From Owenia fusiformis (lineage: Eukaryota; Annelida; Polychaeta; Sabellida; Oweniidae), in NCBI GenBank assembly GCA_903813345.2, contig CAIIXF020000005.1, positions 37,515,375 to 37,579,374 on the forward strand: DNA of 64,000 nt, given 5' to 3'. A model generated the notes under the pieces. The model was not told where the DNA came from, ran no database searches, and saw only the letters and a list, made by a program, of their open reading frames with translations. A program made the position numbers and the translations under genes. Each line of letters starts with the position of its first letter. Within the stretch, counting starts at the first letter, position 1. Shown here in pieces: positions 1-64,000 of the stretch.

Positions 1-2
1 AA

Positions 3-512
3 ACAAAAATAGAGTTAAGTAAAGGTCAGCGAGGTACCATTATACTAAAAGGTGTACCCCAGGACTGCACAGATTCTAAACTACACATTTACGAGCTACT
101 AAAAACAGCTGTATGTAGATCTTCATCACTTCCTCCTGCAACATTGAATTTACACCAACAAGACCAATGTCGAAAGCATGTGATGGAGTGTTTAAAGAAA
201 AAAGAGCTTGAAGCTGTTTGGGAGGTCGAAGGAGAAGAGTTAAAAGTCTATGGTAACTCCCAGAAAGAATCAGACGCAGCAATTAAATTTATTGGAGGTC
301 TTGTGGTAGAAACCAAAATACAAGTGGACAGGAAATCATCTCAGCTACTGACAAACAACCACTGGATGCAGCTCGTTACATCACTCAGTGAAAAACACAA
401 AGGACTTCTTGAAATCATACCAAAAGCAAATAACACAGACGTTGCCATAGTAAGCATTAGAGAGTTGTCAAAATCTGTCAGATGTATTATAAGGAATTAT
501 ATCAGTATCTAG
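3..512 (+). CDS. PARP14-like KH-repeat protein, 3' part (partial at left edge)
   Basis: The frame is open from the left edge and ends at the stop at 510-512. No start codon is needed because the gene, or the exon, begins outside the window. The roughly 169 residues show two alternating beta/alpha units, with strands such as GTIILKGV and EELKVYGNSQKESDAAIKFI and the pattern LLEII. They resemble the degenerate KH-like repeats in the N-terminal half of PARP14-type mono-ADP-ribosyltransferases. No macro or ART catalytic domain follows; the next kilobase is full of stops. It is therefore either the end of a shortened KH-repeat protein, a read-through of a terminal exon, or a gene fragment. I infer the family from pattern only; a KH protein of another kind is possible. 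Confidence 0.45.
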   Translation, partial: TKIELSKGQRGTIILKGVPQDCTDSKLHIYELLKTAVCRSSSLPPATLNLHQQDQCRKHVMECLKKKELEAVWEVEGEELKVYGNSQKESDAAIKFIGGLVVETKIQVDRKSSQLLTNNHWMQLVTSLSEKHKGLLEIIPKANNTDVAIVSIRELSKSVRCIIRNYISI

Positions 513-1369
513 TGAATAGTGGAGAGGTTAAGCTACCGTATAAAATCCAGAACGCAACTTAAACGTATCAATCGGCCCTATACAAATACATGTAGAGTTC
601 ACACATAATTAGCCGTTCAGCTCTAGTGTTTGTTTAGACTACACCATAGCCTGTAATGATTACATAGTATCCCATTGATGAAGTTCAATAGCTGGTTTTC
701 TAATACATATTTTAAACGAGCTCGTTTCGTAAGATTATTGGAGTTAAATCATGCGTAACATACATCATCTTCTTCAGAAAGAATTATACTCTGCATCGAA
801 ATCAAAATTGCAAGGATAGTATTCAACAGACATGAGTACTCGTATAATGATTCCCGTTGATAGCAACGTGAAATTTAAAATCTCCCGTTCTAAACACGCA
901 ACTTTGAAGTTGAACGGGTATCTGAAGTAGACTAAAGCGATACAATCCTATGTTGATTCAATGTACTTTGCGTTTACGTATACGTTTTGAAAAAACGTAT
1001 TTGCTTAACCTCTCCACTGACTGGACATTTACCGTAATGTGTATGTATTCTTCATGGTCTGAATACCATAAAGAATTACATATACCACAAAGGTGCAAAG
1101 ACAAGATCAGTAATACCATGAGTAGCAAAACACTAGAGGCTATATCACAAATATAATAGTAATTGCTAGCCAGTGAAGGATGAACTAATATAATGAAATA
1201 TCTTGACGATAAAATGACTGACGGAAAATGGCATAGATCCATCGTGAATGAATAGATTATTGACACATTGCCTCTTAAAATCTATTACCTCATATCTGAG
1301 TTTTCCCATCAAGGCCGAACAGCTCTCTGATTTCACAATCCTGTAATTCCCACCACCTGGTTTGGTACC
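513..1369. other. gene-free stretch
   Basis: Short open frames on both strands with no recognisable domain, no splice-consistent exon chain and no clear repeat. I see nothing to annotate. Confidence 0.6.
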
Positions 1370-1854
1370 AGTTACACCCCAGTCACATTTGTCGCACGGC
1401 GGCCGTACGTCGACCGCAGATCAATTAAATCAGTGTATTTCTGCGGCGAGCGTAGGAAAACTACGCTCGCCTTGTGGCCTCCGTACGGCGTATCCAGTTT
1501 TTTACAGGCCGCAGGGTCGCCGTAGAAATAATAACTCGGAGTTATAATATTTGTTCATTTCTGAGGTCCCCGTAGAAATCAACTGGCTCAACAAGATTGA
1601 ATCCTTATTTGTCAATGTTTCACGATCGCTTTTCATTTGATATTACATCCTAGCACTATAAATAACATTTATAAATTGTCCTGATGTAAATAAAATGAAA
1701 AAAAGAAATTTAAAATTCACCGTGCGGCTACCGTGGGAAATGTGACTGCAAAAGTATAAGAGCGCAGAAATTCTACGGCGAGCGTAGAAAAGCTACTGGC
1801 CGCAGAAATGATAGACCACACGGCGGCCGTGGGAAATGTGACTGGGGTGTAACT
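1370..1854. mobile_element. MITE with 21-bp terminal inverted repeats
   Basis: The left end begins AGTTACACCCCAGTCACATT and the right end is its reverse complement (terminating GGGGTGTAACT at 1854). Subterminal copies of CACGGCGGCCGT and GGCGAGCGTAG recur in inverted orientation, and CGTGGGAAATGTGACTG occurs again at about 1730-1750. There is no coding capacity. The GC-rich sub-repeats contrast with the AT-rich surroundings. A clean target-site duplication was not found, so the superfamily stays open. Confidence 0.75.
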
Positions 1855-1888
1855 ACAATTAGATAGGCTATAGTGCTCATTGTATATA

Positions 1889-2661
1889 CAGGATGGGCCA
1901 AAAAAACAATACCCAACTTTAAATCTGGAAAAAATAGTTTCGTTCAATATGGTACATTGGCTTATATATCATTTTAAAGGTAATGCATTTTCAAACAATT
2001 TGGTATATAACACTATGTCATAAAATCAATAGTAAAAGTATATCATACTTACAGGGTGGGTTTAAAAAAACGCCACTTTTTTCAAGACACTACAACTTTT
2101 TTATTTTCCAACGTACATACCCCAAATTTTGCAGTTATATAGTGCCAAGGGTTCTTAGTAATAATATAATGTAACAAGTCCTTCAACTTGGATTATATTT
2201 GATCTAAAAGGGGGGTTCAATTGGTCCGCCACCCTAATTAATGATATATTTTAGCTTTAGTCGCCTTGCTGATATTGCAGTATCAATGAAATGTTAACTA
2301 AGTTTTTTTCAACCTGTCTTAATTGCCAGCTTTAGTTGAGCAATTTTCTAGATGGGGTGCCTTCATACAATCTCCTGGAGACCTTCCCATACCCTATACT
2401 CACTGGGGTTTGAATCAGGGCTATTAGCTTGGCGATCATCAGGCTGTATTAGTTCAGGAACTTTTTGCAAATTATGCGGTTTATTTCTCATGGCACACCA
2501 AATGTTTAAGTGAGACGCTGGTGACATATTTTATTCTAGTAAAAGTATATAATTTATGATCCAACCTCAAGTTTCATTTAGTATGCAAATTATGATTTAA
2601 TATCAAAAATTAAAAAAGTTATAGCATTTTGAAAAAAAGTGGCGTTTTTTGGCCCATCCTG
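1889..2661. mobile_element. non-autonomous Tc1/mariner-type element, TA flanked
   Basis: Terminal repeats CAGGATGGGCCAAAAAA (left) and its reverse complement (right, ending at 2661) are each flanked by TA (1887-1888 and 2662-2663), the target duplication used by Tc1/mariner elements. The 773-bp body holds a second subterminal match (AAAAAACGCCACTTTTTTC near 2070 and 2625). No transposase frame is visible, so it is a deletion derivative or MITE. Confidence 0.75.
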
Positions 2662-4039
2662 TATTTGAGAGGCTGGGTTGCTATTTACAATTTAAGGTCT
2701 CTAGATTTTAAGGAGAAAATAGTGAATCTTTGGAAATATGTGAACATTTTATTCGTAGAATATTCGCTTTCAACAGAGGGGTATGCAACTTCCCATATTT
2801 CATACAAAAGTATTACCTCGGTTTTCCAAATTTGAGAAAAAATGTTTCCTGTACACATTCCAAGAAAAATCTTATTTTGTACTTTTCATGTATGATTTAA
2901 AGAAATAACTCAAAAATAAAAACATGATTATCTGCATTCGTACATGTTGATAGTTTAATACTAAATGGAATTCATAATGATTATGGCAATAATGAAAGTG
3001 AACATTCCCCCACAAATTATATTTTTTATTTGAATGTGTTCTTGAATAATTATCCATGATGCAACATTCGAAGAGATCATTTTGATACCTCTTTTTCCTA
3101 TTATGGCTCTTTTTCGTTTACTTTTAAATGGGATTAAACATGTTATATGTGTTACTCATATTCAAAATTGATTTTTCTTCAAGATAAAGATAAAACTTAA
3201 TATAAGCATATTTCTGAAAGAGGGCATTCATGGCCATCTGGTCAACTTGCACCCTGATTAAATCGGACCCTACGATAACTTGCTCCCTAGTCAGTTTGCA
3301 CCCAGTTATATTCGAAATAAATATAGGCATCCTGTCAATAAAGGGCGGAAGAAATTAAAGCTAAATATGTAGAATATTAGGAATACTGTATGTATTTAAG
3401 ATTCACAAAATCGATTTAGAAAATAGCCTATACAAGGTACTGCTTATCCCTATATTTTATGTTGCATATAGATCAAATGTGACTGAGGCATTAACAAGAA
3501 AAAATTCAAAGGTAGTCAAACAATCTTCCAGAGAAAGATATCAAGGCCATGTGGAGGGGCGTGGAATTTAGTACTTCATGAGTAATCATGCAGGTGGAGG
3601 ATTGATCACCTCTCAGGGCTGGGGGCGTCTTCCAAGTAATAATCGAATATAGTCGGAGCATGGGCAAAATGCCATTGTGTAGCCCCCGAAATCCGAGGAA
3701 GGTAGACTACTGAAAATGTTTTACTCGTAGCCAGGATTGATGAGAATTTTGTGTTTTATTTATCAATTTCATAAGATGAGACACTGGTTGACATATCATT
3801 GAAAAGAAGAGACCCGTGGTTGCATGGTAACTAAGTTAAGTTGATGTTGACATCGCTGGTTTTGTGCTTTGACAATGTTTTTGTTTGTTGCGTTTTTTGA
3901 GACGCACTGTATTAATATATCGAATGTCTTTACAAGTGGCATCGTTTATTTGGAGATGCTATGAACGGCACTAACTTGCTCAACTGAAATTATGGTCAGG
4001 TGAAATTGGTTCCAGTAATTTTTCAAGAGGTTATGACAA
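2662..4039. other. gene-free stretch
   Basis: AT-rich, with no supported exon and no convincing repeat boundary. Nothing further seen. Confidence 0.5.
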
Positions 4040-4800
4040 CTTTCCTAAAGAATGGGTATCGATATGGCGAACTTTTTGAACACACGTTTCTCTTAAACCA
4101 GTCATCAAAAATTTCTGAAAATCTTACAAATTGTCAATTTAATGGCCATCTTTTGAATGGTAACAATATAATTTGAAATAGATATACATACTGTCATCTA
4201 TATTGTTTTAAAAAACACATCAAACACTTGTTTTGTTCTTGGTATCATGTTACCAGAGTGAAATGAAACACCTTTCCGAACCTCATTGGAACAAAACGAC
4301 ATAAACACAACATGTTTAGGTCTCTCAGTATTGTAATTGTACAAAGGAAATTTTGGTTGATTTTAAAAAAGTATCTTGTTAATGAAATAAAAGGTTTTTC
4401 TTGATTTTTATCTATTTTGGGGGGATTTTGTTTTCATTTTTTGAATACTTTTTTTAAAATCAACCAAAAATTCCTTTGTATAGCTTTAATATTGAGAGGT
4501 CTAAAAACATGTTGTATATGCAATTTTGTTCCAACAAGGTTCGGAAAGACAGTTTATTTCATTCTCAAGAATTGGTAGAAAGGAGCAAAAACAATTGCAC
4601 TAAAAAAACAAAAAATGTTAACAAAAACAGTTATATAAAATATTTCTAAATAATTTTCGCATTAAATTGTTGTCAATCAGTCAACATTACATAAAATACT
4701 GTGTTTTTTATCAGAATGTTTTCAATGATTGGTTTGAAAGAAAACATTGTTGAATTCAGTTCTCCATATCGATACCTATCCTTTTTCACGTTTTGGGGAA
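4040..4800. repeat. old foldback (inverted repeat) element
   Basis: The halves are reverse complements with many differences. For example, TTTCCGAACCTCATTGGAAC (about 4270) pairs with the reverse of GTTCCAACAAGGTTCGGAAA (about 4530), TTTGGTTGATTTTAAAAAAG pairs across the centre near 4410, and GGGTATCGATATGGCGAACT (about 4065) pairs with AGTTCTCCATATCGATACC (about 4760). The arms are diverged, so the element is old. There is no coding frame. Confidence 0.65.
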
Positions 4801-5939
4801 TGTTAACAAAGGAAGTTAGGATGCTAAGGTTTTTAATTCTGTTGTGTATAGACAGTAGGATCAATTCCCAAGAGACTGCGCTTGACACAGTATTGCCATC
4901 CGAACTCCGAAACAACTTCATTTCCGTAAGATAAGATCACCATTTTCACTGAAATGATCAGATGCATTCGCGAATTCGGTAATAATATCAACAAGGCATT
5001 AACATGCAAAATGTTAGTACCTGTCATTTGTTACAGACGCCGACCACCATTTGTTACAGACGTCAACCTCCAAACACAGTCCACAAAAAAGTTGTAGACT
5101 AACAATTTGTCAACACTTCTGGTGGTGACATAACAAACCGAGTACTGCGGATTGATCACTTGTAGAGAGTGTTAATTTGTAACTGAACACAAATAATGTA
5201 AGAACTTCGTGTTTGAACAGGGAGGTACATGCAGTTTTATTTATATGCCTCTAATCTAAAATTTGTATATCAGTTAACAAACTTGTGATACAAAGACAAG
5301 ACATAACAGGATTAAAACAACAAAGTAGATATATGGCTTACTTGTAAAAAGTAAATAAAAACAACAGGTGACTTGACAAAAGAAAGATGGCAGAACATCT
5401 ACTCTGCCACATCCTTAAAATGTGAAATCACAAGATGCGCTACATTTTAGAGAAACCCTCAAGTAACTCTAACAATGTGAAGATTATAAATAGTAATAGG
5501 ACGTTTTTATGAATAACACAGTTTAAAGTAACACAAGTTTGTTTTATGTACATGAATGTAATCGTTGTGCTTTGCTCACACTATAAATTGCACACTTCAA
5601 AGAAAGTGGTCATGGAATTTGAAGAAAGAAAGTGGTCATGGAATAACACCTAGATCGACTGGGGCTCCATCCAATCCAGAAAATTAAAATGCTACTGTTT
5701 TTCACCTAATACTCCAGTATAATATAGTTGCATATATTTTGTCATGATTATTATTCACATCGTGGAACTTTTGTAGTTATTTATCACTTAGCAGTATTCT
5801 GGACGCACTTTTGGTCCTATATTTCTATACTATAAACAGCATGCGTTTTACACAAGTATGCTTATTAAAAGATGTCAGGGGATACGGACAAATCCTCTGA
5901 TTATACTAGTATTTATCCATATGGTGTCCGTATAGTTAG
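4801..5939. other. 3' flank of the MPPED-like gene, two tiny tandem duplications
   Basis: No gene is seen. Two short direct duplications are visible: CCATTTGTTACAGACG twice at about 5027-5063, and AAGAAAGTGGTCATGGAAT twice at about 5599-5644. The 3' untranslated region of the minus-strand phosphoesterase gene must lie in the right part. Confidence 0.5.
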
Positions 5940-8900
5940 TTAAAAATCTTCCTTGCAAACTCCTTCAGGTAATGGAATATCAAAGATAATCGGTGACTGC
6001 ACTGTTTTGTATCCAAGGTTACAAATAGAAGCATTGATGTAGGTAGTGGTGCCATCTGTTGACATACCATGAGCTGCAAAAGACAAAGAGCAAGATTTAA
6101 GTCGTTATGCACGATGGTGTCATAGCCCTGTACCATAGACATTATTGTGTAACAGTGTAATATGAATTGAATGTGTTGTTTTCACTTTTTGCACAGACGC
6201 AGGGTTTGGTTTAGCAATCTCCTATCATGGGACAATATTTCACTTCTGAGGTAACAAATACCCATTTGCTTGTGAATAAAAATGTAATAGAAAATGAAAT
6301 CTCTCATATACAGTACATTTGTAGTTTGAAGCTTTGTAGTATAGGTAATCTAGCAGAGACAACACATTTTGATCAGAAATATACTCTTAAATATACATTC
6401 AGTACATTCATGAAAACACAGATACGACTTTCAATGAATAAACTTCTAAGACCTATAACCTACCTTCATGTATGTGACCAAATATGTGGAACTTTGGTTT
6501 GACTCTGAACTGGATTGTATTCAGAAGTTCAACACAACCAGCCCTTTGCATAGATTTTGTCAGGTCACAATGTCCTTTAAAATACAATGCACATTTAAAG
6601 TACAGTAAAACCTGTATCTGAACACCTCTCTAATTTAAACACCTCTCAATGTGAAAACTTTTTGGTATCATTTCTTAATCTGCCAAACTTCAATGTTAAA
6701 AAACACTGAAATGTGAACAGTAATAACTTGGCACTGTCCCAGTGGCGTTTGGATTAGACAGGATTTACTGAAGTAACATTTCGCCTGATTTTATTTTGTG
6801 TCGATGAACTGGCCTATGGCCTGTAGCAAGCTGTCATTGGGAGGTCGTTCCTATCTTCAGACAGAGGGAGCGATGCAATTTTTGGGTGAAATCTGATCAT
6901 CAAGCTACGCTATTATCAACATTTGCAATAACTGAATAACAAGTGTATAAAGGTATTTATATTATTCCCAAGTGTATAATAATTTATTTTTTAAACACCA
7001 TTAGAACAATTCATCAACTTTTTCCTTTTAGGATTCTTTGAAACCCTCATTGAAAAAATACAATTCAATGGAGACTATAGCTACAATACACACATTTTTA
7101 CTAAATTGCTGAAAAAGTGATGCATTGGTGGACATACCTAAAGGAGGCCCATGTGTGATAAGTACGTCTGTATTGCTTGGAATTTGCTGCCATTTCTCTA
7201 GTAGCTTTTCCCCTCTTGGTAAGCCAAAGGCATTGATTCCAAATTCTGGGGCCCTACAAGGTCATATATATACTGAGCAGTTAGTACTAGTAATTAAGAA
7301 GTTATTTAAAGAAAATTATTTTGTAACTTGATACCTAACAGGGTTCAGTACCATTTTGGAGATTTTTTCATTTACATTTTCAGAATAACAGTCAGCAAGG
7401 TTTGTTTTTAAAAATGCCACAATTTGGTGGGCTGACATATTAAGTCTACATATTTTGAAAAATGAGATATTCTTACTACGTTAGGCAGTATTCCTTCCAA
7501 CTGAGGTAGAAGTAGGAGCCCAGACAAGCAAATAAAGTATGCACAAGGAAAACTCTCAATATATAATTTTCATAATCTGAGCATGAGTGAAAACCCTGAG
7601 TTAGCCTACTGTACTTTTTGCAAAACTACATGTACCTACCACGGGGCTCCATAAATGTTGATGCCATAAAGTTCTATTGTCTTATCTTGAAGATAGGTGG
7701 CACTGGTAATCAATTCCCGCATTTCTCCTGTATTATTTCCAGGAGCTGTTTTCTCATCAAATGTTATTTCATGATTGCCCGCAATCAACACTTTGTGTTT
7801 ATGTGAAAGAGATCCTAGAAATTAAATTGAGGTTAAACATTTTAAAAGAAAGCTGACAAGTTGAGGTTGATATTTAAAATCATGAAATGATTTTAATGAA
7901 AACAGTCAAACTGAAATATTTCAATTGATGGCAACTCCAACTCTAATAAGTCTGAGAGGAAGTATACATGGAAATTTTCAATCTTTAGAGGAAATAGACA
8001 TGGAAAAAATGCTCAAAAAGGGGGTCTTTTGCGCGGCCCATAGGTATTAAGAGGTATATTGGAGGGAATACCCCGGGTAAATGGTGGATATCATATTCTT
8101 AGGGAGAAATAGGTCCAATCAACCAACTTCAATGATGAGTTATGCATTTTCAATAGATTCCAAAAGGATTGAATCAATTATACAGAAATTATGGAAAATT
8201 CTATGTTTTTTCTACTATAGGCCATCACCATCAGGAGAATTGTCAAAATCCTGTATCTTAAAGGTTTATGGTACATGTGTTTTTGAACAGAGGGATCACG
8301 TGAACATGAACATTTGCTCACCCATTGTTTTGTTGAAATTCATGATTTCTGTGACTCTGCCAATATTAGAGAAGTCACCAGCATGGATGAGGACATCCCC
8401 CGGAGGTATAGCGTCAAGGCACTTATGAAGTTGGGAATGAGTGTCAGATATACACACAAAACGCACCTAGTAAGAAAAGTAAATGTAATTTAAACAAGAA
8501 TTAAACTGACGGTTAATTTTTTTTACAAACAAGATATTTACTTGCTTGCATATTAGAGCTATCATTTTAATGACTGTGCTTTACACTAGTTTTGGCATTG
8601 GTTACCCATTCCAAGGTGACATTTTGTCCTAATGTTATTTCATGGAATGATTTTAAATGCAATTGTGCATTCCTTAATCAGAAGTTTGACTATATGTTCC
8701 TTGGCTGTATTTTCCTTGATCTTCACATTCAATTCAAAGATTCAAAGAATTTTATTTTGGCAAACTAAGTATTATAAATATCATAAAGGCATATACCTTA
8801 TCAGGGAAAATTGGAGTGTCAACAGGCATTCGTTTTTTCTGAGGTATTTGTTGAAATATTCGCTTTACTCTGAGGATTTCATATACTGTACATGGATCAT

Positions 8901-9381
8901 CTGTATATTTGTGAATTCCAATGTGAGTATCACCTTTCTCACTAACAGTAGGGGCGGAATTGTCCGTCTCTTGTTGCTTTAATTTCTCAACCTCATATCT
9001 CTTCGACACATGACTATTTTCCCGTTTAACAGCATCACTTGCTTTAGCATAACTCACACAGTTAAGTTTACCAATGAAATCAGGATTTTTGAAACGTTCA
9101 AAAACAGAACGACGTGCAGCAGTACTTCCATTAGGTATAACACACTCCACAGGTTCTGATGAACTAGTTCGACTTGCTTGGTTATCATTCATGGAATGAG
9201 ACTCATTCTCCTCTGATGTGTGATGATTCCCTGATGCACCAGGGCACGAGGTAGTTGAATTGGAAGTTAACTTCGTACCATGGAATGTAGTACACAAAAC
9301 ACATTGATGTGTGGTGCTTTCAATATTCTTTCCATGTTCTCCCATATTACAATCCCTGCATTGTTCAATTTCTCTCTCCAT
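5940..9381 (-). CDS. MPPED1/2-like metallophosphoesterase, six coding exons
   Basis: Calcineurin-like metallophosphoesterase of the MPPED (UPF0046) family, expected to hydrolyse phosphodiesters such as cyclic nucleotides. Exons on the minus strand are 9381-8797, 8466-8322, 7814-7640, 7253-7138, 6574-6464 and 6073-5940. They join in frame to 1,266 nt, or 421 residues. Metal-binding motifs appear in family order: VCISDTHS, HAGDFSN, IAGNHEITFDE, LITHGPP and FGHIHE. The C-terminus TTTYINAS..IIFDIP is also typical. The first about 195 residues are a low-complexity polar extension absent from the compact vertebrate proteins; it carries CRDC and CVLC pairs. The chosen ATG at 9381 sits directly after a TTTCAG acceptor-like sequence, so a 5' UTR exon may be spliced there. 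An in-frame ATG at 9456 is the alternative. No signal peptide or TM segment is seen; a cytosolic enzyme is likely. Confidence 0.9.
6603..6770. mobile_element. pogo/Tigger-like MITE in MPPED-like intron
   Basis: The left end CAGTAAAACCTGTAT and right end ACAGGATTTACTG are inverted repeats of a form seen in pogo/Tigger-derived MITEs. TA precedes the left end; the right flank has lost it. The element is 168 bp with no coding capacity. It lies in the intron between exons 4 and 5 of the MPPED-like gene. Confidence 0.6.
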
Positions 9382-9609
9382 CTGAAATATGTACAAAGGG
9401 TCAATGTGGTTTCTAAGCAGTGGCGTAGCAGTAGTGTCATGCAATACGCGTGGCATCTCGTTGAAAATCCTCAGTTAGAAAATCCATAATTTTACCTGTT
9501 ACTTTAAATTGTCACCACAAAATACATGAAAACCTCATAAAAATTATGAGGAAAACACTTCAGATAAAAGCCATTAGGCTAATTCCTGGTTTGAAAACTC
9601 CAGTACTGT

Positions 9610-9745
9610 CAACCCCTAAAGATTTTCTCGCGGGACAGATTTTTTAGACCAAGTGCCCAAAATTTGCGGGATTTTGCGGGACATCCACCTAAATTTGCAG
9701 GATGTCCTGGGACATTCAAGGGATTTGCGTGATTGGGACTAATGT
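9610..9745. repeat. GCGGGAC-rich repeat, left member
   Basis: Several copies of GCGGGA(C) follow ACTGTCAACCCC. A related block with the motifs GCGGGAC and the reversed GCTGTCAAGTG lies at 11590-11725. The pair encloses the foldback and nested MITE between them and may be the ends of one larger, older transposon. The arms are too diverged to prove this. Confidence 0.5.
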
Positions 9746-9976
9746 AAAAGCGTGTAAAAGTACTTAAATCAAACTTTCAGATACTGATTAATCAAATATA
9801 ATGCACCGTTACATTGTAACTTAAATAAACGTCAACACAATTTCACAAAATACGCATAGGAATATTATTATACTTCACGGTCAAGCCAAGTAACTTAATC
9901 AATCAATTTCAATTGAAAGCCCATGATATAGAGGTTCGATTAATCTACATCAAATTATAGGAAATGAGGTTACTTT

Positions 9977-11313
9977 TCTAGATAGGGTTTGTAGAAAAAA
10001 CCGGGTACTGGGTAGTAAATCCTCCATGCTGGGTTCAAACTTGGTACCCGGTCGAAAAAAACGGGTACCCAAAAAACGAAATATACGAATATACAACATA
10101 ATTAGATCATTAGAAAACGTGTAAGATTTGTTTTGAATTATAAAAATGTATGTTACTTCCTTCAAAATTGAGCTAGAAGCTTCAAATAAAAAGCATTTTA
10201 AGGCTCTTTTCTTCCTCTATCATCATGGTCATATTTCCATTGGTAATGACATTGTAAGACGATTTGAAAAACAAGACAAATCAATCTTACTCTATTTTCA
10301 ATACTGTAGATTGGGTTAATTTGGCGCCCGCTTTAATTTGGCGAAATTGAAAAATTCGCCAATATAAATCTTCGCCAAGATTTAGAATGAATCCCCGGGA
10401 ATTATCTAGGGTATTTCGTCCAGTGTATTTAGGTCATTTCCGGTTTAGTTTTTTCCAAAAATATGAAAAAATGTCTCTCATAAACTGGCTCAGAACTGGT
10501 CCGTCACTCATTAATACTCAGGGAAAAACTAGAAAGGAAAAGCATGGTAAAGTAGCAGCATCGATCGAGGTGCAAAATGTAAAGGATGATCCCACAAAAA
10601 TGTACAAACGTGGTGAATATCGCTAGTGGTCCTCAAAAGAACATAGCCAAACATGCCCATTTACATGGCAATTCGCAAACAGTGCGGCGCGTAAGTTAAT
10701 TAATTTTTTTTTGCATATCCGCCAAATTAAATAGCCGCCAAAATGCCAAAAATGGCAAAATCGCCAAATTAAGTAGCGCCAAATTAACCCAATCTACAGT
10801 ACTTCGTATGTTGGTACATGAATTGTTTTGATTATGATTTAAACCTGTAAATAGCTATCGTTGCTTTAGCAGAGAGGAAACGTGTGTTAATTTAAATGAT
10901 GCAACGTGTAAGATTTTGATTATTAATCATAATTTAAGTTATCCCAATTTTCGACAAAATGTCCACTGAATTGTAAATTGTTATGTCTTACAATGTCATA
11001 GGCGTAGCCAGGAGAGGGTGCGATCGCACCCCCCCCATAACCAATGAAAATATGGCCATGACGATAGAGGAAGAAAAGAGCCTTAATATGCTTTTTATTT
11101 GAAGCTTCTAGCTCAATTTTGAAGGATGTTACATACATTTTTGTAAATTCAAAACAAATCTTACACGTTTTCTCATAATCTATTATGTTATATATTCGTA
11201 TTTTTCGTTTTTTGGGTTCCCGTTTTTTTGACCGGGTACCGGGTACCAAGTTTGAACCCAGCATGGAGGATTTACTACCCGGTACCCGTGTTTTTCTACA
11301 AACCCTTTCTAGA
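9977..11313. mobile_element. 1.3-kb foldback element with nested MITE
   Basis: Left arm 9977-10260 and right arm about 10987-11313 are close reverse complements: TCTAGATAGGGTTTGTAGAA pairs with the reverse of TTCTACAAACCCTTTCTAGA. Both arms share the stretch GGTAGTAAATCCTCCATGCT. The right arm carries about 38 extra bases, GCGTAGCCAGGAGAGGGTGC onwards. The spacer is occupied by a separate TA-flanked MITE (10304-10799). Open frames on the arms are incidental. Confidence 0.75.
10304..10799. mobile_element. 496-bp MITE with TA target duplication, nested
   Basis: Ends CTGTAGATTGGGTTAATTTG and the reverse complement are perfect for about 24 bp and are flanked by TA at 10302-10303 and 10800-10801. 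Subterminal copies of AATTTGGCG repeat towards both ends. It sits in the spacer of the foldback at 9977-11313, so it inserted later. Tc1/mariner-type mobilisation is inferred from the TA duplication. There is no transposase. Confidence 0.85.
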
Positions 11314-11589
11314 TATCAGCGTCCATTTATTGTAACTCGCGTTTGCTAATATTTGCTCAGTTCTGAGATGAAGGCCACACGGGTAGTAAAAAGGCCAACG
11401 TTGGAACTATTTGTGACCTACATCCCTATTTTCGTAATTAAAATGAAAGTTGAACCTTTCCCCTTAATTTTGATATCAAACAACAGCATGCTAGGTACTT
11501 AAAATTAGGTAAACTTTACTCCTCAAAAGTGCAAAAACTTGTGCTTCTTATAAAAGATAAGATAATCACAATATAGGGGATTGCAACAA

Positions 11590-11725
11590 TTTCGGAAATT
11601 CGCGGAGGTCAAAGCCACATTTGCGGGACTTCGCGGGACATTGCGGGACACGCGAATTAGCCTAATTTTGATCAAATTTGCGGGATAATCCCGCCATTCG
11701 CGGGACACTTGACAGCTCTGAAACT
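11590..11725. repeat. GCGGGAC-rich repeat, right member
   Basis: Motifs TTTGCGGGACTTCGCGGGAC and CATTCGCGGGACACTTGACA; counterpart of 9610-9745. Confidence 0.5.
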
Positions 11726-12164
11726 CCCTAAACTGCTAAAATAACACAAACGATTTGAATAATTAACAGTTTGTTTTTATGCCTAGGCTTATTTACATGT
11801 AGATAGGAGAAAACCTGGGTTATGAGGGCCCAACCTGTGCCAACGATCGAGTGCTTCTGGGTGATTTTGAAGTGTACTAGAGTAAATCCACACCAATCAA
11901 CTATACATTCAGACAATCCAATAGCAATAAAACAGTATACTTATGGCTTTTCAAGAGTTGAAAGCCCATGGTATACTGACACTGTGCACACTGACAGGAG
12001 TAAGTCACCCCCTCTTACATTTAGAGGTTATGTCACTATGATGTGAATTATGCCTGAGTTCTCCCAATATAGGCCAACCTTGGGAGGCTAGAATTGGGCA
12101 TAGTGACACAACTGGTGTACAGTATACCTTAATTCCCATGGTTACTTTGTATCAATGACATACT
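11726..12164. other. gene-free stretch
   Basis: No supported exon. GAAAGCCCATGG at about 11960 recurs reversed at about 13145, hinting at older repeat debris. Confidence 0.4.
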
Positions 12165-13057
12165 TTTTGCTTGTTTGCGTGAAGTACTTCAGGGTGTTTG
12201 ACTAAGTGGTCTGCAACTCGTACAAAAGGCTGTGGTGTGTACTTATATGTCTATGTATTACATACCCAGCGAAGCATTTGTATTGAAGTCAATGGAGCTG
12301 AAGGTCGGCTATATATTCCTGTATAGCCGCCAAACCTTTTACCATGACAATCTTATGACGTCATCGGGACGTCATGTTTTCTTCCTACTTTCACTTGCAC
12401 ACAGACACGTGATATAACGTAGCCATAATATAAAAGTATGTAATACAACAGTTATGTCCGTATCATTGAATATATGCCTTCGGTCTGTCGTAATATAACC
12501 CTCGCAAGCTCGGGCTATATTGGTGACAGACCTTAGGCATATATTCAATGATAGGGACATAACTGCTAAGTATTACATACCCAGCGAAGCATTTGTATTG
12601 AAGTCAATGGAGCTGAAGCTCGGCTATATATTCCTGTATAGCAGCCAAACCTTTTACCATGACAATCTTATGACGTCATTGGCACGTCATGTTTCATTTC
12701 TTCCTAATTTCACTCGCACACAGACACGTGGCGTCATTGATATAACGTAGCCATGATATAAAAGTATGTAATACAACAGTTATGTCCGTATCATTGAATA
12801 TATGCCTTCGGTCTGTCGTAATATAACCCTCGCAAGCTCGGGCTATATTGGTGACAGACCTCAGGCATATATTCAATGATAGGGACATAACTGCTAAGTA
12901 TAAGTGCACATAAAAGAACACAGGGCTCCTTCAAGGAGGGGTTTCTGGGTCTATCTTCCATGTTAATTACGTAAATTACGACCGTATATATACGGGACAT
13001 ACCCAAGAGGTATTGCTCACCTTCATTGGTGGTAAACAAAATACAATACACAATACA
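12165..13057 (+). mobile_element. SINE body lacking its tRNA head, split by an insertion
   Basis: 12165-12257 and 12899-13057 together match the SINE at 31964-32288 from TTTGCTTGTTTGCGTGAAGT to the end GGTAAACAAAATACAATAC. The tRNA-derived head is missing, as in 5'-truncated copies. The two parts are separated by 12258-12898, which is absent from the other copy. Confidence 0.8.
12258..12898 (+). mobile_element. two head-to-tail copies of a TA-flanked ~315-bp element
   Basis: Unit 1 (12258-12570) and unit 2 (12573-12898) both start TTACATACCCAGCGAAGC and end ACATAACTGCTAAG. They are separated and flanked by TA (12256-12257, 12571-12572, 12899-12900). Each holds an internal palindrome of about 120 bp, CATTGAATATATGCCT pairing with AGGCATATATTCAATG around the centre CCTCGCAAGCTCGGGC. 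The units differ by small indels. They interrupt the SINE body, so they inserted after it. Confidence 0.8.
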
Positions 13058-13099
13058 TCACACATCTGTGTGCGAGTAGAATTTCAAAACAAGGTACAT

Positions 13100-13202
13100 G
13101 TACGAGGGCTATATCGGGGTGATCAGGCAATATCGGTTGATATAGCCATGGGCTTTCAATAGACCCATTGACTTCCATACAAATGCTTCGCTAGGTATGT
13201 AA
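13100..13202 (-). mobile_element. inverted partial copy of the ~315-bp element
   Basis: The reverse strand starts TTACATACCTAGCGAAGC and continues with GCATTTGTATGGAAGTCAAT, matching the left part of the units at 12258-12898. It then diverges. TA follows at 13203-13204, the expected flank. Confidence 0.65.
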
Positions 13203-13320
13203 TACTATAAATAAGAGTGTTAACAAGGAGTTTTAATATAGCATAAACATGTAAGAGGGAGGGGTGACTTACATGTACATGTATTTCCCATGAACAGAAT
13301 AGATAAATACAGTAAACCTA

Positions 13321-13711
13321 GAGTCCATTTCACTGCTTCAGTGCGTCAGTAGAACGGCAAAAATAAGAAATTCGGAGACTATTGTGCAATAATATATGGA
13401 AAAGTATATTCATAATGTACATGAATGACATTTGTATATCTTGGATTGCTTCTAGTTTGGCTTATAAAGTGTGTGGCCTCTTATATTTGGATGTTTCTCT
13501 GCCATGTTATTTTCAATAAGATTAACATGGCTGAAATTCTTCAAATTACAAGACGGCACAGGCTTATTGCACAAAAAACTAAAAAATCTGAAATAAACAA
13601 ATGTCATTCATGTACATTATGAATATACTTTTCCATATATTATTGCACAATAGTCTCCGAATTTCTTATTTTTGCCGTTCTACTGACGCACTGAAGCAGT
13701 GAAATGGACTC
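13321..13711. mobile_element. foldback element with 115-bp identical arms and TA duplication
   Basis: Left arm 13321-13435 and right arm 13597-13711 are exact reverse complements over all 115 bp by direct reading. The ends are GAGTCCATTTCACTGC and its reverse complement. TA flanks both sides (13319-13320 and 13712-13713). The spacer is 161 bp with no recognisable gene. Identity of the arms implies recent origin or gene conversion. Confidence 0.9.
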
Positions 13712-13991
13712 TACCTAGTCTAATATCAGCAAGTTATCCCAAGTCTTCGTTTACCTAATAGGTATGTTCTTGTCTCATATTAATATGTTCTCGTATTAGT
13801 CATGAGCAGCATTGTACTTTTGATTGTGCTGTTCAGATACATGTAATTGATAAAAATAAATTCTGATTCATCAAGTCGATCGAAATTGATCCAAATCAAG
13901 TTTACGCACTTTTCATTGGATAAACTAAATGGTTGAAGTGTTTATTCTTTAAATACAAGGCATATTTTCTTCCTTATTCATCAATTTATAG

Positions 13992-14062
13992 CATAGGCGG
14001 AGGATAAGTACTATAGTAAACCATATAATATGGTTTACTATAGTACTTAACCTCCGCCTATG
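13992..14062. mobile_element. 71-bp snapback hairpin with 8-bp target-site duplication
   Basis: CATAGGCGGAGG at the left and CCTCCGCCTATG at the right are the ends of two 35-bp arms with a single mismatch and a 1-bp centre. ATTTATAG is present on both sides (13984-13991 and 14063-14070), an exact 8-bp duplication as made by hAT-type transposases. No internal sequence is left. Confidence 0.85.
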
Positions 14063-14383
14063 ATTTATAGTCTGAAAATTGAATAAAAAAAGTGATTTTC
14101 CAAAACCGGAAGTTTTTAACACTGAGCGAAACGGATCTAATTTTCCCTATTTCAACCCGGGAATAACAACGTCCTATCCAGAAAACATTTATCAAGAACA
14201 AAACAGACTAAAATGTACAAAGGTTAGGATCCGACACGTATAAATGTTTCTATTTTTACGTATTCTGTTTCAATAGTCCTTTAAATGCTTATTTTTTAGA
14301 TTCAAAGTAGTTCCAAACATTACTGTCAGAGGCGTCTGGTGTACACGCGATCGCCGCTCCTGCCAAGTGCCCGTGGACCTTGT

Positions 14384-17150
14384 ATTATAGACTGTGGACT
14401 ATTCTGTAGAAGTGCTCTAGAAATGGATCCTGCTTTTCATGGAAGGTCACACATTCCAACATATTTCAAACAATTTGTATGATTATAATAGACACTTTCT
14501 GGGTAGTTGGACTTAATGTAGGGGTGGCAGAAGGCCCTCAGGCCAATTTATACCCCTACCCCAACAAAACCTTGGGGGTACTTTAATACCACCCAATAAA
14601 AATAATATCAGATATTCATCGTTTTATAGTGGGTAGGGCATGCCATGGTTAGTCAGTGCCAGAAATTTCCAATCTCTGACTTATATGGTTACCATGGAAA
14701 CAGTATTTATATCTCACAATCTTCTCAATTTGACCCCGTCCCAAATGTGTCCTTAAGTTCTCAAAGTGAAATATTTGCAAATCTGTTTGGATTTTGTGGC
14801 TGCAACTTTGTCAAAAGTTGAATTAATATGTATGTATTCATACTAAAGCACTAAAAACTTGATATAATGATCTCATAAATTAATAATATTTATCAAATGT
14901 AGTCACACACAACTGCTTTTAGGGAAAAGTGGGTGTGGCACTTTTTGGTATTTGTGTAATTGTTGCAGCATTAAATGAAAAATACTTATTACACTAACAA
15001 CAATTGACATTTAATTAGCATCTACTAACATTGTGTAACATTGTAGTATGTTCATTATCATTATTAGATACTTTAAATATTTTATATAAGTGTTATCATG
15101 ACCCTTCCCTATCATAGGTCATTAATGGTCAAATTAACTTTTAAGTCCTAGAGGTCCTTAGTCTTTTTAGCTTGTCAAAGTCGTATTCATTGACTTGAAC
15201 CTAGAATATAAATAGTTTCATTGATCAAGAGCTATGAGTTAAAATTGATTAATACATTTGTCAGGTTTAGAGCCATTTTATGCAATTGAAAAGTAATGGA
15301 CCGACACTGATCAGTACCAAGCGAAGGTAACGGCCGTAACCTTCGCATCTAAGATGGCGGACAGTAATTGTCGATTTTGATATTTTTAATTTTCATTGAA
15401 TTAAACTACTTTAGAGTTGATGTTATGCTTTGATATTTGCACCAAATCAGGCTTAAATGACATTGGAACCATAGATGTAGTAAACATGAATAAATGATAT
15501 GTGAAATGTTATGCCCTGCCTTTATACATAACTAAGATTTTCTCGGATAAATGGTGTCTTACAATTGACTAACTGATTCTATTATCAACATCAGGTAATG
15601 CATGATCTATCCAATGGATTAACGAAAATACTTGATTCCAATATGGCAAAATAAATTATTCCATGTATGAATTGCATAGTGCATCATTTTGCAGATATTA
15701 CATAATGCATTCATTGACTCATGGTCAACAAGGTACGGGTAAAACTCCTTTTAGTATTTCACAAAATAATGAAATATAAACAATTTACACATTTCTGAAA
15801 TGCTGTACCTTTAGTGATTCCTTCAATCTGGAAAGTGGTTTGTTATGTTAAAACTTAAAATAATATCTAAACAAATCTGCTTAGTGTATAAAAACAATAA
15901 AAGTTAATATGTTTAATATCAAATATTATTAGACATATGAATATAACCTAAAATAAGAAATCTTGTTCTCGTATTCCATTTTAAAATTGGTTGAATGATT
16001 TTGGCACAGTAGAAATGATGGTCATGATTCAATATTATATGTAATATGCCCTGATGCTGTAACATCAATGGTCCTTTATAATCAGGTATGACGTCACTGA
16101 AATACTGGAGAAGATCTTATAAGGTTACAGTTTCCATATAACGTATGTTCCATATTACTACCCCAAATCTCCATTGTGTAAGAACGAATATGGTAAATCA
16201 ATAGACTAAGTGACACATGTCAAGTCAATGGTAAATACTTGTATCTAGCCCAACTAGCACAAGTGCTGCCATCTACCGACTAGTATCAATCCATCTATCC
16301 ATATACATAGCACCTAATGAGGTCACGACTTCAAGTAAAGCTTTTTCCCTTGTCTATGGTAAAAAATAAGTTAAACAGAAAAGTTAGTTTGACACCATTG
16401 GTGATGCCCACCTTGTATGGTATAGGGATAAAAGGAAAGTTCATGATAACACTTACATAAAATAATTTAAGTATCTAATAATGATAATGAACATATTACA
16501 ATGTTACACAATGTTAGTAAATGATAATTAAATGTCAATTATTGTTAGTGTAATATGTATTTTTCGCTTAATGCTGCAACAATTACACAAGTTCCAAAAA
16601 GTGCCACGCCCACTTTTCCCTAAAAGTAGTTGTGTGTGACTATATTTGATAGATATTATTGATTTATTGGAGCATTATATCAACTTTTTAGTGCTTTAGT
16701 GTGAATATATACATATTTATACAACTTTTGACAAAGTTGCAGCCACAAAATCCAAACAAATTTGCAAATATTTCACTTTGAGGGCTAAGGGACATATTTT
16801 GGAGGAGGTCAAATTGAGAAGATTTTGAGATATAAATACTGTTTCCATGGTAACCATATAAGTTAGAGATTGGACATTTCTGGCACTGACTAACCATGGT
16901 ATGCTCTGCCTACTATAAAACTATGAATATATGACATGCATTAGTAGCCTTTTTATCAGGTGGTATTAAAGTACCCCCAAGGTTTTCTTAGGGTGGGGGT
17001 AATTGGCCTGAGGGCCGTCTGCCACCCCTACATGAAGTCCAACTACCCAGAAAGTGCCTGGCATAATCATACAGACTGTTTGAAATATGTTGGAATGTGT
17101 GACCTTCCATGAAAAATGGAAGTTGCAATTATCAGAGTAGTCCACAGTCT
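14384..17150. repeat. 2.8-kb foldback with ~720-bp arms
   Basis: Left arm 14384-15118 and right arm 16437-17150 are reverse complements with moderate divergence. Shared stretches include ATAGACTGTGGACTA, TTTCTGGGTAGTTGGACTT, CCATGGTTAGTCAGTGCCAG and AACATTGTGTAACATTGTAG. The central 1.3 kb is unrelated and contains the ATGGCGG repeat at 15326. Frames on the arms (for example minus 16897-16688) are parts of the repeat; no transposase is recognised. Confidence 0.8.
15326..15470 (+). repeat. dispersed repeat containing a YY1-like ATGGCGG motif (copy 1)
   Basis: Shares AACCTTCGCATC, AAGATGGCGGAC and AATTAAACTACTTTA with 28877-29010. A small hairpin GCGAAGGT..ACCTTCGC precedes it. The family is unknown. 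Confidence 0.65.
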
Positions 17151-17280
17151 ATTACGGTCTGCTGGCACGCGAACGCCGCTTCTGCCAAGTGGACCCTGTA
17201 CCATTAGGGTATGGTACGCGATCGTCGCTCCTGCCAAGTGGACCCGGGTCTGGTCTGGTACGCGTCCTGTGCCCTCATCA

Positions 17281-17449
17281 GTGGATAGGTCAGGGCTAGG
17301 TAAGACTAGAAGTAAGGAAAAACACATTCAGTCAACGCATCATCAATGATTGGAACAGTCTCCCTACAGAAGTGGCACAGGCAGAAAATCTGGATGTCTT
17401 CAAGACAGCTCTGGACAGACACTGGGTGTATCAACACTACCGGCTATAG
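17281..17449 (+). pseudogene. LINE reverse-transcriptase ORF, last ~50 codons
   Basis: The frame translated from about 17312 gives IINDWNSLPTEVAQAENLDV followed by FKTALDRHW and a stop at 17447-17449. This is the characteristic end of the RT ORF of jockey/CR1/L2-type non-LTR retrotransposons. Upstream sequence is lost. It is followed by a simple GATGATGAT tract (about 17545-17570), which may mark the 3' tail. Confidence 0.75.
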
Positions 17450-17589
17450 GTTTCCCCCCTTTTTTGTCCTTAAAGTTGTACCAAAGCTCAGATCTTAACT
17501 ATGTTTGAACAGATGAGACTAATAAACTGGAGTAACCAACTAGTCTTAATACTGATGATGATGATGATTTAAAACCCCAACTGTTTTAA

Positions 17590-17614
17590 TAGGGTAAGGG
17601 TTAAGGTTAGGGTT
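17590..17614 (+). repeat. short telomere-like G-rich tract
   Basis: AGGGTAAGGGTTAAGGTTAG plus GGTTA resembles degenerate TTAGGG repeats; only 25 bp. Confidence 0.35.
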
Positions 17615-17742
17615 AAATTCATTTTTTGACACACAGGTTTATTGTATTTATGGAATTCATTTTTCTTTTGACACACATATTCATGGTCTTAGGTTTGGCG
17701 TCTTTTTTCTGACACACAAGTTTATTGTGTTTATGGATATCA

Positions 17743-18352
17743 GCCTGGGCTTTAATGTTCTCTGGGCACTGGTGGAGCTGGTTGCGCCAGAGGAAGCCTA
17801 GTACCTTGTTAGTAGTATCAAAATCTAACAAGGTACTAGGCTTCCTCCGGCGCAACCTCCACCAGTGCCCAGAGAACATTAAAGCCCAGGCATACAAGTT
17901 ACTAGTACGGCCTAACCTAGAATATGCTAGTGCAGCATGGGATCCTTACCGTCAGAAGGATATCAACATGCTGGAACAGGTACAAAGAGGAGCAGCCCGA
18001 TTTGTTACCAAATGTCACTCTAGGGAACCAGGCTGTGTCACCCAAGCTCTCCAACACCTGCAGTGGGAATCACTACAATCCCGTAGGGAGGCTTCTAGAC
18101 TTTCCCTCTTCTACAAAGGAACTCACAACTTGGCAGCCATCACTATACCCACATACTTCAGCCCTCAAATAAACACACTAGACTGACAGTTCCATCCATC
18201 CAAATTCATCCAACCAGCTGCCAGAACGGATGCATACAAGTTTAGTTACTTTCCAAGGACAATAGTAAAATGGAACACTCTACCCAGTGATATTTTAGAC
18301 AGTGATAGCCTATCCAGTTTTAAATCTTCTGTCAGCAAGCAGCTTAACAATT
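17743..18352 (+). pseudogene. LINE RT 3' fragment with inverted duplication at its 5' end
   Basis: From about 17829 a plus-strand frame encodes VLGFLRRNLHQCPENIKAQA, LLVRPNLEYASAAWDPY and LEQVQRGAARFV, the C-terminal region of a jockey/CR1-type RT. It is interrupted by one in-frame TGA at 18184-18186 and continues to the natural end FKSSVSKQLNN at 18352. The first 66-69 bp are repeated in reverse orientation immediately upstream (17743-17811 against 17826-17891), forming a hairpin. It is a dead 5'-truncated copy. Confidence 0.85.
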
Positions 18353-18569
18353 AACATGATTAAGCTCAGTTGTATTTTAGCAATAGGTCTATGGTACATT
18401 CTTAAAGATCTAATAGCAAAGGTTTTGCAAAAATAAATCAATGCAGTGTAAAACAAATGTATGTATAATGAAGAAATAAATATTTAATGAAAAAAATAGA
18501 TATGTGTTTGTAATATTGGTATTAACTTAAGATTAAAAAGTGTCACTATCTCTTTCATTTTTCAACAAA
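18353..18569. other. gene-free stretch
   Basis: Continuation of the LINE 3' region with AATAAA-like motifs; no gene. Confidence 0.5.
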
Positions 18570-19018
18570 TATAGGCTCACGTGACATATGACGCGGGGCA
18601 GTCAATTTTGATCTATCGTAGACCATATCAGTATCAAACTGCCGATATTTCAACCTCGTCTTGCGAGGCCATTTTTATTTGAAACATCTTGAATTTGGTG
18701 TCAAAATAAAGCTGGTCACGCCCACTTTCAGAGTTATCAATGAATCATTTACTACGACTACTATATTCATTTAGGAGGCGTGTAAAGTTAACCAATCAGA
18801 AAGACAATTGCTCCATATATGACAGTTCATTAACATATTCAGTGTTTACTATTGTTTTTCGCGTCATGACAACACGAGTAGTAACCAATCAAAATGCCGT
18901 ATTTTATCACGTGAGTTCAGACTGACATGCACGACATGTAAGTTTAGTCTGAGCTGATCGCGATGTTGAACAATTTCTTCTCGGAATTTGTCCAGAGAAA
19001 TCAGCGATTCTAAATTAA
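18570..19018 (+). promoter_or_regulatory. candidate promoter and noncoding first exon
   Basis: Two ACCAATCA (CCAAT-box) motifs at 18791 and 18884, E-boxes CACGTG at 18578-18583 and 18908-18913, and local CpG enrichment precede AAATTAAG|GTAGGATC at about 19018, which fits a splice donor. No ORF is needed. The nearest downstream plus-strand gene is the SLC16-like gene (first coding exon 22072), so this may be its 5' UTR exon and promoter. This is inference; no RNA evidence is available. Confidence 0.4.
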
Positions 19019-20536
19019 GGTAGGATCTCCCATTTCTTCCTGTACAAGTTTTAACTTATCTCTATCGAATCCTAAAGTTTTGGATGAAGATATGAAGCAT
19101 ACGTTTAAAAACGAAGCGATTAATTTGACGATCTGATTTTGCAATTTGCAATGGCCAATTTACTGCAAGTCTGCGTGTATTTGACAAGAGATAGCGCCAA
19201 GTCTTGTATCCGAATGCTTGTTAAGCCACTCAAAAACAAGATCCATATTTTCTAAATTTGATAACTTTGCAGAGAGCACGTTTTCATAACCTGTTTTCCG
19301 CGTCTAAATTCAAACTGAGTAGGATTATAGGATCGCTGGGATTCTCAGTCAATGGCAACGGGTCTTCATTCCAGAACGCACATTTTTTTAGTTGATTCTC
19401 CGTCATAGTACTTGTCTAAAGTCCATATCTGCTCTTTTACTGGCATACTTGGACATATTTCCCCTCCTTAAATTGTCCTCCTTAAATAACACCCTCTCGC
19501 CGATTTATATATAGCCATTTCCCAGAACCCGGGAGTCAGAATCGCTGATGTTTGCCATATTGAACATGTTGAAATATGTACTGTAATATCTGTAATACTA
19601 GGTATTGCCTGCTACGCGTAAGGGTCACGTGACTAGCGCGATACAGGAAAAATGGGGAATTTCGAAACAACAATTTTTGGGCACTTTTATTGCAAATTTC
19701 AGGTATTTATAAGTGTTTGTGGTATAAAATATAATCCACAGACATAAATGAACATCCAAAATACATATTTTATTACGTTTTGGAGCCTTTTTTGCTTTTA
19801 AAATGACATCTTTAAAATTTGTTTTTGTTACAAATGATTTTTGAATATGGCTTACTTTTCTACGAATGGGAGCATCGACCTTGGGGAAGATGCCTCCTTA
19901 AGTGGAGAAGTGTTGCATGATTTCAGTGTACATTTTAAAATAAAATGAGTTGTAAAATGTAAACCATAGATCTATTTTTTAAATGTTAAGGTTCAAATTG
20001 TAATCTATTCAAATTATATCACTGTTAAACTATATATCTGCTTATTATCTGCGGATGTAGATCATTTTTTATTTTCTTTGACACATACTTATGGTCTTTT
20101 TGGAATGTTTTGGCACAGTTTCATGGTTTTGATGGAATTCATTTTTTGATTGCATGTCTAATGATCTCCGATGAACTTCAAATACTTTTTTTTCTATGCG
20201 AACAAACTTTGTGTCATATTTGAGCAAGTGTGTGAGTAACATGTTTGAATGATTATTTTTTTAATTTTTCTTCTAAGTTAAGTAGGCTATACATGGTATA
20301 GTGCGCCTTTAATATAACGATAGCAATGAATTAAATCATAGGCAAAGGTCGATAGAAATATTAATTTTAAATAAAAGAGAAAGATAAACACAGATCGATT
20401 ACCATGCCATCTTAAACATGATCTTTGGATGGATTGAAATCATTTACTAGAGAAAAGATAATACTGGATTCTTTTTGTGCTGCCATCTTTATATCGGCCC
20501 AGAACCTATGAATTAAATGATACTAGCTAAAAACAG
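19019..20536. other. gene-free stretch with a palindromic E-box
   Basis: No exon is supported. GTCACGTGAC, a perfect 10-bp palindrome identical to the CLEAR/TFEB consensus core, lies at 19625-19634. Confidence 0.45.
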
Positions 20537-21373
20537 CCCTATGCAGACAGAGCCTGTGGGAAATATTGGGTGCGGAGCAAATGAGCGGAGGGTGCGGAGC
20601 TAACGGTCATTTTTGAATTTAAATTTGGGATATTTCTGAAACTAAGCCGTTTTGAGACTTCAAATATACCAAGATATGTGTATTTGACACCAAATATCAA
20701 TATAATTGTGAAAATAGTGGCGCAATTCATTCTATAGCGACGCAGTGTGCCTTAAACCTTTCCCAGACCTATATATTTTGAAATTATCCTTTTAATACTG
20801 AGTCCCCAGCATTCATAAAAAATGGTGTTCAAGGTACACTATCTATACAAATTATTTTTGCATCTTGGAAGCCAGGCAGTATCTGTGTGATTTTATAAAA
20901 ATTCGGAAATGTTTTCAGATATGAGCCCCCTCTAAATATTGGGTGCGAAGGAGCTCCATAAACGTACCTCCGCACCCAATATTTAGAGGGGGCTCATATC
21001 TGAAGAACATTTCCGAATTTTTATAAAATCACACAGATACTGCCTGGCTTCCAAGATGCAAAAATAATTTGCATGGGTAGTGTATCTTGAACACCATTTT
21101 TTATGAATGCTGGGGACGCAGTATTAAAAGGATAGTCTCAAAATATATAGGTCTGGGAAATTTTTAAGGCACAATGCGTCGCTATAAAATGAATTGCACT
21201 ACTATTTTCACAATTTTATTGATATTTGGTGTCAAATACACATATCTTGGAAGCCCCAAAAAGCTTAGTTTCAGAAATATCCCAATTTTAAATTCAAAAA
21301 TGACCGTTAGCTCCGCACCCTCCGCTCATTTGCGCCGCACCCAATATTTCCCACAGGCTCTGTCTGCATAGGG
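20537..21373. mobile_element. 837-bp foldback element
   Basis: CCCTATGCAGACAGAGCCTG at the left is matched by its reverse complement ending at 21373. The arms of about 410 bp meet at the centre near 20950 (GGAGCTCC). Mirror-image open frames on the two arms (starting MNCATIFTI and MNCTTIFTI) come from the palindrome and are not evidence for a gene. A degenerate third copy of one arm lies at 25285-25401. Confidence 0.8.
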
Positions 21374-22071
21374 TGTAACAGCCCACATATAAAGTTTAAA
21401 CCACTTTGGCTTATACTGTAGTCATTTAAACATTAACGTGGCGCATTAGATATAACATTTTGTTATTGAAATAGTGTGCCATTTGTTCAATCTTTGCATT
21501 GGTGTTAAAAAAGATTTGTATTTTGCACTGTGTTGTGGAATATTTGATGATCAAAAATTTTCAACTTTTATTTTAATAGTTGATGGGAAATTTGAATATT
21601 TGAGAAACTTTTTTAATTTTTTTTCATCAATCTCTATAATAAGTGATGAAAAATAAGTAATTGAATGACAAATTTCAAACTTTACATGGGGACTTTAAGT
21701 TATCGTACCATGTACCGTAATAGTTTTACCAAGTGTGATCAGTACTTCAATATTATGTTACTTGCACTTGCCAAATGTTTTATCTACTCATGTACTTGGT
21801 ACATTTATACAAACATTTCGATGACCAAGTTTATCCGAGGTCTTCATCTGGTAACACAGTTGTTACAGTTGAACAATGTAAGGGATGGACAATGGACAAT
21901 AGAATGTTGAATGAAGCAACGCTGTGTATTCGTAGCCTGCAAAATATAATACCAGAATAATCATGATCATCCAATACCTAGGCACCTGAGAATGTTTGCA
22001 TATCATAATAGGAGGTTTCTTATATATTGATGTAAAATACATGCACTATAACCACCATGCACAGGTAATGA
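21374..22071. other. upstream region of the SLC16-like coding exons
   Basis: AT-rich, with short frames but no domain. Any 5' UTR of the transporter would lie here or further upstream. Confidence 0.4.
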
Positions 22072-25000
22072 ATGAATGAGATCGATAGCTTGTTATCGGG
22101 ATATACAGTACATTTCAGACAAGAAATGACAAGTATGGGTTGGTGGAACAAGATCACCTATGGCTGGCTGGTGGTACTTGCGGGGTTCTTCTCGCATCTT
22201 TTCACATACGGAATCAGTTGGTCTGTGGGTGTGTTTTTCGTCGTATATCTGGATGCATTCCAAGAATCCAAAGGAATGACCGCCTGGACTGGGTCGCTAA
22301 ACACTGCTTGTATGTACGGAATAGGTAAGACAACTGTAATTTAACTACTGTATTTAAGGATTAACTCTAATGTAGGTGTATTTTTGTCGTATATTCGGAT
22401 ACATTCCAAGAATACGCATTCAAAGAATCCAAAGGAATGGCTTACTACCTGGACCGGATCAATAAAAATTTCCTGTCTGCACGGAAAATGCAAGACTAAC
22501 ATTAAAGGATTACTTACTCTATAGTTTGTGTATTTTTGTCCTTAATCTGAACGCATTCCAAGACCTAAATGACTGTATGTAAATAATAGGTAAGTAAAGA
22601 TCACTTAACCACTTGATCTTTTGTAGCTTGTTATTTCTACATACATTCATGTCGATGTGTATTAATTCATTCATTTGCTTGAGTACAATTAATTCATTCA
22701 ATTTTGCTACATTGAATGGATCTTGAGTACAATAATTCATTCAATTTTGCTACATTGAATGGATCTTGAGTACAATAATCCATTTATTTTTGCTACATTG
22801 AATGGATCTTGAGTACGTAATACTGCTTTTGAATACCTTTAATAAAACATGAAGAGATGTTCTACATTCGTGATTTATCACTCGTTAACATTGTTCTCAC
22901 ATGTTTTATCATTGAACTATGCCACCGAGTCAATAGTTTAAATAAGTGCATCTTCTTATTCTATAATACACTTCCCTTGAAAAGTATGGCAACCTTGGCT
23001 CCCTTATTGAATTACATGAATTTCTGTTAGAATTTCTAGTGGACATTGTGAACGTGTGGTATATAACAAAAGAAAGATATCCATTGTGATCACTATGACT
23101 AATGAAGCGGAATATATATCAACTAGGCCTATGACATATCGAGACTTCGAAAGGGGGGATTTTAGCAATATTCTTCCCAAAAAGTATTGATAGTCCCCGG
23201 ATTATCAACCAACTTAAGTGCATTTTACACTCTTCAATTTAATTAACGTAATTAAACCTGTATTGATTCTCTGGGAAAGGGTTGCCTTCAACCAGGGTAA
23301 AGGGTCTGCCCAAATAATCTTAACATCATTACTATGCATGTTGATGTTGACAAAACGTACACAGTCATGTACGTTTTGTCACATGTACGTTTTGTCAACA
23401 TCAAAATAGCGATTGCATTTTGCCAATTATCAGATCTTTTTGCTGACACTTTCCGCTTTCCATCAGTAAGTTCAAAACCTAGGACAACTACTTACTCTCA
23501 TATTATGTTTACTTTTAATTCTTTGTTTAGCAGCTTTCATTTTATAATGTGACCTCTTATTAATGTTATCTATAAATGCTTCAGTAGTGGCAACCTAGTT
23601 TTTTTTCATTTCTCATTTATTCCATATATGACATATAAAAATACACTGCAATGTTATTGCCTACGTTTTTCATCACTGTCGGCAATATACACCTAGTGTT
23701 ACGGTGATCACAACTTAATAAGTTTGCTGCGTAGTTCAAGTACTGGTGCGTTCAACAGCGGGTCGAAAAAACCTTTAATTAACATCGTAACATTACAAAC
23801 GATCGTGACTTTTGCAAGTCAGTGAAACGAGAATAATAGATGTCGTTACCATAGAATTTAACTAAAAAATCGTTTGTCATCCCTACATTTTCATAAAACT
23901 TTATTTCTAACTAGTTCTTAATTCATAATCACTTGATTCAAGTACAATCAAGAGAACATTATATACACTTTGTACACCACAAACATGAATAGGACGACCT
24001 GGAGACTTGGACATATTATAATATTTTTGAAATCCCTCAATGTATATAGAACGTATACTATACAATAACAATATTTTCGTAATCGATTTATGAATATCAT
24101 TCCAAAACTGATGTTGTTTTCTTCAAGGTGATTTAGGAAAAGGCGATTGATCAGAGAAAAAGGTCAAAGCATTACATTCTCAAAAAATAATTCAAATGCC
24201 TAGCTAAGGGGTAGATAAACACGTAATGGTTGCAAAGTAAGGAGGTTTAGGTGGGTCATGATATTACACATGATTTACAATTATCGTGTAACTTATACCT
24301 CCCTATCACCATGCAATCAATTGCAGAAAAGGGTTTATCAACCAAGTCCGTAGCGGGGGGGGGGGGGGGGTAAAGTGATTTTTGGGCAAAGTTGACGAAT
24401 GAGAACCCCCTTGGAATTTCATTTAAAAGGTGGGTTGCCAACCAAAATGAATTCAAATGAAAATGAGACACCCACATATATTCTATTATTATATATGAAC
24501 CAAAGGTCATGGAAAATCAAAATAAAGCTTAACATCTGATCTGTATGTAAAATTTTACGTCAAATGGTACAGGTTTTCATTATTATTGCCTGACAAGAGA
24601 GAAACGTGGCATATGTCCGCTAAGAAGAACAGCTATTAAAATGTTAAGAATTTGTGAATGTCTATCGTGAATGTAAAGTTCGTTATTTTTCATTATTCTT
24701 TTATTTTACTCAAGTCTCATAATGTCTTTCTATTTGTAGCCAAGGCAGTCATCTGTATAATTTATCCGAGGTATATTTTCGCCGCTATTAAATTTCGCGG
24801 ATTTCATTTTTCGTTATGTATTATCTTATTCACTGAATCTTTAAGCTTTGTAAACATCAGGTAATTACTTTAGACCAAATGAAATAATTTACTGTAATCA
24901 TGTCTACATGTACCCAATGTCATATCTCCCTAGAGATCTTATCGGTAAATTTCGCGACGATTAATTTTCGCGATTTTACCACCATCACGAATAGCGCGAA

Positions 25001-26849
25001 ATTTAATCGCATATGAAAAATACCGGGGTATAGTATTTAAAGCAGCATTTCATCAATCTTCTGACTATTTAACATGTTTTGGTACATTTACCTGACATAT
25101 TATAAGAATTCTGGAAAAAGCCTTAAAATCAGGGTTTCAGTGCTAAAATGAGACTCCTGTGGTTTATGAAGATTTGTTAAGCAAGTTGAGGATAAAATAA
25201 TTTATAAATGAAAACTAAAGTCTAAGGATGGCATAATGTATGGGCGTTTTACAGATATAGCTAGGGCGTATAAAAACGACAATTTCAAAATATATAAGTC
25301 GGATATGTTTAATGCATACTGCGTCGCTATAGAATGACCGTTGCCTCCGCACCAAAGATTCTGCCGCACCAAATAGTTCCCACGGGCTCCGTCTGCATAG
25401 AGTGCATAGCATTACAACATGTAACATATAAAAATATCCCCATCTTTGGTTTGCCAGCCTTCCCATCATGTTGTGAACTTTAGTTAAGTTAATCTATGAT
25501 TGTTTCTAGGTCCAGTTGCAAGTATTCTAACCAACAAGTTTGGATATAGAGTAACAATGATGACAGGGGGTGTGCTCTCAGCCGTTGGACTCGCCACAAG
25601 TGCTTTGTCAACTAATATATACCATTTGTATGTTACATTCGGAATAGTTACAGGTACGTTTCAAAATATATTGCACAATATCGTGCGCATCTTATCACCC
25701 CTTCAAAAGAGTGTGATTATTGATACTTCTGACGAAGGTCTCTTTTAAGAGGCAAATCTATCTATTGATATAGGGTAGTTTAAAAGTTTGCGTCTTTTAG
25801 AAATCGGCATATGCTCTGTCATGTAAAAAGTTAATTTTATGATGGATTTAAATCTAATTTCAGGATGTGGTTTTGGAATCTGCTACATTCCAACAATAGC
25901 CGTCTTGGCTGTGTATTTTTCAAAGAATTTAACATTGGCGTTTGGATTATCATCAGCAGGTGTTGGCATTGGAACTTTTGTTTACCCGCCCCTTATAACA
26001 AGCTTAATATCATTGTATGGGTGGCGAGGATGTATGCTGATTCTATCAGCTATTACCCTTAATCTATGTGTATGTGGTGCTATAATGAAGCCGAATCCGA
26101 TTCAAACTTCTAGTCTAACGGAGGTCGATGAACGATGCCCAATGGATGACATTGAGACCTCCGCTCCCCAAAATAATGTATTTGATATTAAAGTCCTTAC
26201 AAATCTGAATTTTTTATTCATGTGCCTAAGTTCCTTCCTCTATTGTTTTGGACATTCAATAGTTTACGTTCATTTTGGGGAATATGCAATTACCAGAGGC
26301 ATCAAGGAAAATCAAGCGACATTCTTATTTTCAGTGATTGGGATATCGAACCTAATTGGGAAGCTCATATATGGATCAATATCTACGGTAAAACATCCTT
26401 GTGCGAATATAATACTAATGTTTGCGATATCATTGACATCTTCTGGTTTATTAACAATGACGATTCCCTTTCAGACAGGGTATCCACTGTTAGTTATATT
26501 CTCGGTTGTATTTGGGGTATGTAGCGCAGCTTTCGGCGTGTTGCCATCGGGAATTGTCCACCAGTTTCTTGGGACAAAAAATCTTGCCACTGGATATGGT
26601 ATTTTATGTATATTCTGTGCAATGGGTACACTTCCTGGTGCTCCGATAGCCGGTGAGATGTTTGACTCTGTCAAACGTTACGCAGAATCATTCTACTTGG
26701 GAGGAGTTGCTATAGGCCTTAGTGGAGTTATTATGATTATACCATATCTCAGAACCCGCACATCCGGGCATTTACAAAACAATATAAATGTCACTGCTGC
26801 AGATGATTTTACAAAACAAAGTCTACTAGATATCGCCACAGACCATTAG
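22072..26849 (+). CDS. SLC16/monocarboxylate transporter-like protein, three coding exons
   Basis: Major facilitator transporter of the MCT (SLC16) type, a plasma-membrane carrier for monocarboxylates or related small molecules. Exons 22072-22324, 25510-25653 and 25864-26849 join in phase (1,383 nt, 460 residues); all junctions have GT..AG. Family features are GVFFVVYLDAF after TM1, GPVASILTNKFGYRVTMMTG in TM2-3, and the TM5 signature YFSKNLTLAFGLSSAGVGIG. A short central loop follows, then VLTNLNFLFMCLSSFLYCFG in TM7 and a 12-helix hydrophobic pattern. The usual acidic-Gly-Gly-Trp TM1 entry motif is replaced by WWNKITYGWLVV. Start: ATG at 22072, or ATG at 22126 just before MGWW, which fits family length better. 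A polyadenylation signal AATAAA lies at 26888-26893. The substrate cannot be told. Confidence 0.9.
22371..22524 (+). pseudogene. decayed duplicate of SLC16-like exon 1 (copy 2)
   Basis: Sequence from GTAGGTGTATTTTTGTCG through CATTCCAAGAAT, CCAAAGGAATGG and CCTGGACCGGATC follows the 3' half of exon 1 (22225-22324) in order. The following intron bases (TTAAAGGATTA) match too. Indels and stops destroy the frame and the donor is lost. It lies directly after the true exon, so it is a tandem duplication. Confidence 0.8.
22525..22600 (+). pseudogene. decayed duplicate of SLC16-like exon 1 (copy 3)
   Basis: GTGTATTTTTGTCCTTAATC, GCATTCCAAGA and TGTATGTAAATAATAGGTAAG repeat the same exon end, with an internal deletion of about 50 bp. 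The GTAAG donor is still present. Confidence 0.7.
22679..22816. repeat. 43-bp tandem repeat, three copies, in SLC16-like intron 1
   Basis: Units starting TTGAGTACAATAATTCATTC at 22679, 22723 and 22766, each ending CATTGAATGGATC, plus a partial fourth TTGAGTAC. Units are nearly identical. Confidence 0.85.
23343..23402. repeat. 60-bp hairpin in SLC16-like intron 1
   Basis: GATGTTGACAAAACGTAC (23343-23360) and its reverse complement (23385-23402) flank a further TGTACGTTTTGTCACATG. No target duplication seen. Confidence 0.7.
24763..25030. mobile_element. MITE-like inverted repeat in SLC16-like intron 1
   Basis: The left end CCGAGGTATATTTTCGCCGC..ATTAAATTTCGCG is matched in reverse by CGCGAAATTTAATCGCATAT..ACCGGGGTA at the right end. 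The ends are diverged; there is no coding capacity. Confidence 0.5.
25285..25401 (+). repeat. degenerate copy of the 837-bp foldback arm
   Basis: CGTCGCTATAGAATG, GACCGTTGCCTCCGCACC and GGGCTCCGTCTGCATAG follow the right arm of 20537-21373 in order, with deletions. Confidence 0.65.
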
Positions 26850-28364
26850 AAAAATATTACATCTGAAATTACATTATTGGTTTAGTGAATAAATAAGTAT
26901 GACATGATATATTTTATCTAAGAGTACGATGGAATCATTTGGGGTATTGCACTTCTTTTTGTTTTTTTGAAATATATAAATTTAATAGCTGGTCTATTCT
27001 ACCATTAATGAATGTTTCTATATATTCTGTACAGTGTACCCTAGCCTGCTATAAACAAATCAGGTTATTGTTAGGCTAATGCAAGACCTTTAATCTCAAT
27101 TTTGATATCTATTGAGGACAATATCAGGACATTTCTAAGTTCATGTCGATGAAGAGGTAACACAGGACAAAGCCTTATTTGGTAATGTTGTAGGTGGAGT
27201 TATGACATTGTCCTGTAAAGTTTTGCCAGAATGATGAGGGCAGTACTTTGATAGTTGGAGGTACATGAGTACTGGTATCCACACCTATTTTCGGTGTCAA
27301 TAGCATGAGAAATCTATTTTCAGTTTGGATTAGGGGGTGTAAGACATCGTTTAAAAGCCCATGATTACTAGTAAATCAAAGTTAGAGATATTTTTCCATA
27401 TGAATGGCAGCGCTTTCTTTGAAATTCTCCTTTGGGTACATGTAAGCAGATATTTATTTATCAACAGTTATCTGATTTAAACTTTTCTTGAATAATTCTT
27501 AAAGAACCAATAGTTCTACCAACACCAATCGATAAATCAATTAACATAAATATTTACTGTATATATATCATTCAAAGTGTCCGGTGAAGTGAACATGCAC
27601 GATTCAAGACTTGGTATAATAAATAGTAAAATCATTTAATTGAGTAAAATATAATTTATTGTATATTCACAAAATTCACTTGTTTCCACGCATCCTATAT
27701 ATGGTTCATTTATGATCTGTATCATATTTGTTTTGGAATTAAGTTCAAACTATGGTATGTATGGGCTACTTACATGTAGTGCATGTGAAGACATCTAGAA
27801 AAGAATATAAACAAACAGAGAAGCTAAGAACCACGCATAGAATTGTCAATACTTCGAGACAGACATATCTTTAAAATTGAGCATTCTGACCATTGATTTA
27901 AAGGATCACATGACATGATCATTTAAACAGCATAACCATTCCAACTAGTTCTCTGAATCACACAAATAGAAATTCGAGTCCATGGATTAGGACCCTAATT
28001 GAATTTGACCTTATTGGGCACCTTATGAAGGTGAATAAAATCTCTTGTTTCCATTTTGATTACATGTGCAGATAAAATTTCTTTTTTAAAGAGGTTATTT
28101 AAATAGAACAACATTTTCTGGAATAATAATCCAAGGAGTGTCAATATGGGGTAAAAATAGAGACATGCTATCCATGGATTATCCGAAATTTGAATTGATA
28201 GGTTTATCATCCTTGAGAACTCGATAAATGCTTAGTAAATGAAAATATCGGAAAATACTCAAATATATATCTTATTTCACATGTCATACCATTCACCAAG
28301 AATATTACTCAACCCTTTGTAAAACATAAATGGTGTCAACACTAACTGGGAAATATAATCTCTT
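26850..28364. other. 3' flank of SLC16-like gene, gene-free
   Basis: AATAAA at 26888-26893 is the likely polyadenylation signal of the transporter. No other gene or repeat boundary is supported up to 28364. Confidence 0.5.
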
Positions 28365-29312
28365 AGGGTGTCTCAAAAATGTACCCAAAGTATATCAACA
28401 GCACAGATAAACCAATCAATATTTTCAGAAAAAGTAGTTTTCAAAAATGAATGAAGTCCCGACACAATTGTGATCATGACGAGTCAGTAAGCTAGTATGT
28501 ATGTACAGTTGTCATCTTTTTGCAATGACAACATGTCATTTCTTCTGAAAATGCGTTTATTTGGGTTATCTGAAGGAAAATTTCGAGTCAAGTGGCGTAT
28601 TAATTTTGCCTTGATTTTTGTGAATTTCAATTTCTGTCGGCAAAGAGAGGGGGTAGTGTCACAATTGACTAATTATTTCAAAAAGTAGATGTTAGGCCCC
28701 TATTGAGTTTAGTGTCAAAATGTAGCTTAGACATAGCTCTAGAACGTCAGATAGGCCAGTGAGGCAACATAAATCCATAACTCTAGATAAAAAGTCAGGC
28801 GTTCGCCCTTTTGCCCATTGACTAGTATGGTGACGTGAATTAGGGCAGTTTGGCCATGTGATGTAGCCACTGGTCAGTGGCCGTGACCTTCGCATCAAAG
28901 ATGGCGGACGGTAAATGTCGATTTCGATATTTTTAGTTTTCATCGAATTAAACTACTTTATACTTGACGTAATGCATTGATATTTGAACTATATCAAGCA
29001 CATATGACATGGAAACTGTGGATTATGAGCATTTTTAGCTGCTTCCAAGACAAAAGGGATAAAACAACTTAAGGCCATCATCTGCAGAGAAATTCAGGCA
29101 TTCCACCTGAAACATTATGAAATGTGATTAACAATGTAGCAGTAAGGATGCAGACTGTCATCGAAATATGAAATAAAAAGTAAAATGTTAAAGCATCAAT
29201 AAGGCAATTAATGATTGAACTAAAAACTGTGTGTTGCCAAAAATGTCTGAAAATATTGATTGGTTTATCAGTGCTGTTGATATACTTTTGGGCACATTTT
29301 TTGAGACATCCT
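28365..29312. mobile_element. mariner-derived foldback element, copy A, interrupted
   Basis: The left end GGGTGTCTCAAAAATGTACC..AAACCAATCAATATTTTCAG is matched in reverse by the right end, AATATTGATTGGTTTATC..TTTTTTGAGACATCC. The right arm (about 29030-29135) reads on the plus strand KGIKQLKAIICREIQAF, a decayed mariner-type transposase C-terminus shared with 56390-57370. The left arm is cut short near 28450 and replaced by other sequence including the repeat at 28877. It ends about 50 bp past the stop codon of the adhesion GPCR gene and so probably supplies part of that gene's 3' UTR. Confidence 0.75.
28877..29010 (+). repeat. dispersed repeat with YY1-like ATGGCGG motif (copy 2)
   Basis: GACCTTCGCATC, AAAGATGGCGGAC and AATTAAACTACTTTA parallel 15326-15470. 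It lies inside mariner-derived element A. Confidence 0.65.
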
Positions 29313-29361
29313 GTACATAAATGTTGATCAGTCGAACAAAATCGTCTGATATATATAAGCT

Positions 29362-32300
29362 TTACAATTGGGTACTTTCAAATCTTACATCATCTAAAAA
29401 CATTTTTGGGTCATACTTTCCCTTTACCGGGGAGTGTCCATTTTCGTTTGGTCCTTTCTGATGTCCAGTACCATTTTGAGTGAGTTCTTTTTTAGGTTTA
29501 ATAGGAGTTGATGTCATGCCATTCGTTGTCACTCCATTTGAAAATGTTTTCAAACTAGCTCTACCATTTCCCAATCTGTTATCAATTTTGGGAGTTTCGC
29601 AACTTTCATCCGGGTCAAAGGCTTGGTTTCGTAATTGTTCGGGTGTTTCCGGTGAAATTTCAGTTGCCATTGCTTTGGCCAAAATGTCATTGCCTTTGAA
29701 TGGAGATTCGCACTTCTCGCTGACAATACAGTAATCAGTGTCCCTCACTTTCGTATTGTTGGTTGTACCACTCTGAGATGCAGCGGTTGATGTCACTGGG
29801 GTTTTACCACGGTATTTCTTAAAAGTACCCGTCTTGATTAATTGAGACCAGGCAGCTCGGGCCTCGGGGTTAAGAGAACATTGAAAAACGAATATGCAGA
29901 ACCCTTGTAAAGAGTTTGTAATAACGAACGCATAGCTTATTGCAACTTTTGCCTCTCCGATTGCAAAGATTCCTAGTATCCAGGACACTCCAAGAAGTAC
30001 GAGAACAGCCATTATACCTCTGACCTAAACAATGAATAATTGGTGAACAATTAGTAATCAATTACTACTGATGACAGCAGCAGTCAATTCCAAATGATAA
30101 CATAGTGCCCAATTTAAATAGAATTCAAAATGGGATATATACCTTTCAAAACTCTTTAATATACGAGTGGAAATAAACACTTCACTGACCTGTGTCAAGC
30201 TTATATTCTTTTGTCCAGTTTTCCTATCAAGCTTGGGTCTGATAAGGACTTTAGTGAGAATAATGAATATAATTAAGTTGCAGAAAATAATGAGACAAGC
30301 TGGGGCAATATAGGTGGCGTAGTAGATGATCGGATTTCTCCCAGACAGACGACAGCTAAAATCAAAATTCAGATCACATTAATCAGTTAATGGTTTCTAG
30401 TAATTTAATCGTTTGATAATATATGTTTTCGTTGTGTGGAAATGGGTTTCTGAGATGAATTACTCACAAGTTTCCTTCGTGGTTATACAATAAATAATCA
30501 GTTCCGACAGCAACCCCAACAGGTATACAAGGGAGGCCCCACGCAAAAAGTAGCCGCTTTACTAAGAATAGTCCCTCGTGAACGCCAAACACCTGAACCA
30601 GCATCTTGTACATGTTATATGCCTCAACAGACATCCATAAGAGAGTAGATAGCACAAAGAAATGTAATGCAACGGATACTCCTAAACACACGTGGTCAGA
30701 TACAACGTGGTTCTTGTCCGATGCCACAATAAAAAGGATGTTCATGAGAAGCATACTAAAGCAGAGTTGGATAAGAATCTGTCCAGTTTTCTCACGATTT
30801 AGACTTCTAGAAAAATAAGAAAAAATAGATGTCACAATATTTCATTGTATCTTTCCACACATATTTGTGACCAAAGACGTCTATCTCTTGGACAGGGGTC
30901 CTTTGAGTGACAAAAAGGACATAGAATATGTTGCACGGGTGTGCTACAACGGTCAATGTATTAGTATATACCTCGATGATATCACTTTATGAAATCTTAA
31001 TTGTTCTATGTTTAGCTAGGAGAAAGTGCAAACTAGAATTGGAGATTACTGTACCTGAAGAGGATATATGTCAAAAAGGTTAGGAAAAGCCCAAGAATGG
31101 ACAGAGCACTCCCAGCATACGATAGCACAGTAAGAATATATTCATGGTGGCCCATTTCGACAGGACGTGCATCAACCTCCTGGTGAAAAGTAAATTGAAG
31201 CATTTGATTTCAATGTTCGTCCGAGCCTGTTTCCAAAACGCCTATCATTTAAGACGTACTACTAATAGAGGGAGATGCTTACATTAGTCTATTGCAGCTA
31301 ATGTTAAAGGTGCAACAATTAGTGCAGGGGGCCATTCAATGATCATCGACCGGTGTCAAAATATGTTAAAGTTTGGATATTTTATCAAGACTACCATATA
31401 TTTTTATTATCTACAAAGAAACCCCTGAATGAACATTATTTCAGCTGATATTCCTCGTGAAACGTTGTGAATCTTAAAAATCTATAAGTGGGACTCCCTT
31501 TATAGAAGCTTTGAACTGAATTTACACTTCTTAATGCTGAACTTCAGAGTTTATCCATACATTTTAAGAAAATAGGTATGTCAAAGAAGATGTCAAGCCA
31601 AATATTGACCCGATAGCTCAGAAAAAATAAAAAATTTTGAATTTTCTCTCTACAGTCCTTGTTGCCCCTTTAATTTAGTAAACATCATGATTTGTCATCT
31701 GACGAACACTTTTATTGATTTATTGGAAATGCATTTGAAAATTGTATAAGAAAAAGAAAAGCAATGATTTTATAATATGGTTGTGAAACTATTGAATATA
31801 TCAACATATAAGCTCACCAGTAAAATTGCAAAGTTTGTCAGATGTCTCGAACAACATTTCATTCCTTTGTCTAACTCAGTCATCAGATGAACCCCTTCCT
31901 TTGACCACATATGATCTAAAAAGTAATGTAATTGACAGTTAAAATACTTAATCGAGCATAGTCCACCCGTTTAGCTCAGCGGTAGTGCAGGTACCTCTTA
32001 CGCAATAGGTCCCAGATTCGATCCCCGGTTCAGGCAAGACTAAATTTGCTTGTTTACGTGAAGTACTTCAGGGTGTTTGACTGAGTGGTCCCCAACTCGT
32101 ACAAAAGGCTGTGGTGTGTACTTGTATGTCTATGTATAAGTGCACATAAAGGAACACAGGGCTCCTTCAAGGAGGGGTTTCTGGGTCTATCTTCCAGGTT
32201 AAGTACGTCAATTACGACCGTATATATACGGGATATACCCAAGAGGTATTGCTCACCTTCATTGGTGGTAAACAAAAATACAATACAATAACGTAAAATT

Positions 32301-35300
32301 CATTTTAAATTTCAACTTCATCTGTTCATATGCATATATACATGTAGTTAGCATGACGTACACAGTGGAAAAACAGAATTAATTCCCTATTGTATAAATT
32401 CATTACCCACGTCATCCCAAAACACACATGACTGCCCGCCCTTCGCTGTCATATAAGGAAGTATGTATTCCACACAGTCCTCAAGACCAGTGACGAATGT
32501 ATCATTGATAGAAGCAGCGATTACTTCACTGGCAGGTCCTTGAACAGGCAGGTGACTCTTAAATAGTTTGCTTGTTTTGTAGTAAATGAATGAGACTCTA
32601 AAAGCGTCTGCAGAACCACGTCGCCTCGCCATAGCAAACGCAGATCCAGGGACCTTGATCTGAATTATAGAGTTGGCCTATCTGTAAACTTAAATTCATG
32701 AATTGCAACCTGGTTGCAAAAGGTGTGGAAGTCATGGTAATACCTATCATTAAAATTGAAAATGTATAAATATTTAGTCAAAGTGAACTTCAGAGGTTTT
32801 AAAGATTCTTGCAATGCAGTGAGACCTTACTTCTTCAAATGACCAGGATTTGAAATCCCGTGTGTTAGTACATTGACACATGCTTCAACTAAATGTGAAA
32901 CTTACAGAAATAGTCCCCCCACCAGGGGAATACTCTAGACCATTCATGACGTCAACATATCTGACATCATGTATCTTCATTTTAATATTATGGAAACTTA
33001 TTGTCAGCGTTCCACCTGAATCTGGTGGCAACTTTACATGTGATACAAACATATCGATGAAATCTCTTGACCTGTAACACAAAACAACAAACCAGATGCT
33101 TTTTAATATTTTCATATATATACGGCTCTATTACACCTAGGTTTTACCGGAAATCATCATCATCGGGAAAAGGGTCTAACCAAATACTGAAATATGTACG
33201 ATGTTTGATAAGATTTTTACAGAGTAATGTATGTGTTCTTAAAATGCTTCCCTTGAACATCAAAGTGACTCTTACTTGGTACCAATGTCATTTGCAACGA
33301 ATGCTTCTTCCTCTAAATTCATAACATCGTCAATAAGTCGAAGTAATTTGTGTGCGACCTGTGAAATACATTATCAAGATGTCATAAACCAAATTTTCAA
33401 TTTTACTAGTTATGATTCAAGAAAATGCTAATATGATGATATTTAATGAAAATATTTATCAAATCAGTCTAGACTGATTCTTTTAAATCATTAACAAAAC
33501 ATGCTGATGTTTACCTCTAGGTCATTTGTAGAGTACATCTGTAGGTAGTAAACCACATCAAACAGCTCTTCAATTTCCTCCTTTGTACCAATGTCATTAT
33601 CTTGCAAGCGTTGTATCTCACTGTTAGCTATATTTTTAGTAACAGTGACCTATATTGAACAATGAATGCTGTTCACAATTATAATGTAATTAGAATTGTA
33701 ATACATCGTATGAATTACAAGTTAAACAGGTTAAACGTTATCATTACAGGTAAAACGAACGAATCAATTACTTTTTCTAAATACTTGAAAACAGTCTTTG
33801 ATATTTGATACACACTTTTTTACATTTGTCCGGAATTTCTGTCCCCCAGTACAACATTCCACCGTGATCGATGTAACACGTGCGGCTTGCCCGAGGTATG
33901 GGTGAATCCGGCGACATTGCCTCACATGGTAGCGACACTGTGCTTCCATGGGCGGTAGACGGCCAGTTGAATACGCCATAGCGACCTATAGTTTTTTCTG
34001 ATGTACAGTTCCCTAAAATTATACAATTGCCTAAAAATTATACAATTATCAAAATACAATTTCTTAAGTTATACAAAATGCAATTCATACTCTCTGAGGA
34101 TTTTATACTGCGACAATATGAATAACTACAAAGATCAGAATATGGAAATGAAATAAAAAATACTCAGATAAAGGATTTAGGAAGCTTTAGCTATTTCAAA
34201 TAAGATGTATTGTACTAGGACACAGTATCTTTGATGAATATATTAAGACGTAGATCCAAATAGGGACGACAATACCCAAATGGATTGACCGTGAGCCATT
34301 GAAGTCACTTCAATATCATCTAACGTTAATGTCTCTAACTTACGTTTAGTTTGACACAAGGTGCCTGTAAAACCTGAAGAACATGTGCAGTCGAAGCTCC
34401 CACGTCCTCTCCTTTGGCACGATGAGTTGTGGTTGCATGGATTAGAATAGCAGGGATCGATCTCTTCCCCGCAAAGTCGACCTATGTTAACAATAGAGAT
34501 TTCCGATTAACCCTGCCATCTTTAAGTAGACCACAGAAACTTGCATATTGGCCAGAATTATGATGTCATTGGTTGTAGGTTTGTTTTGAAGCAATGCGGC
34601 AGGGTTTATTAGAAAGGTCTATTAACAGATTGAACTCCTTCAATGAAAAGTCAATACTCGTGGTAACACAATTTCATCTTTTTGGAAATGAATCAAATAC
34701 CTCCTTTCAACCTATTGGTATTATTAACTCACTTGTATTCTACCACAAAGAGGGGGGTGAATACAAGAATAGTGTCAAGGGCCATCGCATGACCACTTGT
34801 CATGATTGTAGCATAAACATATGGCTTACCAGTATATCCAGCTGTACATTCACATGAGAAAACTCCATCGCATATGTCACCTTCTACGATACACTTGCCG
34901 TGGATGCAATGGTTGGTACTACACGTGGTGATATTCTCACAGTGTTTCCCACAGTAAGTTGGAGGGCAGTCACACATGTACTCTGTAGCGGATACATTCC
35001 TGCACATCCCGTCGTGTACGCAGGGCTGAGAAAAGCATGGGTTGTAATGTTCACAGTTTTTCCCGGATGCACCGTGAATGCACTCGCATTCGTATTCCCC
35101 CTCTTCCTTCGTAACGCATAGGCCACCATTCAAACAAGGCTTGGTGTTACATTTATCGTATCGGGCGCACATTTCACCGTAGTAATCCTCAGGGCATAGA
35201 CACTCGTAAGTGGTGCCATCTATGTCCTTGCAAGTTGCTCCGTTCAGACAACTGTGACCGATACAAGGGCTGTCTTCGAAATATTCACAGTTTGGACCAT

Positions 35301-38300
35301 GGTAAAATTGAGGACATACACAACTGTATTTTGCGATGTTAGAATAATCAATCACACATTTCGCATCGTTCTTACAAGGGTCTGGATGGCATGAATTGAT
35401 CTCCGTGCAATTTTCACCTGCCCACTCTGGAAATACGCATGAGAAGAAGGAAATGGAGAAAACATTTAGATGTCGAATGACAGTGAAAGTTTTCTCCAAA
35501 CCTGGTACCATACATTGCCATAGGACATTGGCCACTGTATATGCCATGTATGCTGTATTGGGAAATCAGCTTTGAAAATATCCTAAAGTTTAAAATGTTT
35601 ATAATCAGGAGAGTAAATGAAAATGAGGTTCTGAAAAGAATTTCCCTTTAGAAACTTTGTTGGTAATGTTCATTAGAAAAGCACAAATGAGAATAAGAAA
35701 TGAAAGATGATAGAAATATGTTGGTTGGAAAATAAAAAATGGGATAAGGGATATATCTGATGTATCCTACCTGGCATACATCTGCAGTAATAGTCGCTAT
35801 TAGATGTATTGAGACATCCTACTGTTCGCTCGGAATGACACGGGGACAAAGCTTTGCACAAATTCATGTGTTCACAATGTGGTCCATACCGTCCAAGCTC
35901 GCAGTCGCATATACATTGACCATCAATAGAGTTAGCTATGCCACCATGGTAGCACCAGTGGTTTGCACAGGGGAAATACTGCTCATACTGGCATCTGATC
36001 CCATAGAATCCGTCTGGACATAAACATTGTTTGGTTTTATGAGCCACAATACATTGACCGCCATTCTCACAAATATTTGTATCGCAGGGGACATAGTATT
36101 GGCAATGGGGCCCAGAAAAGCCAGATGGACACCTGCACCTGTAGTTGTTTTCTGCCAGCTCGTCTGGTTTGATAGCTGTCGTGTTTTTATTGATATTTTC
36201 ACAAACCCCTCCATGCTCACATGGACGCAGAGAACACCAATCGAAAATGTCACAACGCTCACTTGAATATCCATCCGGGCATTCGCATACGACTGACGTC
36301 AGAGTTATGTTGACACAAGTAGCTCCATTTAGACAATATCCACTAACGCAAGGATCTGGAAACTGGCAGTTTTCTCCATAGTAACCCTGTGGGCAGAGGC
36401 ATCTATATGACAACGTGGAGTCATTTGTACACGTGCCGCCATTCCTACAGGGGCGTTGCAAGACACAGTGATTCTCGAACGCACAATCACTTCCGTAGTA
36501 GCCATCGTAACAATTGCACTCAAAATGAAAGTTTGAAAGAACCTTGCAAGTGCCTTGACCATTACAGGGGTTTAGAGAGCATGGATTGAAGACATTACAA
36601 GAGACCCCGGTGTATCCTCCAGTGCAGATGCACCTATATCCGGGGGACTCATGAAGCATCTCACAGCGTCCATTAACACATGGCTTCTGGATGCAAACTA
36701 AAATTAAGAAGCATTTCATCATTCAATACAAATAATTCAGATATTGGCATTCAGGTGACATAATTGTGATTGATCTTGGCCATCTATAAAGACAAAATGT
36801 ATGATAGATTCGGGAGTATGAAATTTATTGCAAGATAATTTAATTATCTCAACATTTCTGGACAAGTTATTTTGAAGAAACTTGACCCTGATCATTGACT
36901 TACATGTAAGATGTACGCTATGAAGTATATGTTATGGTTCATTTAGTTGACAGTGTCAAACCGCCGTCTTAGTCACCCAACCGATACCAAGGTCTATGGC
37001 ACCCCAAATTTGAAGTACTGTACATAATATTACAAAAGAAATATCCAAAGAGATCTGGGAAAACAATTGATAGACCAAAAAGGCATTGGTATATTTTAAA
37101 TCGAATGGACCATAACTAACTTCCAGTGTGTCACTTTGTTGTCGTTGTCTTTGAAATGACGTGTCAAGTAATCTTGAAATAATTCAATCAACTTTGCCAT
37201 AAATTGAATATCACAAATCGAGAATACACCTCGTCCTGCTTGTTGGCCCACATCAATTACAATTCCGTCACTTAATGTCAATTAGAAAAGTGCTCACTTT
37301 AGCACTTTATCGTTCTATTCTTTCAATGTGTGACTTTGCGTCTATGGTAATGAGTTATTGAACCAGCCAAACCCGATTACTCTTTGAGAGCAGAGAGACA
37401 CAAGTTGATTGGGGTTCTATTCGACCATGACAAATGAAATATAAAGACTATCAAGAAGTGAGATATTATAAGAGATAAATTAGACAGTAAAGGATGAATA
37501 AATGAGCCCAGTAATGCCAAAACCTCATGCACAACTGGTTTAATAACACAAGTAATATCGCTCCAACGTGTTACCAATAAGTGTTTTCCGTAACTTTAGT
37601 GTCATGTGCTATATCTAAGATTGTCAGAGGACGCCGATAAATTGACTTTTGATGTTTACCATTCATAAAAAAGTGATAATGAAGCAATTTTTAAGTTTGT
37701 TACCATCAACTTCCATTTGGAAATCTAATTTTGATGCAACTCCTCTTTCTTGGGAATTGAAGGCTTTTAGCTCCAAGGAGTATGTCTCCCAAGATATCAG
37801 ATCATCCAGGTTGAAGCACATAAATACTAGATCGTTTTTAACAATTAGTGACGGTTTTCTTGGCGGTCTTTGGTTACCGTCTGGTGTCACGTACAGAAGA
37901 ATTTTCTTCTTGGCGTTCGGCCTCGATTTGAGAAAGTATATAATCTCGTAGCCATATGCGTTTCCAAAAAGAGGCTCTCTCCAGCACACCCTCATTGTTG
38001 TTCGATTCAGCGCATCTGTTGTTATCTGCTGCACCTCTAAAATTAAGAAAGTTGTCCTTTGATACCTAAAAGTGTATTCAAACGTTCAATCTACAAGCCA
38101 ATAATCAATACAAATGCAACTCTTACCTGAAATGTTCTTAACGTGTATGGTCAAATCTGCAGTTTTAGATCGTATGGGTGAACCAAAATCACTAGCCGTC
38201 ACGGTAAGGGTGTAAGAGTTCCTTGCGGTCAACAATTCTTGTCTTGTTGTAACAACACCAGTCGTTTCATCTATATTAAACAGATCGATCCCCTCATCCG

Positions 38301-39167
38301 CTGAAGTTAAATGGTATTTAACTCTGGCATTGTACTCTTCTTCGTCGTCATCATCTGCGTGAATCGTCGTAACATTTGTACCAACATTTGCATGTCGCGA
38401 CACGTCAGCATCAAAGCTCTCCGATGGAAAATACGGTGTTTGGAGATTTTCTTTCGAGACTATTACTTTAATGTCTAAACGCGCATGACTGGTGGAGGAT
38501 TCCGTCTCGTATAGCGCGATAAGGACGATTGAATAGGATTCGCCAAGTTGTTTTCTCAGTGGGTTCTCAAGAGTCACTACACGTGATCCATTCGTCGTGA
38601 AACTCAAGCTATCTTCTCCAATTATAACGTATGATATTTGCGGTAATCCGTCCATGTACACTTCATATCTCGCGTGAAATGCGATAACACGTGACCCAGC
38701 TGGTGCGTTCTCTTTTATTCTCGCGATTAGTATCGAATCGTTGTCCACTTTTGGATAGTCGAAAATAATTGTGTGTTGACCTGAAATAGTATGGTATAGT
38801 CAGATAGTATACATTGTGTTTATGGTACAAGTAGATTATAGCTATATAGATTTTAAGAGTTTGGCTCGTGTCTTCCAAATTTAGGTAATAAACGGATTTA
38901 CTACAGAGACGCTCTCTCACTTTTGTTTCATATTTTTTGTAAAAATTAATACTATATTTATTCACTAGTTGACTAAACTTCAATATTCCTTATAATAAAG
39001 AAGTAGCAAAATGATTGGAGAAAAACTGAAACATCCATATAAATTCCTCTGCAACATACTTATATTTGATGAACATTTGTAAATTACTGAAAATTATGAC
39101 TTGACTCACCCACTATTGCATTTATGCCTAGCAGGATCAACACTATATAACAACCAAATCCACGCAT
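29362..39167 (-). CDS. adhesion GPCR with cadherin-FN3-EGF(14)-HRM-GAIN-7TM architecture
   Basis: Cell-surface adhesion-class receptor of 1,643 residues. Exons (minus): 39167-39110, 38780-38127, 38036-37704, 36697-35771, 35426-34830, 34481-34344, 34012-33816, 33649-33515, 33358-33276, 33071-32906, 32659-32407, 31915-31818, 31179-31055, 30806-30468, 30355-30190, 30024-29362. All join in phase; ectodomain modules are phase 1-1. Domains: signal peptide (1-20); two cadherin repeats (about 25-237; HADDDDEE, DETTG, VTASDFGSP); FN3-like (240-348); 14 EGF repeats (350-903), two of which are completed across exon junctions; HRM (905-966, Cys/Trp pattern); GAIN (970-1210) ending CVFWDD..MKCCSRHLTNFAILL, with an intact HL|T self-cleavage site. 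Seven TM helices (about 1225-1450) include LSTLLWMSVEAYN, LLGVSWILGIFAIG and NSLQGFCIFVFQCSLN. The tail ends STQL, a class I PDZ-ligand pattern. It resembles CELSR-type receptors but lacks LamG domains and most cadherins. Confidence 0.93.
31964..32288 (+). mobile_element. tRNA-derived SINE in adhesion GPCR intron
   Basis: The head has pol III promoter boxes: A-box-like TTAGCTCAGCGGTAGTGC (31971-31988) and B-box-like AGATTCGATCCCC (32014-32026). A body follows from TTTGCTTGTTTACGTGAAG with a small palindrome CCGTATATATACGG, and the end is GGTAAACAAAAATACAATAC. The body is shared with 12165-13057. It lies antisense in the intron between exons 11 and 12 of the receptor gene. Confidence 0.85.
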
Positions 39168-40477
39168 ATTCCTACTGTGGCCTGGAAAATAAAACAAACA
39201 CATCATAAAGAACAAAGTTTTACAAAATTAGATTGTATACAGATACGTCGTTTAGATTTGGAGCATATTTTCCATAATTATGAACAACGGTGTACATTCA
39301 CATTGAAATCATATACAAAAGTGACTGAAGCTAAAAAAATATGGCTGTTAGTGCAAATGCCAATAAGCTTTACAAATGTAGATGCAAATCTGTGTTTTAT
39401 TGAAATTAAAATGGTTTGGTCACGAAAGAAGAGCTCCTCAGATGTATGTATAAAGTGTTTCATTCGCTTTCCCCAATTAACATCAGGCGCTGCGATTTAT
39501 ACACCCTGACGTGTCCAGTCCAATAAAATGTGAAGTTCAATATCTTGAATTGCCACTGAAAGTTATTAAATCAAAGCCAAAAGATAATGCAATTTTGTAA
39601 GATTTTGAAAAATAGAAGAGCAATTTGGAAAACCAATATCTAAGAACTTGCTTCATGGTAAAGAGATACTATCTCCATGGCTCTTGCAGAATATATTACT
39701 GTTAAACCCGATCACACTTTGAATTATGTATGCTCTGAAACAGAAGTTGACATTTTATCAAGTACCATCAAGAAGATTCGAAATTCATCAATGATACGAA
39801 GTCTATATATTGTCTTTAGGCAGTTAAAAAGTGAAGGGGTTAGAAGAGACGTAATACAGTTACTTCCGAAATAGTTCCACAATCGATAAAGTGTCACCGT
39901 AAAAAGCATCTCCGTCTGACCTTTGTATACAAACAAACTTAAACCTTATGTATGAGGTCATGATATCTCAGTTTATATTCACGTAGATTCTTAAGAGATC
40001 ATCGGTTGAATACCCTGTGTATATGTCTATTCTTCATTAATTCAGAAACCCCTAATTAACTGATTTATCCGAGGTCATATTAGGCTCCAAATACCTAGTA
40101 GGGAAAATTCCATCTTGATTGACAGTGTTTAGGAGAGTTGATCTATCTGTTAAAAGTAAAAAATGGAAAAAGCGTAAATCGTGATTTTTGTTTTACCGAA
40201 TAAGTCTGAGTCGTCTTTAATTTTCAATACAGTAAGGGCTATAGACTAAGCAATGTATTAATTTCCGAAATGATTCGATTAAACTATAACTTCACTGGTT
40301 GATTAATGCATTGTTAAATGAATCCCATAGCGGGAAGAGAACGTGGTTTACCAGTTACTCCATCGCAAAGGGCATTGCTTACGAGCAAACTACTACACTA
40401 TGTTCTGTGTTCCAAGATTTGTTGTAGCTCTAATGGATTCTTTCAGTTATTACGTTATTTTTATTTTGCCCTATGAC
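39168..40477. other. 5' flank of the adhesion GPCR gene
   Basis: Should contain the promoter and 5' UTR of the minus-strand receptor gene, but no core element can be picked with confidence. No other exon is supported. Confidence 0.4.
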
Positions 40478-40484
40478 TATGAAT

Positions 40485-42725
40485 GGGTTATAATGAAAAC
40501 ACGCGCTACGCGCTAACGCGCCACGCGCCAATGCGCTAATAGAAAATGATCCTTCCCCCACGATGTGTGCGCATGTTTTAAGCGCATGTTTATGATTGGT
40601 CTATACCCTTGGCCCAGGGACATGTATAATTAGGGTTATGACTCCCTGGGAACTTGTCAAAACATTGACACTTCAAAGACTGTATAAATCACCGCTAACC
40701 TGTCAATCAGACTTTGATGTGAACTTTGCGGCCGCAGGAAATAAACAAAGCCTCTCGAAAATTACACTTTTCAAGTTACGATTTCTCTAAAAATATAAGA
40801 CCAATTAAGATGTTCTTCACACCGTTAAAAAACAGAATTCAACTTCAATTTAGGAAAAAATTCCAAAACTAAATGAACGTGTACTTTTTTCTGTATTTGA
40901 CCTGAAAGAACATGAGTAACTTAGAATTAATAAATATTTACGGCCAATTACCGGACAATGATAAAACACGCTGGTCGGGTTTACATTACTTTTTAAATCG
41001 TCTCTTATTTAAAACTTTAATTCCAAATGAAGTACAATCCTGTTTTCAACAATATTCCTGGTAAAATAGGTAATACAATTCACTGGGACTGACGTAATTC
41101 AAAACTTTTTAAATCTAAAATCAAATTGAGAAAAACGAAAGCAAACATGAAAGGGGGGTTCATAGGGGTCTTGGAAATCCATATACACTATTTTTCACAA
41201 GCCCCTCAGTCTTATACCATTTAGAGCATTTTTCACCCCTTTTACATGTATAACATACAGTGTATGCAATATTTTTCAGATCTCCCTATATAGACGGTGA
41301 ACCAACACGATCCTCAGAGACCCAGAGGGTGCATGAATGCACCTACTCCCTATAGTACTATATTTTACAAAAAGGTCGGGTAAATAATATATCTGTACGA
41401 TCATTTTGAAATTACCGTTGAGAAAAGTTTGGATAATATTCAGAAGGAAATAACATAATGCAAGAATCCACGTAGTACCAAATGTATAATCATACGGCAA
41501 ATAGGCAGTACACAGCCCCGAAGCCAGGGGGGTTCGGAGGGTGACTTTGGAATTTTTGAAAAAGTGCCCCCCCCCTGGGAAATCCTGGTTACTGTCCTGG
41601 CATATGGCATATAGAGACTACTATATAGAGATCTGGATTACCCCCATAAATGTGGGACGTTTTTCAAATCACCCCCACAACCAGGCCCGTAGCCAGAGGG
41701 GGAGCCAGAGATTCTTTCAAAATCATGCAGTTTTTCACCATTCTGAGAATTTTTTTCATGATTATTAGCCAAAATTGTGAAAAAGCTTCCCCTGGAAAAA
41801 AGCTGGCTACGGGCAAGCCCCTACAACTACTTGTGTATTGAAATCCCAAATTTATGGGGATAAGCTGGATCTGCAGTATTCGTTCAAACTGCCTTTAAAT
41901 TTCATAATAGGCTTCTTTAATTCTTTTAAAACATATGTTTATTTAACTTATACGATGCCATATACGATAAATGTTGCCCCCTCTTATGCGGCCATACACA
42001 ATAGATTTTCACCCTCCTCTTATACGATAACCCTATACACCCCCCCCCATGAAAGCGAAAGAGAGTAACCGGGCACGAAAAGAAAAATGGAAAATAATGC
42101 GACGCCTGAATTATCCCACCGTTTGGTAAGTCATGTGAGATATAATTTCAAATACAAAGAGTAAAGATATATAAAACATCCATGACTTGATATTAAGAGG
42201 TAACATGCGACAAATAAACATTATATTAAGTCATTAGTCAAGTAGTCGGGACCCCGGTGTGAAAGAAATGATGGTCCCCCAGGGATTATGGTCCCCTTTC
42301 TTAACGGCCCTTACTGGCCCTAATAGTGTATAAGATAATGAGGAAAAGAGTTGTATTTAGGTCACCATATAAATCTATGGCGAGTAGGACCATAACTTGA
42401 TAGGACCTCCCACCCTTTTACACCGGCTCAGATTTCGAAACGGGACCCAAATAATGCAATGAAATAGGGAGCATATTCGCATATCTGCGACCATTCATCT
42501 TGTAAGGTGCTACTTTCTATCTTCCTTTTAAATCAGATAAAACACAATGACAATCGATAATCTTTGCACAGTTAACGATCAAACATTGGGCTTCTTCATA
42601 CCTCTGCTTTCTGATGAGCCACCTAATCTCTTCACTCACTCGATTTTTATACATGTTCCCGGGCCTGTGGGAACGATCATTCTGAACAGTGCGTTAGCGC
42701 GTAGCGCGTGTTTTCATTATAACCC
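40485..42725. mobile_element. 2.2-kb hAT-like non-autonomous element
   Basis: The two ends are identical inverted repeats for 35 bp, beginning GGGTTATAATGAAAACACGC and continuing with the ACGCGCTA pattern. They are flanked by TATGAAT on both sides (40478-40484 and 42726-42732). A 7-8 bp duplication suggests a hAT-type transposase. The interior has no transposase frame but carries younger insertions such as the MITE at 41685-41814. Confidence 0.8.
41685..41814. mobile_element. 130-bp MITE, GCCCGTAGCCAG family (copy 1)
   Basis: GCCCGTAGCCAG at the left and CTGGCTACGGGC at the right are perfect 12-bp inverted ends. Nested in the hAT-like element. Related ends occur at 45467-45663. Confidence 0.75.
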
Positions 42726-42732
42726 TATGAAT

Positions 42733-45343
42733 GTGCGATGGTTGATAATACTAGTCTCCTTTACGGTTAATGAATTGTTGGCGACAAATTGTTCCTTGCT
42801 ATTGATCTTACGCCTTAATCGATTAATGAATTTTAAGAATCCCTTATGAATTCTTTTCATGTCCAATTACGATAACTTATCCTAATAAACACCAATAAAA
42901 AGTCAATCAACGATTTTGCTTTCGTAACCTTTTTACGATTCTTTATTTAGGTGAGTTTCGTATTTCCGTTATTAACCTTTTGTATGTTGCTGATAAATAT
43001 CTACAATCTTTCACATTCACTCCAGGCCCGTCGACTGGCGGGGCGGTATGTCCGTCGGCGTCACACTCACCCTCCTCTTAAAAAGAAATGGTTTATAAAT
43101 TGACCCGGAATGATATTACCCCTTCAGGTTTAAATTTTGATATCAGACTATCATTCAACCTGTGTCTGAATTCCTGATTTTTCAGATCATGGATAGTTCA
43201 TTTGTGCTTTTTGTGGAACATGCGGCGATAATTGCATTTGCTTGTGACGCAACATTGCCGCCAGTCGTACTCACAATTTCAACACTTCAATGGTTTATAT
43301 CCCCAAAAGGCCTTCCCTAGTCACTTGTTCGTCGTTTTCCTAATTAATAGACAGTGTATATTCTAAAACACAACTTTTGTAACAATGGTATTAATAATGG
43401 AATTGTTAGGCACAATTGTATTATTGTACAAGTGTACGCAATGTCAGCGTGATCCAGTTAAATATGATTACAAAGGTGTCAACAAAATGAGATGGATCAA
43501 TTTTTCAATTCCATGTAGTTCAGCAATTTTATCATACTAATCTCCCTGGATTTTCAAAACCTCCCGTACAATTCTTCTTCAGCGATCGAATTAGAACGAA
43601 TTCAAACAAATACAAACGAAAGAGAACGAATTCTGCAATTCTATCTCGCTAATCCCCAGATTTGGAAAACTGCTAATGTTGTATTTTAAATCCAGCAGCT
43701 TGAACTGATGGGTTTTACTAATGGCCCCTGTAATGAAATTGTATATTTGTAGTAAAGGTGGTGTATGTGTTGTTGGGTTATACACTCCCCTTCATAAGTT
43801 TGGCAAACGGCAGTTTAGATTGGGTAGCATAACAAAACCTGGCAATGTCGGAATCTTAATTTTATTCCTTAATTACAATAGTTAGAAAAGTATGACACAG
43901 TTGATGAATCTGTTTTGAGTCGTCACATAAAAATGCTTTATAAATGATCCAAATAGGTACATCTAGATCTAGTTGCCTTAATAGAGGGGAGAGTATAAGT
44001 TATAGGGGTCTTTATTTGATACGTTGTCTTGTTTGCGTTGTTAATTAAATCTTTCACTTTTCAATAAACGAATGTAAAAACAAAACATTATCTTGACGAA
44101 AATGTTAACACTTGGTAAACATAAGTTATAAGTTATTGCAAAGTGTTTCACTTTGTTAGATATACTGTACACCACAACCGGCGCTGAACACCGGACACGG
44201 TGGCCGTAGACTGTAACACGATGTTACAACTTCATGGTTGATACACAGTTAACTTCGGCATCGCTGTAAATTGACAATCCTAGTGAGTTCTAGAGACACA
44301 ATTGACTTTAGAACCTGTGGTATTAGCATGTGGTAATGGTGTATTGTTGTTCTAAGCTCGTGGCTTGCTCTATGTAACACATTCCCATTGCTATCTTTTG
44401 TTACCACTGAGATCCATTTCTGAATCGCATGATGTTTAAATCTACCCTGAAAATCTGGGATATCCTCCCTCCTTTTGGGGATATTTTGATATGAATTAAT
44501 TTCAATTACATAAAAAGTAACCCAGTCGGAGAATAGCCTCCAGAAAATAACGAAATCTCAAGCTCTCCACTTATCGAAATGAAGTGGGATATTTTCCTGG
44601 CCAAAAACATCATGTTCTCGTTTTACCAATTAGAAAATTACTTTGCGGCAATAACATATACTGGATAAGAGATGATTATTTCTCTGAGAGAAATCTCAAA
44701 CTATCTTGAGGAAGCAAACGCTACCGAGGTATCAGTATCTATTTATTATCTAATATGTACTTTGTTACAAAGTGGTTGCTTGTATAAGTGTTCCAAATGA
44801 GTAATTCGGATAGTTAGAAGATTAATGAGGTAAAAACTGCACTTCCTCAAAGCAGTTATCTCTCCGATTTGAATTCCATAGCGCAACTATAAAGGAGCCT
44901 CGATGTTTAGGTGACGTCAGACTCTTGAAACTCTAGGGTTGTTTTTTCAAGGAATCTTTTTTGGAAGTAACCTATTATGGTTTAGTTTCCCATATTCAAG
45001 TAATTGTTCATATTCTGGATTTCGATGATCAATTCTGATCTCAATCGATGTCTTGATATTTTCTCATGCGCGAATACTAGATATAGTATTGTAATAAGAA
45101 CAATTTAAATCATGAATATTCTCTGGGTTGGAATTAGATAAACGTTAAACGTAACAAGTAAACATGTTTATGATGTCAGACCGATGTCATGTCATTGTAG
45201 CTTGTTTATGATGTCAGGATGGTGTCATGATAGCCAGGGACGATAAATCCAAGTATATTTCAAGATCAGTTATCTGTATGTAGAAAGTTTTTCAAACCCC
45301 ATTACCATCGTTTTCGCTTATTCATAAATATTAGACATATCTC
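42733..45343. other. gene-free stretch
   Basis: No supported exon. ACGAATTC/GAACGAAT motifs recur around 43590-43640 but with no clear unit. Confidence 0.5.
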
Positions 45344-45366
45344 TACGAGGGTCGTTCAATAAATAC
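45344..45366. mobile_element. mariner-like terminal fragment
   Basis: TACGAGGGTCGTTCAATAAA has the form of a mariner terminal repeat including the TA. No partner end was found in the window, so it is a remnant or a chance match. Confidence 0.35.
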
Positions 45367-45466
45367 CAAAACAAATGGTCTCATTCAAAATCTAGGGGGG
45401 GGGAGGAGGACCAAGGTTAACTGTCTCATAGAACCTTGGTGGTGAGATATTCATAATATATTTCAG

Positions 45467-45663
45467 GCCCGAAACCAGGATGGGGGTGGGTCAATTTTTT
45501 AAATATTCCCGAGGGAGTTCACTTGTGACAACTGTGACCCCAAAATAGCCCAAATCACTTGAAGAGTGGTTAGAATGGTGAAAACTGCATGATGTTGAAA
45601 TACTTTTCGGCCAGAGAGAGGAGTAGGGGAACCCCCTATCACCCCCATCCCCTGGGTACGGGC
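45467..45663. mobile_element. 197-bp MITE, GCCCGTAGCCAG family (copy 2)
   Basis: GCCCGAAACCAGGATGGGGG at the left matches in reverse CCCCCATCCCCTGGGTACGGGC at the right (first and last bases given in part). Same end pattern as 41685-41814. Confidence 0.65.
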
Positions 45664-47756
45664 CTATATTTAGTCAGCATAAATACATTGGGTTTCATTC
45701 CATGTGCGCAAAGTCTTTCAAGCAGCGAAGTCGAACAAATGCAAAGGGTACTTGAATTGCTGACAAACAAGAAAATGAGAGCAATTGTATCAATGTTATC
45801 GAACAACCCTCGTACTTTATCTTGTTTTCAATATGAAAACATTCATTATCAAGTGTAAAAAACTTATAATTGTTTATTTGTACTGGAACACGTTTCAAAT
45901 GCTTGCTTTATCAAACCTAACAAATATCATTAGCTATGAAAAATGATAATTTCTTCTGTTGAAGATTGTAAACACTGCAAGTACCACAAGTTAATGAAGT
46001 TGTTTGTCATAATATCTATCAATCTATCTGTGTTTATTTCCATACTATTCTGCTGCAGTACGACTATATTGCTAAATGAATATATGGTTTTAATATTCTT
46101 GGCATGCCTTCATTTTAATTAATAAAGAAAGATTTCGAGTTCGACTTGATTTGTTTATGTTTTTGTTGAAACCGACATGAAGAATCGCAGAACTGATTGA
46201 TCGAGGCGTTGTAGCCTTATTGGAATAGAAATTGTAAATGTTATTCTCCGCGGGTATTGTCATTTTAAATGTCACTTATTTTGCTGATTTACACCAAACA
46301 TCGCCTTTTTGATAAACCCTCAATCATAACAGGCTCGTTGTCAATTTGGTGGGGATAACTTTGAAATGTCACCAAAAAAGAACCGTGAAAAGAACAAGAA
46401 GTTAAGAAAAAAGCATTCACGATGCAGCTATCTTACACAACTTTGGGATGGGAAATAACCATGATGTTCACTGTATGTACGTTTGACTTAGTCTGCTACA
46501 CAACCCCCCCAAACAAGTCCTTGTATTATATTGAAAAAATTGTGAGTCAAGTTAAAACAGGCTTTTGTGACATCATCTTTTACAAGCTTTTACCTTCCAA
46601 GTAGAACAACGAAGATAGACCCATAATGCATGGTCTCCTTTAAAATCTTTGGGGTAAATCCCAAAGAATGTGTCATGAAACGGTATATGTATTCCCCCAA
46701 GGGTTTGAAGTGTCGGGTTAATATTCATATTCATGTAAATCGGGTGCACTAAGATGTGAATTTATTTTTTCGAGAATGATTGAAAAATCGTTTCCCTCTA
46801 TTGTGATACAGATCTTGAAAGATTGCGTAAATTAGTTTTTCTTTTTTTCAATCCAAACACGCAGCAGTGGCAATTTAATTTTCTATTTTTTCTCACTCAG
46901 GATATCCGTGAGCAGTTTGATCACTTTAGTGGTGCCAAAACGAACTAGGGCTAAACTATTAACTTATAACACACTGCCCTTGGGGAGGTTTAAACCATAA
47001 TGGCTTTGTGATCCACATCGATTCATAACACTCAGAGAATATAAGATTTGGGTTATATGCATCTTGTTTTTAGATTTCATCGTAACATTTTAGTAAAACT
47101 GTTTGGTTGATATGTAATAGCTGAGACTAACATAAAATATTATAGCCACAATTTGATAATTGATATGAGTTCAGATCAATTAAGAAAAGTAATTCGAAAT
47201 TTGGAAAAGTCCTACCTGCTTATATGAGATTCATCAATGCTTCAGTGAAACGAGGAAACGTTCGTCTTATTCATTGTTTTTAAAATTTTAAACCTGACTT
47301 GTCTCTTATCACTCTTGTGTTGATGTTTCTCGGCAATATAGACGAAGTTGGTCGTCCAGACCCCTCAGCTCCACATGGAATCAAATAAAAGTTCTGGAAA
47401 AAGCTATCTTCAAAATCCAGTTTGCTATCTTCAACTGATCAGCTCGGTGTAACATGTTGATCCAAAAACGTTAATATTAGCTTCTCCAAATCATTACGTT
47501 ACAGTAGATCCAAATCTTTCGATATTCGTTACTTTAAATCATTTATATTGGTTACATTAGATACCTAATTAAATTCTACCAAACATAGAAGCAACCGCAC
47601 TTTATAACATCCTCTAAATCTAACATCGCCTTTTATAAGAGACTTCTTAAAGTGTCCTTTAACATTATTAACAATTCTCCGAGGAGATACTTGCGCAAAA
47701 AGATGCGCATGCGCATGGTGTGCATCAGTTGAATGTATCAACAAAAAAGCAACCCC
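45664..47756. other. gene-free stretch with one dispersed repeat
   Basis: The only structured part is about 46562-46620 (TGACATCATCTTTTACAAGC then CCAAGTAGAACAACGAAGA). It recurs in the same orientation at 52776-52835. No gene is supported. Confidence 0.5.
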
Positions 47757-47951
47757 AGCTAACAGGGAGGATTGGCTCCCAGATTGCAACATCGATATTC
47801 TGTCCCATATATGGTATGGTGAGCTCTAACTTTATTTACTCCTGACAGATTCCAAAAACATGTCACGTGTAAATAAGGTTATATGTCACCATACCATATA
47901 TGGGACAGAATATCGATGCTGCATTCTGGGAGCCAATCCTCCTTGCCAGCT
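47757..47951. mobile_element. 195-bp palindromic MITE
   Basis: AGGATTGGCTCCCAGATTGC..TATTCTGTCCCATATATGG on the left is mirrored by CCATATATGGGACAGAATA..CTGGGAGCCAATCCT on the right. Arms are about 80 bp and nearly identical; the short centre contains CACGTG. No clear target duplication. Confidence 0.75.
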
Positions 47952-49880
47952 GATGATACTTTCAACATCTTTTGTCAGAGACATTAACATAAGATCACTT
48001 TAATGCTCGACGCGATTAAACCTCGTGGTACATCAGTCGGCATCAAAGCCTAGAGACTGATATTATACAGTTAAGTGGAAACTTTGTTTCCGATCTTCTA
48101 CTTTTCGTTTTATCAGATTATCATTAAAATAACTTGAAAACACTAATTTAGTTTGTCGGGCTAAATTTAAACTCCAGACATTGATACCCAAATTGAACAT
48201 TGTCCACAGGTCTTATGTCGATTTGAAGACATGGTAAATATTGCGCCATTCTATCGATTCAACAGCTTTATAGGTCTTATGATAGTGGTCAATTCTATAC
48301 GAATGACGAATAGAGACAACCTATATTTGATATATTTGCATCAGAACTTGATCTGAGAGTAGCTGACCATATAATAAGTCCTAATTGTCAAGAGCACTTT
48401 GGCCAATCTGGCTACTCTACGATGCATCTGAGTCATTGGATTATCTGAAAACATCAGAAATTAATAGGATCAAAGCCCAATTCTTCAGACCAATTTTTTT
48501 TCAAAATGAGGAATGTTTTCTGCTTCATTATTCGTATTTTACAATATGTATTCGTAAATTGAACGCTCGTATTTGTTTAATACTTATGGCATTCTATTTT
48601 CTGATTGTCGAATTTATTTTCGTAACAAGCAAATTCGTGAAAGAGCATATTTATTGTTCGTAAATATTTTCATTTGTATTCGTAAGTTACACCGTTATAT
48701 TCGATATTCGTTGCTTTATTAAGATCACGTGATCATTCTCAACGAGACCAACATTGTCAAAATAATGTCTAAGTCATCAACCCCCCCACACACCTAACAG
48801 TGCCGTGTCACGTGACGTGACTTATGCCTTATTTTTATATTCGTAAACTCACCCTTACACGTATTCGTAAATTCACATTTAGTTTGTTAAGTTTCATTTT
48901 ATTATTCGCTAATGTACAAATATTTCTTTCCTTTACTGTAATATTTCATGGGTAAATATGCAAGGTAATTATTCGTAAAAATACGTTTCTTCGATTAACT
49001 GTTGGTAAGTTACTAAAATATTGCTAGTCCTTACAAACAGAAATGGCAACGTGCATGTAAAACCCGGATGTAAAACGAGCCCATAGATGGATCCGAATTA
49101 AAAGTCAAAATAAAGATGAAAACGTCTAGATCTGTAGATGTTTAGCTTGCTTTGAACAAGAGACTTAAATCACAAATAGAAAATGATGAACGAATGAAGG
49201 CTTTTGGAGATAACTGAATTACTGTTCTAAGACAGTGTGTCAATGCAATACATACAGTCACATGGTGAGAATTGTGCCAATACTACAGAATATTTGCGAT
49301 TTCATAAATAAATAAATCATTCAAGTCAGGTTTGAATGTTTGCATATGCATCCGGCTTTATTAAGCAGAAGTCTGACAAAGATTTAACAGAAAATAGTAA
49401 TGTATTTGGGTTTTTCTTCAATTGAAAGTTAAAAATTAAGTATTTAGATGATATTATCCATTTACAAGTCAATCAAAATTTTCCAACCAAACTGAATCAC
49501 CTCGCCTATCTTGCGATCCTGGTTAAGCCTCTGGTATGACTGAAGACTCCTATTATTTTCTGGATTAACCTTAATCTTCCCATGTCCAATTTTCCTTATG
49601 CATACCATGTCACGGTGATCGATATGAGGAAAATGTGAACACGGAACATGCTACTTGGAGATGGAGGCCAATCGGACTCTGTTAGAATTTCATGACAAAA
49701 TCTTACATGACTTCAGTAATATGAGTATTTGGATTTTCCAAAAATAAATCTTCTGAAATGGTTTAAATATCGTCCCATAATTACCACATTGTTATTACTC
49801 GTTTTTTGCAGATTTTGAGTTAAGTATTCTATTTTTTCTCAATTTTTCAGAAGGAATTTATTTCTAAGGTCCATTTCAAT
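47952..49880. other. gene-free stretch rich in ATTCGTAAA
   Basis: TATTCGTAAAT and close variants occur repeatedly between about 48530 and 48985, in no regular period. No exon is supported. Confidence 0.45.
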
Positions 49881-52162
49881 TGATCTCCTATCATCCTATC
49901 ATCGTCAAATGATCCTAATAGACCCTGGTTGACTTCTGGCATCTTAACTTCTGCCAAAACTAAAAATAAGCTATATACCAAATATTTGAAAAATCCCTGT
50001 TGCAAAACAGGAAAAGCTTACAAGTCCTTCAACCATAAACTTAAGCACATAATTAAATACTCAAAACGTACACATTATCAAAATAAGTTTGCCGAAGTAA
50101 GTGGTAACATTAAAAAGTCTTGGTCTATCATTAATGAACTACTTGGAAAAAACAAAAAAGCTGCATTGCCATCTAAATTCACTATAAATGGAAAGGAAAC
50201 AACAGATCATGAAATCATTTCCAATGGATTTAATAATTTTTTTACCAATATTGGTAAAAATCTAGCCAAGGAGATTCCAAAATCCAAAAAATGCTTTAAT
50301 GAATACCTAGCAAGAGCTCAAAAAGTTCAATCATCTATTTATCTCAAAAAGACCTCAAAAACTGAGCTTGAATTAGAAATGTGTCTTCTAAAATCTTCCT
50401 CGCCTGGACCTGATGGGATTCTACCATCACTTATTAAGTCTGCAAGACAGTTTTTAATTGATCCACTCTTGTATATATTTAACTTATCTTTTAAATCTGG
50501 TATTTTCCCAGACGCCCTCAAATTGGCCAAAGTAACACCTGTATTTAAAAAAGGTGTCACTACAAATCCTTCGAACTATAGACCAATTTCAGTTTTATCT
50601 GTATTTTCTAAATTGTTAGAAAAGCTCATGCACGCCAAACTCACTGGTTTTTTAGAACGTTTTGAAATTATTTTTACTTATCAATTTGGATTTCAGAAAT
50701 TCAACTCTACCTACATGGCCATTTTATATTTCATTGAACAAATTCGAAAATCAACTGATTTGGGGAAAACGAGCATTGGCATAACATTAGATTTTTCCAA
50801 GGCCTTTGACACAATAAATCATGACATTTTGATACAAAAACTTGAATATTATGGCATCAGAGGAATAGCTAAGTCCTGGTTTGAAAGTTATTTAAAAGAC
50901 CGCAAACAATATGTCACCATTAAAAATTATGAATCTAAACAATCATCTCTAAATTGTGGTGTTCCGCAGGGCTCGGTACTTGGACCACTATTATTTATTC
51001 TTTACATAAATGATCTGCCTTTTGTTGCCCCTAATCTAAAATTTATTATGTTTGCTGATGACACCAATCTTCTTGATAGTGATTATGATTTAAATGAACT
51101 TATGACTAGAACTAATGCAAACTTGAATGCAATAGATGACTGGATAAAAGCAAACAAACTTTCACTTAATATTGGCAAAACCAATGCTATTCTATTTGGA
51201 CCCCAAAAAAATCAAACAAATCAGAATCTTAAAATACGCAATGAGAACATAAATTTCCGGGAAAAAATTGACTTTCTTGGAATTATTATTGATAAAAACT
51301 TGAAATTTAAAGAGCACATAAAATCTGTTGAAACAAAGATTTCTCGCGTCATTGGTTCTCTTTATCACATTAAACATCTACTTCAAATAGACAGTTTCAA
51401 AACAATTTACTACTCATTGATACACTCTCAATTAAATTATTGCAACATAATCTGGGGTAACACATTTAAATCATTTTATGATCGTCTACATAAACTGCAG
51501 AAACAATTCTTAAGGCTAGCTTTAAATAAGGATAGACTTTCTCACTCCGCTCCCCTATTTAAAGATCTTAGAATATTAAATATTTTTGATGTCAACAGAT
51601 ATTGTACTAGTCAGTTCATGTACAAAATCTTTAATAAGCACCCCAGTCTTCCAAAAAATCTATTTCAAGACTTGTTTGATATCAACCTTAATATTCATCA
51701 TCATTACACAAGACAATTGCATTATTTTCATATCCCTAAATGCTCTAAACTTTCCCTTCGCTATCTGGGTCCTAATCTTTGGAATGCTCTACCACATGAT
51801 ATTAAAAAATGCTCCACTCTAAATATTTTCAAATCTTCATATAAAAAACTACTCATCTATCGATAATGTATAATACCAATATCATACTATACTGTTGATT
51901 TTATACTGGTACCTGATTTTTGTAACATTTTTACATTGTACATCCTTAGATTAATTGTTAATACCATTTTTATATACCTACATGTAACATAATATAAGTG
52001 TTTTCTTTTATATGTAGTCTAGTTGTCATTTTAATGATTTCTATTAAACCGCAACATATACCCACTAGGGTGTCTAGCGGCTTGTTTTTTATAGTGTATA
52101 TTATATAAGAATTATGAAATAAATAAATTGAATTGAAAAAAAAAAATTGAAAAAAAAAAAAT
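49881..52162 (+). mobile_element. 5'-truncated jockey-superfamily LINE
   Basis: Contains the reverse-transcriptase ORF (49884-51866), about 250 bp of 3' UTR, AATAAA motifs near 52118 and a tail made of TTGAA(A)n units. The endonuclease domain and any ORF1 are missing, so truncation occurred at about 49880. TTTCAG occurs at both borders and may be a short target duplication, but this is weak. Confidence 0.85.
49884..51866 (+). CDS. LINE ORF2 fragment: reverse transcriptase
   Basis: About 660 codons without a stop. The conserved finger and palm blocks are visible in order: SSSPGPDGILPSLIK, LAKVTPVFKKG, NYRPISVLSVFSKLLEKL, LDFSKAFDTINHDIL, GVPQGSVLGPLLFILYINDL and the catalytic FADDTNLL (about 51050). 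The thumb and C-terminal region ends with LGPNLWNALPHDIKKCSTLN. It lacks the apurinic-type endonuclease normally encoded upstream in this superfamily and has no proper ATG (it opens with WLTSG). No RNase H is seen. An uninterrupted frame in a truncated copy indicates recent insertion. Clade (CR1, L2, Rex1, Daphne) is not resolved. Confidence 0.9.
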   Translation, partial: SPIILSSSNDPNRPWLTSGILTSAKTKNKLYTKYLKNPCCKTGKAYKSFNHKLKHIIKYSKRTHYQNKFAEVSGNIKKSWSIINELLGKNKKAALPSKFTINGKETTDHEIISNGFNNFFTNIGKNLAKEIPKSKKCFNEYLARAQKVQSSIYLKKTSKTELELEMCLLKSSSPGPDGILPSLIKSARQFLIDPLLYIFNLSFKSGIFPDALKLAKVTPVFKKGVTTNPSNYRPISVLSVFSKLLEKLMHAKLTGFLERFEIIFTYQFGFQKFNSTYMAILYFIEQIRKSTDLGKTSIGITLDFSKAFDTINHDILIQKLEYYGIRGIAKSWFESYLKDRKQYVTIKNYESKQSSLNCGVPQGSVLGPLLFILYINDLPFVAPNLKFIMFADDTNLLDSDYDLNELMTRTNANLNAIDDWIKANKLSLNIGKTNAILFGPQKNQTNQNLKIRNENINFREKIDFLGIIIDKNLKFKEHIKSVETKISRVIGSLYHIKHLLQIDSFKTIYYSLIHSQLNYCNIIWGNTFKSFYDRLHKLQKQFLRLALNKDRLSHSAPLFKDLRILNIFDVNRYCTSQFMYKIFNKHPSLPKNLFQDLFDINLNIHHHYTRQLHYFHIPKCSKLSLRYLGPNLWNALPHDIKKCSTLNIFKSSYKKLLIYR

Positions 52163-54277
52163 TTCAGGTATTCCAGGTCCTAGACTAGTATGTTTTGTCT
52201 CCCTTCGCCCATTTTGTAGGTATTTATTCTTATTCAAATTTTCGACCTCATTTGACCTACTTTATTTGAAATTTTATTACACCTTCCTTGACAGTTTTGA
52301 ATGACCTATAATATGCTACTTTAGTTTTTACAGTATATCTTCAACTTTGGAAATACCATTAATGTGAAAAAATTAATGAAAAATACATTAAGGATAATGG
52401 AACAAAAATTCAGTTTTCGGGGTTATTTTGATATTTCAAGAAAGAAATCAAGAAATCATAAAAAGACGTGTTTTATTTATTGGTTATCAGTGATTTTTGC
52501 TCCTGCAAGGCCTACATTTACCCGGGATTACCCATACGAAAAAACAAGTTTTTAAAAATTACTTCTCAAAAGTTAAAAGTCCCAAAATCTTCAACCTCTG
52601 ATTTCTCTATATCAGCTGAAATGACAATGTGGAAATAATGGGACGACGTGTCATATTTTTGCCTTATGGTGTCAGTATTTGTCATGTATTCTTTTTGTAT
52701 ATAACCTTTTTTCTAAATAAATGTATAAATAAACAAATAGATAAATAAATAAATATCATAAAAACGAAACTCTAGGCATTTATGACATCATCTTTTACAA
52801 GCTTTTATCTTCCAAGAAGAACAACGAAGACATGTCTAAATGAGCTAAATGCGTTCCTGCCCTATGACTCATAATGGTTCTCTTCGGAAATCTTCCTTTG
52901 TCTGCTTTCATCTTTTATCATCGTTCTAACTGAATTAGATGGCACAATGGGCAACATTTGAAAACAATCAACAAGAAACCATATCTAAAACAGCAAATCT
53001 GAAGAAAATCTAGAAATAAATCGAAAATTTGTAATCTCAATCATTTTTGATGTTTTTATCACTTGTTAACAGAATACATCTAACACAAACAGCATATTAC
53101 ATCACTATAAAACCTCTTATGATTGTTGTACTATTTTCGTACAAGAACCATATTTAAAACAGATTTAGAAACCCCATGGAGATATGGAAAACGTAATATT
53201 TGTCGAATCTTAATGTTTTGGAATCCCATCGCTTCTAAGGTAACATTAAATAGAAAATATGAATAATAAATGATGACAATGAGAAAAACTGAAAGTGTTT
53301 TGCGGTTCGAGATTTGTGCCTGGAGCTTAGAAGTTTTTTATTACGTTTTATTTCTGTATTCTATCATAGATATTGTAAATACGGTTTTTGAATGGCTTGG
53401 CTTGATGCATTATAATTTATTTGGGAAGACAGGTGTCATCTTGAAACAGGCCACAGATTGAACAACATCGCACCTACAGGATATTCTTTTGGGACATTCT
53501 GTAGCATCTGGCAGATGCAATTTAAATATGTTTCCTGATATCTGGACAAACTAATTAGAAGTAGACCACCGGACGAATACATCTGTCAATAATCTGGATG
53601 TGACTTCAACAATTTGAAGTTTACAGTTTGACAGCACGTTTTGTTACTAGACATTTTGGGTTAAGAGTTGTGATGCAAAAACGATAATTGGTAATTGAAT
53701 TTACTCCAGTGTCAGTAGTCCATTTATTTTGAATATTCATATTTATTTATTTTTCAGTTGATCAGGCCATCCCCTTGATCCTTTTGGTGGTACAAAACAG
53801 CTTTGGTCTTGTAGGTTTGCCCAACGTCTATAATTATTCTGAATCTATAATCGATTATAGTTGTTAACACAATTTTAGTTATTTCGCAGTACTCACAATT
53901 TTTGATAAAAATGAAAAATTTCTTCTGATGCATTTTCTATGAAAATGCCTTTGAATAATAGTTCAAATATGGTTATTTTGATAGAGGATGCTTAGGAAAA
54001 AGTTCAAATCTCAGAGAAAGGTTCTTGTGTGAGCTGGGAATATCAAATATTATTACCACCTTGCAGGGCCTGTTCTATGGGTTTTAGTACTAGTTGAGAA
54101 GGCATTTAAATTGCTGTATTGACGTGAGCAATATTGTGTCGGGCGTTAATGACTTTAGTCGGGCAATAATGACATTATCCGCCCGGCTATGTTTCCCGGG
54201 AAAAGTGATATCGTTCAGTGCGTAAGATTTTCTATTTCAAATTTGCTATTTCAGCCCTGGGCATTAACGGTTGTAAT
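52163..54277. other. gene-free stretch
   Basis: Carries the second copy of the 46562 repeat at 52776-52835. No gene is supported. Confidence 0.5.
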
Positions 54278-54392
54278 AATAGTAATAACGTCATTTCTGC
54301 GGGCAAAATAGTGAAATATTGGACCTTGGGCCTGCGGCCCTTGGTACAATATTTCACTATATTGCCCTTTGAAATGACGTTATTGTACTATT
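54278..54392. mobile_element. 115-bp hairpin MITE with GGGCCTGCGGCCC centre
   Basis: AATAGTAATAACGTCATTTC..AATAGTGAAATATT is mirrored by AATATTTCACTAT..GAAATGACGTTATT. The centre is the GC-rich palindrome GGGCCTGCGGCCC. No coding capacity. Confidence 0.75.
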
Positions 54393-56389
54393 AATTTCAA
54401 TATGTGGGGTACTATGATGATTATTTTAAAATAGCTGTAGCTGGAAAATCGACAAGGATTCGAACGTTTTTCCGATTTGCAAAATGTAAATAACCATCAC
54501 TTATCCCTGAAAATATTATCACCTGCAAGCACCCCTTACAGTTTGGGATGTGTTGCATAGGACAGCAGGAAAGCTTGTTTTAATACTGGCATAATTACAA
54601 CAAAAATCGCCAAATAAAATTGGGATGTAAATAATTACAGTCATAAAATTCGAAATTGGAAACGAACAATTCGCAATCTGTAACTGCAATAATATTAAAC
54701 TACGAACGTCACAGATTTCCACGTTGACGAGCGAACCATGTCTTATCACAAACTAATGGTCCCAGTCGCAGGTGATTAATTTACGGATTATTCAAAAACA
54801 ATAATATCATCAAAGACCATACATATTATATTAAGATGTTTAATAATAGTGCAGAAATAAATAAAGACACTATACAAGAAGGCTTTATTTAAGACTTCGC
54901 CTAGATTGTAAATCAGGTTCCTAATCCGCTAGGCAAACCAAGAGACCACAGTTCAACGTTTAGATCTCCCGCTGTCAACCTTTATCACTGTGTTACAGCA
55001 TGACTATCTCGATCTGGGTTCGGTCTTCGCTCTATGGATATTAAATTAATTCTCAATATTTCTTCGGCAGTGTACAAAATTATTTAATTAATTCCAAAAG
55101 AATGAATAGATTTGTCTATGATTCGATCTTGGTCGCCAAAGATCTCAAGTAGCCCTATCCGACAGTGTCGACGAAGGGAATACAAAAAGTACAAACGATG
55201 CAGGTTTGGATTGGAGAATTTGACAATATCACTTGAGATCTTAGATGATTTCCCTTTTGTATCTTTTTACTGATATTTGTATCACTTGTCAAAAGCTAGT
55301 TTCTTTTCGCTATTAGGTAAGGGATTTATATAGTGGGTATAGGATTCCCCCGGGACAGAGGGCTAATACATCATTGAGATATCTTTCCTTATCTCCGCTA
55401 GAATCAAACAAGCTTGAAAAGATTCATTATATCAGGAATATAATGCCTACAAAACCATGACTCTGCGTAGTTTACAAGTGAGTGGTCATACTAGCTAATC
55501 AATGTAAATTGGTAGTGCTTGAGTCGCAAATACCAACTTCAATGATGTCGGGTTTACCAGATCAATTTAGAATTGAAACAATCTACTAAAGTAGGAAAAA
55601 ATGAGAGCTTATTAAGAGAGGAAAAATTATCAGATACGACATCGATGTTGATTCGGGAATTTCCGTAGCGGGTATACATTTCCAAGTCGGGGTCAACTCA
55701 AGTTGGATTTTCGATTGGCTTTCGTATGAAATGTATTTCAAGTACTTGATAATTTACAATAAGGCTACGAATATCATAATGCACAATGAGGTTGAATACA
55801 ATGCCCGAATGGAATCGTTAAAACATGTCTATTTTCCATTGCCCGTAACATATTTCTGTTTTCAATTATCGTAAAGTTATTATAATTTATAGGTTTCAGA
55901 GATTCAATCTAAAAAATCATGTTCAATTTTACATCTGAAAGCACCGTGAATATTTGTTTAAATTCGCCATCTTTCGAAACTAATGAAGGGCATGTTCATG
56001 TTCTGCATTATCAGAGCAATTCAAACATCACGCGGTGTTGTTTAAGCTTTCAGTATTTTGTGACTTGGATTTGGGAATATGATTTTCTAAAATTGTGGTC
56101 CTCCAGAGACAATAATTATATGTTACTGGATCTCCACTGCCTTAAGATGTAAGATGTAAACACTATCTATAAAGAGTTGTTGCTATTGTTTTTTTCAAAA
56201 TCTCTAGATCATCAGTATCTAATATAATATCAAGCAATGCATGTCAACAAGTCTATTATACTTCTAACCAGTGGTAAAAACAAGTTATTAACGTATAATG
56301 CAGTGCAATGCTTAATGATTAAGTATAAAACATTGAAACAAATATATAGTATAAGATAATACAGGAACATATTTCGGTTTAAGAACATA
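54393..56389. other. gene-free stretch
   Basis: AT-rich; no supported exon or repeat boundary seen. Confidence 0.45.
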
Positions 56390-56654
56390 TAGGGTGTCTC
56401 AAAAATGAACCCAAAAGTATATCAACGGCAACCAATCAATATTTTCAGACATTTCTTGCATGGTCTTGTAGTCTAAACATGAACGTTTTTTCCCCTATAC
56501 ACAGTTTTTAATTCAGTTTTGCCTTTCTGATACTTTAACCCTTTACCTTTTACACCACATAATCAATGGAATATTTCGGTGACAGTCTGCATCCTTACTA
56601 CTACATTGTTCATCACATTTGATATTTCTGGTGGAATGTTTTGATTTTTGTTCG

Positions 56655-56830
56655 GATGCCGGTATTAAGTTGTTCTAGGTCTCTTAGCTTGGGTTTAGCA
56701 TAAAAATGGTCCTTCAAATAGCCCCAGAGAAAAAAGTATGGGCCATCAAATCTGGTGAAAAGGGAGGCCCTCACAATGTCTTATAGCCCCCTTATGCATA
56801 GAGGTCAGACGTTCAAGAAACTGCATTGGT
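56655..56830 (-). pseudogene. mariner-type transposase C-terminus, left arm
   Basis: The reverse strand reads LPFSPDLMAHTFFLWGYLK, then KPKLRDLEQLNTGI. SPDL contains the position of the last catalytic Asp of the mariner DD(D) triad, and FLWGYLK followed by a [K]P..L..L motif is typical of the family. It is only about 60 codons, with nothing upstream. Confidence 0.75.
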
Positions 56831-56989
56831 TGGGATTTTATTGTAGCTTTTGTTGTGTGTAGGTAGAGGGGCTCAATCAATTTGAGACCACTGTGTTTTC
56901 ATTTGGATATCATTTGGTCTCCAGGCTAGCCTGTGTAAATCTGGAAGGTAACACCCGAATCATTTGCCGATAATTGACCTGATTCTCTG

Positions 56990-57149
56990 TATTTATTCTG
57001 CATTGTCATCCTCAAACATCTTTCTCTGTGGCTATTTGAAGGAGTGTTTTAATGCTCATTCCAAGCAGAAAGACCCAGAACAACTTAAGGGCAACATCCA
57101 AAGAGAAATCCAAAACATTCAACCGGAACTATTATCAAATGTGATCTAA
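56990..57149 (+). pseudogene. mariner-type transposase C-terminus, right arm
   Basis: The plus strand reads IFLCGYLKECFNAHSKQKDP, then EQLKGNIQREIQNIQPELLS and a stop. It is homologous to the left-arm fragment, in opposite orientation. The SPDL block is degraded here. Confidence 0.75.
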
Positions 57150-57370
57150 CAATGTAAGGATACAGGCTGTCGTCGAAATATGAGGTTACATTAATTCTGT
57201 GGTGTAAAAGGTAAAGGGTTAAAGCATCAAAAAGGCAAGACTGAAATAAAAATGGTGTATTGGGGAGAAAACATTCATGTTTTGGCTACATGATCATGCA
57301 AAAATGTCTGAAAATATTGATTGGTTTATCTGTGGTGTTATACTTTTGGGTACGTTTTTTGAGATACCCG

Positions 57371-59371
57371 AATAGTAGCTCGGCCAGAACTGATCACAAT
57401 TCAATTGTATAGTTTATAGTTTCTAAATAGCTGAATAACGCTGATATAATAGATGTCACCCTTGTTTGTCTTTGATTTTCTTGGGCCAGACCTCCATTCA
57501 CTTTGATGCTAGAAAGGGTATCGGTGTTTTGTTTTACATGAAATTCTGATACTTTTGTTTTGCCAATATCCAGTACTGTACCAGTATATTAATTCTAGAA
57601 GCAATTATATTTTGTTCATCACTAGGTGTCATGAATGATGATTGCCAGACATGTACGTCGTAGGGTAGGTACTCTCGATAGACACGCCCAAAAAGTTACA
57701 TACCGAAAGTCAGTTCAGTTGAAAATCGTATCTCATGAAACTGATTGGGGAACATGCGGCACCACCCAAGGATACATGAATGATCATTGCCCAGACAGTG
57801 TATGTGTAGGATATCCTAACGTACACGCCTCGAAAGCTGGATATGTATGGGGAAGATAAGTACTCTCCTAATCATCTAGACCTAGTGTTAAGTAAATAAA
57901 AAAAAGCTTGTACGGTTTATTTCATTATAATAAAAATCCAAATTTTGGCTACTCTTAAATCGTGACACTGTTGTAAAATTGGTCACGAAAATAGGCGATG
58001 TGATGCAAGGAATGTTGACACTGCCCCAGTCACGCTTAACCCTTTCGGTCCATCCATCATCGGGAGCTACGTATGCCAATGGTGAAAGAATGACTTGATG
58101 TAACCATTATTTATAAAACCTCTGTATTTTTCGCTCTATTTTTGGTTACATTTGTTCAAATAAATCTAATTTGTTACCAATTGATGATCATTACCAAAAC
58201 TTATTGGAATAATTAGATGGCTATGCACATTTAATTTTACAGAGTTGATGTTTAGTTCCAGCATGTAGGCCAATGACATTTAACAATATATTTTAGGTTT
58301 TAGAGGTTCAAGTTGAAACAAGATAATGTTTAAAGTCGCCATTTTTCAGAATCTCTCGTTTGCACCCATACCTCGTTTCATGCCTATATTTTTTCCCAGC
58401 AATCATCCATTAGCTTAATTTAGCACTATTGCCTTAGTGGGATCAGGTGATTCGTTTACTATATTGATAACCGAAAAATCAACACCGAATCGTGCGGTTT
58501 CTTTGGTTTTGATAGTTTTCCAACAAACGGAAATAAAAAATGTATACATTGAATTTATTTGATGAGAAGATAAAAGGCCGTGTGTTGAGTTGATACTTTC
58601 TACTATTAATATAAAAACAGTAAGTATATATGATTCAGAAGTGAGTTTCTATTCATGTCAATACAAAATAAAACACTGTTTTTAGATATTAATACTAGAA
58701 AGGGTAAAACTTGACAATAAACAATAAACAATATACCCTTGGTGTATACTTCATCTCCCGATGAATGACTCACTGACAATGTGATTTCATAATAGCTCAA
58801 ACAGCTGCATGGAGAGGTCCTTCGAAAAATTGAACCCCCTCCAGATCGGGGTTCAGATAAAAGCTTTTTGCGAGCCTGTAGTACCATAAAACCAGGGTGC
58901 GTGTAAGGTAACATTCATATCCATTTTTCATCAAAGACAAATGTTACGTAAATATTGACATCAAACAAATGTTGTGATGAAGCTGGCCTCAAATGGTTTA
59001 ACGAAGAAGATTGGTATTGAAAACATTATAGTATCCAAAATATAGCATTATAGCTTTGCAAATAATATGTAAGTATCAAATAACCGAAACAATACTTAAT
59101 TTCCTACAATTCCGCATATTAATTAGATTTTGTAATGCAAATACTTTACTTTTTTCAAGTCATCACGTTTAACGAAAGTCAATTATGAACTCAGCATCGG
59201 GATACTCACTAAAGGAATTGTCAATAGTTTTACTATAAAACTGATCTCCTCCCACTTCAGATTGCACTTTCGGATCCAGGAACACGGGTGGCCTCATCCT
59301 GTTATTGTAAAGTTTCGATTACCCCGAGTGCCAGAGCCTAATCTGAGCTTAGTATATTACATATTGATGAA
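57371..59371. other. gene-free stretch
   Basis: A weak duplication is visible (CATGAATGAT.ATTGCC at about 57630 and 57776). The missing 5' exon(s) of the LamG gene may lie in this interval or up to 60100, but none can be chosen. Confidence 0.4.
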
Positions 59372-59590
59372 GATCAATCAAAGTATAGGAAGTTTATAAA
59401 ATACGGTCAGAAACAGACTTTGGATGTCAGGCCCGAGAACGAGATATAGTAGGTGAAGCTCTCTTTTAGGGAGCAAAATCAAAGCATGGGAAGTTTAGAC
59501 CTTAAAATACATACAGAAACACACCCTGATTGTCAGGGCGTACTATAGGATGATGTAGAGTAGACGAACCTCTCTTTTAAAGTAACAGCA
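59372..59590. repeat. degenerate ~107-bp tandem repeat, two copies
   Basis: ATCAAAGTATAGGAAGTTTA and ATCAAAGCATGGGAAGTTTA start two units. Each continues with CAGAAAC, TGTCAGG and CTCTCTTTTA in the same order. A partial third unit follows. Confidence 0.6.
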
Positions 59591-60100
59591 TAGAACTATT
59601 GGAAAGGGCATCAGAAATATAACATAAACAGATGAATACAAGGGCTTGCTTATAATACTTGAGTTCTAGCCATTTTGACCAGGAGGATAACCGGCATGAT
59701 GAATGATCATGTATTCATAAATATCGAAGAACAATAACTTTTGGAGTCGATGATTGGTTTTTGAGGGATAAATGGATAAAATCAGTTATCAAGGATTATA
59801 TTACATAGCCTTTTTTATAATAAGAGAAATTGGTAAGCATTTTTGATCACCAAATAAAGTAATTATGAAAATGACAAATGCTCGGGCAAATGCAAAACAT
59901 TGAAATACACGAACCCTAATTCGTTATGTATACAATGTTTTTTACTTATACAACTTGTTCATGTGTGTCAATTTTTTCTTTGTGGGTTAAAACCATCAAT
60001 AATACCTAGAAAATTCACGAAGTAGAATAAGTAGCTTCCTTTTCGTCTAGAATGCGTTTTTAATCTTTAAATTTTTGTAATTTGTTACTTATTGTTCAAG

Positions 60101-62100
60101 GTTGTTCGTTGGTGGCATTTTGGCCGATGAACCATGAACACATCGAAGAGGATATCAGTGGACATGGCAACCATTTGAATATAAGCAATGTTGACTTGGA
60201 ATGTGGTCCAATGAAGCGTCAAGCTGGTGCACTGAGTTTCCATGGAAATGTAGATTCATACGCCAGGTTGGCGCCTTCTTCTAGTCTCGACGTCCAGCGC
60301 TCCATGACCTGGATGGCTTATGTCTACGGGGGTATGCCGCCTAATAACCAAGGCCCTTTGTTGAACTTTGAGTATCCCTGCACGGGCACCGGGTGCAAAA
60401 CATGGGGCACACATATATGGAGAATGGGTAACATCCTCTTTTTCAAAGTTGTCATGCGTAATGGGACCTTTACTAACGCCGTTAGTGTATCTGTGCTAGC
60501 ACCAAATGAATGGCGGTTTGTGGCGGTGACATATAACTACACGTCGGGCGATGCTTCCATTTGGAATGACGGAAATAAAGCTCAAACGAGAAATGTAGGC
60601 TCGACCGAACAAGCTACGCAATATGAAGCGGGAATGGGAATTAAACTGACCGAGGACTCCAGAGCGTTCAGTGGAAGGCTTGCTTGCGTCCAGATACACG
60701 ACGAGGCTCTGGATATGAGTACATTCAATAGGACACAACTTGAAAATGACTGTTTTGGAAGTAATTTTATTTTGTTATATTTGGCTTAAGAATATTTTCT
60801 CATGCATAATCAAATTTTCTCGGCATTATTCCATGACTTATACATGTAGTATTATAGATGTGTATTTCTGTTTCCAGTCAGTGACTGTTCTTCTGACCCA
60901 TGTGTATTTGGCACATGCCACGACGAGTGCTTTGGCTACATGTGCGCCTGTCATCCAGGATACACAGGAGTCCATTGCGAAGAAGGTATGTCTCATGTCA
61001 TACGCACACGTGTCGTAACCTTCCTATTGCATCGGTACATCATCCCAGCATTAGTTTCAACGATGCATTTCTTGTATATTCAGAAATGTCGAGAATTAGT
61101 ATCTAAATGTGATATGTCAATGGCATTTGTTGTTCCAGATATCGACGAATGCGAAAGCACTCAATGCTACAACAACGGTACATGTGTAGATCTCATTGCT
61201 AACTTCACTTGCGACTGTGTAGGATACTTTGGTGGGAGGTTTTGTGAAAATGAGACAGATCCTACAACAATGGCCGACACAACGACTGAGGATATAACAA
61301 CGACCGAACTTGACTTGACTACAACGAATGCAGATAGCAATACTGAAGTGAGCGTCTTCTATTCAGTGGAAACAACTCCTTTTTATATATCAACAGAAAT
61401 GGACTCATCTATTACAAGTCTTTTCTCAACAATAACGACATCGCAGGCACCATCAACTGGAACAACAGCAGCAACGACAGCTACACAGCTTCCTACAACG
61501 GATCCCCTTCTGGCAGTGCCTTCATCAACAGCGCCTGTACCTACGCCATTATCACCCATGGACGCTACTACTGATAGTTATGACGTCGTGACAGTTACTA
61601 CAAATGTTAATACACAGGATACTAAACAAATGACTGTAGTTACTTTCAAGACTGTTCCTGATGAGAACAAATATGTTAGAGCGAAGCGAATAAACTATGC
61701 TGTTACAGAAGCAGTTGGTTCAGAAACCATTGGAACGGTAATGATAGTGTTTGTTATTGCATTCATAGCTTTTATCGTGTTCCTCGATTCTGGAATATTG
61801 TTCAGAGATACAAAGAAATGCTTCAGAAATATATTTTCTACCAGACGGCCAAAAAGACAAAGAGCAATGTATGATTTCTTCACATCAATGCATCCTCATC
61901 TTTCCGATCCAACATCCAACAATATCAACAATACTGACGATATTCCTATTACAGCCGAACCAACTGAATATGCAAATAACAAAATGGATATACGTATAAA
62001 CGATGATGACGGGGATGAGCCAGATGACGTTGGTGAATCAGACAAAATCAACGAGGCTGAAATAATAACTTTACCAAATGAACTAACAATTAAAAGTTAA
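60101..62100 (+). CDS. LamG-like/EGF/mucin single-pass membrane protein (5' end missing)
   Basis: Receptor-like cell-surface protein. Exons 60101-60760, 60878-60985 and 61139-62100 join in phase (1,730 nt, about 576 residues). The first exon opens at a splice acceptor (TTCAAG|GTTG, phase 1), so a signal-peptide exon lies upstream. Domains in order: a concanavalin-like LamG_3 fold (about 1-220; VAFWPMN, ALSFHGN, WRFVAVTYNY, ACVQIHDEAL); an EGF repeat (DCSSDPC to GVHC); a calcium-binding EGF beginning DIDECESTQCYNNGTC; a Thr/Ser-rich, presumably O-glycosylated stalk of about 150 residues; one TM helix (VMIVFVIAFIAFIVFLD); a basic stop-transfer and an acidic cytoplasmic tail. The intron between exons 2 and 3 is 153 bp with no in-frame stop. 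It converges with the gene at 62835. The ligand is unknown. Confidence 0.85.
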
Positions 62101-62834
62101 CGATTCAGATTATACATCCTTTTTAGGTTTAAATATTTATTTCACAATAACATACATCAAAGACTAGAGATCGATTGGTCGAAAAATTGTTTTTTCAATG
62201 TGTCATTGATCAACGAAATGTCTTTGAACTTAATAGGTTTATAATGATCAATATACGTGAGAACGTACTCTTTACATTTAATGTTGATGTGTTCTCAACA
62301 AACAATTCTTCATGATAGCCTGAAAGCTTCTTTTTTGTCTTATGTCAGACTGTTCTGATTATGTAAACGATTAATTAGGTAGGCCACGGAAGATAAGTTG
62401 GCTATTCGAGGGTGTTATTAATAAATTCTTCTTCATTCTCATCCATTATTATCAATACTGAACATACTTCATAATACTTAAAACCTCCTTTTTTCATTCA
62501 CAGTTTTATTTTCGGTCAATTAGCTCACCTTATTTCAGTACCGCGGCAAAGATGTCCAAGTCGGTATGAACCGGTCTTCGAAGAGTCATAGGGACCTTAG
62601 AAGAGTCTTGGTGACCTTGGAAGAGTCATAGTGATCTTAGAGGAGTCATAGTGACGTAAGAGCGAGAGGAAATCTGACATAAAGATCCATTCAATAAAAA
62701 GTTATAATAAAATACGCTGGCTTTTTGAATATGCATAAATGATCTAATACGTGAGATATATGTTAAACTGTAAAATATTTCCTTATTTAATGAGTTTACA
62801 TTTGTTTTTCAAAAAACTCTCTATTCCTACAGTT
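62101..62834. other. convergent intergenic region
   Basis: Holds the 3' UTR of the LamG gene (AATAAA at 62420-62425) and, from the other side, of the membrane-protein gene. It contains the 20-bp tandem repeat. Confidence 0.5.
62581..62660. repeat. 20-bp minisatellite, four copies
   Basis: Four consecutive units of AAGAGTCATAGTGACCTTAG with 1-4 changes each, in exact 20-bp register. Unit 2 contains TGACCTTGG. Confidence 0.85.
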
Positions 62835-64000
62835 TCAACAATGTCCCATATCTTCAGTGACTCCACCCAATGAGATAGAATGCATTCCTGCGTCACCTCG
62901 TTGAATGTCTTCGTCTCCTTGGCTGAACAATTCTATTTCAAAATCGAGCATATCAGGATCCCGATTGGGTGAAAGATCAAAACCTCCCAGAGATGCTTCT
63001 ATCTCTGTTTGACCTCCCATTGGTTCGTGCATCCTGTAAAGTGTTGATTGAGAGTTGAATGAAGGATAGTCTCTGATTGAGGGTGTTTCTTGAATACTTG
63101 ACCCATCGATTGATCGCTCAACTTCGGCCTGTCTGCATGCTCGTATGCGGCCAATGATTCCCAGTATGAATGCAGTGAGGAATATGAGCAGTAGGAAAAT
63201 TGTAGGGATCCAGTGAATGAAAACAGTCTCGATGATATGAATAAATCCAAGAGTTGGATGTACTTCATAACCCAATTCAACAAATACACCAACTGGAATA
63301 TAAAGAGCTGATAAAATGAATAGAAAGAGTAAGCACAAAAGATGTGTGACATTGACATGAAGTCTTCTAAAAGGCATTGCAATAGCATGGACAATCAAGA
63401 AGGCCAAACAAAATACCATTATGGTTATTGATCTCGCTACCAAGTCATTGATCAAGGTAAAAAACAAAACCAATAAAAGTTTTTGCAATATGAGTACGCC
63501 GTTCCAATTAAACTGAATTGCGCAAATATTTAAATTAGACTTGAAAGGTGCGTATATTGCAAATAACACAGTTTTTCTAGTTTGTAAATTATCTAATTTC
63601 CTCATTCTTGACTTTCTTGCCATGATTTGTCCATTTGCTTTGTCCTCCATAAGCTTTTCATTCTTTGGATTGCGCTTTCTGTAAAACCAGCCAATAGGAA
63701 CAATCGGAGGAAAAAAGCATCCCAGAAAAAAGTGCCACGAGGAAATTTTCTTTTCTCTCAACATTCCGGGTGCAAAGAGATATACAAGAAAAGCAGGGGA
63801 TACGCATAATATCCCATACACCATTAGTGTCACTTGCCAAGTTTCATAACATGGCATCGTACCATCTATGAACAATACATATTGACTTCCAACGTGCACA
63901 CAATTCAAAGACCTGAATATAATCAATGCAATTGGCTGAAATGTGAACTTTGTTAACATAAAAAGAGCGATCACCAAGTTTGAACCAAATAATCTTCTTG
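62835..64000 (-). CDS. multi-pass membrane protein, C-terminal part (runs off right edge)
   Basis: One uninterrupted frame open to the right edge (388 codons), ending at the stop at 62835. About seven hydrophobic helices are visible: FMLTKFTFQPIALIIFRSL; VTLMVYGILCVSPAFLVYLF; FFLGCFFPPIVPIGWFYRKR; LILQKLLLVLFFTLIND; ITIMVFCLAFLIVHAIAMPF; LLCLLFLFILSALYIPVGVF; and WIPTIFLLLIFLTAFILGII. A basic loop (KSRMRKLDNLQTRK) separates helices 3 and 4, and a Ser/acidic cytoplasmic tail of about 100 residues follows. The short segment FIDGTMPCYETWQ between helices 1 and 2 looks extracellular. I do not recognise a named family. The layout is like the C-terminal membrane part of large modular extracellular proteins of marine invertebrates, but that is a recollection of style only. 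Confidence 0.8.
   Translation of the reverse strand, partial: RRLFGSNLVIALFMLTKFTFQPIALIIFRSLNCVHVGSQYVLFIDGTMPCYETWQVTLMVYGILCVSPAFLVYLFAPGMLREKKISSWHFFLGCFFPPIVPIGWFYRKRNPKNEKLMEDKANGQIMARKSRMRKLDNLQTRKTVLFAIYAPFKSNLNICAIQFNWNGVLILQKLLLVLFFTLINDLVARSITIMVFCLAFLIVHAIAMPFRRLHVNVTHLLCLLFLFILSALYIPVGVFVELGYEVHPTLGFIHIIETVFIHWIPTIFLLLIFLTAFILGIIGRIRACRQAEVERSIDGSSIQETPSIRDYPSFNSQSTLYRMHEPMGGQTEIEASLGGFDLSPNRDPDMLDFEIELFSQGDEDIQRGDAGMHSISLGGVTEDMGHC

Follow-up and report, generated by a model that had tools for sequence, protein, structure and literature searches.

The 16-exon gene proposed in a 64,000-nucleotide window of the Owenia fusiformis genome is real and encodes an adhesion receptor of the cell surface. 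Quite probably its product is a functional adhesion GPCR from a small subfamily, of which two genes were found, and is built as signal peptide-Cad2-FN3-EGFn-HRM-GAIN/GPS-7TM-PDZ ligand, in which the ectodomain would have been set before a core of non-CELSR type. None of the named families in our comparison showed the Cad-FN3-EGF-HRM-GAIN-7TM order. Is this one gene, or two neighbours read as one? Is it a CELSR that has lost most of its ectodomain? And where does the core belong?

Gene model and domain composition

The gene runs on the minus strand from 39167 to 29362 (window coordinates, used for all features of this gene), and its coding sequence of 4,932 nt gives 1,643 residues with one terminal stop and no internal stop. 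The first-pass annotation had proposed 16 exons in a single unbroken frame of this length; coordinates, the 15 GT-AG introns and their compatible phases were all recomputed and agree. For a random frame of equal composition, the log10 probability of staying open over 1,643 codons is -49, a rough yardstick that is only indicative because the exons had been picked for being open. Scans for tRNAs and tandem repeats returned nothing with bearing on this gene.

From its N-terminus, the protein reads as a signal peptide, two cadherins, FN3, 14 EGF repeats, HRM, GAIN/GPS and 7TM. Exon 1 (39110..39167) carries the start codon and a signal peptide predicted by eye, MRGFGCYIVLILLGINAIVG. Exons 2-6 are all phase 1-1 and encode, by the gene model and Pfam, the two cadherin repeats, the first of them degenerate (exon 2, 38127..38780); the FN3 domain (exon 3, 37704..38036); EGF 1-7 with part of EGF 8, by Pfam and a cysteine regex (exon 4, 35771..36697); and, by the regex, the stretch from the remainder of EGF 8 into EGF 13 (exon 5, 34830..35426) and the remainder of EGF 13 followed by EGF 14 (exon 6, 34344..34481). 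Exon 7 (33816..34012, 197 bp) holds the hormone receptor motif, HRM. Exons 8, 9 and 10 (33515..33649, 33276..33358 and 32906..33071) are assigned to GAIN by alignment with a paralogue on contig C111, and exon 11 (32407..32659) takes GAIN to the start of the GPS (SCVFWDDV), whose cleavage motif CCSRHL↓TNFAILL lies in exon 12 (31818..31915). The gene model and Pfam place the stretch from the GPS to TM1 in exon 13 (31055..31179) and the 7TM region in exons 14 (30468..30806) and 15 (30190..30355); in the gene model, exon 16 (29362..30024) adds the final TM helices, a cytoplasmic tail ending in -STQL and the stop.

How well are these domains supported? In the Pfam scan of the whole protein, Cadherin (66.8 bits, two stretches), EGF (154.6 bits, 13 stretches) and 7tm_2 (134.5 bits, cut-off 20.6) pass; GPS and HRM are absent from that listing, and with the HRM-GAIN piece alone GPS scores 37.3 bits (cut-off 22.5) and HRM 15.5, below its cut-off of 26.2. 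The fn3 score, 13.3 bits in the whole protein and 18.6 with exon 3 alone, is in both cases below the cut-off of 25. These weak fn3 and HRM calls gain support from the C111 paralogue, whose homologous exons pass (fn3 26.6 bits, HRM 28.9). The domain order given by the first-pass annotation is borne out. The FN3 exon folded alone gives a seven-strand sandwich (pLDDT 66 for the best of five models, 33-52 for the other four), and in Foldseek about 37 of the 50 rows shown for this model are FN3 domains or FN3-derived scaffolds, the rest mainly Ig folds, the best E being 2.7e-3 and none lying below 0.001 among the matches listed. The EGF regex matches 13 times, residues 347-905 containing 87 cysteines; since one match covers two repeats the units number 14, one of them atypical in its cysteine spacing. 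GAIN has no Pfam match, and we infer it from the GPS and from the alignment with the C111 paralogue. The Pfam scan of the receptor contains no LamG domain, nor a pentraxin, CUB or SEA domain.

Against solved cadherins, the pair matches CELSR1 best in the PDB (154.6 bits when the repeats are summed; 54-57 bits for the best single stretches), and Fat4 (59.3 bits) and protocadherins come close; because these score alike no source is claimed, and the exon may derive from a CELSR-like donor. Calcium-binding cadherin repeats and their linkers usually carry acidic motifs. The first repeat and the linker of the window receptor are, by eye, without them, which makes calcium-dependent cadherin adhesion doubtful. 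The phase 1-1 exons had been taken as permitting exon shuffling; exons 2-6 are compatible with this, and they fall short of a demonstration; introns inside the EGF array interrupt EGF units.

Three other features of the window deserve mention. Past the 3' end of the receptor gene and on the opposite strand lies an MFS transporter exon (25827-26846, plus; MFS_1, 86.2 bits). A 660-codon open frame with a reverse transcriptase domain (49884-51863, plus; RVT_1, 118 bits) is probably a non-LTR retroelement. Frames with Laminin_G_3 (LamG-type) and EGF, followed by a Thr-rich stretch (60064-62097, plus), are part of another extracellular protein.

A paralogue on contig C111

A second gene with the same order is present in this genome, on an unplaced 28 kb contig (C111:3869-19802, plus strand). 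It was recovered by two genome searches, with the Cad-FN3 part and with the HRM-to-tail part of the window receptor, and in the reverse search with the Cad-FN3 part of C111 the window receptor cadherin exon was the best match outside C111 (E 7e-17). The two FN3 exons did not recover each other in the genome searches; a local tblastn pairs them with an E of 0.006, and their position and phase also match. Fifteen exons of the C111 gene give an uninterrupted frame of 2,780 residues, in which the first exon rests on a placeholder base. Its signal-peptide first exon was not found, and where it would be expected a plus-strand frame (C111:1499-1885) resembles, by eye, a fragment of a Tc1/mariner-type transposase. 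Two cadherins in one 627 bp exon are followed by FN3, by three EGF exons (651, 4,518 and 135 bp) and by an HRM exon of 197 bp, the same length as in the window receptor, after which come GAIN, GPS, 7TM and a tail. The single 4.5 kb exon (C111:8509-13026) has about 38 EGF repeats, the first part resembling the array of the window receptor and the later repeats being Notch-type by eye. Between the two receptors the cadherins are 30% identical and the FN3 domains 25%; the figure rises to 35% for the aligned part from HRM to 7TM and to 42.5% from GPS to 7TM. They are alike in domain order, in phase 1 at all ectodomain introns found, in the loss of GPS cysteines and in a C-terminal T-x-L (-STQL and -MTRL), and they differ in the number of EGF repeats (about 45 in C111, by regex 6+38+1, versus 14) and in some introns gained or lost. 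A third gene with the Cad2-FN3-EGF architecture was not seen among the best-scored candidates of the genome search with the C111 Cad-FN3 part, nor among the best 150 of 599 candidates scored with its FN3-EGF part.

The place of the core and competing readings

Sequence trees and intron positions offer two independent views of the core. Genes of this genome were modelled with our own splice-aware aligner (n=23: the window receptor, C111, CELSR, L004, L006, L007+L008 and L009-L025), and 15 of the 23 entered a 7TM tree together with six PDB rows, giving 21; L011-L016, L020 and L021, whose 7TM models are partial or low scoring, were left out, and the tree is without ADGRA, B, E, F, V and G1/3/5. 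The models cover part of the 60 exon-level 7tm_2 matches in the genome. There are also 26 near-full-length 7tm_2 matches, each in one intronless frame of 611-1,230 aa (a stop interrupts one of the matches), an expansion of adhesion-type receptors that appear to lack introns; three of the 26 (L023-L025) were taken into the tree, where they form a separate branch. Intron positions were read from the same splice-aware models, mapped on the 7TM alignment, and are a character independent of the tree.

The GPS provides a further character. Four cysteines in this motif are usual, not exclusive, in adhesion GPCRs. Across 14 GPS sequences (10 own-genome, 4 PDB; L009, L017 and L022, with partial GPS models, and three intronless rows were left out, and the GPS of L006 was taken from L028, about 8 kb upstream of the L006 7TM exons and assumed to be of the same gene), the C2, C3 and C4 sites are all cysteine in 11. 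The other three are the window receptor, C111 and L004, an adhesion GPCR at C5:37386000-37395000, about 150 kb from the window receptor on the same chromosome. In them the C2 site is V, V and M, respectively, and the C4 site is S, with C3 and H-L/M↓T kept; in the window receptor the cleavage motif H-L↓T is intact and an extra Cys adjoins C3 (CCSRHLTNF). C2 pairs with C4 in the GPS, which fits their joint loss. Excerpts of a review describe two highly conserved disulphides that anchor beside CxCxHL↓T (PMC13197933), and the cysteine loss may impair cleavage in the window receptor. Because they have in common this loss and an intron at 54.0 of the 7TM alignment, a position outside the coverage of L017 and L006, the three sequences suggest a single group, which the tree does not recover but does not reject either (AU p 0.41). 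The ~9 kb upstream of L004 held no EGF by regex, only a sub-threshold C-type lectin match, so the Cad-FN3-EGF ectodomain is seen only in the pair.

Could the model be two genes joined by mistake, with exons 1-3 coding for a secreted cadherin-FN3 protein and an ATG before exon 4 opening an EGF-7TM receptor? A 1 kb gap does separate exons 3 and 4, and an in-frame ATG with a short hydrophobic run (36720, MMKCFLILVC...) lies just upstream of exon 4. This run is, however, a translated polypyrimidine tract, the phase-1 donor of exon 3 meets a phase-1 acceptor in exon 4, and C111, though long diverged, has retained these exons in this order and with these phases: separate genes would need to have kept both their adjacency and their matching phase in the two copies. 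No evidence ties the Cad-FN3 part to the EGF-7TM part more strongly than the paralogue does, and mis-joining appears very unlikely. Just as improbable, or slightly more so, is the suggestion of the first-pass annotation that the gene is a reduced CELSR/Flamingo relative which lost most cadherins and its LamG domains and gained EGFs. The two do have cadherin, EGF and HRM in common, the cadherin pair has CELSR1 as its top PDB match, and a cadherin repeat of the own-genome CELSR is among its best matches (40% over 114 aa). But this genome has a CELSR of its own on the plus strand of C5, with a cadherin array at 27.264-27.266 Mb, one clear LamG match at 27.302 Mb (50.7 bits), a weak second one at 27.308 Mb (31 bits, stops read through) and 7TM exons from 27.315 to 27.325 Mb. 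In the 7TM tree the window receptor and C111 are sisters (100/99), CELSR groups apart from them with ADGRL/ADGRD-type genes (99/98), and the AU test rejects placing the pair with CELSR (p 0.019) or with ADGRL (p 0.003); CELSR is a long branch, which leaves this evidence good but not final. The introns separate them too. Among eight CELSR/ADGRL/D-type own genes (CELSR, L007, L009, L010, L017, L018, L019 and L022), 264.0 is found in seven (L022 is without it) and 307.2 in all eight, versus neither in any of the window receptor, C111, L004 and L006; in place of the 54.0 of the window receptor, C111 and L004, 62.0 occurs in six of the eight and 63.0 in L022. The phylogeny that had been proposed as a check thus sets the pair apart from CELSR and ADGRL, with ADGRE outside the tree. 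A separately assembled receptor, the other option raised at first pass, is supported, its lineage-specific part is not: the two copies are so diverged from GPS to 7TM that the architecture may be old instead.

If the ectodomain was placed before a non-CELSR core, is that core simply an ADGRG2/4/6 receptor with its ectodomain swapped? In phmmer searches of solved structures, GPS-7TM scores highest with ADGRG2 (155.8 bits), G6 (148.4) and G4 (147.5), ahead of D1 (128.8) and L3 (124.2). Since the PDB matches listed include no ADGRC 7TM, it is the tree and the introns, not the bit scores by themselves, that exclude CELSR. In the best tree the pair falls together with G2/4/6, L006 and L004, and the absence of introns 264.0 and 307.2 is common to the pair and L006. 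Against this, the branch is unsupported (56/0), and identity does not discriminate (28-33% to ADGRG2/4/6, 28-32% to the ADGRL/ADGRD1 rows, 29% to CELSR). With 47-48% identity to G2/G6 across 229 aligned sites, L006 (C11:22.6 Mb) is the likelier own-genome member of that group, and the GPS cysteine loss common to the pair and L004 is absent in G2/G6 and in the GPS assigned to L006. Membership is possible, and we lean against it.

Meaning and comparison with known receptors

What might such a receptor do, and where did it come from? The preferred reading is that a cadherin/FN3/EGF ectodomain on phase 1-1 exons was placed before an HRM-GAIN-7TM core from outside the CELSR lineage, nearest to ADGRG2/4/6 among solved structures. 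By analogy with known adhesion GPCRs, the ectodomain would bind partner cells or matrix, GAIN would cleave itself at HL↓T and leave TNFAILL... as tethered agonist, pull or binding would expose this agonist and activate G proteins, and the -TQL tail would dock a PDZ scaffold. The gene shows cadherins attached to an adhesion GPCR core that is not of the CELSR lineage, so seven-pass cadherin receptors appear to have more than one origin or to have arisen by exon transfer. In its GPS two cysteines are lost together while HL↓T stays intact, a naturally occurring test of the role of the GAIN disulphides, and the paralogues with 14 and about 45 EGFs offer one of stalk length.

Does the pair stand for something older? 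Excerpts of the literature on adhesion GPCRs, text only (including PMC12716839, PMC13197933, PMC2246102, PMC4302439, PMC2396169 and PMC8584163), show no receptor with the Cad2-FN3-EGFn-HRM order. Among these, parts of the papers dealing with amphioxus and sponge describe adhesion GPCRs with unusual ectodomains in animals other than vertebrates, so a new domain order alone is not rare. Tentatively, and with the odds somewhat against it, the pair, perhaps with L004, could be an undescribed ancient adhesion GPCR subfamily with a Cad2-FN3-EGFn-HRM ectodomain and a one-disulphide GPS, whose duplication predates the phylum. This age is read from the 7TM tree, in which the window receptor and C111 are 1.76 apart, about twice the 0.91 between the own latrophilin and the PDB ADGRL3 row. 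Were it true, orthologues would be expected in many invertebrates, and EGF-array length together with the weakened GPS may tune ectodomain shedding.

Among known systems, the EGF-7TM receptors ADGRE and ADGRL4 resemble the window receptor in having EGF repeats before GAIN-7TM, and are not known to carry cadherin or FN3; their 7TM match is weaker (E5 91 bits and ADGRL4 95 versus 156 for G2). CELSR/Flamingo (ADGRC) shares cadherin repeats, EGFs, HRM, GAIN and 7TM, and differs in its 7TM branch and introns and in its ectodomain, with nine cadherins and two LamG domains in Ciona, according to part of one paper (PMC2396169), versus two cadherins and no LamG here. The GAIN-7TM core finds its best sequence match in ADGRG2/G4/G6. 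Like the window receptor, L006, which among the own genes is the likeliest to be G-type, is without introns 264.0 and 307.2, whereas G2 and G6 keep the GPS cysteines of which the window receptor has lost two. A SEA domain belongs to the ectodomains of this group. In excerpts of the review, ADGRG6 has a HormR before GAIN, like the HRM of the window receptor, and the CUB domain of its ectodomain and the pentraxin in that of ADGRG4 (PMC13197933) contrast with the cadherin/FN3/EGF array described here.
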